A stretch of 64,000 bases of DNA. It comes from a bacterium (GTDB lineage Bacteria; CLD3; SB21). The first letter of the stretch is position 1; each line of letters begins with the position of its first letter. A program made the position numbers and the translations under genes. Shown here one piece after another: positions 1 to 64,000 of this stretch. The DNA lies in contig JABWCP010000008.1 in the NCBI GenBank assembly GCA_013360215.1, positions 110,889 through 174,888 of the forward strand. Direction: 5' to 3'. The notes beneath the pieces were generated by a model. That model did no database searches. It saw only the letters and a list, made by a program, of their open reading frames with translations, and was not told the DNA's origin.

Positions 1-309
1 GTAAAAACCGTCCATGCGGATTTTACTGTGGGTTACGACTTGGTTACATCAGGACCCAACCGGTTATTTTTTAAAACAGATGGTTCTTTTTTCGTACGGG
101 AAGGCAGTTTTATTTTTGACGGACGTTTTTTTCGTCAAACAATAGGATTAGGCTACACATCGTTCATTCTTAAAAAAGTAGTTATAACGACAGAAGTAGC
201 CTTTTTGGGATTCTACTATGGCAGTCGGAAGGATCCGCCACCGAGCAAAAGACATCCCTCAGTTTTTGGCGCCGGTGAGTTAAAAATAGGCATAGGTTAT
301 AAGTTTTAA
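1..309 (+). CDS. C-terminal end of a probable outer-membrane beta-barrel protein (partial)
   Basis: The reading frame is open from base 1, so the gene begins upstream of the window; a GTG at 28 is in frame but is probably internal. The visible 102 residues alternate hydrophobic and polar residues in short strands. The chain ends in GELKIGIGYKF, with a C-terminal aromatic residue as is usual for the last strand of outer-membrane barrels recognised by BamA. I cannot name the family. The barrel assignment is inference from strand pattern and C-terminus only. Confidence 0.6.
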   Translation, partial: VKTVHADFTVGYDLVTSGPNRLFFKTDGSFFVREGSFIFDGRFFRQTIGLGYTSFILKKVVITTEVAFLGFYYGSRKDPPPSKRHPSVFGAGELKIGIGYKF

Positions 310-370
310 TTCATTTTGTTTTAGAGTTATTTTCCATGCCATTTATCAATACGCTTTACAAAGCGTACGT

Positions 371-430
371 AATCTCGCAGAGACGCAAAGCTAAATACAA
401 ATCAGAATTCTTAGCGGCTTTGCGAGAGTA
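371..430. repeat. Dispersed inverted repeat (cgcaaag / ctttgcg family), copy A
   Basis: The left arm aatctcgcagagacgcaaag (371-390) is partly complementary to the right arm, which contains ctttgcgagag (418-428), about 27 bases away. The same words recur in intergenic DNA at 25657-25745, 44922-44982 and 45082-45117. No protein is supported here: the open frame across 336-524 has no family resemblance. Confidence 0.55.
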
Positions 431-545
431 TTCGGTTTGTATTGCGCGACATCCCGTAGTCTTAGTCACGCACGCATTATACCGAAGATCACAACGATCA
501 CACCACGGGGCTGTGGTTTTTTAGAACAGAGATTCAAACCTGTAT

Positions 546-845
546 TTAAACCCAAATCATAGTTTTAATATTTTTATTCAGCTCAAGTTTCTCTTTTTTT
601 CGAATTTCGGACTTGAGCGGAAGTATGTACGTTTTGTGTTTGGTGTCAAACCATATCGCAGTTTCCCATTCCGTATTTCCGATTTTCGCCGTCGCTTTCA
701 GTCGTCCCCAACCCTCTTCCTGCCGCTTAAAGTTTTCTCTAATTTCTTTGGCCATTTTGATCGGCAGAGAAACAAAGTGCCAACCGTTGGGTGAAGGATG
801 TTGCCAGGTTTTGGCTGAAAATTCGTATTTGATTTTACCGTTCAT
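546..845 (-). CDS. DUF1905 domain protein
   Basis: A 99-residue protein of unknown function, full length for a stand-alone DUF1905 domain. The visible family features are the N-terminal FSAKTWQHPSPNGWHFVSLP stretch, the following KEIRENF helix, the WGRLKATAKIGNTEW strand pair and the YILPLKSEIRKKE end. DUF1905 often occurs with YdeI/OmdA-type domains, but none is fused here. The start is ATG at 845. It stands alone between a repeat-bearing gap and a lipoprotein gene of the same strand. Family call good, function unknown. Confidence 0.75.
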   Translation of the reverse strand: MNGKIKYEFSAKTWQHPSPNGWHFVSLPIKMAKEIRENFKRQEEGWGRLKATAKIGNTEWETAIWFDTKHKTYILPLKSEIRKKEKLELNKNIKTMIWV

Positions 846-1009
846 AGTCTGATTTCGATTAGGGTATAAGATATATGCTGACGATTTTGGGTTTGGTGAT
901 CGCGCGAAGGTTCAAAGCACCCATCGTAAAATGAATCCATAGAAGACCGGATAACAACCGACACAAACCGCCGTATTAGATCAATTCTGATTCTAAAATA
1001 TCTATGACT

Positions 1010-1897
1010 TCATTTGCAGATTATATGAGGGTCATTGTATGTTTTTTTACCGATCCATAAATCATGAGGTAATACATCCCATATCAAGTGCAAATGTCTG
1101 GCTTGAACATCATCTATATCGCCCTGATATTCCCAAAATCCATAATCAAAAGTACCTTGATCCGGATGCGAAACAACTAAATCACCATTAGTATAAACGC
1201 ACTGACAACCACTATTCTTACCTGTGCCTCGATATGAATTATTAAAAAGTCCATGATAAAACCAACCTTTTATTCCTTCTTTTACCCAGGTATTACCCTC
1301 ACAGTCTTTACCGTTTTCCGGTTCTTTCATCGGGCACTTATTATATGAATTTCTGCCCAAATCGCCGCTCTTTTTAAGATGATATACATTTACGGTAAAA
1401 TCACCGCTATTATTCGAATAGTCTACATCATTAATTTCAAAAGAAATATTTCCTGAAGTGTCTGAAAAAAAATACAGACACGGTAAATAGTTACCGTCCG
1501 TCAGCTTTGCAAAATCTACCAACTGATAATAAATCGGATGGCGAAACAGTGAAATGGTTGTCATGCCATGATCTTTTCCGGCAACCAATGTAACTACCGA
1601 ACCGTGTTTGTAGTTATACTTATTTTGCTTTGAGTATCCTGAAATGCCGTCACCATTGGTAAGGCCACCGTCCGAGCCAAGATGTATCGCACCTAAAACT
1701 TCAATGAAGACAAAATCTCCTCGCTCAACCGAAATACCCGTTTCAATCGGTACGCCAGAACTGCCATTTATTTGAAAAGAGTGCGTTTGGTAGTTTTCAT
1801 TGGACAATCCTTGCACATGTAAAAGTACTCTTTTTTGATGAGCACAGGATGAAAGTGTCAAAATAGACAAATAGAGAGTAATGATCTTTTTCGTCAT
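1010..1897 (-). CDS. Lipoprotein with a PA-IL (LecA)-like carbohydrate-binding domain
   Basis: The N-terminus is a lipoprotein signal (hydrophobic run, then LTLSSC, Cys18 as lipid site), so the 295-residue protein is probably anchored in the outer membrane. Residues about 45-175 resemble the galactose-binding PA-IL/LecA-like fold: IETGISVERGDFVFIEVLG near the start and the closing strand FEINDVDYSNNSGDFTVNVY, whose N-D...N-S-G pattern matches the calcium and sugar loop of that family. The C-terminal 110 residues are Cys- and Trp-rich and not recognised. Role in glycan binding is inference. It is monocistronic, transcribed away from acs. Confidence 0.55.
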   Translation of the reverse strand: MTKKIITLYLSILTLSSCAHQKRVLLHVQGLSNENYQTHSFQINGSSGVPIETGISVERGDFVFIEVLGAIHLGSDGGLTNGDGISGYSKQNKYNYKHGSVVTLVAGKDHGMTTISLFRHPIYYQLVDFAKLTDGNYLPCLYFFSDTSGNISFEINDVDYSNNSGDFTVNVYHLKKSGDLGRNSYNKCPMKEPENGKDCEGNTWVKEGIKGWFYHGLFNNSYRGTGKNSGCQCVYTNGDLVVSHPDQGTFDYGFWEYQGDIDDVQARHLHLIWDVLPHDLWIGKKTYNDPHIICK

Positions 1898-2269
1898 GCA
1901 GGTTTCGTTGAATTTATATTATAAGAAAGCAGTTATATCAAAAAATTAAAACCTCTGGCCTGCATATTGCGTTTGTAAAAAATGGATGATATAAAAAATC
2001 GGTTCGCTATATATAAATTGGCAATTTCTTTATACAAAAAATAGTTCAATTTTTGTGAGATTAACTGTAAAATTTTTCCCGGCATCTTTTTTGAATGCAC
2101 TGAAATCTGTCAGTTATCTCCATTCCGCAAAGGATTTCGGCTCATAACTTTCTTATATAGTTACGTCGAATTTTTTTATCCAAAAAACTTGGATTCGTAA
2201 TAAGAACCGTTAAATTTATAGCATTCATCTATTGAATCCCATCACGAGCAAGCCCACAGGAGAAGCATT
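1898..2269. other. Divergent intergenic region between the lectin-like lipoprotein and acs
   Basis: AT-rich DNA that must hold the promoters of both flanking genes. The only clear signal is the acs ribosome binding site, aggaga at 2258-2263, about 6 bases before ATG. I see no convincing -35/-10 pair, hairpin or small gene. Confidence 0.5.
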
Positions 2270-4180
2270 ATGAATACCGGCAACAATAAACCCATATCCA
2301 ATCAGGAAATGTACCATCCTTCCAATGACGTCATCGCCAATGCGCATATCAAAGATTATGAAACGCTGTACCGACGTTCCGTCACGGACCGCGAAGGTTT
2401 TTGGGCCGAAGAGGCCGGAAAACTCGAGTGGTATAAATCGTGGGACCGCGTACTCGATGACAGTAAAAAGCCTTTTTACAAATGGTTTACCGGCGGTAAA
2501 ACAAACATCATTCTCAACGCGATTGATCGGCATTTGAGAGACTGGCGCCGAAACAAATTAGCCATCATCTGGGAAGGCGAACCCGGCGATGTGCGAACCT
2601 ATTCCTATCATGCACTCAATCGCGAAGTATCCAAGTTTGCCAACGTCCTCAAAAGCATGGGCGTACGCAAAGGCGAAATCGTGACGATCTATATGCCGCA
2701 AATACCGGAACTTGTTTTCGCTATGCTGGCATGCGCCAAAATCGGCGCTGCGCACAGCGTGGTGTATGGCGGCTTTAGCGTGGAAGCATTGGCCGCTCGG
2801 ATCGAAGATGCTAAGAGCCGCGTACTCGTTACGGCCGACGGCGGATGGCGGCGCGGAAAAATCAACGATCTCAAAACCATCGCCGACGAAGCCATCAAAC
2901 GTTCCCCCACGATCGAGGTATGTATCTGTGTCAAGCGCACCGGCCATGAAGTGCGCATGGAAAACGATCGCGATTTCTGGTACCACGACCTGATGAGTTT
3001 GCCCATCGCCAATCCCAAGTGCCCTACCGAAGTCATGGACGCCGAAGATATGCTTTTCATCCTTTACACGTCCGGTACGACCGGGAAACCCAAAGGTTTG
3101 GTGCATACGCACGGCGGCTACTCCGTATATACATCCACGACCCACCGGTACGTTTTTGATATCAAAGACGAAGACCGCTGGTGGTGTGCCGCCGATCCCG
3201 GATGGATCACGGGTCACAGCTACATCGTCTACGCGCCGTTGATCAACGGTGCGACGGTCATGATGTACGAAGGCGCACCCAATCATCCGTACCCCAACCG
3301 CTGGTGGCAGATCATCGAAAAATACGGTATCAGCATTCTCTACACTTCACCCACGGCGATCCGCGGTCTGATGCGGTTTGGCGAACAATGGCCCAAACGT
3401 CACGACCTGAGTACGCTCCGGCTGTTGGGGTCGGTCGGCGAGCCGATCAATCCCGAAGCGTGGAAATGGTATTATCGTAATATCGGACAAGAGCGCTGCC
3501 CGATCATGGACACGTGGTGGCAGACAGAGACCGGCGGCTTTATGGTAACACCGCTCCCGGTAATTCCGCTCAAACCCGGCTCCGCAACAAAACCCTTTTT
3601 TGGAAATGAAATCGCCGTCGTGGATGATCACGGCAAAGAAGTCGCGGCAGGCGAAGAAGGTAAACTGATCATCAAATCACCGTGGCCGGGTATGGCACGT
3701 ACGATCCTCGGAGATCCCGCACGCTTTGTGGAAACGTATTGGAAAGAATTTGAAAAACAAGGTTGGTACAAAGCGGGCGATTCGGCCCGTCTCGACGAAG
3801 ACGGCTATCTTTGGGTGATCGGACGCATTGATGACGTGATCAAAGTCAGTGGATATCGCCTCGGAACGGCCGAAATCGAAAGTGCGTTAGTAAGCCATCC
3901 GGCTGTCTCGGAAGCTGCGGCTATCGGGCTTCCGCATGAAGTCAAAGGTCAAGCTATATACAGCTATGTGATCCTGCGCGCCGGACAGACGCCGAGCAAA
4001 GAACTCGAAGAGACGCTCAAAGAACATGTCGCCAAAGAAATCGGTCCGATCGCGCGGCCGGAGAGCGTTACGTTTCTGGATGTGCTGCCTAAAACGCGCA
4101 GCGGCAAGATCATGCGCCGCGTACTCAAAGCCCGCGCTTTGGGCTTAAATGAAGGCGATGTGTCCACGTTAGAGGAATAA
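2270..4180 (+). CDS. acs: Acetyl-CoA synthetase
   Basis: Makes acetyl-CoA from acetate, ATP and CoA through acetyl-AMP; cytoplasmic. The 636 residues are a normal full length. Visible motifs: the acetyl-CoA synthetase N-terminal cap (FWAEEAGKLEWYKSWD), the P-loop-like YTSGTTGKPKG adenylation motif, the TWWQTETGG motif of the acetate and AMP pocket, the hinge GRIDDVIKVSGYRLGTAEIE, and the catalytic lysine K613 in TRSGKIMRR, the site that is acetylated to switch off the enzyme in other bacteria. An aggaga ribosome binding site sits 6 bases upstream. No acetyltransferase or deacetylase partner lies next to it. Confidence 0.97.
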   Translation: MNTGNNKPISNQEMYHPSNDVIANAHIKDYETLYRRSVTDREGFWAEEAGKLEWYKSWDRVLDDSKKPFYKWFTGGKTNIILNAIDRHLRDWRRNKLAIIWEGEPGDVRTYSYHALNREVSKFANVLKSMGVRKGEIVTIYMPQIPELVFAMLACAKIGAAHSVVYGGFSVEALAARIEDAKSRVLVTADGGWRRGKINDLKTIADEAIKRSPTIEVCICVKRTGHEVRMENDRDFWYHDLMSLPIANPKCPTEVMDAEDMLFILYTSGTTGKPKGLVHTHGGYSVYTSTTHRYVFDIKDEDRWWCAADPGWITGHSYIVYAPLINGATVMMYEGAPNHPYPNRWWQIIEKYGISILYTSPTAIRGLMRFGEQWPKRHDLSTLRLLGSVGEPINPEAWKWYYRNIGQERCPIMDTWWQTETGGFMVTPLPVIPLKPGSATKPFFGNEIAVVDDHGKEVAAGEEGKLIIKSPWPGMARTILGDPARFVETYWKEFEKQGWYKAGDSARLDEDGYLWVIGRIDDVIKVSGYRLGTAEIESALVSHPAVSEAAAIGLPHEVKGQAIYSYVILRAGQTPSKELEETLKEHVAKEIGPIARPESVTFLDVLPKTRSGKIMRRVLKARALGLNEGDVSTLEE

Positions 4181-4405
4181 TCGAAAACGGTTTAGTGCAT
4201 GGCGATAAAGTTTTGGGGTAGGAAATTAATATTTGAATTACAGATTTCCGGATAGAGCGTAGGGACGGTTCGAGGACTGATGAGAATGCCGAATATGATG
4301 CAATAACTTTCGTTAAAATCGTATTAGACACGAAATATTCGTGTTAATCAACCATAGAATTACACGTACGATCAAAAGGGGTTTTCAGTTTACAACTCAC
4401 AGTTC

Positions 4406-5371
4406 TTATAAGTTTATCATCCAGTCACAAATAGCCGTAAGTTGATCGTCATTTGTCAAATTAGCGGTACCGTTCAACGTGCCTGTTTGAAGTTGTTTGT
4501 ATATCTCAATTGCCATTGCATTTTCGATAGCGGCGCCGATAAAAAAAGTTTGTGGATTCAATTTTTTCTTTTTAAAACTTGTCCGAATTCTATTGAGTGC
4601 TGAGTTTGCAGTTTTCCAATGCTCATCAGCACCCGCTGGATCAATACCTCCTTTTAATTCTCCCAACGCAATGAATTTGCCTGGTTGACGAATGATGGAT
4701 TGATTATCGTCTTTTAATTCTTCTACCTTCGCCTGAAGGATTGAGACGTCAACGTTTTTATTCACCAACGGAATATTAGTATTAAGCACCATAAGACGAT
4801 CTTGATTCTTTTTCCAGTAGATTGCTTTGATGCGTTTCTCAACGTTGGCATCCTCTTGAGGTTTATCGAGCCAAGTATTTGTATGGCTATCTTTCCATTT
4901 GTATTTGATACCTGAAAGATTGAAAACTGAAATCAGGGATCTTAAAAACTTTCTTTCGCCAAGGGAACCAGCAAGATTTCTCGCTTTACCTCCAAGTGCA
5001 TCGCCCTTAGTAAGTAAATATCGGTATACCAATTCGTCAATGAATCCTTTCCCTGCTGGCTCTAGAAATTTCTCAATCAGACCATTGATAGCAATAGTTC
5101 TGTCATCATCATTCAAATAATTCAATGATTTATCAGAAAGGCCCGACGCAGTAAGTAGTCCAGCCCTTAAATCTTTTACTTTCAAAAGATCTTTTGGTTC
5201 TTTCACTTGTGAAGACAATGCTTTCAACGCTTTCGCTTCTTCGATGTAGGGAACGGCAATGTAGTTTTTCTCTAACGCCATTGCGATAAAGCCTGCCCGG
5301 GTTTCTTCTTTTGAAGTGATTAAATCGACAGCAGATTTAATGATTGAGTTTTTTATTAGTTTTTTTGCCAT
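4406..5371 (-). CDS. Type II restriction endonuclease, AvaI/BsoBI family
   Basis: Predicted to cut CYCGRG, the site of AvaI and BsoBI. From ATG at 5371 (MAKKL) it is 321 residues, close to BsoBI. The family-specific block LLTKGDALGGKARNLAGSLG is present, and the catalytic ExK is E238-L-K240 in GELKGGIDPAGADEHWKTA, with H251 beyond it. In BsoBI, as I recall it, the matching residues are E240, K242 and H253, an even offset of two. D208 (NKNVDVSIL) is a candidate for the third acidic ligand. It overlaps the end of the methyltransferase gene, so the two are co-transcribed, methylase first. A start at 5383 (MCLPMAKKL) is possible. It looks intact. Confidence 0.9.
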   Translation of the reverse strand: MAKKLIKNSIIKSAVDLITSKEETRAGFIAMALEKNYIAVPYIEEAKALKALSSQVKEPKDLLKVKDLRAGLLTASGLSDKSLNYLNDDDRTIAINGLIEKFLEPAGKGFIDELVYRYLLTKGDALGGKARNLAGSLGERKFLRSLISVFNLSGIKYKWKDSHTNTWLDKPQEDANVEKRIKAIYWKKNQDRLMVLNTNIPLVNKNVDVSILQAKVEELKDDNQSIIRQPGKFIALGELKGGIDPAGADEHWKTANSALNRIRTSFKKKKLNPQTFFIGAAIENAMAIEIYKQLQTGTLNGTANLTNDDQLTAICDWMINL

Positions 5372-6792
5372 AGGTAAACACATTTACGGACTTCAGTTCT
5401 TCCAAAGCTTCCCATTTGTTGGCTACTATTGCCTTTACCTTTGGGTAACACAAAAATCTTATTTATTTTGAAACCAAAGTTTTCTGCAAACTCCGATAGA
5501 ATTAAGTCAACAGGAATTTCTTCTCCCCCATAACGAACATTATCATTCACCATTACACAATAACCACCGCTTTTTGTAACCCTAGCCATTTCATAAATCA
5601 CAAAACACATTTCAAGAAAATAATTTCTCACCATTCTTGTAATGTTCGCATTGTTGAGTTTATCCAACTTATTTAGCTCACCAAGGACAGAATTTATTTC
5701 GGACATCGCGTTACAGTTTTTATAAACATCCATTACTCGGTAAAAAGTCTCTTCTTTGCCAAGCGACGAATAAATTCGACTTAAGAAATCTATTTTTTCT
5801 TTGTTCTCTACTGTACAAGACAACATTGCTTGCCGCAGATTACGAACCTGCTCACTGCTATTCCCAAGGTAAACCAACTCTAATGCGTATGTCCTCGTGT
5901 AATCGTAACGATTGCAGTAGGGAGGCGAAGTGACAATGAAATCAAAAAAATCTTCATTGAGTTTCGGAAGTTCTTCCAAACACGAACCTGCAGTAATTTT
6001 AACAGGATGTGATTTGTGTCTATTATCACTCCTATTGTAAGGATTCTGCTCAAACAAATTTATTGGCTGGCTTGGTAAAAGATCAGAAACTATTTGATTG
6101 AGTTTGTGCTTGAGTGCTTCATCGAAAGAGAGTATTCTTCCCTTATCAAAGGGTTTACCAAAAAGGTTCCTCTTGCTACGATAATCCCAACGCAAATACT
6201 GTCCGTCTTTTCTGGTGAAGCTTATCTCCTCTAAAACGGAGAAAGCAGCAAAGCGTAAAACTGTTTGCGTTTTTTGGTCTTTAATTTTTGAACAATAGCT
6301 TAAAAATTTATTTAGTAGAATTTCCGTTTCATCCGCAAAAGCATCTTTGGTAATCGAAATGTGATTTATATGGATTTCGTAATTCTCAATCTTTGCAAGC
6401 TCCTTCCAAAGATCCCCTACTGTTGAACGAAGTGTATCAATATCAATACCCTTTAACGCTTCCCTTGTCTCCATTACGAAAACACCTACCGGAAGAATTT
6501 CGATTCCATAAGATTCCCAACCAAGCTCCTGTCCACCAAAAAGTGTTGTTCCTGCACCAGCAAATGGATCTAAAAGTTTACCCGGCTTCTTTGCATATTC
6601 TGTCAAAAAGTATTTGACAAGCGATGAAGAAAAACCTTCTTTATATTTGAACCAACGATATATCGGTTCTTCTTTGTTCGCCTGAAAACTAACTACTTTC
6701 CGATTTAGGTGATAAGCTGTTTCTAACCTGTCGACAAATCGACTGTGTAAAAGTTGGCGTTCAGTCGGTAATAATTCTTCTGTTAATGTCAT
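5356..6792 (-). CDS. DNA methyltransferase of the AvaI/BsoBI-type RM system
   Basis: Protects the host from the nuclease encoded immediately downstream. At 478 residues it carries SAM-binding motif I as DPFAGAGTT (from D75) and catalytic motif IV as S289-P-P-Y292. An SPPY motif usually marks amino-methylation, most often N4-cytosine. The order motif I, long insert, motif IV puts the target-recognition region between them. A late VMVNDNVRYGGEEIPVD block resembles the C-terminal conserved region of SPPY methylases. The gene precedes and overlaps the nuclease gene, so the methylase is made first. The codon usage looks more AT-rich than in acs next door, consistent with acquisition. Confidence 0.88.
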   Translation of the reverse strand: MTLTEELLPTERQLLHSRFVDRLETAYHLNRKVVSFQANKEEPIYRWFKYKEGFSSSLVKYFLTEYAKKPGKLLDPFAGAGTTLFGGQELGWESYGIEILPVGVFVMETREALKGIDIDTLRSTVGDLWKELAKIENYEIHINHISITKDAFADETEILLNKFLSYCSKIKDQKTQTVLRFAAFSVLEEISFTRKDGQYLRWDYRSKRNLFGKPFDKGRILSFDEALKHKLNQIVSDLLPSQPINLFEQNPYNRSDNRHKSHPVKITAGSCLEELPKLNEDFFDFIVTSPPYCNRYDYTRTYALELVYLGNSSEQVRNLRQAMLSCTVENKEKIDFLSRIYSSLGKEETFYRVMDVYKNCNAMSEINSVLGELNKLDKLNNANITRMVRNYFLEMCFVIYEMARVTKSGGYCVMVNDNVRYGGEEIPVDLILSEFAENFGFKINKIFVLPKGKGNSSQQMGSFGRTEVRKCVYLWQKN

Positions 6793-6850
6793 TGCGCGAG
6801 GATACGTTCTTTCTTTTTTAGTTTTAAATCGGTTCCCTACATTAGGTTCA

Positions 6851-6883
6851 ATTCAATTGAATAATCAAGTATATTACTAGTAA
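6851..6883. promoter_or_regulatory. Two short palindromes upstream of the AvaI-type methyltransferase gene
   Basis: ATTCAATTGAAT (6851-6862) and TTACTAGTAA (6874-6883) are perfect palindromes 60-90 bases before the methylase start, in AT-rich DNA that probably holds the RM promoter. No controller gene is present in this system, so any binding protein would be encoded elsewhere. AT-rich palindromes arise by chance easily. Confidence 0.25.
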
Positions 6884-7042
6884 AACATAGAATACGTATA
6901 AATTGTATATTTCCTAATTAAAAAGGTAGTCTCTTTTTTCAAGAGAAAAACTAATAAAGCTCATGATGACATAACTTCACAGAATTGATTATACATAATT
7001 GACAGGAAATACACCCGCACCAGTATTCAAAACGCCTCCACC

Positions 7043-7561
7043 CTAACGTTTCATCCAATCTTCCCGCTTCAGTTCATACACAAAGCAGTCATCTTCTCCG
7101 AATCGTTGTTCGCGTACAAAACGAAATCCCAGACGTTCGTAAAACCGGTGCGCCCGGACGTTATCCGCCAGCGGGTCTATGATCACGGTATGCACATCCT
7201 CTTCGGTAAAACAGCGTTCGATGGCCTGGTGCATCATCGCAGTTCCATAACCTTTGCTCAGATTTTCGGCTTCGCCGATCCATATATCAAGCGCACGATA
7301 GCCACTACCGATCGCACCCCAGTATTGGGTTTCTTCCCGTTGCGGATCAATGATCTGTATAAAGCCGATAGGTTTCCCGTCAAGCTCGGCGATGAGCTGT
7401 TCCCGCCACGACGGTTCGCGCTGCAGTTCCTCTTCCCAGTGCCAGTCATCGTTGGGATCGGACTCTATGACGTGCGGCTGTTCATCCCAAAACCGGAGGA
7501 TAATCGAATCCGCAGAAGTCGCTTTTCTCAGCGTGACGTATTTTCGTTGGTGATCCGTCAT
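7043..7561 (-). CDS. GNAT N-acetyltransferase, AAC(6')-like (Acetyltransf_8 type)
   Basis: Transfers acetyl from acetyl-CoA to an amine. From ATG at 7561 (MTDHQRKY) it is 172 residues; the open frame extends to 7642, but those extra residues look non-homologous. Features of the AAC(6')-I branch of GNAT are the RALDIWIGEAENLSKGYGT segment, with the pyrophosphate-binding loop as LSKGYGTAMM, the IIDPLADNVRAHRFYERLGF block, and an acidic, Trp-rich middle (DPNDDWHWEEEL). Aminoglycosides are the known substrate of some relatives, but chromosomal members often have other substrates, so resistance is not implied. Confidence 0.75.
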   Translation of the reverse strand: MTDHQRKYVTLRKATSADSIILRFWDEQPHVIESDPNDDWHWEEELQREPSWREQLIAELDGKPIGFIQIIDPQREETQYWGAIGSGYRALDIWIGEAENLSKGYGTAMMHQAIERCFTEEDVHTVIIDPLADNVRAHRFYERLGFRFVREQRFGEDDCFVYELKREDWMKR

Positions 7562-7657
7562 AGCTAAGGACGATAAAGTAAATAACGAATGGTGTGGACG
7601 CTGATTGTGCAGCAACCACACCTGAATTAAAAAATAAACCAAATCGGATATGTGAAG

Positions 7658-8173
7658 TTACGGAATTATCGGTTGGAAATACAGTATGTTTTCATCCTGA
7701 TGGATGGTACCCGCCTCTGTTTTTTTGTAACCGTGCGTTTCACGGTATTTGCTCAAAGCGGCATCCACTTTGATGTATCCGACCAAATACGACATCGGAT
7801 TTCGGTAAGGAAAACCGGTCGTCATACAGCGCTGTTCCGGAATATATCGGTATTTTAAAAGCGAGTCTGTGGTGATAATCGCCTCCACGCGTGCATCGTC
7901 GGCCATGAAACCAATGTGATTGGGCTTCTGGTCGGTAAAATAAATATCGAGCGGCGCAATATTTGTAAAACCATTGTTGGTCAATAAAAGCCGCAATTCG
8001 GTCGTTATCTTTCCGACCTCTCTGGCATCCGTTCCGTGCATCTCTTTGTAAATAAAATGATACGGACCAATACGCTGCTCACGTATGGTAATGGATACAA
8101 AAACGCCCATATAAACTGCATAAATCGCCAATCCCGATACGACAACCGCACCGATAATGAGTAAAATTTTCAT
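7658..8173 (-). CDS. Membrane-anchored GyrI-like small-molecule-binding domain protein
   Basis: One N-terminal membrane helix (about residues 3-27) is followed by a soluble domain beginning VSITIREQRIGPYHFIYKEM, the first strand pattern of GyrI/SOUL-like effector-binding domains, and ending in ...GTIHQDENILYFQPI. The 171-residue length fits one helix plus one GyrI domain. Such domains bind hydrophobic or cationic ligands in regulators and stand-alone proteins. No DNA-binding part is present here. It lies between a GNAT gene and an AraC regulator on the same strand, but gaps of about 90 bases do not force an operon. Confidence 0.55.
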   Translation of the reverse strand: MKILLIIGAVVVSGLAIYAVYMGVFVSITIREQRIGPYHFIYKEMHGTDAREVGKITTELRLLLTNNGFTNIAPLDIYFTDQKPNHIGFMADDARVEAIITTDSLLKYRYIPEQRCMTTGFPYRNPMSYLVGYIKVDAALSKYRETHGYKKTEAGTIHQDENILYFQPIIP

Positions 8174-8263
8174 AACACCCTTTAATGTTTGATAAAAAAA
8201 GAAAATGATCGGGTAAAATAATCTCTTTATCGGCGGGAATCGCTCAACTTTATAAAGTCGGAC

Positions 8264-9400
8264 TCAATTTTGAGGTTTATTCAGGCTTTTTTTATACTCC
8301 AGCGGGGTAATTCCTTCAAATTTTTTGAATACGGCATTGAATGTAGATTTACTGTTGAAACCGGATTCTAGCGCTATGCCTAATAATGTCATTGTGTTTA
8401 CATCCGGTTGTGCCAAACGACGTTTGAACTCAGCGATACGTAGTGTATTGATATGATCAAAAAAATTATGCCCGTAGTGCTGATTGATCAGCTGCGATAC
8501 AAGATGCGGCGAGGCATTTATTTTTTTGGCAACATCGGCTAATTTTAAATCGGGTTGCAAATACATTTTTTCATCATCAAATGCGCTGCGAATAGCTTCC
8601 GTATATTCGGACATTTCCTCTGAACTTAGAACGACGTTTTTGTATTTTTGGGTAAATCCGCCGGTAACCGCATCGGGATTATTAAATCCGTAATACATCG
8701 CAAAATACATGATCGCCGATAAAGCCAACGTGTAAGCATAATTAGCATCCGGCGAAAACACCCCGCTATAGAACACCTGTATCACCAACCCCGAAACCAG
8801 TATCAGGTACGCACAAAAAAAGCCGATGAGGAATTTAATCCATTTTAATCGTCCGGTAATATCCTCCTGATACATGCGATCAAGCAGTTGTTGCTTTTCT
8901 ATGCGAACAGAACGCAAAGACAAAAGCATATACGTCGTAAAATGAATCACCTGTAAAACGAAGATCACGTAGTCTATGACCCGTAACGGCAAGTGGCCCG
9001 AAATAAAAACCTCGATAAATGCAACTTTGGCCCGGTGACCTAAAAACCAAAGCGGCCACGATACTCCGCAAAACAATAAATAAGGCACGCAATGAAGCGA
9101 CTGGATTTTTGATATCTCGAACTCCGCATCCGTGAGGCTGCGGCTGTATAACCACATCAGTGGCCCAAAAAGAAGCATGAATCCGTTTGAAATGCCAAAG
9201 AAATGAGAAAATGCCGTGTACGCGCCTGAAGCGATAAAAAGATATTCGGCATTCGCCAGTATCAACAGTATGAATATGACAAAAAGAATACGTGCCGAGC
9301 CAGAGCGCCGCAACTTGCCCGCCGTCAGTATCGTAAAAAAAATACCATGTGCCGTGCTGATCAAAAGTAAAAAACTTACCATAGTGAGCGAAATTTGCAT
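8264..9400 (-). CDS. AraC-family transcriptional regulator with N-terminal multi-pass membrane domain
   Basis: The first ~240 of 378 residues contain about seven hydrophobic helices (the first starts SLTMVSFLLLISTAHGIFF). The C-terminal ~100 residues are a typical AraC double helix-turn-helix: ASPHLVSQLINQHYGHNF, then the second HTH LLGIALESGFNSKSTFNAVF, then KKFEGITPLEYKKSL. This architecture is common in Bacteroidota-like genomes and implies a membrane-tethered regulator sensing an external or membrane signal. Targets are unknown; the GyrI-like gene downstream on the same strand is one candidate. Start ATG at 9400. Confidence 0.85.
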   Translation of the reverse strand: MQISLTMVSFLLLISTAHGIFFTILTAGKLRRSGSARILFVIFILLILANAEYLFIASGAYTAFSHFFGISNGFMLLFGPLMWLYSRSLTDAEFEISKIQSLHCVPYLLFCGVSWPLWFLGHRAKVAFIEVFISGHLPLRVIDYVIFVLQVIHFTTYMLLSLRSVRIEKQQLLDRMYQEDITGRLKWIKFLIGFFCAYLILVSGLVIQVFYSGVFSPDANYAYTLALSAIMYFAMYYGFNNPDAVTGGFTQKYKNVVLSSEEMSEYTEAIRSAFDDEKMYLQPDLKLADVAKKINASPHLVSQLINQHYGHNFFDHINTLRIAEFKRRLAQPDVNTMTLLGIALESGFNSKSTFNAVFKKFEGITPLEYKKSLNKPQN

Positions 9401-9451
9401 ACGTCAGCACATAAGTTGGTTATACATTGCGAAACAATATTTGTATTTCAG

Positions 9452-12400
9452 TTAGCCGATGCCTTTGCCCAGATAGGGACGCAGTCTGGGCGGTACGACG
9501 GTACGAATCAGCGCTTCGCGCAGCACCCATTCTTCATTTTCGGGTACTTTGACGAGCGTACGAAATGCGCCGCTTTCCAATACAGCGATGGGCACACCGT
9601 TTTGATACAGCACACGGTTTTGTGCGAGCGCGGCCACTCTATCGCCCGGGATGACGCTCCCCAAAAGATTGAGCGGATCTACGGCCGAGAGCGCGACCAT
9701 CGCCTGATCCGGTTTTTCACGACGGATCGCACGCAGTTTGGTCACCGCTTCGGGTAGTGCAAACTGTTCACCGGAAATGCTCTCCACAAAACGTCCGCCG
9801 CGGATTTCTCCGCGCGCTTCCATTTTGCGCAGCATCCGCACGAGGTCCCGCCACGGCGGCGTCCACGCTTCGCGCTCGACCAATCGGCGAAACACAACCC
9901 CGTAGCGTTTGAGTAGCCGATCGGCTGAAAACTGTAACGCAGTTTCTTCGGCAACCGGTATCGCATCCGTAAATGTCGTTTGGATCAAGCCCCAACGGCC
10001 CGCATTGTCCATCGAAAAAGGCGGCAGTTTACGATGATGTGCCGATTGCGTTTTATATTTGGCCGGTACTAAAAGCGCCCGCAATCCGTTGAAACTGTCG
10101 GCCGTCACCAGCCCGAGCGCGACCAGCTCTGCCATACCGTCCTCCGCCTGCGAACGCAGTACGCCCGCGTACTCCGCCACTTCATGAAAAAATGACGCGC
10201 CGCGTTGCTTGAGAAAATCATACACTGCCTGCGCCGCATGGGATAACGCATCGCTGCCCGTATGATCTGCGGATGTGATCGCGTGCCACAATCCGATATG
10301 TTTGCGCTGCTGCAGCACGATCGGTGTGGACTTGACCGGCCCGCTCCCGCCGGAGGTGCGCGCATACCGCACACGCCCCCACACGATGCGTCCGGACAGA
10401 CACGCCATATCCAACATGGCCGGATCGTACTCTGCGATACGCAGCGGAAGGATATCGCTTTCCCATGCTACCGCCGCCGCTTCGTAGCCTTCCATTTGTT
10501 CGATGATCGTAAGCAAAGCCTCCGGTCCTTCTAAGCGATCCGCCGATCCGGCGTGCTGCCACACTAAAAGAAAACGCATAAAATCCGACAGCGGCACGGC
10601 TTCGATTTCTTTACGCAGTCGCTCCATCGTATAGCGATGAATGCGCGCCAGCAAACGCCGTTCACACCATTCGACCGCCGATGCGGGATCGGTAAAAGAA
10701 CCGCGAAATACAAAACCTTCGTTTTCCAATGTTAGCAGCGCGATGTGCACTTCCGACTCGGCGATGGTCAGATCCTGCGCGAGACGCGCGGTTGTGACCG
10801 GACCCAAACCTTCGAGGCGACCGCGTACGATCTCGACGAGCGCTTTGTCGCGTTCCCAGGTTTTGCGAAGTATTTTTTCAGGAATGATAAGGTCGGTCGG
10901 ATGCACCACTTCAAACCCGCAGGTTTTAAACTGAGGCATACGTTCGACACTAGTATATACGGCATGCGATCCGCCGGACGAAATTTTAGCGACACGTTTT
11001 TGAGCGATCAGCAGGTCGGCTAATTTTTGGAACGGACGTATCTCCTGTCCCGTCATGCATCCGATCAGCGTCAGTGCATCATGCAGTTCGTCCGTATTTT
11101 CCGGCGACGGCCACGCTTCACTGCGTACGCGTTCAATAGCTTGGATATCTAGTTTACCGAGGTCGGCCGCTTCGGAAGGATCAGTCCAGCGACGATTGGC
11201 AATTGCACGCGTGCGGCGTTCTTCCAGCGGTGCCGGATCCAAAAAGGCATAGGGCCGGGCGTTGAGTATTTCCTGCGCAAACGGCGACGGTTCCCTCAGA
11301 TCACGACCTATGCGACGGATTTGTGCATTCTCCATTTGCCGAAGCAAATCTTCCAGCGTTTCGATATCCATCGCTTCGTACAAACAATCTTCGATCGTCT
11401 GAGCGACCAAAGGATGATCCGGGATTTCGCGTTCTCCGACGATATTCTCCAAACACGCCAACTGATCGGGAAATACCAACGCGACGAGATCCTGCGCTTG
11501 CATGCGCTGTATTTGCGCCGGTACGCGTTTACCGTTGCGGGTGCGCTGCATCGCCAGCGAACGCGTGGCATTCCATCGCCAACGGATTTCAAACATCGGC
11601 GAATCGAATACGGCCTGGATCAGCGTGTCCCGCGCAATTTTGGAATTGAGGTAGTCAAATACTTCTTCGATGGGAAAACTGTGCGTCGAACCGAGGGATA
11701 ATACGATGGCATCGTCGGTGGCAGCCGCCTGCAATTCAAAATTAAATTTACGGCAAAATTTTTTGCGCAACGCCAATCCCCACGCACGATTCATCCGATT
11801 GCCAAACGGAGCGTGAATGACCAAATGCATGTCGCCCGCTTCATCAAAAAAACGTTCGAGGATGATCGTATCCTGCGTGGGCATCGCTTCCAAAGCCAAA
11901 TACCCCGAAGCGACGTAATGCACCAGTTGTTCCGCCGCGCCCAATCCCAGTCCGAGCTCCGAACAAAGCCATTGCACGGCCGGTTGCATCCACGGTGTTT
12001 TTCCCGGCACGGCCGGACCGTCGGGATTTTGCCGAACCGACGCACTGAGCACCTGCGGCTTGAGCATTTCGACCGAACCCAACTGTTCACCGATTTTTTC
12101 GCGTAAGCGTGCGACCGCTTGGGATAATTCGATTGTGCGCCCCGGCGCTTCGCCGAGCCAAAACGGAATCGAAGGCGGCGCCTGTCCGGCATCCACGACG
12201 CGCACGACACCGTCATTGACGCGGGTGATTTTCCAGGAATGATTGGCTAACTGGAAAATATCGCCGGCTGAACTTTCGATGGCAAAGTCTTCGTTGAGCG
12301 TACCGATAAACGTATCCGTCGGTTCGAGACGGACGTCGTACTCAAAATTATCCGGGATGGCTCCACCGGATGTCAAAGCGACGAGCCGTGCGGCAGGACG

Positions 12401-13852
12401 TGCGCGCACGACACGATGAACCATATCATGATGGAGATAAGCGCCCCGGCGACCGCGGCGTGTCGTAAATCCTTCCGAAAGCATGGTGAGTATTTCGTCA
12501 AACGTTTCGCGCTTCAGGTTACGAAAGGGATAAGCCTTTTGACTCAGAGCGAATAATTCATCTTCGGTGCATTCGCGGCAGGATGTTTCGGCGATGATTT
12601 GCTGAGCCAAAATGTCAATCGGTTGTTCGGGCATCAGAATCCGGTCCAGTTCACCTCGGTACACGGCGTCCAGCAAAGCCGTACATTCGACAAGTTCGTC
12701 CCGCGTGAGCGGAAACAAGCGTCCTTTGGGCGTGCCATGAATGCTGTGACCCGAACGGCCTACACGCTGCAGGAACGCCGCGATCGAACGCGGTGAACTG
12801 ATCTGGCATACGAGGTCAACGGAGCCGATATCAATACCCAGCTCCAGCGAAGCCGTAGCGATCAAAGCGCGGAGCGATCCCGATTTGAGTCGCTGCTCCG
12901 CGTCGAGGCGATGTTCTTTGGACATACTGCCGTGATGCGCGCGTACAACATCCGCACCGAGGCGTTCAATGAGTTGAAACGAAAGCCGCTCTGCCAATCG
13001 GCGCGTATTGACAAAAATAAGCGTCGTGCGGTGTTCGGAAATCAGCTCGACCAAGCGCTCGTAGATTTCGTCCCACACTTCGCTTTCCATCACGGCGCCG
13101 AGCGGCGAACGCGGTATTTCGATACCGAGATCCATCGCACGCCGATGACCGACGTCAATGATCGTACACGGCGCAGCACCGGGCTCCAAGCGGCCGATGA
13201 GAAAATCGGCAACTTGGGTAAGTGGTTTTTGCGTTGCAGAAATGCCTATCCGAGTCAACGGTCGGGAAACCAGCGATTGCAGGCGCTCGAGCGACAAGGC
13301 GAGATGCGATCCGCGTTTACTGCCGACCAAGGCGTGGATTTCGTCCACGATAGCGATACGCGCGGATTGGAGCATCTTGCGACCACCGTCGCTGGTGAGC
13401 AAAACGTATAATGACTCCGGCGTAGTGACGAGAATATGCGGCGGCGACTTGAGCATGGCGGCACGTTCGCCTGCCGGTGTATCGCCCGTACGCACTTGCA
13501 CACGTATCTCCACGCGGGGCAATCGCAGCGATTCCAATTCGTCCTGTATAGCCTGCAAAGGACGTTGAAGATTTTTTTCGATATCGTTGGAAAGCGCTTT
13601 GAGCGGAGATACGTACACGATGCGCGTTTCTTGCGGAAGCCCGCGTTCAAGGCCTTCGATGACTAAATCATTCACAATTGCAAGAAACCCGGCCAAGGTT
13701 TTACCGGAACCCGTGGGTGCGGCGATCAGCGTATGCTTTTTTTCTACAATGGCAGCCCATGCCTGCGATTGGACTTCGGTCGGTTGCCGGTATTCACGGA
13801 CAAACCAGCGTGCAATGGCCGGATGAAAATTTCGCGGGATCGAAGCGTCCAT
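9452..13852 (-). CDS. lhr: Large ATP-dependent helicase, Lhr type
   Basis: A superfamily 2 DNA helicase of the Lhr group, which translocates 3'-5' on single-stranded DNA and is linked to repair. At 1466 residues it is near the full length of E. coli Lhr, so both the Lhr core and the long C-terminal domain are present. Motifs: Q-motif region YRQPTEVQSQAW, Walker A APTGSGKT (45-52), TTPESL, Walker B DEIH (170-173), SAT (205-207), and the motif VI arginine finger in QRVGRSGH. The C-terminus (PENEEWVLREALIRT) completes the protein. It is the largest gene here, with no obvious operon partner; the CGNR gene lies 59 bases upstream. Confidence 0.92.
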   Translation of the reverse strand: MDASIPRNFHPAIARWFVREYRQPTEVQSQAWAAIVEKKHTLIAAPTGSGKTLAGFLAIVNDLVIEGLERGLPQETRIVYVSPLKALSNDIEKNLQRPLQAIQDELESLRLPRVEIRVQVRTGDTPAGERAAMLKSPPHILVTTPESLYVLLTSDGGRKMLQSARIAIVDEIHALVGSKRGSHLALSLERLQSLVSRPLTRIGISATQKPLTQVADFLIGRLEPGAAPCTIIDVGHRRAMDLGIEIPRSPLGAVMESEVWDEIYERLVELISEHRTTLIFVNTRRLAERLSFQLIERLGADVVRAHHGSMSKEHRLDAEQRLKSGSLRALIATASLELGIDIGSVDLVCQISSPRSIAAFLQRVGRSGHSIHGTPKGRLFPLTRDELVECTALLDAVYRGELDRILMPEQPIDILAQQIIAETSCRECTEDELFALSQKAYPFRNLKRETFDEILTMLSEGFTTRRGRRGAYLHHDMVHRVVRARPAARLVALTSGGAIPDNFEYDVRLEPTDTFIGTLNEDFAIESSAGDIFQLANHSWKITRVNDGVVRVVDAGQAPPSIPFWLGEAPGRTIELSQAVARLREKIGEQLGSVEMLKPQVLSASVRQNPDGPAVPGKTPWMQPAVQWLCSELGLGLGAAEQLVHYVASGYLALEAMPTQDTIILERFFDEAGDMHLVIHAPFGNRMNRAWGLALRKKFCRKFNFELQAAATDDAIVLSLGSTHSFPIEEVFDYLNSKIARDTLIQAVFDSPMFEIRWRWNATRSLAMQRTRNGKRVPAQIQRMQAQDLVALVFPDQLACLENIVGEREIPDHPLVAQTIEDCLYEAMDIETLEDLLRQMENAQIRRIGRDLREPSPFAQEILNARPYAFLDPAPLEERRTRAIANRRWTDPSEAADLGKLDIQAIERVRSEAWPSPENTDELHDALTLIGCMTGQEIRPFQKLADLLIAQKRVAKISSGGSHAVYTSVERMPQFKTCGFEVVHPTDLIIPEKILRKTWERDKALVEIVRGRLEGLGPVTTARLAQDLTIAESEVHIALLTLENEGFVFRGSFTDPASAVEWCERRLLARIHRYTMERLRKEIEAVPLSDFMRFLLVWQHAGSADRLEGPEALLTIIEQMEGYEAAAVAWESDILPLRIAEYDPAMLDMACLSGRIVWGRVRYARTSGGSGPVKSTPIVLQQRKHIGLWHAITSADHTGSDALSHAAQAVYDFLKQRGASFFHEVAEYAGVLRSQAEDGMAELVALGLVTADSFNGLRALLVPAKYKTQSAHHRKLPPFSMDNAGRWGLIQTTFTDAIPVAEETALQFSADRLLKRYGVVFRRLVEREAWTPPWRDLVRMLRKMEARGEIRGGRFVESISGEQFALPEAVTKLRAIRREKPDQAMVALSAVDPLNLLGSVIPGDRVAALAQNRVLYQNGVPIAVLESGAFRTLVKVPENEEWVLREALIRTVVPPRLRPYLGKGIG

Positions 13853-13911
13853 AAAAAATACAATGCCATTTCTACATGGGGGTTTGCAAACGGTCGTTAA
13901 CGGAAAACATG

Positions 13912-14517
13912 TTAAGCGCGCTTTCGCGCATAAACATTAGCCGATTTCCTGCGGTTACCGCAGGTTTTCATACTGCACCACCGCCGCGTTTTGTTTTTTC
14001 CTTGGTCGTAAAAAAACAAACGGCATCGGGGATTCGCACACTGTTTTATGCGCGACGGATCGCCGGATTCCAAGAGGTCAACCAACGAAACGGCTAGGGG
14101 TACTACAAAATGTTCCGGCGATTGGAATGCGTACGCGGCTTGTTTTTTAAAACCCGACGGCGATTCCTCAAGCCGTAGCACCATGCCTCCGGATGACAAA
14201 ATAAAATTTATCTCATCCGTGGCCGTTTTCGGTACAGGTTTATGTGCCATGATACAGCTTAACACTTCAAAACATACCCGCCGAAATTTATGAACTTTTC
14301 GCAACACGGCTTCGGATTCGGGTGAATGGGTCCATATGCGATTCAGTTCATTACGACGCGCATGCGTGAGTATACCCGCCTCCTCCATCCATACCAAAAT
14401 ATCTTTGTTATGCTGCAATGTTTCTACAGTGCTGTTTTTCTGAAGATACACCGTATTGACAAAATCCATTACGGTATGACCGCCTAAAAAAATAAAAGAT
14501 GGGGATGCGTTTTTCAT
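13912..14517 (-). CDS. CGNR zinc-finger / ABATE-domain protein
   Basis: A probable stress-type transcriptional regulator of 201 residues. The N-terminus (FLGGHTVMDFVNTV) matches the start of the ABATE ligand-binding domain. The C-terminus is the CGNR zinc finger, with ligands CANPRC and, after the WCSMKTCGNRRKS segment that names the family, the second Cys pair. The final stretch is basic (ANVYARKRA). The start at 14517 is ATG. A 30-base copy of its 5' coding region occurs at 18792-18821. Targets unknown. Confidence 0.85.
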   Translation of the reverse strand: MKNASPSFIFLGGHTVMDFVNTVYLQKNSTVETLQHNKDILVWMEEAGILTHARRNELNRIWTHSPESEAVLRKVHKFRRVCFEVLSCIMAHKPVPKTATDEINFILSSGGMVLRLEESPSGFKKQAAYAFQSPEHFVVPLAVSLVDLLESGDPSRIKQCANPRCRLFFYDQGKNKTRRWCSMKTCGNRRKSANVYARKRA

Positions 14518-15056
14518 TTGTGATCTTTGAAAATATGTGATCAGATAGCCAATTTTCGCAGTTTGATACGAGTGTATGTCAAAGTTTACGTTAAGAAAAA
14601 ACTATGGACGAAAACAATCGAGTACCACCAATTAATCGTAGCATGAAACCGAACCTAATGTAATCGGTTATCAACTATGCATTTTAAACATAGTTGTTCA
14701 TTGATCAGTTTAAGCAGTGCGTTCCTATTGTACAAGGCATTTTACTACGCTTCGCTCGTGATATTACAGTCTAATATGAAATACTATTTGGGGAAATATT
14801 AATCGACGTGATCTTTATCGTGTTTTACGATAATTTAGAATAAGCTTGAGGTTGGGGCGCATACTTACAGTCCTGTAAAAAAGAAAATTGTTTTAGTTAA
14901 TTAATCCTTCATTTTTAAACAACAAATACTCTATAGGCACCAAAGAGAAAATAGAATTAACATCGTGTGTATATATCTAAAATGAGATTTATAGAAAGCA
15001 ATCTGAATCAAACCTTACAAGACAGCCGCAATGGCGATTTTATTTTCTTCACTTTC
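14518..15056. other. Intergenic region between the CGNR gene and the lipoprotein cluster
   Basis: About 540 AT-rich bases with no supported gene; open frames reaching into it are short and unlike known proteins. The left end should hold the CGNR promoter. I see no tRNA, strong hairpin or attachment site. Confidence 0.4.
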
Positions 15057-16007
15057 TCATTCGCATTCACAAGAATCCCTCAAAACTTTCACTACAAAGT
15101 TTGTCTTCACCGAATTATATGCACCGAAATAACCGGCTATCTTATCGCCGTCCTCATCCGTGATATTCGAACGATACGTAATAGGTGCATAATAACGCCA
15201 ATACCTCATAGAATCCCAAACCGCCGGCTCAATACTTGTCGTTTCTCGCATACCCCATGCCCGCGTAAGATTGGTGTCCAGCGCCATGGATGTCCAGGGA
15301 ATACTGAAGTATGAAATTCCTCCGCACTTACTAATTATGATAGGAGCGGCTGCACGGTTTGATGACCATAGTTGCACTATATCCTCTTCGTTACCATAAA
15401 GATATGGCATACGAAAGCGATAGACATAACCATCCGTAACTACACTACCACTGACAAACGTTTCCCCATAACATATGCTTGATTGAGGAGTTTCTTTTTT
15501 GGGATAAGATAGAACTGTGTCACCTACGGATATATTATTGATCGTAATATCACCGGGTACTTTTACAATTCCCTGATACGTTTTCCCTCCCGATCTTTTA
15601 ACAAGCAGTGCACAAGTCTGTTGACCGTAAACGTGAAGCGCGTCCGCCACATCCCGGTAGGTGCCTTTGCCGACATGCTCCAACCGGACAGTCTGATCGC
15701 CTGCCGTGATATAGACCTCCGCATCGTCATGGTAGGTAAGCAGAGCTTGATACTCATCCACAAACGCGCGCAGTTGTATTCGCATCATATGATCCTGCAA
15801 ATTGGCAGCGTCCGTCGAGTCCGGAAAAATAGTGTGGAGTCGTCCGACGAAAACCTCTATCGGAAATTCACGATCTTCATCCGGCGCTACATGCGCCACG
15901 ACCAATTCATAGTCCTTATCAAGGCGCCCTTCGTAGGGTTTTGCCTTATGATCCGTACAACCGAAGCTACTTAAAAGCAATACAATAGAGGCTACTAGCT
16001 TCGACAT
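15057..16007 (-). CDS. Lipoprotein, tandem paralogue 1 (possibly DUF4249-like)
   Basis: From ATG at 16007 (MSKLVASIV...SSFGC, lipid site Cys17) it has 316 residues, with a ribosome binding site AAGG 7 bases upstream. It shares long blocks with the next gene: LDKDYE, PDEDR, PIEVFVGRL, YHDDA, ITAGDQTV and GKGTYRD. The pattern of a secreted beta domain with I-T-A-G-D...G-x-G-x-Y-R resembles DUF4249 outer-membrane lipoproteins, but I am not certain. The C-terminus has Cys pairs (SCECE). Only 16 bases separate it from its paralogue, so they form an operon. Function unknown. Confidence 0.6.
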   Translation of the reverse strand: MSKLVASIVLLLSSFGCTDHKAKPYEGRLDKDYELVVAHVAPDEDREFPIEVFVGRLHTIFPDSTDAANLQDHMMRIQLRAFVDEYQALLTYHDDAEVYITAGDQTVRLEHVGKGTYRDVADALHVYGQQTCALLVKRSGGKTYQGIVKVPGDITINNISVGDTVLSYPKKETPQSSICYGETFVSGSVVTDGYVYRFRMPYLYGNEEDIVQLWSSNRAAAPIIISKCGGISYFSIPWTSMALDTNLTRAWGMRETTSIEPAVWDSMRYWRYYAPITYRSNITDEDGDKIAGYFGAYNSVKTNFVVKVLRDSCECE

Positions 16008-16023
16008 GGATGCCTTATCTAGC

Positions 16024-16995
16024 TTAATCGCATGTACAAGAATCATTCATTGCCTTTACGACAAAGTTAATACTTACTGAATTATATGACCCAAAATATC
16101 CTGCAATTTTTTTTCCTTTTTGATCGGTAATATTCGACCGATCTGTTATAGGAGCGTCATACTTCCAGTAACTCACCGTATCAATCATATCATCACGTGC
16201 GCCGGTTGTTTCACCGAGGCCCCAGGCATGGGATAGCACTGTATCAAAAGCCGTAGAAGTCCACCAAATGTTATTTGCATATGATGCTTCTTCGCAATTA
16301 TTAAGTGTATGTGGACAGCCAAAGGAATTAATAAATTCCAAGAAGACTATGCGTTCGTCAAAGTTGTGACTATTATCAACTTGTTGCGAACGATAAAATA
16401 AAGCTCCATCCACTTGAGGTCCAATGATTCTTGGTGAACCAAAACAAAGTTGAGATGATTTTCTTCTTTTTAAATATGATACTATTGTATCTCCGCCTTG
16501 CACACTGCTGAGTGATATACTACCTGGAACTTTAGCGAATGCCTGGTAAGTTTTGCCCTTAGGCCGAATAACTTTGAGAGAACAAGTTTGAAGGTTAGAG
16601 ATATGGAGTGCATTGGCGATGTCCCGATATGTACCTCTACCTACATATTGAAGCTCCACGGTTTGATCGCCTGCCGTGATAAAAACCTGAGCATCATCAT
16701 GATAGGATAAGGTTGCCAAGTATTCGTTTTGAAACTGCCGAAGCTGAATCTTGAGCAGTGGTTCCTGAATACTGGCGTTATTCAAAGTATCAGGGCGAGG
16801 CACTAGTAGGCGACCCACAAAAACTTCGATCGGATAGGTTCGATCTTCGTCGGGCATAACATGGCCGATCACAAACTCATAATCTTTGTCAAGTTTTCGG
16901 CGTAATGATGGTTTTTCGTCGTGTTCGTCGAGGCAGCCAATGCACCCTGAGAAAACAACAACGCTCTGAATAAAAACTAAAAAAAGATTTTTCAT
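16024..16995 (-). CDS. Lipoprotein, tandem paralogue 2 (possibly DUF4249-like)
   Basis: Start taken as ATG at 16995 (MKNLFLVFIQ...FSGC, lipid site Cys18); an upstream TTG at 17007 is also in frame. The 323 residues align end to end with the neighbouring paralogue: LDKDYEFVIGHVMPDEDR, PIEVFVGRL, ITAGDQTVELQYVGRGTYRD, and the shared end ITDRSNITDQ...KIAGYFGSYNSV, DSCTCD. It is the first gene of the pair. Divergence between the two is greatest in the middle (about residues 180-250), which may be a ligand or partner surface. Cell-surface role inferred only from the lipobox. Confidence 0.6.
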   Translation of the reverse strand: MKNLFLVFIQSVVVFSGCIGCLDEHDEKPSLRRKLDKDYEFVIGHVMPDEDRTYPIEVFVGRLLVPRPDTLNNASIQEPLLKIQLRQFQNEYLATLSYHDDAQVFITAGDQTVELQYVGRGTYRDIANALHISNLQTCSLKVIRPKGKTYQAFAKVPGSISLSSVQGGDTIVSYLKRRKSSQLCFGSPRIIGPQVDGALFYRSQQVDNSHNFDERIVFLEFINSFGCPHTLNNCEEASYANNIWWTSTAFDTVLSHAWGLGETTGARDDMIDTVSYWKYDAPITDRSNITDQKGKKIAGYFGSYNSVSINFVVKAMNDSCTCD

Positions 16996-17072
16996 TTTGT
17001 TGTCCAAAATTAGTGGGCTACCCGAATATTACTTCTAGATAGCCCATACTTAGAATGATCTTTCAATGAATC

Positions 17073-18230
17073 TTAATATACCAATTGAATCATCCACCAA
17101 TCCATATCGGTAAGACCTACACCGACGGTATTAAATGAACTTTCACCATCGTTAGTTCTTTGCGCTAAGTTAGCTTCACTGATATTTCTAATCCCCCCGT
17201 GCTGATAGCGGTCATCATTGACCGAATTATACACATCTACTTTGTACCCTTGATTTTGTGTGACCATCGATGTCGGATCAGCCATATCATAAAAATCTGT
17301 TTGTGTATATACTACGGCATTAGCGCCTTCAGTTCTGTTATATTTCCCCTGCACATAAGTATGATTTGATTGATCTGCTTCGATCGCTACCATACGAAGT
17401 GATGTTGAAAGGTTATCAACTCTAACAAGAGCTATCTCTTCATTCGGATCCACTTCGTATGCTTCTTTGTCATTAATGTCCAGATAATACCTATATACTC
17501 CAGCCGCATCTAAATGATTGCCTCCATCAAAAATATGCGTCGTAGTGCTAGCTATTGTCGTTGAATTGGGATCATTATATGAAAAGTACACTTCAAACTC
17601 TTCTTCACTTGCATCCTCTTTGTTTTTTAAGTCAATTTTCTTGAAGGCCATATATGTCCCAGCAATAGGCGTGGAGGCTGATTTTGCCAGATTGATTTGA
17701 TCATCATTACTTTCTTTAATAAAGAAAATTGTTTCATTTGTTGGATTCTTAGGATCTATGGTGATAGTAGTTTCCGTTATCGAGTTTCCATCATAATAAA
17801 AGGCTGGTTCTTCTATTACAGGCAACCCTGTTTCTTCCTCCTGTACATCTTCGGGAAAATGATAGACATCGGGATCAAGCCCAACATAATACGTTGTTGA
17901 AGTAGCTCCCTTAGCCATCACATTCGCTTGAGACTTGGAATACAACTCAATCTCAACTGGAAAGTTATAATGACTTGTTTTTGAAAGAACGGAACTGGAA
18001 GGCAACTCATTGAGTCGAATACTACTTTTACTTAATTTTGTAATAGTTTCTTGCGTAATCCATGAAGGATCGGCAGCTAAAATGCTAGCTATTTCATTGA
18101 GCGCTTCACGCGTAAGCGAAACATCGTTGTCATATTGAGCGCCTTTATCTTCATTCGCTTTTTCCTGACACGCCATCGTCCATACCATAAAAAGGCAGAT
18201 CGGGACGATTTTCCATTTTGATGTTTTCAT
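17073..18230 (-). CDS. Lipoprotein of unknown family
   Basis: ATG at 18230 (MKTSKWKIVPICLFMVWTMAC, lipid site Cys21) is preceded by GGGAG 8 bases upstream, which decides the start over an in-frame codon at 18266. The mature 365 residues are acidic and rich in Asp, Asn and Thr. The middle (DNDVSLTREALNEIASILAA... and ...YYLDINDKEAYEVDPNEEIA) looks like an extracellular beta protein. I recognise no domain. It lies upstream of the two paralogous lipoproteins on the same strand with a 77-base gap, so the three may be co-expressed. Confidence 0.6.
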   Translation of the reverse strand: MKTSKWKIVPICLFMVWTMACQEKANEDKGAQYDNDVSLTREALNEIASILAADPSWITQETITKLSKSSIRLNELPSSSVLSKTSHYNFPVEIELYSKSQANVMAKGATSTTYYVGLDPDVYHFPEDVQEEETGLPVIEEPAFYYDGNSITETTITIDPKNPTNETIFFIKESNDDQINLAKSASTPIAGTYMAFKKIDLKNKEDASEEEFEVYFSYNDPNSTTIASTTTHIFDGGNHLDAAGVYRYYLDINDKEAYEVDPNEEIALVRVDNLSTSLRMVAIEADQSNHTYVQGKYNRTEGANAVVYTQTDFYDMADPTSMVTQNQGYKVDVYNSVNDDRYQHGGIRNISEANLAQRTNDGESSFNTVGVGLTDMDWWMIQLVY

Positions 18231-18495
18231 TTGTAAGACTCCCTTTAGAAAAATTTGGGGAAACAAATGATTGCTAATCCATTTGTGATATATTAGATTG
18301 GCAACGGGAAGATCATATTACTTTATGATTCAATGCCCCAAGCGCTGAATTTGGTAATATGCATCTTCCTTTTTTGTTTCGGTTGTGAAAAAATTAATTG
18401 GACCGACTGCTATCTTTGTAAATTGCGAATGCCCTCACCTCCTTTTTTTTGGAATTTCAAAGTCATACCAACTTCAATTCAACTCAATCATCGAG

Positions 18496-18583
18496 CTTAG
18501 ATGGCTTAGATGGCTTAGATGGCTTAGATGGCTTAGATGGCTTAGATGGCTTAGATGGCTTAGATGGCTTAGATGGCTTAGAT
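18496..18583. repeat. 9-bp tandem repeat, nine full units plus a partial one
   Basis: Unit cttagatgg, nine perfect copies from 18496 to 18576, then cttagat to 18583. The perfect identity of all units indicates recent slippage expansion, so copy number may vary between strains. Two plus-strand frames read through it as Leu-Arg-Trp and Leu-Asp-Gly repeats, but neither has a good start signal or a recognisable flank. Confidence 0.95.
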
Positions 18584-18663
18584 ATTCCCTATAATACCCA
18601 TAATATATCCTACGATAAGAATATAACAAAAAAAGCAGCTGAAATCTGTAGGTATTTTACTGA

Positions 18664-18694
18664 AAATCTTGTAGGTAATTTACCTACAAGATTT
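18664..18694. repeat. Perfect 31-bp palindrome (15-bp arms, 1-base centre)
   Basis: Arms AAATCTTGTAGGTAA and TTACCTACAAGATTT around a single T. A diverged third copy of one arm, aaatctgtaggta, lies about 25 bases to the left in direct orientation (near 18641-18653). There is no T-run that would make it a typical terminator. It could be an operator for a dimeric repressor or the tip of a small repeat element. Confidence 0.8.
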
Positions 18695-18791
18695 CGCTAA
18701 GAGTAAAAAAATCAACAAAAACAGATAGCCTTTCAAAAATATTTCATAGGTTACAAAAACAATCTCTCCTGCTGATTTGCTAAAGAGTCAG

Positions 18792-18821
18792 TGACCGCCT
18801 AAAAAATAAAAGATGGGGATG
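18792..18821 (-). pseudogene. Short duplicate of the 5' end of the CGNR gene
   Basis: Thirty bases match 14477-14507, inside the first codons of the CGNR gene, apart from one A missing from the poly-A tract. The match begins tgaccgcct and ends gatggggatg. The fragment has no start codon in a useful position and the one-base deletion breaks the frame. It is a remnant or a copied patch, not a gene. Similarity outside these 30 bases is not evident. Confidence 0.6.
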
Positions 18822-19030
18822 ATGTAGTCATATAAAATCTTCAGCGAGGTTCTAAACTTCTATATGTATCAATTTTTTTACACCCTGCATTCTTACAGGA
18901 AATTCGTTAGATTGACTTTCCATAAGGCATTACGGTTAGCTCAACTCGTGCCTTTAAAATAATACATACAATTTCAAAATAATTATTTAATTTTAGTTAA
19001 CCGACCTTACGTATATCAAGAGATCTTTAC

Positions 19031-19372
19031 ATGGAAACATCATCCTTATTTACCATCATCGCCGCATTTCTCTCGCAATCACCCATTGTCGTCGTATGGA
19101 TTGTCGGCGCGGTATTGGCTTATCGGCAAAAGCCTGTTTATCCGCGAAAATCGCTGTTGATCATTATTGCCATGTTGCTTTTTCTCGGCCAACTTTTTAT
19201 TAACACCATTCTTAATATCGTATTCCCGATGATGTGGGATACCCAGCAACTGCTCCTGAGCTACAACGTCAAAGCGATGGTTACATCCATGATCATGACG
19301 GCGGGCTGGATTTTGATTATGATGGCGTTATTTATGAAGGAAAAATCCCGTGACGGATTCGGACAAAACTGA
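19031..19372 (+). CDS. Small integral membrane protein, unknown function
   Basis: 113 residues with three predicted membrane helices: about residues 8-28 (FLSQSPIVVVWIVGAVLAY), 40-62 (SLLIIIAMLLFLGQLFINTI) and 86-104 (MIMTAGWILIMMALFM), and a short charged C-terminal tail. The 5' flank has a weak purine-rich agaga about 10 bases before ATG. It ends 6 bases before the convergent truA gene. No family recognised; real because helix-forming hydrophobicity and coding composition extend along its full length. Confidence 0.6.
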   Translation: METSSLFTIIAAFLSQSPIVVVWIVGAVLAYRQKPVYPRKSLLIIIAMLLFLGQLFINTILNIVFPMMWDTQQLLLSYNVKAMVTSMIMTAGWILIMMALFMKEKSRDGFGQN

Positions 19373-19378
19373 GAAAAT

Positions 19379-20158
19379 TTACCGGATCGCGAGAAAAGGT
19401 TCCAAGGTTTGTAAGCGCTCGTCGTTTTTATAATATACCCGTTCTAAAAACAATCCCGACGGCGGCGCCGTGAGACGCGCCAGTGACGGCGACGTTTGAC
19501 GAAAAAGGCCTGCGATATCGCCCGGCTTCATATTACCGCGCCCGACTTCCGCCAGTATTCCCGTTATCTGACGCACCATCTTCCACAAAAAATGAGAACC
19601 GACGACCCGTATCAAAATAAGATCACCCCGCGACTCGATGCGCAGTTCTTCCAGGTTCACTTTGGTTGAATCGGCCTCCCCGTCTTTGGCCGCAAAGTTT
19701 TTGAAATCTTTGAGCCCGACAAAAAAACGGGACGCCTCTTGCATCCGGGCAAGATCAAGTTCGTCTTTGATCCACCACACAAAACGTTTTCCGAACGCAC
19801 TGCGACGACGGGAAATCTGATAGAGATAGCTCCGCGCGACGGCATCATGACGCGCGTGAAATGACCCCGGCGCTTTTTCGATTTGTTTGATGTGAATATC
19901 GTGCGGCAGACGATCATTGACCGCGAGGCGAAATTTATACGGATCCAGAACGGTCGTACAATCCAGGTGGGCCACTTGGTGCAGTGCATGCACGCCGCTG
20001 TCCGTTCGTCCCGCGCCCTGAAAATCAAAATTTTTGTTTCGCAGCTCTTCCGTGATCGCGTACATCAGCGTGCCCTGGACAGTATGTGTATCTTTCTGCA
20101 CTTGCCAGCCGCTATACCGCGTGCCTTCGTATTCGAGCGTGAGTTTGTATCGGGGCAT
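19379..20158 (-). CDS. truA: tRNA pseudouridine(38-40) synthase TruA
   Basis: Isomerises uridines 38-40 in the anticodon stem of many tRNAs. The 259-residue length is normal. The catalytic Asp is D53 in GAGRTDSGVHALHQVAH. Other family blocks are YEGTRYSGWQ at the N-terminus, FHARHDAVARSYLYQI, the FKNFAAKD region, and SHFLWKMVRQITGIL. Start ATG at 20158. No operon partner is close. Confidence 0.97.
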   Translation of the reverse strand: MPRYKLTLEYEGTRYSGWQVQKDTHTVQGTLMYAITEELRNKNFDFQGAGRTDSGVHALHQVAHLDCTTVLDPYKFRLAVNDRLPHDIHIKQIEKAPGSFHARHDAVARSYLYQISRRRSAFGKRFVWWIKDELDLARMQEASRFFVGLKDFKNFAAKDGEADSTKVNLEELRIESRGDLILIRVVGSHFLWKMVRQITGILAEVGRGNMKPGDIAGLFRQTSPSLARLTAPPSGLFLERVYYKNDERLQTLEPFLAIR

Positions 20159-20281
20159 GATTTAAACAAGAAATTGCAAATCAATATCTATTGGATCGTG
20201 ATTCGCATAAGGAAGGAATTCGGGACACGAAATTGTCATTAACCACTCAACTTGAAAAATAATAAAGATTTAAACTTGCTC

Positions 20282-20310
20282 GTGATATGCTGAGTTTGTC
20301 GAAGTATCAC
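20282..20310. repeat. REP-like element (gctgag...gtcgaag type)
   Basis: The core gctgagtttgtcgaag (20289-20304) resembles a motif that recurs in intergenic DNA of many bacteria, and it is flanked by GTGATA (20282-20287) and TATCAC (20305-20310), which are inverted copies. Only this copy was noticed in the window. Confidence 0.35.
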
Positions 20311-20359
20311 CACGCTAGACGCAATATCCGAGTTGTATGAAACCTCGGTTTCTATATCT

Positions 20360-21364
20360 CTATAATTTTTTGTTTAAAAAAAGAACTTCAGAAGGTTTCC
20401 AACCGGTCGCATTTCGGTCAGCGAGTTCAAGCCAACGTTTTATTCTTTTGTTAGGCGGAACAGATTCTTTCCAATACTCTACAAATAAAGCGTCTTCCAT
20501 TGTTTTTGCGGCATTTATCATTTCATCTTCAATGTCTGATAACGCCCTGTGAATATACAATCCACCTCGAATACTGTCAGAAGCCATTGCAACACTTCCT
20601 GCTGAAAATAAATCTCTTGCTTGGGAAGCCAAAACACCGTGATAAGTTAATAAATACATAGCAACATCATTGTATTTATTTTTCACACGCGAACCCGCAA
20701 CAATTTTCGGACACAATAAAGATGCTTCTGCTCTCAGCTTCCTTTTTTCTGATTGCGAAAGCTCCGTGTATAGTCTAACCTGAATAGGCAAAGTGTGTTC
20801 TTGTTCGGGTTTTTCTTCTATCCACCAAAGACGTTCGCCTTCTTTTAATCTTGCCTTTGCGTATTCTCTGATATAACGCATTTTCTTTTCAATTGGTAAA
20901 ACAGAAAAGTCATCGTATGAAATTTTCATTTGCTCAAATAATGAAGATTTCGCGTCTATTTCTAATTCAAACCTCGGAACATGCGATGTCCTAACGTGAA
21001 TTACGCACTCCTGATATGATTGCCATTTTACCTCCGGCAAACCACCCATTTTACCAAACACAACATAAATAAATACAACCTCTTTGTTTCGGAATGTTTC
21101 AAATACACTGTTAGCAACACTTCTCCAATTATCTTTTTCTGTGAATTTTACTTCTATTCCGTACTCTCCAACGGCAATATCGGGAAATGCATAAGGGTGC
21201 GGATTGTAATCTATTTCAACTTTACTATCTGTGATAAGAGTTTTAAGAATGTCTCTTACCCTATTCTCAAATACTTTTGACGAAGAAAATACATTTTTTT
21301 GCGCTTCGTACGTTAATTGTTGCGCCAATTTGTTAAGAATATCTTCAAATTCTTTTTTTTTCAT
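20360..21364 (-). CDS. Putative type II restriction endonuclease (PD-ExK), partner of the m5C methyltransferase
   Basis: 334 residues encoded one base downstream of the methyltransferase gene, in the position expected of its nuclease. A PD-(D/E)xK signature is visible: P61-D62 then E71-V-K73 in AFPDIAVGEYGIEVKF, followed by a conserved-looking KDNWRSVANSVFETF helix. Later blocks include GKMGGLPEVKWQSYQECVIHVRTSH and PRFELEID. I cannot assign the sequence specificity. Codon usage is clearly AT-rich compared with truA beside it. The C-terminus (NKRIKRWLELADRNATGW) is basic and may touch DNA. Confidence 0.7.
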   Translation of the reverse strand: MKKKEFEDILNKLAQQLTYEAQKNVFSSSKVFENRVRDILKTLITDSKVEIDYNPHPYAFPDIAVGEYGIEVKFTEKDNWRSVANSVFETFRNKEVVFIYVVFGKMGGLPEVKWQSYQECVIHVRTSHVPRFELEIDAKSSLFEQMKISYDDFSVLPIEKKMRYIREYAKARLKEGERLWWIEEKPEQEHTLPIQVRLYTELSQSEKRKLRAEASLLCPKIVAGSRVKNKYNDVAMYLLTYHGVLASQARDLFSAGSVAMASDSIRGGLYIHRALSDIEDEMINAAKTMEDALFVEYWKESVPPNKRIKRWLELADRNATGWKPSEVLFLNKKL

Positions 21365-21365
21365 C

Positions 21366-22421
21366 TTACAAAAGACAGTCTTTTACTGATTGCGCAATGT
21401 GCCAGGCCAATACAGGCGGGACAGCGTTTCCGATTTGTCGTTCAGTTTCTCTAAGTTTTGCTTCAAAGATAAAATTGTCCGGAAAAGACTGAATACGCGC
21501 GGCCTCTCTCATAGATAATCTACGTGGCAATGAATAGTGAAATTGAATATTCCCGTGACATTCAGCCCTAATTGTGAAAGCGGGCTTTGATGGCTCTAAT
21601 CTTCTTCCGCCTTGCTCGCCGCTTTTTTTTGCTAAACTCCATATATGGTTAATCTGCTCATTTTCATTTACCTTTTCCAAATCGTGAATTGCGTCATAAC
21701 TTGTAAGCCAATTTTCTTTTTGTCTAACTGTTTTAGGCGGGACAAACGACTTAACGTCTTTTGCCGTTCCAACAATAAAAACACGCTCTCTACTTTGTGG
21801 AACGCCATAATCCGCTGAATGATACAACTGATAACTTATATTATATCCTAACTCATTAAAATCGTGAAGAATCTTATTAAGTGATTCTCGTCGCGTCTTC
21901 ATTAATAATCCTTTTACGTTTTCCGCAACAAATACTTTTGGATTCGTGAGTTTTATTGCTTCTATCATATAAGTATAAAGGCTACTTCTTTTTCCATTTA
22001 CACCCAAACCTTTTCCGTTTATTGAAATGTCTTGGCAAGGAAAACCCCCAATTAAAACATCTGCTTGGGAAGGAAGTTTTCCTATATAATCACGAATATC
22101 TCCGCAATGAATATTACTGTCAATATTTCTTGAATAACTTTTACAAGCATACGGATTTAGTTCATTAGCCCATTTAATTTCAAATGGATTTTTATAATAT
22201 TCATTTCCGAAAATTGAAAATCCGCCTATAAAACCCAAATCCATTCCTCCGCAACCAGAAAACAAAGAAACTATTGAAAATTTTTTTTTCTTTTTCAAAA
22301 TACTTTGCGAAACCCTTCTTTGCATTGTTTTCAACTTAACGATTGTCGTTTCGTTAGCGGCAATCGTTAGAACGTCATTGTCCAACTCTGCATATTGTTC
22401 TCTTATTGCTGTTTTCTGCAT
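21366..22421 (-). CDS. DNA (cytosine-5)-methyltransferase
   Basis: Methylates cytosine C5 at the system's recognition site. All key motifs are present in its 351 residues: I FSGCGGMDLGF (about 54-64), IV GGFPCQDIS with catalytic Cys129, VI ENVKGL (167-172), VIII QSRERVF, IX RLSMREAARIQSFPDNF and X QIGNAVPPVLA. The target-recognition region between VIII and IX is short. A roughly 48-residue extension before motif I is unusual for small methylases of this kind. One base separates it from the HTH gene before it and from the nuclease after it, so the three form one operon. Confidence 0.95.
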   Translation of the reverse strand: MQKTAIREQYAELDNDVLTIAANETTIVKLKTMQRRVSQSILKKKKKFSIVSLFSGCGGMDLGFIGGFSIFGNEYYKNPFEIKWANELNPYACKSYSRNIDSNIHCGDIRDYIGKLPSQADVLIGGFPCQDISINGKGLGVNGKRSSLYTYMIEAIKLTNPKVFVAENVKGLLMKTRRESLNKILHDFNELGYNISYQLYHSADYGVPQSRERVFIVGTAKDVKSFVPPKTVRQKENWLTSYDAIHDLEKVNENEQINHIWSLAKKSGEQGGRRLEPSKPAFTIRAECHGNIQFHYSLPRRLSMREAARIQSFPDNFIFEAKLRETERQIGNAVPPVLAWHIAQSVKDCLL

Positions 22422-22422
22422 A

Positions 22423-22743
22423 TCAATTATGCCTTTGCTTTTTGTAATACTTCACTTTTTCTTCCGCAATTTTGAGAATGTCTTTTGTATAATCTTCTTC
22501 CATTATTTCATAAGCGACTTTATCGCTTAGGAAGGAAACAAGTAATGGCTTTGAATTAACGGAAAACAGTTCGGCTAATTTTTCAATTATTTCCTTGTTC
22601 GCGTTGCGTTCATTCCTTTCAATCTTTCCAAGAGTTGACGGATCAATATCGAGATGCGCCGCTACTTTTCGAAGAGGCAAACCGCTTTCTTCCCTTAGTT
22701 TTCTGATTGTGTCTCCAAAAGTTTCATTTTGCATCATAATCAT
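22423..22743 (-). CDS. XRE-family HTH regulator, probable controller protein of the RM operon
   Basis: A Cro/CI-type helix-turn-helix: FGDTIRKLREESGLPLRKVA, then the recognition helix in LDIDPSTLGKIERNER. A C-terminal helical tail (residues about 75-106) is longer than in minimal RM controller proteins. The start is uncertain: ATGs at 22743, 22737 and 22734 all lie in frame with no ribosome binding site. A -10-like TATACT ends 4 bases before the 22743 ATG on the minus strand, so transcription may start at or near that codon (leaderless). It is first in the operon, before the methylase and nuclease. Confidence 0.8.
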   Translation of the reverse strand: MIMMQNETFGDTIRKLREESGLPLRKVAAHLDIDPSTLGKIERNERNANKEIIEKLAELFSVNSKPLLVSFLSDKVAYEIMEEDYTKDILKIAEEKVKYYKKQRHN

Positions 22744-22767
22744 GAATAGTATATAGAAAATTGATTC

Positions 22768-22799
22768 AGGACAAACAGTGTCCAAACATACGATGTCCT
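22768..22799. promoter_or_regulatory. Candidate operator of the HTH / m5C RM operon
   Basis: GGACA (22769-22773) and TGTCC (22779-22783) are inverted with a 5-base spacer, and another TGTCC follows at 22794-22798. The outer AGGACA/TGTCCT pair is also inverted. The cluster lies just upstream of a TATACT -10-like box and the HTH start, where RM controller proteins bind to time methylase and nuclease expression. Binding itself is inference. Confidence 0.5.
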
Positions 22800-23080
22800 T
22801 AAAAAGGAATCAACAATTTTGTCTTTTTATAAAATATTTTTATTTAAAACCTAAAATTCGGAGAGTGAATGAGCTTGGTTGCCTCGCTTTTCTGTCTGTC
22901 AAATGTAACTTTGATGATGACTCATTCTATGGGCGCCCGTATCTCAATAGTCGAACACATTAAAACAAGAAAACGAAAAAAGGAAAGAAAAAATCCACCA
23001 ACAATCCTGCTAATTATGGACAATCCTATTATCGAACAGCAGCTTGTTTAAACATTTTAAATCAACCCAATTTGTAGATT

Positions 23081-23112
23081 AAAAAACTCCGAGCCATGAC
23101 CGGCTCGGAGTT
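23081..23112 (-). terminator. Rho-independent terminator downstream of fabI
   Basis: Arms aactccgagcc (23085-23095) and ggctcggagtt (23102-23112), perfectly complementary over 11 bp with a 6-base loop. On the minus strand the stem is followed by a T run (the aaaaaa at 23081-23086), which places the stop of transcription about 30 bases after the fabI stop codon. Confidence 0.9.
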
Positions 23113-23143
23113 GTAATATTAATTCAAAAAATCAGATCCGCGA

Positions 23144-23911
23144 TCACATGCCGGTAATATTATATCCGCAGTCAACGTACATGATTTCACCGGTGATACC
23201 GCGCGAAAGCGGGCTGACCATAAACAGCGAAGCGTCGCCGACTTCGTCCACTTCCACATTGCGGCGGAGCGGCGCTTTTTGAGGCGTGATATCCAGTATT
23301 TTGGTAAATCCGGAAATGCCGCGTGCCGCTAGCGTATTGATCGGTCCTGCCGAAATCGCATTAACGCGGATATTGGACGGACCGAGATCGGCTGCCAGAT
23401 ATCGCACCGAGGCTTCGAGCGATGCTTTCGCTACGCCCATCACGTTATAACCGGGTATGACTTTTTCTGCGCCATAGTAGGTCAAGGCTACGATCGCACC
23501 GCCTTTTTCTTTCATCAGCGGCATCGCTTCGCGTGCCATACCGATCAATGAATACGCGCTGATGTCGTGGGCTACGCGAAATCCTTCGCGCGAAGTCGTA
23601 CTAAACGGTTTTTCCAAATCGTCTTTCTGTGCGTAAGCAATGGAGTGCACTAAAAAATCTATATGCGGCATGTCTTTGCTGACGGCTTCAAACAACCGCT
23701 TGATATCGTCATCTTTGGTCACATCGCAATCATAAAGCAGATTACTTCCTAGTTCGGTTGCGATTTCTTCGACATTGCGCTTGAGGCGTTCACCCTGGTA
23801 CGTAAAAGCCAGCTTGGCGCCTTCCCGTGCGAGGCTTTTGGCAATGGCATGGGCGATACTGCGCTTATTGGCAACGCCGCAAATCAATCCTTGTTTACCC
23901 TGCATCAGCAT
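23144..23911 (-). CDS. fabI: Enoyl-ACP reductase (NADH)
   Basis: Reduces trans-2-enoyl-ACP in the last step of each fatty-acid elongation cycle. The nucleotide-binding start (GLICGVANKRSIAHAIAK), the SIAYAQ region and the catalytic Y-x6-K pair in GYNVMGVAKASLEASVRY are typical of FabI rather than FabL or FabV; NAISAGPINTLAA follows as expected. The start was placed at ATG 23911 (MLMQGKQG) because an AGGAG lies 10 bases upstream; the open frame runs on to 23980 without homology. 255 residues. It is monocistronic, with a strong terminator behind it. Confidence 0.96.
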   Translation of the reverse strand: MLMQGKQGLICGVANKRSIAHAIAKSLAREGAKLAFTYQGERLKRNVEEIATELGSNLLYDCDVTKDDDIKRLFEAVSKDMPHIDFLVHSIAYAQKDDLEKPFSTTSREGFRVAHDISAYSLIGMAREAMPLMKEKGGAIVALTYYGAEKVIPGYNVMGVAKASLEASVRYLAADLGPSNIRVNAISAGPINTLAARGISGFTKILDITPQKAPLRRNVEVDEVGDASLFMVSPLSRGITGEIMYVDCGYNITGM

Positions 23912-24036
23912 AATGATAGTACTCCTGATTGTTAGTGTAAAAACCGGCGGAAATATAGCCAAACGAAAATTGCATAACAACTAAAAGATTCCCGTCACCG
24001 GTCGGACGCCTCAAAACGGTACGGCACCGACGTATT

Positions 24037-25491
24037 TCAAAAATCCACACTGATCACGGTTCGGCTTTTGGGCACCTGACTTTTGAGAGCGCCCTGATGC
24101 ATCACGCCGCATCCGAGCGCCGTTCCTTGCGACCGGACTACCACGCCGCCGGCCATACCGGGAAATTCACGGCGTATCGTCCCTGCTTCGACAAACGTTT
24201 CAATTTCCCTCGTATCGGTCAATTCGATAATATTACGGGAAATGTCGCGGCTAAAAAGTTGCGCCGCGTTGGTCGAAAGTTTCCACATATCGCCTTTACG
24301 GGTGCGTGCCAGACGCATCCCCACACGATGGGTAAAAAGCGCATTGAGCACCGATTCGCGACCGCGCCAATCTTCCGATGCGATGAATGTTTCATCGTCT
24401 TTGATGTGATAAACAAATTGATCCCAAAAGTTTTCATCAAAACCGAAAAGACCGGAAAAATATTTTCCCATGCCGCAGATTTCCGCATGCGAGGATCCAT
24501 CCAGCGCATACATTTTTTTGTGTTCCGCTTGCGCCGTTTTACCGGTGCGCACTTCGATGGCCTCATCAAGCCTGAATTTGGCAAGGAAAAACCCTTCGGG
24601 ATTGATCGCCGACGGCATCACGCGACGGGTCAGCGCTACGCGCGGGTCAAATGTCTTTTCCCCAAACGCCGTAATGCCCGGCAGCGCGGCTATACCCTCG
24701 GGCAGATCAAACGCTTCTAAATGCAAAGACGGATACCGTTTTAGTATCGTATCCACCAATCCTTCGTTTTCTTCTGCCGAAATCGTACAGGTCGAATAAA
24801 CCAGCGTCCCGCCGGGGCGAAGGGCTTTGAGTCCGCTCACGACTAATTGTTCTTGTATAAACGCAAATTTATTCAGATGACGCAAATTGCTGACGGCGGA
24901 TGGCGCTTTATGAATTACCCCCAGCGCCGAACACGGCGCGTCCACCAATACTTTCGTAAACGATCCGGGTACCAGATTTCCGATGCGCTCGCCCTGCATA
25001 TTGACCATCGCGGTATTGATCACACCGAGACGATCCAGATTATGCGAAAGGGTTTTGATGCGTTTGTCGTCGCGATCATTGGCTACCATACAGCCGCCGT
25101 TTTTCATCATCTGCGCCATTTGTGTGGTTTTGGAACCGGGTGCAGCCGACACATCCAAAACAAAATCCGACGCCGTGGGATTTAACACTATCGGTGGCAA
25201 CATCGAAGCGATACTTTGTATATAAAATAAGCCGAGGAAGTGTTCAATCGTTTTACTGATCCGCGCATCTTCGCCTTCCACCAGAAGTGCATCCGGCATG
25301 GACGGGATTTCCGTAAACCGAAAATTTTGTTGCGCAAGCCGATGGATGAAATCCGTTTTGTTGAACTTCAGCGTATTCACACGAAGCGCCGTACGTCGCT
25401 CAAAATCCAGGCCTTGCGAAAACGCGTCCGCGTATTCGCCGGGAAATAATTTAAGATATTCTTTTAACGCTTCCGGTATTTCGATCGGCAT
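24037..25491 (-). CDS. RsmF-like 16S rRNA (cytosine-5)-methyltransferase (NOL1/NOP2/Sun family)
   Basis: Probable SAM-dependent rRNA m5C methyltransferase. Motif I is LDVSAAPGSKTTQMA, motif IV DAPCSALG (first conserved Cys) and motif VI STCTISAEENE (catalytic Cys). The N-terminal block FERRTALRVNTLK is the RNA-binding start of the family. The 484-residue length and the C-terminal extension after about residue 300 (GKYFSGLFGFDE..., then a PUA-like end with GTALGCGVMHQGALKSQVP) fit RsmF/YebU better than RsmB, which carries an N-terminal NusB-like domain. The exact target base is not visible from sequence. Confidence 0.85.
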   Translation of the reverse strand: MPIEIPEALKEYLKLFPGEYADAFSQGLDFERRTALRVNTLKFNKTDFIHRLAQQNFRFTEIPSMPDALLVEGEDARISKTIEHFLGLFYIQSIASMLPPIVLNPTASDFVLDVSAAPGSKTTQMAQMMKNGGCMVANDRDDKRIKTLSHNLDRLGVINTAMVNMQGERIGNLVPGSFTKVLVDAPCSALGVIHKAPSAVSNLRHLNKFAFIQEQLVVSGLKALRPGGTLVYSTCTISAEENEGLVDTILKRYPSLHLEAFDLPEGIAALPGITAFGEKTFDPRVALTRRVMPSAINPEGFFLAKFRLDEAIEVRTGKTAQAEHKKMYALDGSSHAEICGMGKYFSGLFGFDENFWDQFVYHIKDDETFIASEDWRGRESVLNALFTHRVGMRLARTRKGDMWKLSTNAAQLFSRDISRNIIELTDTREIETFVEAGTIRREFPGMAGGVVVRSQGTALGCGVMHQGALKSQVPKSRTVISVDF

Positions 25492-25929
25492 AAATAAAGT
25501 GTGTTAAACAGTGGATTGCAATCGGGCTAAATAACAACCTTTTGGCAATAGTGCAACGACGAATTGTAAAATCGCGTCGTGTGGGTGATCTCGCTATTTC
25601 ATTTGCATGTGCTTATAACCAGAAGAGCGGGATTCTACCGTGCCACGAAATTCCTGCTCGCTAAGTCGCTGAGACGCAAAGACATAAAAATTAATATATC
25701 GAAAAAAACTTTTCCTCTTCCCTTTGCGACTTTGCGAGAACGAATGCGGCATACTACGGCGCAAAAAACGACATAAAAGGTTTCATAATTTACACAAACT
25801 TTAATAACAACGCGGAATTCAAGAACACTTTTGAAGTTGACTGTACCATTACGAGATATTTACATAACATAATCTTTGCCTTTGATCGTATGGCATCCTT
25901 AGATTGCGCGCAATCTACAAAGGATACTC
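25492..25929. other. Divergent intergenic region between the rRNA methyltransferase gene and priA
   Basis: About 440 bases. It holds a copy of the cgcaaag/ctttgcg inverted repeat (25657-25745) and, at the right end, the priA ribosome binding site aaagga (25918-25923). Otherwise I see no gene or strong hairpin. Confidence 0.5.
25657..25745. repeat. Dispersed inverted repeat (cgcaaag / ctttgcg family), copy B
   Basis: Left arm ctcgctaagtcgctgagacg then caaag (25657-25681); right arm ctttgcgactttgcgagaac (25722-25741). The arms are partly complementary across a ~40-base spacer. This is the best preserved of the copies in the window. Confidence 0.65.
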
Positions 25930-28449
25930 ATGTTTGCTGAAGTTGTTTTTGACCTCGCGATCGAAACACGTTTTACGTATAGCATTCCCGACGCATGGGA
26001 ATCCGTCATTGTTCCCGGTTCGCGTGTACTGGCACCGTTTGGCCGCAAAAAAATCACCGGATATGTCGTAGCTTTATCCCGCCACAGCGAACGCGATCAG
26101 ATATTTCCGATACACGAAGCATTGGACCCTCTGCCGGCTTTCTCCGAAGATCTTTTGAAGTTAGCGGAATGGATCGCGGAGTATTATATGGCACCGCTCG
26201 GCCAGGTGCTCGGCGCTATGCTCCCGCCGGGTATGGAGCGTCACGGCGAAAAACTGTATGTGCTCAAAGCGGCAATTACCGATTTTGAAATCAAAAGCCT
26301 CAACAAAAGTAAGCCGGTACAATCCAAAATTCTCAAAGCGCTTTACGTTTATAAAAAACTCACGTTGCGCCAATTGGTCAAAAAAGTCGGTGCGCGCAAT
26401 TTGATTAAAAATTTGGACGAACTGTTGCGCTCGGCTGTCGTCGAAGAGCGGGATGTCATCAGCGATCAATTGGCTAATATACGAACGGATACCTGGGTTC
26501 GTCTCTCGCCGCTTCTGCTTGGCGACGAAGAGCGTTTTGTATGGGCTACAGACGAACTCAAAAAACGCGCTCCCAAACAAGCCGATATTTTATTCTACCT
26601 GGATGAAGCGACACGCCAGTCAGAAGATGAAGAGCCTTTTGCCCTACGCCAGGCCGAACTTCTGAAAATCACCGAGGCGCCGTATTCGGCGCTCATCGCA
26701 TTGGAGAAAAAAAACTGGATCGAACGGATCGAACGCGAAGTGATCCGCGACCCGTATCAACGCGACTACCCCAGACCCAACGACGTCACACTCAACGATC
26801 ATCAGGCGCAAGCTGTCACTGCGATTGCCGGCACATTACGGGAAAATAACTATTACACATGGTTACTCTACGGTGTGACGGGCAGCGGTAAAACGCAGGT
26901 TTATATTGAGAGCATTCGTCATACGCTGGCGCTCGGAAAAAATGCGATCGTGCTGGTACCCGAAATCGCACTGACCCCGCAAGCCGTAGAACGTTTCAAA
27001 GCGCATTTCGGCGATCAGGTCGCGGTACTCCACAGCCGTATGACGATGGGCGAACGATTTGACAGTTGGCGAAAGCTGCAGAGCGGACATTTTCGCATCG
27101 CCATCGGCGCACGTTCGGCCGTATTTGCACCGGTTCAGAATCTCGGATTGATCGTGGTTGATGAAGAGCACGAACACACATACAAACAACAGGATAATAT
27201 CCCCCCGTATCATGCCCGCGATGCGGCGATCATGCGCGCTTCGTTTTGTAAAGCGACGGTGATCCTCGGTTCTGCCACGCCCAGCATCGAGTCCTACTAT
27301 AACGCCACGACACAAAAATACGGCTTACTCAAGTTGCCCATTCGTATCAACGACGTCCCGATGCCGGAAGTGGAAGTTGTCAACATGCGGGAAGAATACG
27401 AAAAACATACGTCGGAGTGGCAGCCGATTCTCTCCCGCGCTTTACGCCAACGCATGAAGGAAGAATTGCAGCATCGTCGCCAGGCGATTCTTTTTCAAAA
27501 CCGGCGCGGCTATTCGAGTTCCGTCGAATGTTTTGACTGCGGTCATGTCGCCGAATGCCCGCGATGCAGTATCGCTCTTACGTATCACATCACCGGCCAC
27601 CGCTTACGATGCCACTATTGCGGATTTCATCAACCGATGTATTCGGTGTGCCCTCAATGCGACAGCCTGAATATTTTACAACAAGGTATCGGTACGCAAA
27701 AAGTTGAAGAGCAATTAAGGACATCCTTCCCCAATGCCGGCGTATTGCGGATGGACGTTGACAGCACGTCCGCCAAAGGTGCGCATCATCGCATTTTGGA
27801 GGAATTCAAAAATAAGAATGCGCTGATTTTATTGGGCACCCAGATGGTTACCAAAGGGTTGGATTTTGAAAACGTCACCGTCGTCGGTGTTATTTCGGCG
27901 GATACGAGTTTGTTGCTGCCGGATTTTCGCGCCGGCGAACGCACGTTTCAACTTCTCACGCAAGTTGCGGGGCGCGCCGGACGTAAAGATAAAATCGGAT
28001 ATGTGATCATACAAACCATGCACCCCGACCGCGCTGCGATCCGTCATGCTCGGCAGCATGATTTCATTTCGTTTTTCAACGAGGAAATTTCCATCCGTCA
28101 TGATTTGCTCTACCCGCCGTTCGGCCGATTAGTGCTGATTCAGATCCGTTCGGAAGACGAACAAAAAGCTGTTGAACTATCGGGTGTCTTTAGCGATATT
28201 CTTGCAGGCGAAATTAAACGCTATCCCGATCTGGCTTCCGGCGTGGCTCAATTGGGCCCGACACCGGCACCCATCGTGAAAATTCGAAATTATTTTCGTT
28301 ATCACATTTTATTGAAAGTGGACAAAGAAGCGGATCGGTCCGGTTCCCGTATCCGTTCTATTCTCCGGCATACGCGCAAACAAGTTATTTCCCGAATTCC
28401 ATCCGGAGCCGAAATTCGCATTGATGCGGATCCGCTTTCGTTACTTTAA
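25930..28449 (+). CDS. priA: Primosomal replication protein N' (PriA helicase)
   Basis: Restarts collapsed replication forks by loading the replicative helicase. The 839 residues include the 3'-end-binding N-terminal domain (VFDLAIETRFTYSIP, GSRVLAPFGRKKITGYV), Walker A GVTGSGKT near residue 320, DEEH near 412, SATPS, the zinc-binding insert with eight cysteines in the CFDCGHVAECPRCS, CHYCGF and CPQCDS blocks, and the helicase end QVAGRAGR. The ribosome binding site aaagga lies 6 bases before ATG. A histidine kinase gene follows 12 bases later on the same strand. Confidence 0.97.
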   Translation: MFAEVVFDLAIETRFTYSIPDAWESVIVPGSRVLAPFGRKKITGYVVALSRHSERDQIFPIHEALDPLPAFSEDLLKLAEWIAEYYMAPLGQVLGAMLPPGMERHGEKLYVLKAAITDFEIKSLNKSKPVQSKILKALYVYKKLTLRQLVKKVGARNLIKNLDELLRSAVVEERDVISDQLANIRTDTWVRLSPLLLGDEERFVWATDELKKRAPKQADILFYLDEATRQSEDEEPFALRQAELLKITEAPYSALIALEKKNWIERIEREVIRDPYQRDYPRPNDVTLNDHQAQAVTAIAGTLRENNYYTWLLYGVTGSGKTQVYIESIRHTLALGKNAIVLVPEIALTPQAVERFKAHFGDQVAVLHSRMTMGERFDSWRKLQSGHFRIAIGARSAVFAPVQNLGLIVVDEEHEHTYKQQDNIPPYHARDAAIMRASFCKATVILGSATPSIESYYNATTQKYGLLKLPIRINDVPMPEVEVVNMREEYEKHTSEWQPILSRALRQRMKEELQHRRQAILFQNRRGYSSSVECFDCGHVAECPRCSIALTYHITGHRLRCHYCGFHQPMYSVCPQCDSLNILQQGIGTQKVEEQLRTSFPNAGVLRMDVDSTSAKGAHHRILEEFKNKNALILLGTQMVTKGLDFENVTVVGVISADTSLLLPDFRAGERTFQLLTQVAGRAGRKDKIGYVIIQTMHPDRAAIRHARQHDFISFFNEEISIRHDLLYPPFGRLVLIQIRSEDEQKAVELSGVFSDILAGEIKRYPDLASGVAQLGPTPAPIVKIRNYFRYHILLKVDKEADRSGSRIRSILRHTRKQVISRIPSGAEIRIDADPLSLL

Positions 28450-28461
28450 TCCGATAAAGTT

Positions 28462-29784
28462 ATGAGCAAACGATTTGAAGAAAAACGCGAAGCCTTTGAG
28501 ATACTCAACAAGGAACTCAGTGATCTCATACCGCTGGAGCAGCGCGTTCAAAAAAAGGATAAATCGCCTCATGTGGTAGATCCGCACGCGCATCTGCCCA
28601 ACGATCCCTCCAAAAGCGATGCGACCGGCGCCGTACCCAAAGAGTGGCTGGACGAACAAGCCGCGTTGCACGAAAAATATAAATTAGTCGAGCGCGTTTA
28701 TAAGTTTTACCGCAACATCATACAGAATATGAGTTCGAGCATTATCTGTATGGATATGGCCGGCCACATCACCTTCCTCAACGCCAACGCCGCCAAAACA
28801 CTGGAATATCAGGTCGAAGAATTGCTTGGTCATCCGATGACGGACATCGTCGCGGAACCCGGCCGTGAATCCAAGATCATTGATCGTATGCTCATCGGTA
28901 ACAAACGTTTTGAAAGTAAAGAGGTCGGTCTGATTGCCAAGTCCGGCGCCGTTTTACCGATCGGATTCAGCACCGCGCCGCTCATCGAAAATCACGAACA
29001 AATCGGCGTGATTATTACGTTTCGTGATCTGACAGAAATGAATCTGATGCGCAAACAAGTCGAACGAATGGATCGTCTGGCGACTTTGGGTGAGTTGGCC
29101 ACCGGTATTGCGCATGAAGTGCGCAACCCGCTCGGCGGCATCAAAACAGCGGCTCAGGTGCTCGAAGAGTCCTTCGAAGACAACGACCGCCGATTAGAAT
29201 TGGTAAGCCGTATCGTGCGTGAGATTGATCGCGTCAACCACTTACTGACGGATTTTTTCAAATTTGCCAAACCCGTCAAACCGACCCGCGATCACTTTGA
29301 TGTCGAATCGTTGATTGACGGCGTTTATCTTTTACTTGCGGCGCAAATGAATTCTAAAAAGATTCGATTTAAGGAAGATTTTTCCTCGACATTACCCAAA
29401 GTGTACGCCGATCCGCATCAGACTGAACAAGTATTGATGAACATCATTTTGAATGCCGTCCAAGCCATGCCGCAAGGGGGAGATATCATCGTACGTACAT
29501 ACACGACGACCGTCGGGGAAAGCAAAAGCATGATTCATCATACGGATGAATTTTTTGATAAAAACATTCCGTTTGTGGCGATCGAGATCAGCGATACGGG
29601 AGTCGGGATTCCGCAGGAAAATATCGAGAAAATATTCAATCCCTTTTATACCACCAAACCCGACGGCATGGGCCTCGGGTTGTCTATTTGCAATCGTTTA
29701 CTCACCGAAAATAACGGAAATCTGCACGTGGAAAGCGCCGTCGGCAAAGGCACCAAGTTTGTCATCATGCTGCCGACGCGTTAA
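28462..29784 (+). CDS. PAS-domain sensor histidine kinase (NtrB-like)
   Basis: A soluble two-component kinase of 440 residues. An N-terminal charged region of about 70 residues leads into a PAS domain (about 88-190, MSSSIICMDMAGHITFLNAN to ITFRDLTEMNLM). The HisKA box has its phospho-accepting H218 in ATGIAHEVRNPLGG; the ATPase domain shows N and G boxes (QVLMNIILNAVQAMP, DTGVGIP, GMGLGLSIC). No membrane helix. No response regulator gene is adjacent, so it is an orphan kinase. It follows priA by 12 bases and overlaps the convergent DUF309 gene by 20 bases at its 3' end. Confidence 0.93.
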   Translation: MSKRFEEKREAFEILNKELSDLIPLEQRVQKKDKSPHVVDPHAHLPNDPSKSDATGAVPKEWLDEQAALHEKYKLVERVYKFYRNIIQNMSSSIICMDMAGHITFLNANAAKTLEYQVEELLGHPMTDIVAEPGRESKIIDRMLIGNKRFESKEVGLIAKSGAVLPIGFSTAPLIENHEQIGVIITFRDLTEMNLMRKQVERMDRLATLGELATGIAHEVRNPLGGIKTAAQVLEESFEDNDRRLELVSRIVREIDRVNHLLTDFFKFAKPVKPTRDHFDVESLIDGVYLLLAAQMNSKKIRFKEDFSSTLPKVYADPHQTEQVLMNIILNAVQAMPQGGDIIVRTYTTTVGESKSMIHHTDEFFDKNIPFVAIEISDTGVGIPQENIEKIFNPFYTTKPDGMGLGLSICNRLLTENNGNLHVESAVGKGTKFVIMLPTR

Positions 29785-30136
29785 AACGCAGCATCGGTAT
29801 GTGCGATTTTCGCATCCTATTAAAATCCGCTACCTCTCTGTAAAACACGATCAGATCATTGCGTATCGGGAGGTCGCTTGGCACACGCAATCCCGCATTC
29901 AATTTGACCAACCCTTTTTTCATCTGCAATTCATAACCGACCGCATTATTCCTGTCCAGATGATACAGCGCTACGGCGATATGGAGCACGCCTTGCAATA
30001 ATCGCTTAAGCGTTTCCTCATTCGTATCGCGCCAAAGCGTCTCGAGCGTTTCATGGCAGATGTAGAATTGTTTACGGTTAAACTCTTCTACCGCACGGAG
30101 CCATAACGCATGCTGCTTGAGGGTTAGCGGGTTCAA
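29765..30136 (-). CDS. DUF309 family protein
   Basis: A 123-residue all-helical protein of unknown function. The family signature is the block FNRKQFYICHETLETLWRDT, where F-x(2)-x-Q-F-Y-x-C-H-E-x-L-E-x-L-W holds candidate metal or substrate residues, followed by LLQGVLHIAVALYHL. The start is TTG at 30136, whose bases overlap the TGA stop of the CBS gene, implying translational coupling; no in-frame ATG lies before the conserved block. Its 3' end overlaps the kinase gene on the other strand by 20 bases. Confidence 0.8.
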   Translation of the reverse strand: MNPLTLKQHALWLRAVEEFNRKQFYICHETLETLWRDTNEETLKRLLQGVLHIAVALYHLDRNNAVGYELQMKKGLVKLNAGLRVPSDLPIRNDLIVFYREVADFNRMRKSHIPMLRFNASAA

Positions 30137-30579
30137 ACGGTGGCCGGCATATCGTGAATATACGCATTCATCATTTTGAGTTCGGCGTCTTTTTCTTCCA
30201 GATTGGTTTCAAGCAAATCGCGCACGGAGATCATACCGAGAAATTTTTCGCCTTCCACGACCGGCAAATGCCGCGAGTTAACGCGTTTCATACGTTCCAT
30301 GCATACATCGTAAGATTCACCGGCGGAAGCGACGGCGACGTTTTTTGTCATCACTGTCTCGATGGTCAGCGCGCGCGGATCCAGCCCTTGCAACACAACG
30401 CGTTTGAGCAAATCGCGTTCGGAAAACACGCCCCGAAGTCGCATCGTGGCGGAGCTGTCAACGATACAAATCGCACCGATGTTTTTGGAAGCCATCAGTT
30501 GGATCACATCAAACACGTTGGTACCTAATGTCACGGAATACGGTTCGCGCCCGGAGATAATAGCACTTACGGTTTTCAC
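30133..30579 (-). CDS. Tandem CBS-domain protein
   Basis: Two CBS domains (about residues 10-65 and 75-130) in 148 residues form one Bateman module, which usually binds adenine nucleotides or SAM. Visible blocks are VIQLMASKNIGAICIVD...GVFSERDLLKRV and VMTKNVAVASAGES...HLPVVEGEKFLGMISVRDLL. The start is GTG at 30579: an aaggagg ribosome binding site sits 5-6 bases before it, whereas the longer frame to 30657 has none. No enzyme domain is fused. It is upstream of, and overlaps, the DUF309 gene. Confidence 0.9.
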   Translation of the reverse strand: MKTVSAIISGREPYSVTLGTNVFDVIQLMASKNIGAICIVDSSATMRLRGVFSERDLLKRVVLQGLDPRALTIETVMTKNVAVASAGESYDVCMERMKRVNSRHLPVVEGEKFLGMISVRDLLETNLEEKDAELKMMNAYIHDMPATV

Positions 30580-30683
30580 GGCAACCTCCTTGGTTGGTTG
30601 CAAAAGACGGTTGTTTAAGAATAATGAGAAAGAAAGGCGGGTAAAATATAAACGCAAAAGCTGATGATGTCAATAAGCGCGCA

Positions 30684-31124
30684 TCAATCTTCCGTACGGG
30701 GAAACTCCATGGCCAGAAGGATAAACGATATGCCCCAAAGCCCCATACCTTGAACGTACGGCGCACCAAAAGCAAGAATACTGCAACCGAGTAACCCGAT
30801 CATTTCCGCAACGGCAAAAAGTAAAATTGAACGTTTGATCCGCTCCTGTTCGGCCGCTTTCGGATCATGCGAAAGTTCCGCGACGGTTATGTCTCTTTTT
30901 TGCCGAAGAAAAACAAAAGCCACGGCCGCACCGGCAGCGATGAACATAAAAATATAATGCATAGGAAAAGGCAATGAGGACAAACTCTCATTTTCTTTTT
31001 CACCCAAAGTCGGAAGAATCACCAGATGCACTACCGCCACAAAAACAAACAACGAAAATATCACTGCACCCCAAATGATACGCAGAATAGGGAGTTTGGT
31101 GTTGGGTGGGTTGATTTCACTCAT
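30684..31124 (-). CDS. Four-helix membrane protein, unknown family
   Basis: 146 residues with four predicted membrane helices (about 13-38, 55-72, 100-117 and 120-138) and a cytoplasmic acidic loop (AELSHDPKAAEQERIKRS) between the second and third. A GGAG ribosome binding site lies 7 bases before ATG 31124. It sits upstream of the CBS gene on the same strand, with a gap of about 100 bases. No motif that names a transporter or enzyme is visible. Confidence 0.65.
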   Translation of the reverse strand: MSEINPPNTKLPILRIIWGAVIFSLFVFVAVVHLVILPTLGEKENESLSSLPFPMHYIFMFIAAGAAVAFVFLRQKRDITVAELSHDPKAAEQERIKRSILLFAVAEMIGLLGCSILAFGAPYVQGMGLWGISFILLAMEFPRTED

Positions 31125-31537
31125 GGTTATCTCCGTTACAACTTTTGTTGTTTTGATGCCGAATTATATACCCCTCCGCTTGTAGCATGGTAATGCATTG
31201 CTTTTGATGTTGTTTTATGTTTTCAACACTTTCCCGAGATTGATCTTTCCAGCAATCCGAGTATATTAAAAAAATAAATAGCCTGTCATAGTCGACAAGT
31301 TGTAACATCAGCTTCCGTTAGTCTTACGGCTTTTATTTTACGGGTTTGTCTATGCGCGCTGATTGTATTTTTTTAATCTTGTTTAGCAAAAAAAGTTTTA
31401 ACTGCATACCCATCCATGGTTTTTTAATTACCCTGTGGACTTTTCATAATACCTATTGATTGAGGTTCAGTACTTGCAAAAGCGGATAATATAAAACTTT
31501 AGCAAACGTCTAAAAAATACTTGTTCTTAAGCTTGTG

Positions 31538-32470
31538 TTAAAGTCCGATATCAATTCTCAATTGCTTTAAATTTAATTCGGCAGAGTACAACTCGCCAAC
31601 TAAATCGTTTGCTATAAATTTATATCTATCTTGATATTCCGTAAATGAGTTAATGACCTGAGAGTATTTCTTTGAGTCATTTGCAATTACATATAATCCA
31701 ACATTTGAATAATCCATTAATGTTGCCATTCTGCCAACACCGCTCCAAACCCCCGTCGACAACTCAACTTCAAAAGCATATTCAGGAATATAATTATTAC
31801 CTCTAGTTTTAAACCAAATGACATCAATTTGTCTTAATAAATCATAGTCTGAAAATTGTAACTCGGGACAAGTCTTAAGAGTTGAAACTTCTTCAAGATT
31901 CTTGTCGTTAAATTTTCTGGATTTATCTGGGCAAAATGTCTGGTACCCCCTTATATTTCCGATTTCTAATAAGCGGCCTTGTAATACCGAATGCAAACTT
32001 TCCTCAACAGTTTTAGGCTTCTCATTTTCATCAAACTTTGGTGGTGATAGAAGTAGATCCCAATTATTGATGAAAGTTTTACATTCAAGCCTATTAGACC
32101 TCCCCGATAATACTATATTCAGGTCTTGGTCAATGTTGATTTTATATTCTCCATTTCTATCGTGACTAATTTGGTGAAGGTGATTGAAAAGTAATTTTGC
32201 AGGAATAATAACTATTCTTTCTATTGAGCCACAAATAAAAGCAATGAATGGGTTTTCTAGATTAGCTATTTCTTCAACTGTTATATAGTTAATTCCAAAA
32301 AAATATCGCTTATTACCATCTGAAGATGCCCTTACTAAAACATTCGCGTCTCCAATCTTGTACGTCCTTGATTTCAAAACTTTAATTAATTCAACATTTG
32401 CATTAAACTGCTTTGCCATTCTTAAAAATGAATTCGCCAATAAGTCTGATGGAGAAATCTTTTTACCCAT
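31538..32470 (-). CDS. Putative restriction-like nuclease beside a half methyltransferase
   Basis: 310 residues, last gene of a tight cluster. A PD-(D/E)xK-like core is visible late in the chain: D in LRQIDVIWFKTRG, then EYAFEVELSTGVWSGVGRMA, giving D...E-x-E where most relatives have E-x-K, followed by a LYVIANDSKKYSQVI strand-helix. Proteins with a FEVE-S-T core next to DNA methylases are known as restriction-type enzymes of uncertain specificity. Basic N-terminus (MGKKIS). It overlaps the small upstream gene by 8 bases. Activity is inference. Confidence 0.5.
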   Translation of the reverse strand: MGKKISPSDLLANSFLRMAKQFNANVELIKVLKSRTYKIGDANVLVRASSDGNKRYFFGINYITVEEIANLENPFIAFICGSIERIVIIPAKLLFNHLHQISHDRNGEYKINIDQDLNIVLSGRSNRLECKTFINNWDLLLSPPKFDENEKPKTVEESLHSVLQGRLLEIGNIRGYQTFCPDKSRKFNDKNLEEVSTLKTCPELQFSDYDLLRQIDVIWFKTRGNNYIPEYAFEVELSTGVWSGVGRMATLMDYSNVGLYVIANDSKKYSQVINSFTEYQDRYKFIANDLVGELYSAELNLKQLRIDIGL

Positions 32471-32732
32471 TATTGCTTTTATCCATTATTTCTAAGAAAA
32501 CACCGTAATATATGTATCTTAAATTTTCACCTGCACCAAACTCAAGAAGTTTTTTCGCTTTTGTGTACTCTTCTTCGTTCATTTCCCTACCTAAATAATG
32601 AAGCGCTTCTTCACGCAAATCTTCTTTTGTAATTCTAAATAGAACTTCGTTATCTGCTTCCATAAAAATTTCAGTGATTTCGAGATTTTGTGATTTCGAG
32701 ATTTTGTGATTTTGTGATTTCGAATCAAACAC
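32463..32732 (-). CDS. Small acidic protein within a half-methyltransferase/nuclease cluster
   Basis: The extent given starts at GTG 32732, which overlaps the methylase stop by 8 bases (89 residues). ATG 32663 (MEADNEVLF, 66 residues) is the alternative. The part between the two starts is low-complexity (QNHKISKSQNLEI), produced by 16-base tandem repeats, so the 66-residue form is probably the functional core. The core is helical and charged (ITKEDLREEALHYLGREMNEEEY). I do not recognise it. It overlaps the nuclease start by 8 bases, so expression is coupled. Confidence 0.5.
   Translation of the reverse strand: MFDSKSQNHKISKSQNLEITEIFMEADNEVLFRITKEDLREEALHYLGREMNEEEYTKAKKLLEFGAGENLRYIYYGVFLEIMDKSNNG
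32678..32726. repeat. 16-base tandem repeat at the methyltransferase/small-gene junction
   Basis: tttcgagattttgtga occurs twice in direct succession (32678-32693 and 32694-32709), then a half unit ttttgtga (32710-32717) and tttcgaatc. It covers the end of the half methyltransferase and the first codons of the next open frame. Confidence 0.85.
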
Positions 32733-33261
32733 TAACCAAATCGTACTTCATGAGTTTACTATTCGATATAAGCGAATTAAACAATGAAACGTCTATACCG
32801 ACAGCATGCATGCCTTGCTCCGAGCTTTGAACAAGTGTTGTCCCACTACCGCAAAACGGATCAAGAATCACATCGCCTTCCTTGAAGTAAGTTCGCTTTT
32901 TGAAATTATCCGTATGTTTGTCAATAAAGTATTCTACAAGTTGCGGTATAAATTTTCCTTTATAGGGATGCAACCTGTGAACGTGTTTAGTCGTTTCTGA
33001 TTCTTTGTATTGATCAAATGATAATGCCCAATTTAGATCGGAACCCAAATGATTTTTCCATGAATTTTCGCGATTCCTTTTAAATTCACTATAATAGCTT
33101 ATAAGTTCTTCCCGAGAAATAAGCGTAGATCCGTTTTCACCGATTTTTTTTATACGCCCGTATTGAATCAAATAAGCGATATTAGATGTAGATACATCCT
33201 TTCCTGTATACTCTGTAGCCCAATGACTAGCTTCTTTTATTGTAAACAATTTATCTTTCAT
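32725..33261 (-). CDS. Truncated DNA methyltransferase with N-terminal HTH (motif X-I half only)
   Basis: From ATG 33261 (GTG 33282 is possible) it has 178 residues. Residues 1-58 form a MerR/excisionase-type helix-turn-helix (FTIKEASHWA...STLISREELISYY). Residues 92-160 are the start of an amino-methylase: HVHRLHPYKGKFIPQLVEYF and the SAM motif I D134-PFCGSGTT. The chain stops 38 residues after motif I; the catalytic SPPY/DPPY motif IV and everything after it are missing, and no second half occurs nearby. It is either a decayed methylase or half of a split enzyme whose partner lies elsewhere. First gene of a three-gene cluster, immediately behind smpB. Confidence 0.7.
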   Translation of the reverse strand: MKDKLFTIKEASHWATEYTGKDVSTSNIAYLIQYGRIKKIGENGSTLISREELISYYSEFKRNRENSWKNHLGSDLNWALSFDQYKESETTKHVHRLHPYKGKFIPQLVEYFIDKHTDNFKKRTYFKEGDVILDPFCGSGTTLVQSSEQGMHAVGIDVSLFNSLISNSKLMKYDLVSV

Positions 33262-33281
33262 ACATGTCCGTTTATTTGCCA

Positions 33282-33761
33282 CTACCTTACTTTATATTCG
33301 CGTTGTTCGGTACGCTTCTGATCTTTTTTCGCTATGGCTTCACGTTTATCGTACAGTTTTTTTCCGCGTGCTACGGCAAGCTGGACTTTGATGCGGTTAC
33401 GCTCGTTGAAATAAACCGACAGCGGTACCAGTGTCATGCCCTTTTCCTGGACTTGCCGTTCGAGTTTACGAATCTGCACCCGATGCAAAAGTAGTTTACG
33501 CGGACGGTATTCTTCATGATTATTGTAGTTGGCTTGTTTGTATTCGGGAATGTGCATGTGATATAATATGACTTCACCGTTTTCGATGCGCGCATGGCAG
33601 TCCTGAATATTGATTTTACCTTCCCGTAAAACCTTGACCTCACTCCCGGTCAGCGCAATACCTGCTTCCAGTGTATCAATAATTTCAAATTCAAATCGCG
33701 CTTTGCGATTGGTCGCAATAGATTTGTATTCGTATTTCTTTTTTTCCGTTGCCGTCGCCAT
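33282..33761 (-). CDS. smpB: SsrA-binding protein SmpB
   Basis: Binds tmRNA and brings it to stalled ribosomes for trans-translation. Of 159 residues, the oligonucleotide-binding barrel spans about 8-125: ATNRKARFEFEIIDTLEAGI, LTGSEVKVLREGKINIQDCH and ARIENGEVILYHMHIPEYK. The basic C-terminal tail (KLYDKREAIAKKDQKRTEQR) enters the ribosomal A site. It sits 3 bases after the glycosyltransferase gene, in the operon that starts at xseB. The tmRNA gene itself is not seen in this window. Confidence 0.97.
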   Translation of the reverse strand: MATATEKKKYEYKSIATNRKARFEFEIIDTLEAGIALTGSEVKVLREGKINIQDCHARIENGEVILYHMHIPEYKQANYNNHEEYRPRKLLLHRVQIRKLERQVQEKGMTLVPLSVYFNERNRIKVQLAVARGKKLYDKREAIAKKDQKRTEQREYKVR

Positions 33762-33764
33762 AGA

Positions 33765-34706
33765 TTATTCGATCCGTTCTTTGACGGGCACTTCCTTCTG
33801 ACGGTTAAAATTATGAACGAGCATTTCGCCGATCAGACCGGTGGATATGATCTGAAATCCGATCATAATCAGAAGAATGCCCAAAAATAAAATCGGACGC
33901 TGACCTATGGGCGTACCCAAAAACCAATCAAGCGACAAATAACCGCAAATGCCGAGCCCGGCTAAAAGTGATAGCGATCCAAAAAAACCAAAAAAATGCA
34001 AAGGGCGTTTGACGTAGCGCGTCAAAAATACGACCGTGATCAGATCGAGAAATCCTTTGAGAAAACGTGATAATCCGAACTTGCTTTGACCATATTTGCG
34101 CGGATGATGATGCACGACGATTTCCGTGATGCGACGATAACCTTCCCATTTTGCCAAAACCGGTATGTAACGGTGCAATTCGCCGTACAAATTGACATCC
34201 TTGACCACTTCGCGCCGATATGCCTTGAGGCCACAGTTGAAATCATGCAAACGAATTCCACTCATCACGCGGGTCACAAAATTAAAAAAACGCGACGGAA
34301 TGGTTTTGGAAACCGGATCATGACGCACCTTTTTCCAACCGGAAACTAAATCGTTCCCGTCCTGAAGTTTATTAACCAGATGAGGTATTTCTTCCGGATC
34401 ATCCTGCAGATCGGCATCCATCGTGATCACATACGTACCCGTCGCCATTTTGAACCCCTCGGACAAAGCCGTAGATTTTCCGAAGTTTTTTCTAAATCGC
34501 AATGCTTTGACGGCGGCGTACTGTTGTTTGAGTTTTTGAATCACGGTATACGAATTATCCGTGCTGCCGTCATCGACGAAAATGATTTCATACACCACAC
34601 CCATGCGGGTCGCGACGGTATGAATTTTTTCCGTGAGTTCGGGCAAAGATTCTTCTTCATTAAATAGCGGTATGACAACGCTAATGGAATAGTTGGAATC
34701 GGTCAC
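33765..34706 (-). CDS. Family 2 glycosyltransferase, polyprenyl-phosphate sugar type (GtrB/DPMS-like)
   Basis: Probably transfers a sugar from a nucleotide donor to a lipid phosphate carrier on the inner membrane. 313 residues. The GT-A fold start is VVIPLFNEEESLPEL, with DDGSTDNS and the metal-binding DADLQDDP (DxD) motif. Further blocks are GWKKVRHDP and the basic NCGLKAYRREV region. Two membrane helices close the chain (about 232-256 and 265-290), as in GtrB-type enzymes. It lies 12 bases after the DUF4292 gene and 3 before smpB. Confidence 0.92.
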   Translation of the reverse strand: MTDSNYSISVVIPLFNEEESLPELTEKIHTVATRMGVVYEIIFVDDGSTDNSYTVIQKLKQQYAAVKALRFRKNFGKSTALSEGFKMATGTYVITMDADLQDDPEEIPHLVNKLQDGNDLVSGWKKVRHDPVSKTIPSRFFNFVTRVMSGIRLHDFNCGLKAYRREVVKDVNLYGELHRYIPVLAKWEGYRRITEIVVHHHPRKYGQSKFGLSRFLKGFLDLITVVFLTRYVKRPLHFFGFFGSLSLLAGLGICGYLSLDWFLGTPIGQRPILFLGILLIMIGFQIISTGLIGEMLVHNFNRQKEVPVKERIE

Positions 34707-34718
34707 GCGGGTATCCTG

Positions 34719-35540
34719 TTATTGCATCTCCACGATATCTATGTCGCGGGGATATTTGATTTTAAATATACTGCTGTTAAAAGATTCATTGACCGTACGC
34801 ATATCAAAAAACAAGCTCAAAAGATCTTGTTCACGCGGTCGCACGAGACGAACGTACTTAGGAAAATATCGCCCGTCAATTTTTTGAAACCGCGAAAATT
34901 CGCGCTCGACGGATACATCGCCGGTCGAATCGTAATCCACGATACGGCTGACGGCAAATTGGGCGTACGGATCAAACCATATTTTACGATGGCCTTCGCC
35001 GGTAGTAAACTGCATAACAAAATAAGTATCATCCGCCGAAAATTCGCGCAGACGCACCAGCTCGGATTCCGGCACGCGCGGTAATCCGACCAAAAGCTCA
35101 ACAAGTTCCTCATAATTGACATTGTAATCAAACGTGCGCCGAATCGCCGACGCACTGGTTTTGCCGATAATGACTTGTTTGTTGATAATATTATACACCA
35201 CAAACGATTCCCGATTGAGCGACGCCTTGACGCCGTCTATACCGAGCATGCCTTCGATTTTGATATACACCGAATCCGGTAAACGAATAGCGATCTGCGC
35301 CGTAAACTGTCCGCCGCTCTTGGGCGATTCGACATTCATCGTAGCCACCGATTTGATATGACGAATCTTAGCCGCATTTTCATTGCATCGGCGAAGAACT
35401 TCCAACGGATTGACGGACGTAATATCCACAGGTTGGCGAATCACTTCTTTGGGTGCGCCGCATCCGCTAAATAGGATCAAAGCTATTAAACCAAAGAAAA
35501 CCAAAAAAAATGTACGATGATGTTCAGTGCGATAGTGCAT
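34719..35540 (-). CDS. DUF4292 lipoprotein (LolA/LppM-like envelope protein)
   Basis: 273 residues with a lipoprotein signal (LIALILFSGCGAP, lipid site Cys27). The mature part shows the DUF4292 pattern: CNENAAKIRHIKSVATMNVE, then FTAQIAIRLPDSVYIKIEG, GKTSASAIRRTFD and the LPRVPESE region. The family is typical of Bacteroidota-like genomes and is thought to share the LolA/LolB half-barrel that binds lipid chains, so lipoprotein trafficking is one idea. Its start overlaps the TPR lipoprotein gene by 17 bases, so the two are coupled. Confidence 0.8.
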   Translation of the reverse strand: MHYRTEHHRTFFLVFFGLIALILFSGCGAPKEVIRQPVDITSVNPLEVLRRCNENAAKIRHIKSVATMNVESPKSGGQFTAQIAIRLPDSVYIKIEGMLGIDGVKASLNRESFVVYNIINKQVIIGKTSASAIRRTFDYNVNYEELVELLVGLPRVPESELVRLREFSADDTYFVMQFTTGEGHRKIWFDPYAQFAVSRIVDYDSTGDVSVEREFSRFQKIDGRYFPKYVRLVRPREQDLLSLFFDMRTVNESFNSSIFKIKYPRDIDIVEMQ

Positions 35541-36915
35541 TTATTTTTTCCGTGAGCATAGAATTATCAGGATTGATCGTAAGCGCTTTTTGAAAAGCCG
35601 ATAACGCGTCTTTGGTATTTCCCAATTTATGATGAATTTCGCCCAGATGCGTCCATACTTCTTCACTGTTGGGATGAACTGCAACAGCGCGCTGCGTATA
35701 GATAAGCGCTTGGGCATACTCTTCTTGTTGAAACAAAACCCAACCCATCGTGTCCAAATAATGACCGTTGTCGGGCGCTTTTTTGAGCGCTTTTTCGATC
35801 ATTTGCCGCGCTTTCTCCAACCGGGTTCTGCGTTCAGCCAAACTGTAACTGTAATTATTAAGTATCACTTCGTTGTTCGGTTCAAAAACAAGAATGCGTT
35901 CGAATACGCTATCCGATTGAGTGAACCGCTTTTGATTCTGATAAATCGGCGCCAGAAGATTCATCGTCAGTAAATCGCGGCCATTGATCATGGATGCGCG
36001 CTCCAGTACATCCAACGCTTCGACGGAACGTTTGAGCTGCACCAAGGCAAAACCTAACGAGCGAAGAAAATCAAAATTATTAGGCTGCAGCCGGTCCGCA
36101 TGACGAAAAGCGCGTACGGCTTTTTCATAATTACCGCTCTGGATAGACAGCAGTCCGACACTGGCATGCACCTGGAGATTGTCTTCTTGAAGCTCGGCAA
36201 GCGATTCGTAAATTTCGATCGCTTTAGGAATTTCTTTATTAAAACGGTATGCCATGGCCAGCGCCGATAGTATTTCCGTATTATTGGGATCGCTGCTGCG
36301 TGCCCTGTGATATACATCCACGGCCTTATCGTACGCACGGGAGCGCATGTAGATTTCACCCAGTTTCAATGAAAGCAGCGTATTCGCGCCGATAACGTCC
36401 AGCAACCTTGCGTAATGTACCGCCGCTTCTTTGGCTTTGCCTTGCACTTCGTATATCGTGATGAGCCGGTAATGCGCATCAATATTCGATGGATACCTCC
36501 GGCTCAGCAGTTCTAATGTTTGAATGGCTTTATCAAAATTATGCTGACGGATATGAATGTCCGCCAAAACTTCCAGTGCATCCGGATTAAAAGGATCTTT
36601 GATCAGCACGCGCTGAACAAGTACTAGCGCTTCATCGTAACGCCCGAGTTCCAAATAATCTTCCGCCAGCGCGTTGGATACGGGTAATGCATTGCTGTCG
36701 CTGAGAAGAGCAAAGCGGTAGTGCATTTCGGCTTCGCCAAATTCGCCGGACATATCGGCAATCAATGCATCCACTAAATGCTGAACGGCCACCGGCTTGT
36801 ATGCATCGTAACGCGAATCCTGTGTACCGATCTGCGAATGCATACGCGAACCACAACTCCAAAGGAGCGGCAAAATCAAAAGAAAGACAGATGTCTTATA
36901 AATACGGTGTCGCAT
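35524..36915 (-). CDS. TPR-repeat lipoprotein
   Basis: ATG 36915 (MRHRIYKTSVFLLILPLLWSC, lipid site Cys21). The 463 residues hold about ten tetratricopeptide repeats from residue 50 to the end, such as YDEALVLVQRVLIKDPFNPDALEV (shown only in part by YDEALVLV and NPDALE). TPR lipoproteins scaffold envelope complexes. The arrangement TPR protein followed by DUF4292 and glycosyltransferase or smpB genes suggests an envelope assembly unit. The longer frame to 36945 adds ten residues before the signal and is less likely. Confidence 0.88.
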   Translation of the reverse strand: MRHRIYKTSVFLLILPLLWSCGSRMHSQIGTQDSRYDAYKPVAVQHLVDALIADMSGEFGEAEMHYRFALLSDSNALPVSNALAEDYLELGRYDEALVLVQRVLIKDPFNPDALEVLADIHIRQHNFDKAIQTLELLSRRYPSNIDAHYRLITIYEVQGKAKEAAVHYARLLDVIGANTLLSLKLGEIYMRSRAYDKAVDVYHRARSSDPNNTEILSALAMAYRFNKEIPKAIEIYESLAELQEDNLQVHASVGLLSIQSGNYEKAVRAFRHADRLQPNNFDFLRSLGFALVQLKRSVEALDVLERASMINGRDLLTMNLLAPIYQNQKRFTQSDSVFERILVFEPNNEVILNNYSYSLAERRTRLEKARQMIEKALKKAPDNGHYLDTMGWVLFQQEEYAQALIYTQRAVAVHPNSEEVWTHLGEIHHKLGNTKDALSAFQKALTINPDNSMLTEKINALSH

Positions 36916-36959
36916 AAAAACAGATCGTGTTATAAACAAATACATTGGTCGGAATTTTT

Positions 36960-37295
36960 TCAGGCTACAATCAGATCGTCCGGTACTTCGATTTCCATTT
37001 CAAGTAAACCCATACCGTGGGTTTTGCCCTGAGCATCGGTTTTAAGGCTTTCCGTACCGCCACCGCCGAGCGAATCATGAATGATGAAATTAAGCGCTAA
37101 AAGATTGGGCACTTCATAACGATCCACCGGGCCATTGGCGATTTTAGAAAAATGCCGACGTACGGCCTCGGGTGTCACCTGTGCACACAAGATAGGATAA
37201 TATTCTTGTTTGTAAGCGATAAGTCCGACATTGGAACTGTCTCCTTTATCGCCGCTGCGCGCATGCGCTATTTTTTTGAGCTGTATTTTTTTCAA
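36960..37295 (-). CDS. AtuA-like ferredoxin-fold domain protein
   Basis: A 111-residue stand-alone copy of the C-terminal domain found in acyclic-terpene-utilization AtuA proteins. Signature: KIAHARSGDKGDSSNVGLIA, then RRHFSKIANGPVDRYEVPN, NFIIHDSLGGGGTESLKTD and QGKTHGMGLLEMEIEVP. The start is TTG 37295, whose TTG overlaps the xseB stop (TTGA) with GAGGA upstream; the frame to 37394 is a shadow of xseB. The usual N-terminal AtuA domain is missing from this locus. Function of the isolated domain is unknown. Confidence 0.82.
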   Translation of the reverse strand: MKKIQLKKIAHARSGDKGDSSNVGLIAYKQEYYPILCAQVTPEAVRRHFSKIANGPVDRYEVPNLLALNFIIHDSLGGGGTESLKTDAQGKTHGMGLLEMEIEVPDDLIVA

Positions 37296-37549
37296 ACTGC
37301 TTCCTCGTCCTCTTCTTCGAGCGTATAGTTGCCGTCTTTGTCTTTGATCAGAATTTTGAGTTTTTGCTCCGCCGTATTGAGTTTCGCCTGGCAAAACTCT
37401 ACCAATTTCATCCCGCGCTCAAACTTCACCAACGTTTCATCCAAAGGGACATCACCGTGTTCCAATGCGTCCACGATCGTTTCAAGTTCTTTGAGCGAGG
37501 TCTCAAACGTGGTCTCGGATGATTCTTCGTTTTGTTTCTTTTTACTCAT
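37292..37549 (-). CDS. xseB: Exodeoxyribonuclease VII small subunit
   Basis: Binds XseA to make the single-strand exonuclease VII. 85 residues from ATG 37549 with AAGGTG upstream. The family core is FETSLKELETIVDALEHGDV and PLDETLVKFERGMKLVEFCQ, followed by a long acidic tail (TLEEEDEEAV) where E. coli has a shorter end. xseA is not in this window. It is the first gene of the operon running to smpB, and its stop overlaps the AtuA-like TTG start. Confidence 0.92.
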   Translation of the reverse strand: MSKKKQNEESSETTFETSLKELETIVDALEHGDVPLDETLVKFERGMKLVEFCQAKLNTAEQKLKILIKDKDGNYTLEEEDEEAV

Positions 37550-37770
37550 AGGTATCACCTTACAAATCGCCATTATAATAATCATTCCCATCATCGTTTG
37601 CAACGATGTTCAATGAATAACGGGACACAATGAGTCCTCTTAACCCTCCGGTTTTTGAATTAAAAAAGTAATTCATTTTACTAATTTTTTATTGTTGTGC
37701 TGAACGGTCTTATGTATCTTGGCGCTGGTAACCGTTTTTTTTTAATGGAATCGAAACCGCAGGAGAACGT

Positions 37771-39609
37771 ATGGTACTTCGGATAGCTCTATGGTTGTGT
37801 GTGGCATGGCCGACGATGGCGCAAATCAAGGTCGTGGTATTCCCTTTTCACAATACCACACAGGCACAAAAAAATGATTGGCTTTCGCACGGTTTTGCCG
37901 AAGCGCTCAATACGGAATTAGCCAAAGACACGGCACTGGATGTGATTGACCGAACCGATGTATTGGCGGAAATCAAATCCAAAGGATGGAAACAAGCCGA
38001 TATCAAAGACGAAGCTAAAGCGATGGCTGTTGCACGTTCATTGGAAGCCAACCGCATGGTGTATGGTGTATTTGACGTTAAAGATTCTTCGATCAAAGTA
38101 TTGACCAAATTTTTTGATCTCCGCACCGGCGTGGCCGACGGAAAAAACACATACATCGGTGAAGGCAAATTTACGACGAATAATGTGTATGCCATGTACG
38201 GCCAGATTACCAATAAAGCGCTTGTGAGTTTCGGCCGTAAGACCATTGATGAAATCGGCGGCCCGACAAAAGGCGCTATCAACGTGGATGCATACGAACC
38301 CTATATCAAAGGTATTCTCAAGTACGATGAAAGCAGCACGGTGGATGATTACAACAAGGCCATCGAAATGCTGACGCAAGCCGCTACCATTGATACGGGA
38401 TTTGCACTCGCCTACGCAGGCATTGCCAAAGCCTACGCTAAAATCGCACGCATTCAGGATGTCAGCGGCAAATTGACCGAAAAGGAAGAAAGCTATAATA
38501 AGGCCCTCGAAGCCGGATTGCGCGCCGTACGCATTGATAAACGCCTTGCCGTCGGATGGACAGCACTGGCGCTCACGTACCGCGAACTGAAAGATCGCGA
38601 TAAACTCATTGAAGCGGCACGTAAAGCCGTTCAAATCCGCGTTTCGCAATACGATGCCTACGATATGATCGCGGATGCGTTTTCACCGAGCTTTTTCCCT
38701 CAATACAAAATTATCGATTCGTCCATTTTTTATCGCAAAAAAAGCGTGACGTACAATACGAAATTTGCTTCCGGATTTCGCGGATTAGGCGGCGACTACA
38801 TGGATAAAGGCGATTATAAAAATGCCGAACAGGCGTTCCAAAAAGCCGTCAGTATCAACCCCAAACATGCGGGTTCACGCGATCGCTTAGGTCAAATCTA
38901 TTTCGCGCAGGGCGATTACATCAAAGCCAAAGATAATTTTTCTGAAGCGATTCGCTTAGACGCCAAAACACCGTTCGGATACACGCATCTTGCCGATGTA
39001 CTCTATATGGAAGGAAAATATGCCGAAGCCATAGCCGCTTATGATTCGGCTCTGCATCATAATCCCAAGTTTGCGATGGCGCATTACGGTCTGGCATGGA
39101 CGTTACTCAGTTCCAAACAACGCGCGTTAAGGGATTCCGTCCGGGCGCTCGCGCACGCGACTCAAGCCGTGGAAATCAGCGGGCAAAAAAATGCCGCCTT
39201 CTTATCTATGCTGGCCGAAGCTCAATTTGCCAACGGCAACAAAGAGAAAGCCATCGAAACGATTGGTTTGGCACGTGCGTTGGATTCGGCCAATACGGAC
39301 TACGAATTGGCCGAAACACGTTATGCAGGAAAAGAGAAATCCGGCGATTACGCATACGCAATGCGTCGCGGTCAGATGTTCTGGAAACAAGGACGCGGTG
39401 CGGACGGTGTAAAAGAGTTTGAAGAAGCCAATAAATTAAGCCCTAAAAATGTTCACGTGCTGTTGGGATTGGCTCGTTATTACGATCAGGACAAACAATA
39501 CAAAAAAGCGTTTGACCATTATTTTCTTGCACGCGCCTGCGATTGGGATAAAAAATACGTCAAACAAATTCAGGAACGAATGAACGCGTTGGAAAAGCAT
39601 TCCAAATAA
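37771..39609 (+). CDS. Secreted TPR protein with TolB/CsgG-like N-terminal domain
   Basis: A signal peptide (MVLRIALWLCVAWPTMAQ) leads into an alpha/beta domain beginning IKVVVFPFHNTTQ and containing LNTELAKDTALDVIDRTDVL, resembling the TolB N-terminal or FlgO/CsgG-like domain. From residue about 180 to the end tetratricopeptide repeats follow, for example YKNAEQAFQKAVSINPKHAG. 612 residues; AGGAG 5 bases before ATG 37771. Probably a periplasmic scaffold. It ends at a bidirectional terminator shared with the convergent yraN-like gene. Confidence 0.82.
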   Translation: MVLRIALWLCVAWPTMAQIKVVVFPFHNTTQAQKNDWLSHGFAEALNTELAKDTALDVIDRTDVLAEIKSKGWKQADIKDEAKAMAVARSLEANRMVYGVFDVKDSSIKVLTKFFDLRTGVADGKNTYIGEGKFTTNNVYAMYGQITNKALVSFGRKTIDEIGGPTKGAINVDAYEPYIKGILKYDESSTVDDYNKAIEMLTQAATIDTGFALAYAGIAKAYAKIARIQDVSGKLTEKEESYNKALEAGLRAVRIDKRLAVGWTALALTYRELKDRDKLIEAARKAVQIRVSQYDAYDMIADAFSPSFFPQYKIIDSSIFYRKKSVTYNTKFASGFRGLGGDYMDKGDYKNAEQAFQKAVSINPKHAGSRDRLGQIYFAQGDYIKAKDNFSEAIRLDAKTPFGYTHLADVLYMEGKYAEAIAAYDSALHHNPKFAMAHYGLAWTLLSSKQRALRDSVRALAHATQAVEISGQKNAAFLSMLAEAQFANGNKEKAIETIGLARALDSANTDYELAETRYAGKEKSGDYAYAMRRGQMFWKQGRGADGVKEFEEANKLSPKNVHVLLGLARYYDQDKQYKKAFDHYFLARACDWDKKYVKQIQERMNALEKHSK

Positions 39610-39626
39610 AGCTTCAGTTCACGTAT

Positions 39627-39664
39627 AAAAAAACCCTCAAACAGTTTTGTTTGAGGGTTTTTTT
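39627..39664. terminator. Bidirectional rho-independent terminator
   Basis: Perfect 13-bp arms, aaaccctcaaaca (39631-39643) and tgtttgagggttt (39648-39660), flanked by an A run on the left and a T run on the right. It ends transcription of the TPR gene on the plus strand and of the YraN-like gene on the minus strand. Confidence 0.93.
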
Positions 39665-39667
39665 ATT

Positions 39668-40042
39668 TCACATCCAAAACGCATTTTCGATATGCCGGAT
39701 TTCTTCGCCGTCGCTTCGGAGGCGCACCGTGATCAGATCAAAGCGGCAATCTTTTTCAGGTGCGGGATATTTGGCCAAGTAATATTCGGCGGCTTGTTTT
39801 AAAAATTTTTGCTTTTTGGGCGTAAGCCATGTTTCCGGTTCGCCAAAGGCTGATTCGTCATGCCGCCGGAGATCGGTGGTTTTGACTTCCACGATGACGA
39901 TAAAAGTTTTTGACTCCGCGACAATATCCAGTTCCCCATTGCGAAACCGAAAATGCCGATGTCTTATATCGTATCCCTTCTGTTTTAAAAAAATTTCGGC
40001 CAGATTTTCGCCGTGCGTTCCGGTGTCTGTAGCGTGACTCAT
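39668..40042 (-). CDS. UPF0102/YraN family putative nuclease
   Basis: 124 residues with the PD-(D/E)xK-type core of the family: GELDIVAESKTFIVIVEVKT, which supplies the E/D-x(n)-E-V-K residues, and the nearby GENLAEIFLKQKGYDI and KKQKFLKQAAEYYLAKY helices. Family members are Holliday-junction-resolvase-like, though activity is not settled. The first 8 residues (MSHATDTG) are variable in such proteins. The gene stands alone on the minus strand, convergent with the TPR gene. Confidence 0.88.
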   Translation of the reverse strand: MSHATDTGTHGENLAEIFLKQKGYDIRHRHFRFRNGELDIVAESKTFIVIVEVKTTDLRRHDESAFGEPETWLTPKKQKFLKQAAEYYLAKYPAPEKDCRFDLITVRLRSDGEEIRHIENAFWM

Positions 40043-40198
40043 GATGGGATACCGAAAATCCTTCTGTAAATTGCTCGTACGAACATAAAGACAGAAAGGT
40101 TTGTGCCGATTACCGTTTCGGATAAACTCGCATTAAGTGGTTTCGTACGATAAAAATAAAGAACTATGTGAAAAAATAAATTTTTTCGCAGTAAAACT

Positions 40199-41638
40199 TT
40201 ACAAGCCCCCCAGCGCTTTCACGATACGATCTTCGAACTGGCGCATGGTTTCATAATATTCCTTCGGGTAACCGTTGGTCAAAATACTAAACGCAATGAT
40301 GTCTTTGGATTGCGTTTCGATATACCCGCTGAGCCCGCTGACGCCATAGAGAAAACCCACTTTGAGGCGTGTCGTGCCGATCAACGAAGACTCATCTTTG
40401 CGTTTGATAAATCGTTTTTTTTCTGTGCCATCAATACCGCCGATACTTAGCGACGCGATGTAATCCGATGCGTAGCGAAAATCTCGATACATATATTCCA
40501 GTAATCGCACCTGAGCCCGCGTCGTCATTTTGTTGCGTTCATCCAGGCCGCTTCCGTCGGCCATCTGAATCTCTTTTTCAGAAATTCCTACTTTCCGCAA
40601 AAAAGGCTGTAGGGCACGAATTCCTTTCTCGTCCGTTCCGGGCTCTCCAAATGCTTCGGCACCCATCATCATCAGGAGCTGTCCCACCACGTAATTATTG
40701 CTCCACTTATTGATGCCGGAGACAATGTAAGACAAATCATACGACGGAGGATCTATTAAAATTTTAGACGCTTTCGGCGTTTTACCCGTACGCAATCCTC
40801 CACTGACTTTGATATTCATAATCCCCAAGGTCTCTTTAATATTGGCGATCGTCCACCACGTCGGATTGGGTACCCGTTTGTATATGACAAATTCATTCTC
40901 ATTTTTGGCAATAGTCCCGTACAAGGCAACCGTCATCTGATTTCCATTGTATCGTATAAAGGTATTATTGTGATTGACACCGATACCTTCGCCGGAATCT
41001 GTCGTCTTCACACCGTTGATAACTTTGACAAGAGATGAGATCGGCTCGATAAAAACAATCGCCGAGTCGCCGGTTTTTTCTCCCGGACGAACACAGATAT
41101 TGATGATATTAAAATTGAAACCCAAGGCACCGCCAACGGCCGAATAGGCACGATCGTTCGTTTCGGCATTTTCTGTATCAATCAAATACGTATCGTCACC
41201 CACGATGTCGCCGCGAATTTCCGTCAACCCCATCGCTTTGAGGTGATAGATCGCACGCAAAAGAATTTCCGGTAAAAAATACGGATCGCCGAGACCTTTG
41301 ATATAAAGATCACCGTTTAGAACGCCATTCTTAATAGCCCCGTCGTAACGAAATTCCGTGCGAAAACTTTTATTGGTTCCCCAGCGATCCAGAGCAGCCG
41401 CTGTGGTGACGAGTTTCATACACGAAGCCGTGGAACGTAACGAATCGGGATTTTTTTGATGAATGACTTGGCCGGTCAGAAGTGACTTGGCAAAAAAACC
41501 GGTGCGGATGTCTTTAAAAAAATCATCCGCATATACGGCATCAATAGCGCGCCGTACACTATCCAGTTGCGTGGAGCGATACTGTGAAAATAACGAAGCC
41601 GTCGTAAAAAAAAGAATGCATCCGTAGCGCCACATCAT
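40199..41638 (-). CDS. dacB: D-alanyl-D-alanine carboxypeptidase/endopeptidase, PBP4 type
   Basis: Trims or cuts peptidoglycan peptides in the periplasm. 479 residues with an N-terminal signal. Active-site Ser72 and Lys75 are in S-C-M-K (STASCMKLV), SxN is in KWSNNYVVG, and the third motif is K426-V-G in LKVGFLYGVSGLSG where most family members have KTG. The large insert after SxxK (about 110-340) is typical of class C penicillin-binding proteins. It is the last gene of the run starting at the polyprenyl synthase, 6 bases after the cupin gene. Confidence 0.92.
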   Translation of the reverse strand: MMWRYGCILFFTTASLFSQYRSTQLDSVRRAIDAVYADDFFKDIRTGFFAKSLLTGQVIHQKNPDSLRSTASCMKLVTTAAALDRWGTNKSFRTEFRYDGAIKNGVLNGDLYIKGLGDPYFLPEILLRAIYHLKAMGLTEIRGDIVGDDTYLIDTENAETNDRAYSAVGGALGFNFNIINICVRPGEKTGDSAIVFIEPISSLVKVINGVKTTDSGEGIGVNHNNTFIRYNGNQMTVALYGTIAKNENEFVIYKRVPNPTWWTIANIKETLGIMNIKVSGGLRTGKTPKASKILIDPPSYDLSYIVSGINKWSNNYVVGQLLMMMGAEAFGEPGTDEKGIRALQPFLRKVGISEKEIQMADGSGLDERNKMTTRAQVRLLEYMYRDFRYASDYIASLSIGGIDGTEKKRFIKRKDESSLIGTTRLKVGFLYGVSGLSGYIETQSKDIIAFSILTNGYPKEYYETMRQFEDRIVKALGGL

Positions 41639-41644
41639 GAAACA

Positions 41645-42121
41645 TCAATCCAGTTGAAATGGCGACTGAGGATCATGTTCGTGACGAATTTCGTCCACGG
41701 GTTCTTTTTTTCCTTTGCCGGCGTACAGTGTGTTGGCAAAATTATGAACGATCCCCGGTTTGCCGCCGACATTTTTGTAAGCATGGACAACCCCGGGAGG
41801 AATGATCACGCTTTGCAGATTATCTTCACCGACAAAAACAACCATCTTATGACCGTACGTCGGTGAATTTTTGCGGTTATCCCACATATAGAGTTTAAAA
41901 TTAGAAGGCCCTATAAAACAAAACAGATCGGTTTGTTGGACGTGTTCATGCGGACCACGCGCCACACCCGGCAATGTCAGCGAAGTATAACCCATAACGG
42001 GTACATTTTCAGAGACCAATTCGTCCTGACGGTAAAGCTCGGTCAGCCATCCGCGATCATCAACAAACTTTTTATGGTCTTTAAGAATCACGCCCTGTAT
42101 GGGGCCTTTTTTGAAAGTCAT
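41645..42121 (-). CDS. RmlC/dTDP-4-dehydrorhamnose 3,5-epimerase-like cupin
   Basis: 158 residues of the RmlC-like jelly-roll fold: IQGVILKDHKKFVDDRGWLT, then GPHEHVQQTDLFCFI, KLYMWDNRKNSPTYGHKMVV, and VIIPPGVVHAYKNVGG. In true epimerases the catalytic base lies in R-G-x-H; here R-G-P-H-E-H (RGPHEHVQQ) keeps the histidine in a shifted form, so epimerase activity is possible but not certain. The other rhamnose-pathway genes are absent from the window. It lies between ftsB-like and dacB genes, which hints at an envelope glycan role. Confidence 0.75.
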   Translation of the reverse strand: MTFKKGPIQGVILKDHKKFVDDRGWLTELYRQDELVSENVPVMGYTSLTLPGVARGPHEHVQQTDLFCFIGPSNFKLYMWDNRKNSPTYGHKMVVFVGEDNLQSVIIPPGVVHAYKNVGGKPGIVHNFANTLYAGKGKKEPVDEIRHEHDPQSPFQLD

Positions 42122-42127
42122 GAAACG

Positions 42128-42484
42128 TTACTTCTTTTTGTTGGTTGTTTCGGATTTGGATAACACCTGATATACACGTTCGCCTTCGCGGATCATAGTA
42201 TATTTTTCACGGGCGATTTTTTCGATAAATTCGAGATCCGTTTTCAAACGATCCCGCTGATCGGCAAGCACGGCATGTTCGCGTTTGAGCTTTTCGATTT
42301 CTTTTTCGACGGCGGCACGCTGTTGTTTGATTTTATAAATCTGGTATGCGCCGTAATTGCCGGAAATAATAGTCAGCGCACCGATACCGACCAAAGACCA
42401 AAAAAGAATGCGACGATTACGTTTCTTTTTGATTTCTGCCGGATCGGTCGATTCGACCACGGTTTCTTTCGTTTCGTTTTTCAT
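42128..42484 (-). CDS. FtsB/DivIC-like septum formation protein
   Basis: 118 residues: an N-terminal cytoplasmic tail with basic KKKRNRRI, one membrane helix (about 28-48), then a periplasmic coiled coil (QQRAAVEKEIEKLKREHAVL, continuing to LEFIEKIAREKYTM). The FtsB/DivIC hallmark is the post-coil block E-K-I-A-R-E-K-Y. These proteins bridge FtsL and FtsQ in the divisome. Placement directly downstream of eno matches ftsB in many bacteria. The tail is lysine-rich (SETTNKKK). Confidence 0.87.
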   Translation of the reverse strand: MKNETKETVVESTDPAEIKKKRNRRILFWSLVGIGALTIISGNYGAYQIYKIKQQRAAVEKEIEKLKREHAVLADQRDRLKTDLEFIEKIAREKYTMIREGERVYQVLSKSETTNKKK

Positions 42485-42495
42485 ATATCGTATTC

Positions 42496-43815
<1,320 letters not shown>

Positions 43816-43818
43816 TTA

Positions 43819-44793
43819 TTATTTATTGCGTTGTATGTTATATTGAACAAATTTTTTGAGCGCTTGACGCGACGGGGAATCCGGAAAATAGTTGAGCGTC
43901 TGTATCGCGCGATCGGAATATTCCTGTAACCGTTTTTTGGCGTATTCGATGCCGCCGTAGTGTTCGGTAAAGGCAATGATCTGCTTGATATCGCCGGACG
44001 TTACGCTCTTTTTGATTTTTTTCAAAATCGCTTTGCTTTCACTTTTCGGCGCACGGCTAAAAGCGTAAATCAAAGGTAATGTGATTTTTTGTTCTTTAAG
44101 ATCACGGCCTTTGGTTTTGCCGATGATGGTTTGTTCTCCTTCAAAATCAAACAAATCGTCTTTGATCTGAAAGGCGACACCGATCAATTCGCCATATTCG
44201 TTCAACGCTTTGCGGTCTTCCGGCTTTTCCGTTGTCGTGATGGCCCCGAGTTCGCAGGCCGCGGCGATGAGAGCGCCCGTTTTATCGGATATCATCCGCA
44301 AATATGTCGGTTCGTCAATATCCAACTTCCTGCTTTTGTCTATCTGCATGAGCTCGCCTTCGCTGGCCCTTTTGGTAGCCACAGACAAAAGCATCATCGC
44401 GTCAAAACTTTTGATATCCACGATACTGATGAGCGCATTACCCAAAAGGTAATCCCCCATCAAGACGGCCATTTTATTTTTCCAAATAGCATTGATCGCC
44501 GGCAAACCGCGCCGCATATCCGCGCCGTCCACCACATCGTCATGGACCAGCGTGGCAGTATGTACAAGTTCGATGGTGATCGCCGCACGGTAACTGCGTT
44601 CCGTTACGGAACCGCCGCACATTTTACTACACAGCATGACCAAAACCGGGCGTAAGTTTTTTCCCCGAGAGGAAACGACATAACGCGCGATCGTGTCTAC
44701 GATCTTTATTTTGGAAGTCAGCTGTGTGCTGAATTTGGTTTTAAAAATTTCAAGCTCATCTTCGATCGGATCGAAGACATCGTCTAAAGTCAT
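43819..44793 (-). CDS. Trans-polyprenyl diphosphate synthase (octaprenyl/heptaprenyl type)
   Basis: Chain-elongates prenyl diphosphates for quinone side chains or related lipids. 324 residues. The first aspartate-rich motif is DDVVD in ATLVHDDVVDGADMRRG; the second is DD-x2-D in QIKDDLFDFEGEQ, with KGRDLKEQKITLPLIYA after it. The residues five before the first motif (T and L) suggest a medium- to long-chain product. The gap to eno is 42 bases, so they are probably co-transcribed. Exact chain length cannot be read from sequence. Confidence 0.92.
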   Translation of the reverse strand: MTLDDVFDPIEDELEIFKTKFSTQLTSKIKIVDTIARYVVSSRGKNLRPVLVMLCSKMCGGSVTERSYRAAITIELVHTATLVHDDVVDGADMRRGLPAINAIWKNKMAVLMGDYLLGNALISIVDIKSFDAMMLLSVATKRASEGELMQIDKSRKLDIDEPTYLRMISDKTGALIAAACELGAITTTEKPEDRKALNEYGELIGVAFQIKDDLFDFEGEQTIIGKTKGRDLKEQKITLPLIYAFSRAPKSESKAILKKIKKSVTSGDIKQIIAFTEHYGGIEYAKKRLQEYSDRAIQTLNYFPDSPSRQALKKFVQYNIQRNK

Positions 44794-44921
44794 GCCGAAG
44801 TCCGTAAAACTGAATCTTTATAAACTTGGGACAATGTAGGCGATTGCAATATGCAAATCAAGATGCGAACTGATATCCGATGAGTTGTTATTAAACGGTA
44901 TATTTACGACCCCTTTCCGTT

Positions 44922-44982
44922 TCTCTTTGCAACTCAGCGAAAGAGAATACGATCTCGCTAAGACGCAAAATCGCTAAAACCT
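44922..44982. repeat. Dispersed inverted repeat (cgcaaag / ctttgcg family), copy C
   Basis: Contains ctctttgcaactcagcgaaa then gatctcgctaagacgcaaaa. The arms are in the reverse order to copy A and sit about 10 bases apart. Words shared with the other copies are ctttgc, ctcgctaag and agacgcaaa. Confidence 0.55.
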
Positions 44983-45081
44983 CATAATTGAATGCGAAGT
45001 GCTTTCGCTTGAAGCGTTGGTTTTAACTTGAGGATTGACCGGTATAAGGTCATTAATACAATCAAACGTTTCTGTTCCTTT

Positions 45082-45117
45082 ACTCTTTGCGACCCTGCGA
45101 GAGAGAATATGAACTCG
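45082..45117. repeat. Dispersed repeat half-copy D
   Basis: actctttgcgaccctgcgag followed by agagaatatgaactcg. It matches the ctttgcg half of copies A-C (ctttgcgactttgcgaga in copy B) and lies 100 bases to the right of copy C, so the two may be parts of one larger degenerate element. Confidence 0.45.
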
Positions 45118-45317
45118 TTATGCACTTAGTACGCAGAAAAATATCAATGTTTTTGATTCCATTCGGGGAAACAATATTACACATAACCGATCTTGGACAC
45201 GATCTCATAACCTTTTTTTATTTTCTTTGTCTTCCATCTGCTTTTTTTTACATTTGGTGCGGTTGTAGTTCATTTTGTTTACATAAGGTTTTCACGCCGT
45301 ATTTTACGGTTTTATTT

Positions 45318-48300
45318 ATGCCGGAACAGCCTTCAACACAGCGCCGATTCGAAGAACTTTGGGCAGGCCGCGGTTACTCTACGCGCATCCAAAATTTTCA
45401 GGAACTCATGCGCTTTAAAGTGCGTGATATTCTGTTGATTTCCAGCTTGTACGATTCCTACATACTCGAAGAAGATGGTCGTTTATTTGAACTCATCCAG
45501 GAGGAATACCGCGGGCTCGATATGAATCAAGCGCCGGATATTATTCACGTATCCAATGGTACGGAGGCGATACGCATACTGGATCGCCAACACCGTTTTG
45601 ACCTCATCTTGATGACTTTGCATATCGAAGATATCCACGCTATCGCCCTTGCCAAAAAAATTCGTTCGCTTGGCCATGAAATGCCGATCATCGTTTTGGC
45701 TTACGATAATATCGAAACGCAGGAAGTAATGACCCATCGGGATGCCGATATTTTTGAAAATATTTTTATTTGGCAGGGCGACTACCGTCTTCTCATCGGC
45801 ATTATCAAATACATCGAAGATAAAATGAATTTTGCGCACGATTCGCGTGCGATCGGCGTTCAAGGCATCATTTTGGTCGAGGATAATGTGAAGTTTTATT
45901 CCTCGTATCTGCCGATCATTTATACCGAAATCCATCGTCAGTCGCAGCGATTGATCTCCGAAGGCATCAATCTCACGCATAAATTTTTGCGTATGCGCGC
46001 ACGTCCGAAAATTTTGTTATGCCATACCTACGAAGAAGCGTGGAAATATTACGAAGAGTATAATGAATATATACTCGGAATGATCTCCGACGTGGACTTT
46101 CCGCGTAATGGCACCGTCGAATCCAAAGTCGGATTACTGCTCGCACGGACGATACGCGAAAAACAGTCGGATATCCCCATACTTTTGCAATCCAACGAAT
46201 CTTCGTATAGCGAAGAAGCCCGTGAGATCGGCGCCGCTTTTGTTCTCAAAGATTCTCCCGTTTTGCTTCAGGAACTCAGCGATTTCATGAAACAAAATTT
46301 CAGCTTCGGCGATTTTGTGTTTCGCTTGGAAGACGGTTCCGAAGCCGGCCGCGCATCGGATCTGAGTTCGCTCGAAGAAACACTGCATAGCGTGCCCGCT
46401 GAAAGCGTTCAATATCACGGCGAACGCAATCACTTTTCCAACTGGCTCAAAGCCCGCACTGAATTTTGGCTCGCCCATAAGTTAAAACCGAAAAAAGTTA
46501 CGGACTATGCTACCGTCGAAGATATTCGCCAGCATGTCATCAAAGTACTCAAAGATTACCGCGAAATTCGTCAACGCGCCAACATTACCGATTTCAGCAA
46601 AGACACTTTCGATCCGGAAAGCAGTTTTGCCCGCATCGGCGGCGGTTCGCTCGGCGGTAAAGCGCGCGGTCTCGGTTTCGTCAAAACATTGCTCAATAAT
46701 TACAACATGCGTTATGCTTTTGAAGGCGCTAAAATATTTGTCCCGGCCGCCGTGGCGATCGGTACCAGTGTCTTCGATCAGTTTTTGGAGCAAAATAATT
46801 TGCGTGAGTTGGCGTTAAATTCGACCGATGATCGTGAAATTGCCGATTCCTTTCATTCGGCTTCTTATTTTCCGCCCGAAGTGATAACGCAATTACGCGA
46901 ATTTTTGGAAATGGTGAGCGTTCCGCTCGCCGTGCGCTCTTCCAGTTTGCTCGAGGATTCGCAATATCATCCTTTTGCGGGCGTGTACGAAACCTACATG
47001 ATCCCCAACAATCACGCCGATACTGAGACGCGACTCCAGGAGCTGCTCACGACGATCAAAAAAGTGTATGCTTCGACTTTTTACAAAGCGACTAAAGATT
47101 ATATCAAACAAACCGCCTACCGCCTTGAAGAAGAAAAAATGGCGGTGATTATTATGCGAACTGTCGGTGCTGCACACGATAATCGGTTTTATCCGGATTT
47201 CTCCGGCGTGGCGAAGTCTTATAATTTTTACCCGATGCCGCCACAGACCGCTAAAGATGGAATTGCATCCATAGCACTGGGACTCGGTAAAACTATCGTG
47301 GACGGAGGCAACACCGTTCGTTTTTGCCCCAAATATCCAAAACATTTGATCCAACAATTTTCCACCAAAGAAGCGCTTAAAACCAGCCAGACCGAATTTT
47401 ACGCTATGAAGCTCGGCGCTACGGAAGTGGACTTGTATCGTGACACCAAAGATCGCTTGATTGAGAAGTTTACGTTGGATACGGCTGAAAAAGACGGGTC
47501 ATTACGTTTTTCAGGTTCGACCTATTCTATTGAAAATGACGCGGTGTACGACGGCATTTCCCGCGCCGGTATGCGTATTGTTACGTTCGCGCCGATTTTA
47601 AAAAATAAAATGTTTCCACTGCCTGAAATCCTGGACTTGCTTTTGGAGCTTGGAAAGTGGGGTATGGGTTCGGAAATCGAAATGGAGTTTGCCGTAAATA
47701 TGTCCACTCCGCCCGGTAAGCCGCGCGAATTTGGCGTGCTGCAAATGCGTCCGTTGGTTTTGCGTTTGGAAAATGACGCCCTGGATGTGACACCGTACCG
47801 GCGGGAAGAAATGATTTGTGAAAGTACGCAAGTGCTGGGTAACGGCGTTATTGATTCGATCCGCGATATTTTGGTCGTGGATTATGATCGTTTTGATCGC
47901 GCCCGCAGCAAAGAGGTCGCGTTGGAAATCGCTCAGCTCAATGAAAAATTAGTTCGCGAAGGCAAGCCTTATGCATTGATCGGCGTGGGGCGCTGGGGCA
48001 GTTTGGATCACTGGCTGGGCATACCCGTACGATGGGATCAGATCAATGGCGCCCGAGCGATCGTCGAATCCAGTTTTCGCGATTTTGATGTGGATCCGTC
48101 GCAAGGTTCGCATTTTTTTCAAAACATCACCAGCTTTCAAGTCGGCTACTTCACTGTCCCTCATCATGCGGCCTCCAGCTTTGTAGATTGGGCTTGGCTA
48201 TCCGCGCAAAAAGCAGAAGAAGAACTAAATTTTACACGGCATTTGTCGTTTGAAAATCCTATCGTAGCGGTGATCAACGGACATGATGGAAAAGGGGTTT

Positions 48301-48347
48301 TACTGAAACCGAAACCTCCATCGAAAGAAAGTGCGGTGTCTTTATGA
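45318..48347 (+). CDS. Double-receiver protein with PEP-synthase-type ATP-binding domain
   Basis: 1009 residues from ATG 45318. Residues about 35-170 look like a receiver domain without the phospho-acceptor: T100 stands where Asp is expected in FDLILMTLHIED. Residues 182-328 form a second receiver that keeps its acidic pair (ILVEDN), acceptor D258 (GMISDVDFP) and K311 (FVLKDSP). From about 435 a PPDK/PEP-synthase N-terminal domain follows: RIGGGSLGGKARGLGF, PLAVRSSSLLEDSQYHPFAG, IALGLGKTIVDGG and FGVLQMRPL. The phosphohistidine and PEP/pyruvate domains of real PEP synthases are absent; an unassigned C-terminus replaces them. Its TGA overlaps the kinase ATG by 4 bases, so the pair forms one signalling unit. 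Confidence 0.82.
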   Translation: MPEQPSTQRRFEELWAGRGYSTRIQNFQELMRFKVRDILLISSLYDSYILEEDGRLFELIQEEYRGLDMNQAPDIIHVSNGTEAIRILDRQHRFDLILMTLHIEDIHAIALAKKIRSLGHEMPIIVLAYDNIETQEVMTHRDADIFENIFIWQGDYRLLIGIIKYIEDKMNFAHDSRAIGVQGIILVEDNVKFYSSYLPIIYTEIHRQSQRLISEGINLTHKFLRMRARPKILLCHTYEEAWKYYEEYNEYILGMISDVDFPRNGTVESKVGLLLARTIREKQSDIPILLQSNESSYSEEAREIGAAFVLKDSPVLLQELSDFMKQNFSFGDFVFRLEDGSEAGRASDLSSLEETLHSVPAESVQYHGERNHFSNWLKARTEFWLAHKLKPKKVTDYATVEDIRQHVIKVLKDYREIRQRANITDFSKDTFDPESSFARIGGGSLGGKARGLGFVKTLLNNYNMRYAFEGAKIFVPAAVAIGTSVFDQFLEQNNLRELALNSTDDREIADSFHSASYFPPEVITQLREFLEMVSVPLAVRSSSLLEDSQYHPFAGVYETYMIPNNHADTETRLQELLTTIKKVYASTFYKATKDYIKQTAYRLEEEKMAVIIMRTVGAAHDNRFYPDFSGVAKSYNFYPMPPQTAKDGIASIALGLGKTIVDGGNTVRFCPKYPKHLIQQFSTKEALKTSQTEFYAMKLGATEVDLYRDTKDRLIEKFTLDTAEKDGSLRFSGSTYSIENDAVYDGISRAGMRIVTFAPILKNKMFPLPEILDLLLELGKWGMGSEIEMEFAVNMSTPPGKPREFGVLQMRPLVLRLENDALDVTPYRREEMICESTQVLGNGVIDSIRDILVVDYDRFDRARSKEVALEIAQLNEKLVREGKPYALIGVGRWGSLDHWLGIPVRWDQINGARAIVESSFRDFDVDPSQGSHFFQNITSFQVGYFTVPHHAASSFVDWAWLSAQKAEEELNFTRHLSFENPIVAVINGHDGKGVLLKPKPPSKESAVSL

Positions 48348-50611
48348 ACACGCAATCGCTTGAGTTTGTTCAAAAAACAAAGCAGGAATTGAACTGCAAA
48401 ATCATTCGCACGATGTTGAATTATGCGCTCGAAAAAGCAGGGCCTGATGCCGAACGCAAGCTGATCGAACGCATGGGGCTGACACGCGAGTATTTGCAAA
48501 ATGAAAATAATTGGGTTTCGTTTGACGTTTATACGCATGCCTGCGAGGCTATGAAAACGATTTTCAACGATGACCGCATTATGTACCGCGTCGGGATTTA
48601 TTCATTTTCCAATCTTGAAAACTTCGGCGCTATCGCCAAAATGGCTGTCTATCTTCTCAAACCGGAAAGCATATACCGGCGAACGGCCGAAGTCGCTAAC
48701 CAGGCTGTCAAATTCGGCACATACCGAGTGGTCGAAATTGAAAGCAATCGCCTTCTGTTAGAATTCAAAAATCGCGAGGGTTATAAATTTCATCAACATA
48801 ATTGCGATTATCGCCTGGGTGTTTTTGCAGGGATACCACAACTTTTCGGATTGCCTATCGCACGTCATCGTAGCATTCAATGTGTTTCCGATGGTGCGGA
48901 TCGGTGTTTATACGAGTTCCGCTGGTTATCGCGTACATGGGAAATATTCGGTCGGCATGCACGAATCGGCCTTGTTATGGGTATTTTATTTGCCCTCGTT
49001 TTGACGGTTCTTAACCGATTTACTTTTTCGCATTTTAGCCAACCGGCTTTATTGATCAGCGGTGCGGCCGTTCTGTATCTGATCGGTATCATACTCGATA
49101 TGAAACATACGGCACAGTACAGTGCGTTTATTAATTCAGGCAAATCCGATGAGATCGAAGAAGCGATGGCGTTTGCTAATCAAAAATACCAGGAAGCGGC
49201 CGACAACATAACCAAGCTTCAAGCGATCATCGAAGGCAATGCCGTACTTCAATCGAAGCTGATTAAATCCGAGTTGGTCGAAATCGTTCTTGAGATCATA
49301 AAACACAATCTCGGTTATGATCGCGCCATGATTCTCTTTAAAAATAATACGCAGCCTTTGTTGGATTCGCCTAAACTCATCGGCAACCTCAGTCCGGAGA
49401 TGGAGCAAGCACTGCTTAATTATAAAATCAACCTTACGGACGAAACCGCCATCAATACCCGAGTTTTTTATAGCGGCGAATCTGCACTAATCACGGATAT
49501 GTCCGATGTGAAAAACAATACCGAAATGAAAGCGGTCCAATTGTCCGGTACAAAATCATTTGTCATTTTACCATTTAAAATCGGTTCGCGTGTGGTCGGA
49601 ACATTGACGGTTGATAAAATCAGTTCACCGAAAATCATGACACGCGAAGATGTGCGTATTCTCAATACACTCCTCAATATGTTATCCGTCGCTTTGGAAA
49701 ACGCCGAACTGTATCAGGATTTGGAAGCCCGCGTTCGTGAACGTACAGCCCAACTCAACGAAACCAACAAAAAATTGGAATCGGCTTACGATGAACTCAA
49801 ACAAGCTCAGGCGCAATTATTACACAATGAAAAAATGGCGAGCCTTGGTAAATTGGTAGCCGGTATCGCGCACGAAATGAATAACCCTGCCGGCATACTT
49901 TCCGGATATATCGAACTCATGGAACTGCATGCCAATCGCCTACGCAAAGATCTGGAAATTTTGGACCAATTCAGTGCGGCGCATGAAGATATTGCCGGTA
50001 CCATACAACATATTGAGAAGAACATTCTTGAAATTACCGATTCGATCGAGCCGTGCAAACGCTCTGTCTGGCGTATCAAGAGCATCATTCAGGATTTACG
50101 CAATTTTTCCCGTTTGGACGAAAACGAACTTATGCCTGCCAACATCAACGAAGGCCTTGAGAATACGCTTAAGTTTTTTAAAAGCCAGGCCGAAGGACGC
50201 ATTCGCATCATTACGCATTTCAATCCCATCCCTCAGGTCACTTGTTTCCCCGGTCATCTCAATCAAGTGTTCAGCAATGTTATTTCAAACGCTATCGAAG
50301 CAATAGATGGAGCCGGCACGATCGAAGTACACACTTCTAAAAGCGAACCGACATCGGATGTGCCGACAGATCATATCGTCGTCAAAATCAAAGATTCGGG
50401 ACACGGCATTCCGGCGGAAATTCAGGGTAAAATCTTTGATCCATTTTTTACCACCAAAGATATCGGCGCAGGCAAAGGATTAGGTTTATCGATTGCTTAT
50501 GGTATCATCAAACAACACAGCGGAAGCATCTCCGCCGAAAGTGAACAAGATCAAGGTGCGTGTATTACAATTCGCATTCCGATAGAATATGGCTATGAAA
50601 GAAAAGGGTAA
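48344..50611 (+). CDS. Hybrid-input sensor histidine kinase (V4R/HNOB-like, two TM, GAF, HisKA, HATPase)
   Basis: 755 residues. Residues 1-195 form a soluble sensor like V4R or heme-NO-binding-related domains (DYRLGVFAGIPQLFGLPIARH and DGADRCLYEFRW). Two membrane helices follow (about 208-228 and 234-252), then a GAF domain (about 300-455), a coiled coil (LNETNKKLESAYDELKQAQA), and the kinase: H510 in GIAHEMNNPAG, N box QVFSNVISNAIEA, G boxes DSGHGIP and GKGLGLSIAYG. Both sensor and kinase face the cytoplasm, as only a very short loop separates the helices. It probably phosphorylates D258 of the partner encoded just upstream. Confidence 0.88.
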   Translation: MNTQSLEFVQKTKQELNCKIIRTMLNYALEKAGPDAERKLIERMGLTREYLQNENNWVSFDVYTHACEAMKTIFNDDRIMYRVGIYSFSNLENFGAIAKMAVYLLKPESIYRRTAEVANQAVKFGTYRVVEIESNRLLLEFKNREGYKFHQHNCDYRLGVFAGIPQLFGLPIARHRSIQCVSDGADRCLYEFRWLSRTWEIFGRHARIGLVMGILFALVLTVLNRFTFSHFSQPALLISGAAVLYLIGIILDMKHTAQYSAFINSGKSDEIEEAMAFANQKYQEAADNITKLQAIIEGNAVLQSKLIKSELVEIVLEIIKHNLGYDRAMILFKNNTQPLLDSPKLIGNLSPEMEQALLNYKINLTDETAINTRVFYSGESALITDMSDVKNNTEMKAVQLSGTKSFVILPFKIGSRVVGTLTVDKISSPKIMTREDVRILNTLLNMLSVALENAELYQDLEARVRERTAQLNETNKKLESAYDELKQAQAQLLHNEKMASLGKLVAGIAHEMNNPAGILSGYIELMELHANRLRKDLEILDQFSAAHEDIAGTIQHIEKNILEITDSIEPCKRSVWRIKSIIQDLRNFSRLDENELMPANINEGLENTLKFFKSQAEGRIRIITHFNPIPQVTCFPGHLNQVFSNVISNAIEAIDGAGTIEVHTSKSEPTSDVPTDHIVVKIKDSGHGIPAEIQGKIFDPFFTTKDIGAGKGLGLSIAYGIIKQHSGSISAESEQDQGACITIRIPIEYGYERKG

Positions 50612-50616
50612 ACCGT

Positions 50617-50952
50617 ATGAGCAGTGATCGCGTGATCGAAATAAATACTGATAGCGTGGCATGGGAATCATCCGACAGCAAAGGCGTTTTTTATAAATCT
50701 CTACGCTATGATAAGGAAACCAAAGCCGGGGCGGTTTTGATTCGTATGGAACCGGGATCCGATTATCCTGAGCATGAGCATACACGCGGTGAAGACTTTA
50801 TCGTATTAGATGGCGAATTGATCATCGGGAATAAAACATTCCCCGCACAGAGTTACGTATACAGTCCGCCGCAATCCGTGCACCACCCGCGCACCGAAAA
50901 AGGATGTACTCTTTTTGCCGTATTTCACGGTAAAATCATCAACCTCAAATAA
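50617..50952 (+). CDS. Small cupin protein (ChrR-like cupin domain)
   Basis: 111 residues, one cupin barrel. The metal-binding motifs are visible as PEHEHTRGEDFIVLDGELII (H-x-H-x(5)-E) and later VHHPRTEKGCTLFAVFHGKI (H). It resembles the anti-sigma-factor ChrR cupin domain and other small dioxygenase-like cupins without the HTH or zinc part. Ribosome binding site aaaggg before ATG; only 5 bases separate it from the kinase stop and 6 from the transporter start, so it is part of the same operon. Ligand unknown. Confidence 0.8.
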   Translation: MSSDRVIEINTDSVAWESSDSKGVFYKSLRYDKETKAGAVLIRMEPGSDYPEHEHTRGEDFIVLDGELIIGNKTFPAQSYVYSPPQSVHHPRTEKGCTLFAVFHGKIINLK

Positions 50953-50958
50953 CCTCCC

Positions 50959-51906
50959 ATGATCGCTGTACATCTGGCTTTGTTTTTTGTGTCGCTTGTT
51001 TTCGGCGTCAATGCGGTGACTTCCAAATACGCTATGCGCGAAATTCACCCGATGGCTTTGGTGTTTATTCGCATCATAAGCGCCGCCGCGATTCTCTACA
51101 TCATACAACGGCTTTGGATCAAAGAGAAAATTCAAACGCGCAGGGATTATTTTTTACTGGCGGGATACAGTACCGTCGGTATCGTGATCAATCAGGTACT
51201 TTTTCTTAAAGGGCTTGCCTTAACAACAGCCATCAATGCGACCGTACTGATCACGACCATGCCCGCCGCAACGATCGGTATCGCCATACTTCTGCGCAAA
51301 GAACCTCCGAGCTTCCGAAAAATTATCGGCTCGATGATTTCCTTTAGCGGCGTTATCCTGTTACTCGGCAGCGAACGTATAGACTTCAGCAACGATTATT
51401 TTGTCGGTAATCTGCTCGTTTTCCTCAACGGCATCTCGTACAGTTTTTATTTGGTTATTTCACGGGATCTTTTGAAGCGTTATCACCCGTCGACCGTAAC
51501 AACGTGGATATTTGTTTTTGGTGCTGTCGGTGTTTTCCCGTTTGGCATCGGCGAAATATCGCGCCTTGATTGGGCGTCCGTCAGCTTCACGGCATGGGCG
51601 TGCGTGGCGTTTTTGATTATTTTTTCTTCCGTGATCGTGTACTTTATCAACAATTGGGCACTGCGCAAAACATCGTCATCGGTTGTCGCTGTATATATTT
51701 ATGTCCAACCGATTGTTGCGACGTTGATTTCAACCCAAATGATGGGTGAAATCCTACGCATGGAAACAGTAATCGCTGCGTTGTTGATTTTTAGCGGCGT
51801 ATTTATTGTCACGCTTAAAATGCGAGAAGAAATGAAAAAAGAAAAAAGTAACGACAACAAAGAAATAGATCTCGTCAAAGAATCCATGATCATGAAAGAA
51901 GATTGA
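50959..51906 (+). CDS. EamA-family drug/metabolite transporter
   Basis: 315 residues with ten membrane helices in two EamA repeats (the repeats begin with FVSLVFGVNAVTSKYAMREI and NLLVFLNGISYSFYLVISRD). The second half-repeat ends YVQPIVATLISTQMMGE, a well-conserved DMT motif. The cytoplasmic tail is charged (EEMKKEKSNDNKEIDLVKES). Substrates of this family include amino acids, nucleotides and drugs; none can be named here. Encoded 6 bases after the cupin gene. Confidence 0.9.
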   Translation: MIAVHLALFFVSLVFGVNAVTSKYAMREIHPMALVFIRIISAAAILYIIQRLWIKEKIQTRRDYFLLAGYSTVGIVINQVLFLKGLALTTAINATVLITTMPAATIGIAILLRKEPPSFRKIIGSMISFSGVILLLGSERIDFSNDYFVGNLLVFLNGISYSFYLVISRDLLKRYHPSTVTTWIFVFGAVGVFPFGIGEISRLDWASVSFTAWACVAFLIIFSSVIVYFINNWALRKTSSSVVAVYIYVQPIVATLISTQMMGEILRMETVIAALLIFSGVFIVTLKMREEMKKEKSNDNKEIDLVKESMIMKED

Positions 51907-52045
51907 TTTCTATAGACTCATTCACGCTATCACTTACCTAACGCACCGCTTACTACTAAATATATATCACATCGTTTCTTACCGAACACTCTGCTACCCT
52001 ATCATAGCCTATCAAAATACTTCGACCATATTGAAAAAAAACAGC

Positions 52046-52103
52046 TTGACTCTTCAATTGTATTTTGTTTTATTAACAAAGTACTTTGCATCACAAAGTT
52101 AAT
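52046..52103 (+). promoter_or_regulatory. Promoter with overlapping palindromic operator before the membrane operon
   Basis: TTGACT (52046-52051) as -35 and TTTATT (52069-52074, 17-base spacer) or TATTAA (52071-52076, 19-base spacer) as -10. Overlapping the -10 end is the perfect 12-bp palindrome CAAAGTACTTTG (52077-52088) and the outer inverted pair ATTAAC (52073-52078)/GTTAAT (52098-52103). The layout suits autoregulation by the winged-helix protein encoded in the operon. Ribosome binding site aagg lies 8 bases before the first ATG. Confidence 0.6.
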
Positions 52104-52118
52104 AAATAAGGTTTTACA

Positions 52119-52727
52119 ATGAATAAATCCAACGCAAAAGAACAACTTGATTACATCCAGACCGTATTGGATCGGGCCACTGTTTATACCAATATCTCAG
52201 GCTGGTCAGCCATTTCGGTAGGCATTTTGGGCACGATCGCAGGCTTTTACTCGGAATGGGCGCTCAAAGGATCGCTGGACTACCAAACTTATATCGCATC
52301 GTTGGTTGGGTGTTGGAGTTTTTGTTTTATCGCTTCGATCGCATTAGCTGTATTTTTTTCAGCCCGACGCGCAAAGCGTATGAATGAAAAAATCTGGGTC
52401 GAACCGATCAAACAAGCCGTACGGCATTTTTCAGTATTCGTTTTTATCGGCGGCGTGCAAACTGCGGCTTGTACATTCTATCATGCATATTATTTGATCC
52501 CGTCGGTTTGGATGCTCTGCTACGGAGGCGGCATCATTGTCGGCGGATTGTATTCCGTCAAAGAAATTCGAATCCTCGGATTATTTTTCCTAGCCGCCGG
52601 AAGTATTGCTCTTTTTTCACCGGTTTGGAATCAAATCGCATTGATGAGCACCTTCGGTTTCGGTCATATTATTCTGGGACTGATCATTCTGAAAAAGTAT
52701 AACCAACCGTTACCGCACAAGTCTTAG
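52119..52727 (+). CDS. Multi-pass membrane protein in a winged-helix operon
   Basis: 202 residues with about five membrane helices (the first: ISGWSAISVGILGTIAGFY). The N-terminal 30 residues are soluble and charged (NKSNAKEQLDYIQTVLDRAT). I do not recognise the family, but small membrane proteins followed by a helix-turn-helix of the same kind form a recurring arrangement in which the regulator controls its own operon. The start has aagg 8 bases upstream. 14 bases separate its stop from the regulator start. Confidence 0.7.
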   Translation: MNKSNAKEQLDYIQTVLDRATVYTNISGWSAISVGILGTIAGFYSEWALKGSLDYQTYIASLVGCWSFCFIASIALAVFFSARRAKRMNEKIWVEPIKQAVRHFSVFVFIGGVQTAACTFYHAYYLIPSVWMLCYGGGIIVGGLYSVKEIRILGLFFLAAGSIALFSPVWNQIALMSTFGFGHIILGLIILKKYNQPLPHKS

Positions 52728-52741
52728 CGACGAAACACTTT

Positions 52742-53035
52742 ATGAAAACTGAAATTCATCATATTGACGAAGTCATTCACCAAAAAGTGCGACTTGGTAT
52801 TATGACCATTTTGGCTGCACGGCGCGATGCGGATTTTACGGAGCTCAAACAAGAATTAACGCTTTCGGACGGCAATCTCAGTACCCACCTGTCATTGCTT
52901 GAAAAACATCACTACATCACCATTCAGAAACAGTTTAGCGGAAGGAAACCTCAGACAACCATTGCTATAACGGAAATCGGTAAAACGGCTTTAAAAAATT
53001 ACCTTACCATTTTACGAAAGATCATCGAATCATGA
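52742..53035 (+). CDS. Winged-helix transcriptional regulator (HTH_27-like)
   Basis: 97 residues, one winged helix. The fold is visible as VRLGIMTILAARRDADFTEL, the recognition helix LSDGNLSTHLSLLEKHHYI, and the wing KQFSGRKPQTTIAITEIGKT. It is the stand-alone type that lacks the C-terminal part of PadR. Its stop overlaps the VanZ-like ATG (ATGA), and the candidate operator at 52077-52103 lies upstream of the operon. Autorepression is the natural model; the effector is unknown. Confidence 0.88.
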   Translation: MKTEIHHIDEVIHQKVRLGIMTILAARRDADFTELKQELTLSDGNLSTHLSLLEKHHYITIQKQFSGRKPQTTIAITEIGKTALKNYLTILRKIIES

Positions 53036-53457
53036 ATCATCGCATTTCCCGGATCAGCATCTTTCACAAGGTGCCAAGCCGCCTTCAGTGGTTGATCGCA
53101 TATGTTGGATTTCTAGCGCTCGTTAGCGTTTCAGCGTATAGTTATGGTTTGCCTCGTTGGCTTGATATCATTCCTTTTTATGATACTATCGGTCACTTTG
53201 TGCTTATGGGCATTTTGGGAATTCTCACCTTGCTGGTTTTACGACGCACTATTCGCATAAAATTAGACATTAGCGTAGCTCTCGCTCCGATAGTGATCAG
53301 CCTTATTTCTATTGCAGACGAATATCTACAAAAACTATCCCCGCATCGGACGTTTAGTTACCTCGACATGGCGGCCAATCTGATCGGTATCTGGACTTTT
53401 TATTTCATCTATCGCTTTTATGCCAAAAGTAAACGTGTAAAGGAGGAATCGTTATGA
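53032..53457 (+). CDS. VanZ-like membrane protein
   Basis: 141 residues with three to four membrane helices. The VanZ-family signature is near the C-terminus: ISIADEYLQKLSPHRTFSYLDMAANLIGI, visible in the parts ADEYLQKLSPHRTFSY and DMAANLIGI; H in IGHFVLMGILG is also typical. VanZ-like proteins are linked to envelope and antibiotic (teicoplanin) tolerance in some bacteria but the biochemistry is open. ATG 53032 and ATG 53454 of the next gene both overlap the preceding stop as ATGA, so the operon is translationally coupled. Confidence 0.85.
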   Translation: MNHRISRISIFHKVPSRLQWLIAYVGFLALVSVSAYSYGLPRWLDIIPFYDTIGHFVLMGILGILTLLVLRRTIRIKLDISVALAPIVISLISIADEYLQKLSPHRTFSYLDMAANLIGIWTFYFIYRFYAKSKRVKEESL

Positions 53458-54746
53458 CTACGCCGCGTTTGTTTGCAATAATGGGTATTTTTTTCTGCAC
53501 GATGATCGCCTGGTTTATTTTAGCGGGCAGTATTTCGTTTCGTACCGATGAAAAAAGATTGAGCTTCGGTCCGCGTATGGCCTCGCACTGGGGCGGTGTG
53601 CACAAACAAGAAACACCCCAATTGTTTTATCATGTCAAAGAATGGGCGGTCACCAAAGAGACCAGTACCAATGCCGCCGGTGCCAGCGTGACGGTAGAAA
53701 AAAGTTCGGAGGTGGATGTCAAAAAAAATATCGAATGCGGTAAAACACAAATTAACGCTGATTTTGAAGTTGATTACCGGCAAAAAGGCCTCTTGTGGTA
53801 CAGCGTGTATAAAGTACGTTTTTCCGGTTTATACACATTTACCAATCCATCCGCTAAAGAAGAAGATGTAACGATTGACTTTACTTTTCCCGCCGCTCAG
53901 GCGATCTATGACGATTTCGTTTTCCAATGGGATGGCCAAGAGCTGTTAAAAACAGAAACCATTCGCGAATCTTCCGATGATCCTTATCGTCAAGACAGCA
54001 AACCGGGTTCTTTACGTGCGAATATTAAGATGAAACCGGGTCAGATCGCTGTTTTAAAAGTAGGTTATACTTCCCAAGGAACCGGGACATGGGAATACAG
54101 TGTCGGCGAAGGCACCAAACGGGTTACGGATTTTCAATTGACTGCACAGACGCATTTCAAAGAATTTGATATTCCGGAATTTAGTATTTCTCCCGGCACT
54201 AAGACTGAAACGGCAGACGGTTGGTCATTAGTTTGGCAGTACAAAGACATCATCTCCGACGTTCGTATCGGTCTCGGTATGCCTAAAAAATTAGACCCCG
54301 GACCGGTAGCCGAACGCATCAGTTTTTTTGCTCCGGTATCGTTACTATTTTTCTTCTGCATTCTTATTATTATCGGAGCGATACGTGATGTGCGAATGCA
54401 TCCGATGAATTATTTTTTCCTCGCGGCCGCCTTTTTTTCGTTTCATCTGCTTTTCGCGTATCTCGTGGATCATCTGGCACTTGAACTTTCATTTGCGATT
54501 TCATCCATTGTCTCCGTCACACTCGTCGCCGCTTATATGCGCCTTGTAACCTCGTGGCCTTATACCGTACGTGTGGTGATGCCTACGCAAGTGATTTATC
54601 TGATCCTATTTTCCTATAGTTTCTTTTTCGAAGGCTACACCGGACTCACGATCACGATCGGTGCTATCGTAACGCTTTTTATTCTTATGCAGATGACAGG
54701 TAAAACGGATTGGAATGCTATTTTCAAAAAAGATATCAAATCATAA
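53454..54746 (+). CDS. CreD-like inner-membrane protein
   Basis: 430 residues. One N-terminal membrane helix (about 8-27), then a 260-residue extracytoplasmic beta-rich domain, then six helices in the last 140 residues. The C-terminal block HPMNYFFLAAAFFSFHLLFA and the following YLVDHLALELSFAISS correspond to the conserved region of CreD (Cet) proteins. CreD is a beta-lactam-associated envelope stress protein in Proteobacteria. Together with the VanZ-like gene this suggests the operon responds to envelope stress. It ends at a bidirectional terminator. Confidence 0.75.
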   Translation: MTTPRLFAIMGIFFCTMIAWFILAGSISFRTDEKRLSFGPRMASHWGGVHKQETPQLFYHVKEWAVTKETSTNAAGASVTVEKSSEVDVKKNIECGKTQINADFEVDYRQKGLLWYSVYKVRFSGLYTFTNPSAKEEDVTIDFTFPAAQAIYDDFVFQWDGQELLKTETIRESSDDPYRQDSKPGSLRANIKMKPGQIAVLKVGYTSQGTGTWEYSVGEGTKRVTDFQLTAQTHFKEFDIPEFSISPGTKTETADGWSLVWQYKDIISDVRIGLGMPKKLDPGPVAERISFFAPVSLLFFFCILIIIGAIRDVRMHPMNYFFLAAAFFSFHLLFAYLVDHLALELSFAISSIVSVTLVAAYMRLVTSWPYTVRVVMPTQVIYLILFSYSFFFEGYTGLTITIGAIVTLFILMQMTGKTDWNAIFKKDIKS

Positions 54747-54770
54747 AAATCGTATTTAGCAAAAAACAAA

Positions 54771-54800
54771 AAACGCCGCTCCTATTCGGGCGGCGTTTTT
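54771..54800. terminator. Bidirectional rho-independent terminator
   Basis: Arms aaacgccgc (54771-54779) and gcggcgttt (54790-54798), continuing into an A run on the left and a T run on the right. It closes the CreD-like operon on the plus strand and the DUF6588 gene on the minus strand. Confidence 0.92.
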
Positions 54801-54820
54801 TATTGCTCGAAAATCTATGA

Positions 54821-55753
54821 TTAGCGAAGTGTCAAACCAACGCCAAGGGTCGCTGATTTATATTTACCAAATCCTAACTCACCATTAACATTGAATAACC
54901 ACATCAAACGAACGTTCGCACCGACAATGCCTCGCATGCTATTTTTGCCGCTTTGAGAAAATTCTACCGTTTGACCACCAATATCATTTCCGTTCTCATC
55001 TTTAACACCAGAAGCAGCTTCATACTTAACATCCATTGATGACGATTCTACACCGACACCGCCATATACGCCGATTTTGAGAATCAACAAATTAAAGCTT
55101 TTTCCTCCAAGAACGTCAAATGATTTTGCACTGGCTTTGAAAACGTCGCCGATAGAAAGTTTCTGATAAAAAACACCTGCGGCCAAATCAAGAGGAATAG
55201 GTAACGGAATCCATTGGTTCAAATTGTGTTTAGCGCCCAAACCAAACAAACCAACTTTACCTACTTTACCGGCAGAAACAGCAGGCACATAGCGTAAAAT
55301 AACATCTGTTTTAAAAGGAACTCCGACAGTCAATTGCGGTGCGACAAAAAAGCCACTAGCGCCACCGGGAACTCCGGCGCCACCGGGTAGTTCAATATCT
55401 CCTCCGATACCGGTAAAAACCGTTTTGGACTTAGGGCCGATCGCTGTACTCGCTTTTCCACTGGTATATCCGGGAGGTAATACAGGTGTATAAGTCTCTT
55501 CAGACTTGGGAGCAAATGCGGAAGCAATTACCAATTGGAAATCAAATCCGAGTACGCTGTGTGTTTCCGGTGAGCGGAAAATACCGCTATTCATCGCTAC
55601 ACCAAAACCTGAAACGAGTGGGCGCATATAAGACTTGGCATTGGTTTCAGCCATAGCCTTTATCTTTTCTTCCAGATCATCGCCCGCCATGGCACGTTCA
55701 GTCGTAACGGTTAAAATCAAACCTGCAAGCATCAGTCGCAAAAATGACTTCAT
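54821..55753 (-). CDS. DUF6588 family outer-membrane protein
   Basis: 310 residues from ATG 55753, chosen because AGGAGAG lies 6-9 bases upstream; the longer frame starts with TTG inside that site. Signal peptide MKSFLRLMLAGLILTVTTER, cleaved near AMAG. The mature chain is Gly-rich beta barrel-like: APQLTVGVPFKTDVILRYVP, KVGLFGLGAKHNLNQWIP and FYQKLSIGDVFKASAKSFDV are characteristic of DUF6588. It ends LGVGLTLR rather than on Phe. Function unknown. Confidence 0.82.
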   Translation of the reverse strand: MKSFLRLMLAGLILTVTTERAMAGDDLEEKIKAMAETNAKSYMRPLVSGFGVAMNSGIFRSPETHSVLGFDFQLVIASAFAPKSEETYTPVLPPGYTSGKASTAIGPKSKTVFTGIGGDIELPGGAGVPGGASGFFVAPQLTVGVPFKTDVILRYVPAVSAGKVGKVGLFGLGAKHNLNQWIPLPIPLDLAAGVFYQKLSIGDVFKASAKSFDVLGGKSFNLLILKIGVYGGVGVESSSMDVKYEAASGVKDENGNDIGGQTVEFSQSGKNSMRGIVGANVRLMWLFNVNGELGFGKYKSATLGVGLTLR

Positions 55754-55986
55754 GTCTCTCTCCTTCAAGTAATTTAGTGAAAAATGAAAATCTTTAGGTT
55801 AATGAGAAGCGTGTACAAATTTAACTGTAACTTTGCGTAATTGCAATACGCATGATTGCTGAGAAGATAAATAGTCAACTAGCGTGCCAAATTACCGAAA
55901 TCGAAAAAACAACAAGTTAATTATGATATAAAAACAAAGCGTCGCATATATGCGATTATTCACAGAAAACATGCGTCGCTAAAACG

Positions 55987-56700
55987 CTACTTTTTTCGAG
56001 CCACAATGATAGCCGAACTGCCAAAACTCAGGAGATGGGCCGTTTTGATTTCATATTCAAAACGTACGAGTGACTCTTGCCATTTTTCAAACCAGTTGGA
56101 ATTTTGTATGAGTGAGGTTAACCCACCGTCAAAAACTTCATGCCATTCAGGAAAAAATCGCATGCCAACAAAATTCATCGCGCGGTTATATTTCCGCCAA
56201 ATGGCGCGCGCTACCGAGTTGGGTGGATAATAAAAATCATGCACAGCGATTACGCCTGATGATTTGAGGTGCGGATTTATATTGGAAAGCAAAATTTCGG
56301 GATCAACATATTTGGGGATGTACGACGAAATAACGGCATCAAAAATTCCCTCAAGTTTTACATCTTCCGCATTACCGAGTAAAAACGAAGCCCGAAGGTT
56401 TTTTGATCGGATACGACGCTCATACATTTTCAAATAATCATCTGTAATATCCACCCCGACAATGTCGGCATCCGGACATCGTTTGGCAATTCCCTCCGTC
56501 ACGATACCTGTTCCACAGGCCAGATCTAAAACGCGGCGACTGTCCTTGGGTATGTGTCGTAACAACATCCGCTTCCAGTGATAATCCAAACCTAAAGTAA
56601 ATCCGTGTACGACACGATCATAAGAATGACCGGTCCCCGGAAAAAAAGAACGGATGATGGATGAGCGGTTTTTTATAGTATCCCTTCCAACATCCTTCAT
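55987..56700 (-). CDS. SAM-dependent methyltransferase (class I, UbiE-like)
   Basis: 237 residues. The SAM-binding motif is RVLDLACGTGIVTEGIAKRC, with the acidic strand-2 end in IVGVDITDDYLKMY and the motif AEDVKLEGIFDAVISSYIPK. The N-terminal segment (FFPGTGHSYDRVVHGFTLGL) resembles UbiE-type enzymes, which methylate quinone or lipid substrates. The C-terminal end is short and basic (IIVARKK). No quinone gene lies near it, so the substrate is uncertain. Confidence 0.82.
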   Translation of the reverse strand: MKDVGRDTIKNRSSIIRSFFPGTGHSYDRVVHGFTLGLDYHWKRMLLRHIPKDSRRVLDLACGTGIVTEGIAKRCPDADIVGVDITDDYLKMYERRIRSKNLRASFLLGNAEDVKLEGIFDAVISSYIPKYVDPEILLSNINPHLKSSGVIAVHDFYYPPNSVARAIWRKYNRAMNFVGMRFFPEWHEVFDGGLTSLIQNSNWFEKWQESLVRFEYEIKTAHLLSFGSSAIIVARKK

Positions 56701-56735
56701 CCGTGTGTTCCTTAGATCAGAATTATATTTGTTTT

Positions 56736-57221
56736 TTATTTCTTCTTAAAATCCAGCGAAAGTGAATTGATACAATAACGCAATCCTGTCGGATCCGGTC
56801 CGTCTTCAAACACATGACCGAGATGCCCACCGCAGCGTGCACAGTGCACCTCTACACGATGCATCCCGTAGGAGGTGTCCTGCGTTTCCGATACAGCTTC
56901 TTTGCCTGCCGGTTGATAAAAACTGGGCCACCCGCTTCCTGAATCGTATTTGGTTTGCGAGTCAAAAAGCTCCAATCCGCAAGCCGCACACACATACATA
57001 CCTTTTTCATGGTGATCCCAATATTTTCCCGTAAATGCGCGCTCGGTTCCCTGCTGACGCAAGACTTTGTACTGATCCGGTGATAATTCTTTTTTCCACT
57101 CCTCTTCGCTTTTCACGATCTGATCCTTTCGGGTTGAGTTTTGTACCGCATGGGTTGACGGATGTTGTGCGTTGGAACACGCAGTCATCATGAGCCAAAC
57201 TGCAAAAAGTAACTTCTTCAT
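56736..57221 (-). CDS. msrB: Peptide methionine-R-sulfoxide reductase, lipoprotein form
   Basis: Reduces R-methionine sulfoxide in oxidised proteins. Catalytic Cys150 is in [11 protein letters not shown] and the zinc site is C78-x2-C81 (CAACG) with C127-x2-C130 (CARCGGH). The fold starts [18 protein letters not shown]. The first 20 residues are a lipoprotein signal (MTAC, lipid site Cys15), so it acts outside the cytoplasm, unlike most MsrB. The start is ATG 57221 with a purine-rich stretch upstream. A 12-bp gap region precedes the methyltransferase gene on the same strand. Confidence 0.95.
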
Positions 57222-57324
57222 TCTTTTTTCTTTCGATGGTTTCTCGACTTAATCTAACACCGAGACGATTGCAATATTCCCATCCTATTGATTTTGTGAT
57301 CCGTATCACACACACTCAAGTGTA

Positions 57325-58605
57325 TCAGGGTTCGTTTTTATATATAACCCCATCTTTCATTACAAATACTACCTTACGCATCACAGCTATATTTTCCGTC
57401 GGATCCCCATCGACGGCAATAAGATCAGCCATTTTTCCTTCTTCTATTGAACCTGTGATTTTTTCAACGCCCAAGAGCGTTGCCGACGCATACGTCGCTG
57501 CACGTAATGCATCCGTCGGACTCATACCATACGCAGTCATCCGCTCGAGTTCCTGGGCATTAGTACCCGGTAATTCAAACGTATCCGTCCCGAAAACGAT
57601 TTTGACGCCGGCTTTCAGCGCACGCTGAAACGAAAGTGTATGTTGTTTTACGGTGCGCGCCAGCTTGCGTTTGTTTTCATCCGACACAGGACTAAAGATA
57701 ACACCGTCGCGCCACAATTCGTATACCATCAAAGTCGGTACATAATAGATATTCTTTTTCGCCATCCGCCGGCAGGTCTCATCACTAAGATAGAGACCGT
57801 GCTCAATCGAATTGACACCGACAGCAATGGCCAGTCGCGCAGCCGTATCCGAATACACATGGGCCGCAACACGTAAACCGTTATGGTGCGCTTCATCCAC
57901 AAGCACTCGTAATTCGTCCGGCGTGTAGTGCATTGCTCCCGTCAGCGAATCCTTACTTGTTTCTCTTTTTTCATACGACTCCATATATACTTTGATCACA
58001 TCCGCACCAAGTTTGGACAGACGTCGAATTTGTTTACGAATTTCATCCGCGCCGTCGGCATGAAATGCAATCAGAGGAAATTCATAATACGGCGAATAAC
58101 CGACAAGATCGTACGCACCCGTCGGAACAATAGGTTGAATGGCCGTTAATATCCGGGGACCGGGAACGATCTTTTTTTGGATAGCATCGCGCAACGCCAC
58201 ATCCGCCAAACCTGCGCCTTCGTTACCCAAATCACGAATTGTCGTTATGCCCGCCTCCAAAGTTTTCCGTGCCAATACGGTTCCGTACACCGCGCGGTAT
58301 TCCGGAGTTTCACGCAATATCTGTCCATCATAATCCCCGGGGTGCAAGACAATATGCGTGTGTGCGTCTATGAGACCGGGAAGTACTGTTTTTTCGCGTA
58401 AATCTATGATCTTACCGTTATACGATGGGCGAATATCGTCATTTACCCGAACGATTCGATCATTAAAAACGACAAGAAGCTTATTTTTTTGAATACGCGA
58501 ACCGACCCCATCATACAAACGCCCCGCTCTGATAAACAGTGTGTCCTGTTGCGCATGCAGCAACTGCATACTCAAAATGATCAACCCGATTAAAATTCGT
58601 CCCAT
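57325..58605 (-). CDS. Secreted metal-dependent amidohydrolase
   Basis: Hydrolyses C-N bonds in an imidazolonepropionase/prolidase-like manner. A signal peptide (GLIILSMQLLHAQQ) starts the 426-residue chain. Metal ligands: H-x-H in PGLIDAHTHIVLHPG, lysine in DVIKVYMESYE, His in AAHVYSDTAARLA and SIEHGLYL, and Asp in FGTDTFELPG. The final G-x-L-A-D-L motif is present as EGKMADLIAVDGDPTENI. Substrate unknown; relatives act on peptides or N-acyl compounds. Confidence 0.87.
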   Translation of the reverse strand: MGRILIGLIILSMQLLHAQQDTLFIRAGRLYDGVGSRIQKNKLLVVFNDRIVRVNDDIRPSYNGKIIDLREKTVLPGLIDAHTHIVLHPGDYDGQILRETPEYRAVYGTVLARKTLEAGITTIRDLGNEGAGLADVALRDAIQKKIVPGPRILTAIQPIVPTGAYDLVGYSPYYEFPLIAFHADGADEIRKQIRRLSKLGADVIKVYMESYEKRETSKDSLTGAMHYTPDELRVLVDEAHHNGLRVAAHVYSDTAARLAIAVGVNSIEHGLYLSDETCRRMAKKNIYYVPTLMVYELWRDGVIFSPVSDENKRKLARTVKQHTLSFQRALKAGVKIVFGTDTFELPGTNAQELERMTAYGMSPTDALRAATYASATLLGVEKITGSIEEGKMADLIAVDGDPTENIAVMRKVVFVMKDGVIYKNEP

Positions 58606-58663
58606 GACAAATTCCTTTTCCGTTTTCTAAAATAGAATAGAGCGGAGATAATTTAAAATTTAT

Positions 58664-60865
58664 TTATTTGATAATCGCAAACTTAACTGATTTGGAACCT
58701 AAAGGCGATGAAATAAGTGCGATGTACACACCGCTGGCAACAGAATAGTTGTTTTCATTCATGAGATCCCAATACTCCGAAGAAGTAAATCCCGCCGGTG
58801 CATCGTGCGGATTCTTTGGATCAAATGAATCGCGATCATTAAACGAAGTCGCATTGTGAGTCAATGTCCTTACCAAGTCACCGGCTACCGTAAATATACG
58901 AATTGTACAGTTTTTCGGAAGTCCTGTAAAATAAACTCGCCTTCCTTTTTCATGCATAACATAAAAAGGATTAGGCACCACGTTAACAGTATTCAAGTCC
59001 TGTTTTGTCGTCGCCATGGCTTGCTTAGGTGTTACATGTTTGGGTTCTGTTCTTAAACCACCTTCGGTGCTTACAGGTAAAAGTATGGGCTTTTTTATAT
59101 ATTGCCCCACATTTATGTCTATCGAATCCTGACCGAATATCTGAGGCTGTATGTCGTATGAGGTAACCTTATAAAAATACGTGAACCCGTTGATCACATT
59201 GGAATCTACATAAGCGTATTGTAAGCCGGTGTTTTTTCCTGCATACACCGAATGGTAATACCATTTTCCTTGCGAATCGAGTACTAACTCAGATACGTTC
59301 CCATAGCCGTCGATCTTATCAAACTCCGCTAATTTCTCAAAAGAACCCTCCAGCCCCGTTCGGCTGCGATATACCCGATACCCCTGAAAATCATGAAGCA
59401 CAAAATTATCACTAAATCCATTACTCTGGCCAAACCCGCCGGCCAAGGCCATAGCATCTTCAGAACGCTCAGCAAGCGAATCCCATGTGACTTGCACAAA
59501 ACCATCACCCGGCGTTACCTCAAATTCCGGCGCTTTCGGTGCTAATTTACCCTGCGTAAGTAAACCACGATACCCTGCCTGCATTAGCTCGTGACTTGAA
59601 AACAAATCATACACTGCATCGTAACGGTCTTTACCCATCCCTCCTACGATACTCACCCAAAATTCCTGTGCTATATTAGTATCCAATACAAAAGGCCCGC
59701 AACCCGCCAGCATTCTTTTGTCGGCAGGTGATTTATCTGCTAATTGTGTCAATGACGGATACGCCCATCCATTTACAAGATAGTTTTGATTTATACCGTT
59801 CGGCGCTAGCCCCGTCAATGCATTATAGCGGACTGTATTAGAATACTCACCCCCCGCTTTCCACACATAGTTTCCTGTTGTCATGCCCAAAAGGATGCTG
59901 TCACCCTGCAAGATTCTTTGTTTGTATTGTTGATCCGACGGGTCAAAAACAAGTATTCTTTTATTGTCTGCATACTTTTGAGCATGTAGAGGTTTCGCTT
60001 TTGATGCACTTATAGCTGCTCCCTGGAGTATACTAATGCCAACCGCCTTGGGGCTGTCGGTCTCATCTACATTGTATGTATATACTATTTCTTTCGTCGA
60101 ATCAGTGCCGACGAGATCATTGCCCGCAATATCCACATCCGCATCCATCCATAAACCGAAATAAGCCGAATCGTAGGCGGCATTAGTTTTATTCCTGACC
60201 GTGTATTTGAGTAGTACTGAATTTTCAAACACCGGAAGGTTATAGGCAAAAGATTCCAATATAACTTCAAGACCAAGCCCTGGGTCTGGACTGGGGTCTT
60301 GGTCTAAACTAGTATCCAGATCATTGAATACGGCCCATGTCTGTACATCCGCTAATAATGCAGGTGTTCCGTCTAAATTATGATCCGCTAAGTCAGTCCA
60401 GTTATCCCAGTCATGACCCGAGCGGGACTGATCAATCACATAAACCTGATTATCCGGGTGATTGACCGAATCGGCAACCAACTGATCAAAAGGAACACCC
60501 GAATTAAGTATCCGGCCCGGCTGATATTCGGTACCAAACATCGTTTCGCTTACAACCGGTACACCGTTCTTGATAGCACCAATCCATGCGCCGGCGGCAA
60601 ATACGATCGTCACCCGACTCCCGCGAGGAAACTCTCCGCCGGCATGATTACCGTTTTGATCAGCATCCGGTGAATCGTACATCAATGAACCTTGATTGCG
60701 CATCACATAACGCCAGTTACCGCCGTCAATAAACTTCAAATCAACAATATCCGGCTTACGGAGTTTGAGTTTGAGACGCGTTTGAGCATCAATACCGGTG
60801 TAGGCAAGCTCTATAGACAGGCCGACGCATAGACAAAAGATAACCATAAAGAATACAAATCGCAT
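58664..60865 (-). CDS. Large secreted protein with C-terminal FlgD-like/type-A sorting domain
   Basis: 733 residues with a signal peptide at the start. The middle holds a fibronectin-type stretch (APEFEVTPGDGFVQVTWDSL). The C-terminal ~90 residues match the FlgD-like Ig / type IX secretion sorting pattern: NVVPNPFYV, KNCTIRIFTVAGDLVRTLTH, then YWDLMNENNYSVASGVYIAL and KSVKFAIIK. Similar proteins are anchored or released by type IX-like secretion in FCB-group bacteria. The ribosome binding site AGGTG lies 5 bases before ATG 60865. Function unknown. Confidence 0.82.
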   Translation of the reverse strand: MRFVFFMVIFCLCVGLSIELAYTGIDAQTRLKLKLRKPDIVDLKFIDGGNWRYVMRNQGSLMYDSPDADQNGNHAGGEFPRGSRVTIVFAAGAWIGAIKNGVPVVSETMFGTEYQPGRILNSGVPFDQLVADSVNHPDNQVYVIDQSRSGHDWDNWTDLADHNLDGTPALLADVQTWAVFNDLDTSLDQDPSPDPGLGLEVILESFAYNLPVFENSVLLKYTVRNKTNAAYDSAYFGLWMDADVDIAGNDLVGTDSTKEIVYTYNVDETDSPKAVGISILQGAAISASKAKPLHAQKYADNKRILVFDPSDQQYKQRILQGDSILLGMTTGNYVWKAGGEYSNTVRYNALTGLAPNGINQNYLVNGWAYPSLTQLADKSPADKRMLAGCGPFVLDTNIAQEFWVSIVGGMGKDRYDAVYDLFSSHELMQAGYRGLLTQGKLAPKAPEFEVTPGDGFVQVTWDSLAERSEDAMALAGGFGQSNGFSDNFVLHDFQGYRVYRSRTGLEGSFEKLAEFDKIDGYGNVSELVLDSQGKWYYHSVYAGKNTGLQYAYVDSNVINGFTYFYKVTSYDIQPQIFGQDSIDINVGQYIKKPILLPVSTEGGLRTEPKHVTPKQAMATTKQDLNTVNVVPNPFYVMHEKGRRVYFTGLPKNCTIRIFTVAGDLVRTLTHNATSFNDRDSFDPKNPHDAPAGFTSSEYWDLMNENNYSVASGVYIALISSPLGSKSVKFAIIK

Positions 60866-61298
60866 ACTTCACCTCTCATTAAGATAGATACAGGTATTAA
60901 GTACAGATTTGCATTGAAATCTTACAAACAAATTCATTTTTTTGTTTTTAGGAGGCCGGTTGCAAAATACTGATAGCAATCTATCAAAAAAATCATTCGT
61001 TTCTTTTATGTGGCTTTGTAGTGATATTCTCTCGACTATGTCTTAGATACCAATAAAGCGGTCAATTGTATCTGCATATTTAGTGAATTTCGCTTTTTTT
61101 CTGTATGTCGCCCATTAACTCGTACCACATCTATTAACACTTGTTAGTTTCGGCTGTAGGATGAGGTCGCTGAGAACGTCGTATGATTCGTCAATTGGGA
61201 CATACTTATTACAATGACCTTGATTTTTTTAGAAGTATGAATAAATTACGTACACCTTTCTCAAGTGATCGTATAGCAAAATTTTCAAAGGAATATGT
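60866..61298. other. Divergent intergenic region before the DUF1111 gene
   Basis: About 430 AT-rich bases between two divergent secreted-protein genes. It must hold two promoters, of which only the ribosome binding sites are clear (AGGTG on the minus strand, aagga on the plus strand before ATG 61299). No repeat or RNA gene is evident. Confidence 0.4.
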
Positions 61299-62474
61299 AT
61301 GCGTACTACACTTAATCTATGGATGTTTTGTAGTTTAGTTTTTCTTGGATGTGATTCACACTCTAAAAAAAACCAACACGAAATCATACCACCTGCTGAA
61401 ACGGAAATAGCCGTTAGCGGATTGACGACGGATGAGCAAGCAATTCATGACGATGGACGTGAGTTATTTTTTACAAAATTCACTATTGATGATGGTTTGG
61501 GGCCTTTTTTTGCCGAACAATCATGCGGGCTGTGCCATGAAGGTGCAGGGCGCGGGCCGGGTAAAGTACTGCGCATAGGGCGAACTACGAATGGCTCATT
61601 TGATCCGATGGCTGAATTTGGCGGTCCAACAATACAATTTCGTACTGCACTTGAAAATCGCGTACCGGAAACAGTTCCTCCGGAGGCTCAGTTTGTCAAT
61701 TTTCGAGTCGCTCCTCCTATGTGGGGCAGAGGGTTTATCCAGGAAATACCGGCGGAAACAATTGTCGCCAACGCTGATCCTAATGATGCCGATGCCGATG
61801 GTATCTCAGGACGCGCCAACTATATCATCATGAGTTTCGTTGATTCACCTACGCATCCTGAACTGGGGCGTCACGGCATAAAAGCACAAATGTCGCGAAT
61901 TCTGGACTTTGCAGATAATGCTTTTTTACATGACCTCGGAATGACATCGCCTATGCGTCCGTACGAGTTAGTTAATCCGAATGCACGCGATGCCAAAGAT
62001 AAAAAATCAGGAGTGGACATCCGTCACGACGATGTAGAGAAGGTAGATTTTTTTATCCGCACTAGTGATTTCCCGCCTATGTTGCCGGAAACAGGAAACA
62101 TACCTGCCGGAAAAACACTATTTAGCACGATAGGCTGTAACAAATGCCATATTCCCGCTATGACTACCGGTGCATCTGAAATCGCTGCATTAAGTAATAA
62201 AACGGTGTTTTTTTATTCCGATTTCCTATTGCATGATATGGGTCAAGCTCTTTCTGACGGCGTATTGGACGGAGATGCTAAACCGCAAGAGTTTAAGACA
62301 CCCACGCTCCGCGGCCTTCGTTTCTTTAAAGACTTTCTGCATGATGGGCGCGCTAAAAGCACCGATGAAGCGATACGCATGCATGGCGGTGAAGCGACAT
62401 CCGTTCGCGATAACTTCATCGGACTGACACAGGACGATCGTGATGCAATCATTGCATTTTTGAATTCTCTATAG
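61299..62474 (+). CDS. Di-haem oxidoreductase, DUF1111 (thiol oxidoreductase-like) lipoprotein
   Basis: A c-type cytochrome of 391 residues with two haem-attachment motifs, CGLCH (76-80) and CNKCH (280-284). The N-terminus is a lipoprotein signal (VFLGC, lipid site Cys18). The DUF1111 blocks are present: FFAEQSCGLCHEGAGRG, FRVAPPMWGRGFIQEIP and LRGLRFFKDFLHDGRA. Some family members are called thiol oxidoreductase or putative peroxidase, but activity is poorly known. An unknown lipoprotein gene follows 17 bases later. Confidence 0.9.
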   Translation: MRTTLNLWMFCSLVFLGCDSHSKKNQHEIIPPAETEIAVSGLTTDEQAIHDDGRELFFTKFTIDDGLGPFFAEQSCGLCHEGAGRGPGKVLRIGRTTNGSFDPMAEFGGPTIQFRTALENRVPETVPPEAQFVNFRVAPPMWGRGFIQEIPAETIVANADPNDADADGISGRANYIIMSFVDSPTHPELGRHGIKAQMSRILDFADNAFLHDLGMTSPMRPYELVNPNARDAKDKKSGVDIRHDDVEKVDFFIRTSDFPPMLPETGNIPAGKTLFSTIGCNKCHIPAMTTGASEIAALSNKTVFFYSDFLLHDMGQALSDGVLDGDAKPQEFKTPTLRGLRFFKDFLHDGRAKSTDEAIRMHGGEATSVRDNFIGLTQDDRDAIIAFLNSL

Positions 62475-62491
62475 ATAGAACAGGACTACTT

Positions 62492-63535
62492 ATGAATCCT
62501 ATCAGATCATTGTTGGTACTTCTTATTACTATGCTGGTTACTCTGTCTTCATGTGAAGGCCCTGAAAGCGGAACATTCAGCGGAATTTATTTTGGCAGGC
62601 CCCCTCGCAAATTGCGCGATGGGCAAGGCTACTTCGAAATGTGGCTTGGTTTCCCCAAAACCGGTGGCGGCAAAGAGTGGGTAAGTATTTTAAAGTTTGA
62701 TCGTGTAGAAAGCACGAATAAACCTTTTTTGAACAACAAAGCGGCAACTCTCAAAAAACCTGATCGTGATCTCAGCGATGCCGTTTCAGCGGCGATTTCT
62801 ATAGAACTTGAAAACGATCCAGATCCGGCTATGCCCAACAGGATATTCATGAGCGGAGAATTCTCAAATGGTGTTGCTTCTTTGGAACTCAGCGGTGAAG
62901 ACGCGTTGAATTTGGATCTCAGTGATCCGGCTGTAATTAGCGGAAAATTTGTACTTGGAACACCATCTGATACAATAAACGATAACGACGATAGCGGAGT
63001 TTGGTTTGTTGATGCGCCCTTTGGCCAACCACAAAATCCGGGACTGTCACTCCCCACTTTGCCTAACGGCTTTAAATATGAAGCTTGGATTGCTACCCAA
63101 TCAGAAACAGTATGTATTTCAACCGGTCAATTTAAACGCGCCGACAGCATGGATTATAACGGTACAGGGCCCAACGGAGGTAATACACCTACACCCAATG
63201 TTCCAGGAGAAGATCTTGTTTATGATCAATTCAATGTAGACGTTCAGGGTCGGACTGTTGATGTTTCAGTCCAAGAAGCCTATCTTGACACATTTGCGTT
63301 TCCGATAAGAATTCAAAAAACTATTCAGAAAAACCCTTTGACAAACGCCAAAGATTATTGGGATGTAGTAGTATCTGTTGAGCCGGATCCCGATAATGAT
63401 CCTGAAGAGCCTTTTGCGGTTTTCCCGTTGGTTAAATTTGGTCCTATATTTGAGTCCGTCAACACGGTAATCCCTTTGACTAATTTTACGGGTGGTGTTT
63501 CCCAATACGTTGTCATTGATTTGTCAAAATTGTAG
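62492..63535 (+). CDS. Lipoprotein downstream of the DUF1111 cytochrome, unknown family
   Basis: 347 residues. The lipoprotein signal ends LSSCEGPES (lipid site Cys21). The mature chain has a beta-rich, Gly/Pro/Asn-rich texture (FSGIYFGRPPRKLRDGQGYF; PALPNGFKYEAW-like blocks such as LPTLPNGFKYEAWIATQ). It resembles anti-sigma or imelysin-associated lipoproteins only loosely, so no family is named. The 17-base gap implies an operon with the di-haem gene, and a shared role at the outer membrane or surface is inference. Confidence 0.6.
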   Translation: MNPIRSLLVLLITMLVTLSSCEGPESGTFSGIYFGRPPRKLRDGQGYFEMWLGFPKTGGGKEWVSILKFDRVESTNKPFLNNKAATLKKPDRDLSDAVSAAISIELENDPDPAMPNRIFMSGEFSNGVASLELSGEDALNLDLSDPAVISGKFVLGTPSDTINDNDDSGVWFVDAPFGQPQNPGLSLPTLPNGFKYEAWIATQSETVCISTGQFKRADSMDYNGTGPNGGNTPTPNVPGEDLVYDQFNVDVQGRTVDVSVQEAYLDTFAFPIRIQKTIQKNPLTNAKDYWDVVVSVEPDPDNDPEEPFAVFPLVKFGPIFESVNTVIPLTNFTGGVSQYVVIDLSKL

Positions 63536-63786
63536 ACTTTTTTGTTATAGGCGACAGCTCTCTAAAACATTTTCATAGATTAATTAAATTGAGCTTTAAA
63601 TTTGGGCTATATTTGTCGGCATTAGTCGGCAGTAGCAATTGAGTAATTCGATCCAATTTTAGGACGTGCGACATTACAAATATCGTTTGTATGTTCTACG
63701 AGAATTGGTATAGACTCCACTTCCCCGTTGCTTATCCCGCGCAATATTCATAAAATAGTTTCCGAATAATTAACTTTGTTACATTT

Positions 63787-64000
63787 ATGCCCATCATAGC
63801 GCCTTCTATTTTATCGGCCGATTTTGCCAACCTTTCGCGGGATATTCGCATCGCCGAAGAATCCGGTGCGGATTGGATTCACGTCGATGTGATGGACGGA
63901 CGTTTTGTACCTAATATTACGATCGGTCCGGTGGTCGTCGAACATCTCCGTAAAATCACCAAACTTCCGCTGGATGTTCATCTTATGATCGTCGAACCCG
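63787..64000 (+). CDS. rpe: Ribulose-phosphate 3-epimerase (partial, 5' end)
   Basis: Interconverts ribulose-5-phosphate and xylulose-5-phosphate in the pentose phosphate pathway. The visible 71 residues start [16 protein letters not shown] and include the metal-site region [16 protein letters not shown] and [12 protein letters not shown], which fix the family. The reading frame runs off the window edge at 64000. Confidence 0.95.

Follow-up and report, generated by a model that had tools for sequence, protein, structure and literature searches.

The locus described here raises the question of what is acted upon by a protein that joins two receiver-like domains to the ATP-binding part of a PEP synthase, and whether the histidine kinase encoded by the overlapping next gene is its lasting partner. 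It lies within a stretch of 64,000 nucleotides of bacterial DNA that was analysed as a whole (the window).

Gene arrangement and domain content

Both open reading frames of the original prediction were confirmed, 45318-48347 on the + strand with 1009 aa and 48344-50611 on the + strand with 755 aa, and so was their ATGA overlap. The second gene indeed encodes a histidine kinase, with GAF, HisKA (H510) and HATPase_c domains recognised by Pfam, and the cupin and transporter genes expected close behind it were found as a ChrR-like cupin and an EamA gene. As these follow the overlapping pair at gaps of merely 5 and 6 bases, the four genes probably form one transcript, as far as their spacing in the sequence can tell. 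The features of the locus are:

45318-48347 (+): protein P0001, 1009 aa, with the order REC-REC-DUF5752-like-ATP-grasp-predicted swivel (translation, Pfam, AlphaFold2 model)
45417-45830 (+): receiver domain 1 (REC1), Asp-less, with T100 at the expected Asp position (Pfam, alignment)
45858-46307 (+): receiver domain 2 (REC2), with the full active site E188, D189, D258, S292 and K311 (alignment)
46089-46091 (+): codon of D258, predicted phosphoacceptor Asp (invariant in alignments)
46353-46577 (+): DUF5752-like segment, residues 346-420 (Pfam, 24.4 bits; alignment)
46647-47762 (+): PPDK_N ATP-grasp domain, residues 444-815 (Pfam, E 1.7e-35; match to PEP synthase and rifampin phosphotransferase, Z 22-26)
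47781-48317 (+): C-terminal domain, residues 822-1000, predicted cryptic phosphohistidine swivel (AlphaFold2, structural matches)
48111-48113 (+): codon of H932, in SQGSHFFQN, candidate phosphohistidine (invariant in 38 of 38; start of a helix)
48344-48347 (+): ATGA overlap, start of the 755-aa frame and stop of the 1009-aa frame
48344-50611 (+): histidine kinase, 755 aa (translation, Pfam)
50617-50952 (+): ChrR-type cupin, Cupin_7 (Pfam; 5-base gap after the kinase gene)
50959-51906 (+): EamA transporter (Pfam; 6-base gap after the cupin gene)

Two Response_reg stretches and PPDK_N, all found by Pfam, bear out the fusion of two receiver-like domains to a PEP-synthase-type ATP-binding part. 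The two receivers are of different kinds. REC2 carries the complete feature set of response regulators (acid pair, phosphoacceptor Asp, Ser/Thr and Lys), E188/D189, D258 and K311 being invariant and position 292 being Ser or Thr throughout 18 diverse REC-type homologues, while none of these 18 has an Asp at the equivalent position of REC1. In the full-length AlphaFold2 model (pLDDT 82.8), REC1 structurally matches the PorX receiver and REC2 a Spo0F-like receiver, each with Z 14. The DUF5752-like segment that follows keeps H367, N371, W376, R380 and E382 invariant in an alignment of 64 homologues. Like PorX, CheB and the GGDEF types, the protein is built as a receiver controlling an enzyme, but its output differs from theirs in being an ATP-grasp/phosphohistidine core, the second part of which is predicted.

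This core resembles PEP synthase and PPDK (PpsA, PpdK; PF01326 + PF00391 + PF02896) in its PPDK_N ATP-grasp domain with the conserved nucleotide residues Lys, Arg, Glu and Gln: none of K448, R540, E546, E790 and Q809 varies among 38 diverse members covering all architectures, or among the 64 homologues. It differs from them in its two N-terminal receivers and in having no PEP/pyruvate barrel, as Pfam found no PF02896 and the chain stops after the C-terminal domain; the predicted absence of a PEP domain was therefore borne out. The same absence led us to reject the protein as the PEP synthase of this genome. Likewise, the rifampin phosphotransferase (RPH) equivalog NF041857 gave 23.2 bits against a cut-off of 999. 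Neither Pfam nor the AlphaFold2 model revealed the rifampin-binding domain that RPH has between ATP-grasp and swivel, the C-terminal domain here following directly on the ATP-grasp domain.

A probable phosphohistidine domain at the C terminus

The original prediction held that a phosphohistidine domain was lacking, which is probably wrong. We consider it likely, on the strength of structural modelling, that the C-terminal ~180 residues form a cryptic phosphohistidine swivel domain. Modelled alone by AlphaFold2, this domain reached a mean pLDDT of 90.4, and the model was realigned (VIA) against Foldseek's top 1000 PDB chains. The best 12 rows of this realignment were all of the swivel type (Z 6.2-7.5, rmsd 2.8-4.6 A, 104-121 residues), comprising the RPH swivel, the PPDK central domain, with the isolated PPDK phosphoryl carrier domain 2fm4 among them, and the additional domain that two bacterial pyruvate kinases carry at their C terminus; non-swivel rows began at Z 6.0 and lower, and the Z of 6-7.5 obtained for the domain lies below 8, the level where swivel-type matches become safe. 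For 5fbu (112 residues), 3t05, 2e28 and 5hv3 as many residues are aligned as the chain range contains, so that the target domain is completely covered, and relative to these four structures the domain bears ~65 inserted residues.

Alignments of the full-length model likewise extend through the C-terminal domain, as seen with the PEP synthase 2ols (Z 26.4, model residues 425-999), the PPDK structures 1dik (Z 18.6, 436-999) and 1kbl (426-999), and the RPH 5hv3 (Z 26.1). RPH, which shares with the protein the ATP-grasp domain and, by the model, the phosphohistidine swivel, also gave the best single structural match, with Z 26.5 for the whole and 7.5 for the carrier.

Furthermore, all 38 members of a diverse set that covers every architecture keep H932, and in the C-terminal model this residue opens a helix between two strands (ARAIVES before, GYFTV after). 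Its place in the chain is, as we take it, where PEP synthase and PPDK have their catalytic His. In the model, therefore, the protein shares with these enzymes a domain next to the ATP-grasp that folds like a phosphohistidine carrier and has an invariant His where a helix starts; it departs from them in that this carrier is unrecognisable by sequence and has large insertions (the GRWGS...LGIPV segment).

Sequence profiles were silent. Residues 822-1009 matched no Pfam family, PF00391 included; when the C-terminal profile was compared by hhalign with a swivel alignment of the PF00391 type, no support emerged, either locally or in context; and hmmsearch of the same profile against PDB sequences gave no match up to E 10. 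Comparison of the C terminus with structure databases therefore had a divided outcome: the phosphohistidine fold emerged in the 12 best rows after realignment, but neither from sequence nor from plain Foldseek, which returned nothing at E <= 0.001, its rows being at chance level and listing no swivel domains. It is a side observation of these searches that swivel domains reach the top rows only upon VIA realignment.

Linkage of the core to glutamate dehydrogenase

Glutamate dehydrogenase (GDH) connects carbon and nitrogen metabolism, and to our knowledge little is known of its control in Bacteroidota, Ignavibacteria and Calditrichota. Among copies of the gene in GTDB contigs and whole genomes, GDH (Pfam ELFV_dehydrog) was, of the recurrent neighbouring families, the one lying nearest. 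Of the 109 copies flanked on each side by 2.5 kb or more of sequence, 81 have a GDH gene within 3.5 kb (75 of them on the same strand), and they span many families, separate lineages being counted by genome family. By a simple estimate, for which GDH copy number and genome size were assumed, chance would place GDH nearby in less than 1% of copies. In a first set, GDH was the immediate upstream same-strand gene in 63 of 102 copies. In addition, a GDH-family match at E <= 1e-20 is present in 78 of 79 genomes with the core and in ~217 of 307 without it, as counted from lists in which related genomes are not independent.

The linkage is not confined to the receiver-bearing form. The ATP-grasp and C-terminal core also occurs without receivers (~585 aa), with another N-terminus (~780-880 aa) and, in a form of 1060 aa, joined to a nucleotidyltransferase domain at the C terminus, and several members of these alternative architectures adjoin GDH; receiver control is hence optional in the core family, as the REC-less relatives show. 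The mark of this GDH-linked family, an ATP-grasp domain together with a GRWGS...[ST]HFF C-terminal domain, is present in the 1009-aa protein. GDH was found within 3.5 kb of 66 of 88 REC-containing and 15 of 21 REC-less copies, and because it stands beside REC-less forms too, the core, and not the receiver, is the part tied to GDH. Proximity of genes is no proof of a physical or enzymatic link. Nevertheless, where the original prediction knew of no acceptor, the conserved gene neighbourhood makes GDH or a GDH-linked metabolite the leading candidate. The 1009-aa protein is probably a signal-responsive, so far unstudied control on glutamate metabolism, and the GDH neighbourhood suggests for its family a metabolic role rather than the resistance conferred by RPH.

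A proposed receiver-gated dikinase model

We propose, with slightly less than even confidence, that the protein is a receiver-gated dikinase that carries phosphate from ATP to H932 and acts on GDH or glutamate metabolism. With ATP as donor, the ATP-grasp domain would phosphorylate H932 on the cryptic swivel, as happens in PEP synthase, PPDK and rifampin phosphotransferase; the next recipient of the phosphoryl group would be either the GDH protein or a metabolite taking part in its reaction, whereby GDH or glutamate flux would be adjusted. The two N-terminal receivers would gate this core, REC1, with no Asp, as a structural or dimerisation element and REC2 as the target of a histidine kinase that phosphorylates D258.

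Two other readings start from the same neighbourhood. In the first, the core transfers phosphate to 2-oxoglutarate, to glutamate or to a metabolite derived from them, with GDH merely belonging to the same pathway. The homologous PEP synthase, PPDK and RPH act on small molecules, and some copies have aminotransferase genes beside them (clusters 9 and L033), which agrees with such a small-molecule dikinase; we nonetheless think it unlikely, as Pfam found no third substrate domain like the PEP or rifampin domains and the same core occurs with very different N-termini. In the second, the protein is a non-catalytic ATP-binding scaffold that regulates GDH allosterically. Strict conservation of all catalytic ATP-grasp residues and of H932 makes this highly improbable, even though it would account for the GDH linkage.

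Hundreds of genomes encode, next to GDH, an ATP-grasp protein whose histidine is invariant. If, as in the dikinase model, this protein modifies GDH or its substrates, this would amount to a general control layer, hidden by present annotation as 'PEP synthase-like' or 'PEP/pyruvate-binding domain'. A bolder extension, which we hold to be doubtful, would make the protein one member of a large family, unstudied to date, of phosphohistidine enzymes by which GDH is phosphorylated or otherwise switched, with interchangeable inputs (receivers, RecA/KaiC-like domains or none) and a nucleotidyltransferase in one branch. If true, nitrogen metabolism would be under a new form of post-translational control, exerted by a PEP-synthase-like protein kinase that is itself gated by a two-component signal.

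The fusion of receivers to a PEP-synthase-type ATP-grasp domain, seen as an unusual output in the original prediction, is already in print. One paper refers to REC-PPDK fusions as 'Bacteroides-like' (PMC5847659), and another notes receivers that lack the Asp and have a PPDK output (Maule 2015, PMC4395418). The reported architecture is that found here, REC1 being Asp-less as well, but where these two papers mention the fusion they give no function, partner gene or phosphohistidine domain (PMC5847659, PMC4395418). A search of the open-licence literature likewise yielded no function, GDH link or hidden phosphohistidine domain for REC-PPDK/PEP-synthase-like proteins. What is added here is the GDH linkage and the predicted cryptic swivel domain, the REC-PPDK fusion itself being known; the GDH link provides a concrete, testable target for one of the few receivers with PEP-synthase-type output.

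Source of the receiver signal

The kinase of the window consists of a very weak V4R-like N-terminal stretch, a hydrophobic segment and the GAF, HisKA and HATPase_c domains (Pfam, alignment). When the same gene order was sought in other genomes, the kinase stood beside the protein in none of six genomes of the same family: its N-terminus was undetected in G002, G004 and G006, and in G001, G003 and G005 it lies on contigs other than that of the homologue of the 1009-aa protein, directly followed by EamA in G003 and G005. GDH, on the other hand, lies directly upstream of the homologue in G001, G002, G003 and G005 and 3.7 kb from it in G006, the contig of G004 being too short to judge. The copy in the window (G000) belongs to a minority among its relatives, with no GDH within 3.5 kb; in that genome the closest GDH homologue shares 81% identity with the one in G003 and lies on a different contig.

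The presumed kinase-protein pair is therefore not a conserved unit, GDH being the widespread neighbour, and the kinase was rejected as the ancestral partner since sister genomes keep it apart and the protein with GDH. From its position beside EamA in sister genomes it follows that the kinase-EamA pair is older than the link of the kinase to the 1009-aa protein, and that the coupling through ATGA probably arose recently and locally. In the dikinase model, the ATGA-coupled kinase would thus be an apparently local and recent partner in the window genome.

These findings bear on the mechanism first envisaged, in which the linked kinase phosphorylates D258 and the ATP-grasp domain then acts directly on, or ligates, an unknown partner with no phosphohistidine step. 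The ATGA overlap, the completeness of both REC2 and the ATP-grasp domain, and a C-terminus with no sequence match to phosphohistidine families all fit this mechanism, but set against them are the modelled swivel-like fold with its invariant His at the usual chain position and a kinase that is unlinked or undetected in sister genomes, so that we regard it as distinctly unlikely.

Kinases do adjoin the gene elsewhere. In nine Ignavibacteria-type loci, a PAS-HisKA_3 kinase follows the gene for the protein and a NarL-type regulator stands next in the tandem; a further GDH usually comes after it, and often one more copy of the protein. These kinases argue against an intramolecular relay from ATP via H932 to D258, by which the protein would phosphorylate its own receiver as an energy-charge sensor needing no histidine kinase, and so does the retention of H932 and GDH linkage in REC-less members, whose core must have another job. 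We deem such a relay very unlikely, notwithstanding that transfer from phosphohistidine to Asp is ordinary receiver chemistry, that REC-type members show no variation at either D258 or H932 and that many copies have no adjoining kinase.

For the gating step of the dikinase model, phosphorylation of REC2 by a kinase is plausible, given the invariant D258 and the nine loci, which support it but do not prove it; that part of the predicted receiver input stands, whereas the window kinase as conserved partner does not. As the kinase type of the nine loci differs from the HisKA kinase of the window, the family seems to have become coupled to two-component signalling on more than one occasion.

The protein carries the only PPDK_N match in the whole window genome (G000), and the single PF00391 match there lies in a 592-aa, PtsI-sized frame, whereas same-family genomes additionally encode a PPDK-sized PF00391 protein. 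By these whole-genome PPDK_N and PF00391 matches, neither PEP synthase nor PPDK was found in G000.

Among relatives, the core (ATP-grasp plus C-terminal domain) also occurs in these forms:

L182-L188: 780-880-aa forms
L174:3663-6872: ~1060-aa paralogue, within a glutamate dehydrogenase (GDH) operon
L175:3760-6945: likewise
L179:8529-11711: likewise
L180:3249-6431: likewise

In the 860-aa forms, the N-terminal part had no Pfam match, and its sequence, including GLDxxIxxLRxGDNVVW, reads like a degenerate RecA/KaiC-type ATPase. The ~1060-aa paralogues end in an NTP_transf_2 (nucleotidyltransferase) domain, whose score exceeds Pfam's cut-off for three of these four proteins, and each is immediately preceded by a 585-aa core gene.

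Several GDH-linked copies (L027, L028, L091) are followed by NuoE/NuoF-GltD-like and iron-sulfur NADH-linked genes. Five Ignavibacteria loci (L107, L095, L076, L067, L058) are superclusters ordered GDH-protein-histidine kinase (HK)-NarL regulator-GDH, several of which extend with a second protein copy and a further GDH.

Two further regions come from G000 and a sister genome, G003:

L191:5045-10688: HK-EamA transporter pair and surroundings, G003
L190:7576-11409: second GDH homologue region, contig C1, G000

Since the G003 pair closely follows a gene that resembles katG by reading and lies near a LysR-type gene, its neighbourhood hints at an oxidative-stress context for the HK. The other GDH homologue of G000 comprises 407 aa, and the three same-strand ORFs that come next look like they begin with receiver domain-type N-termini.
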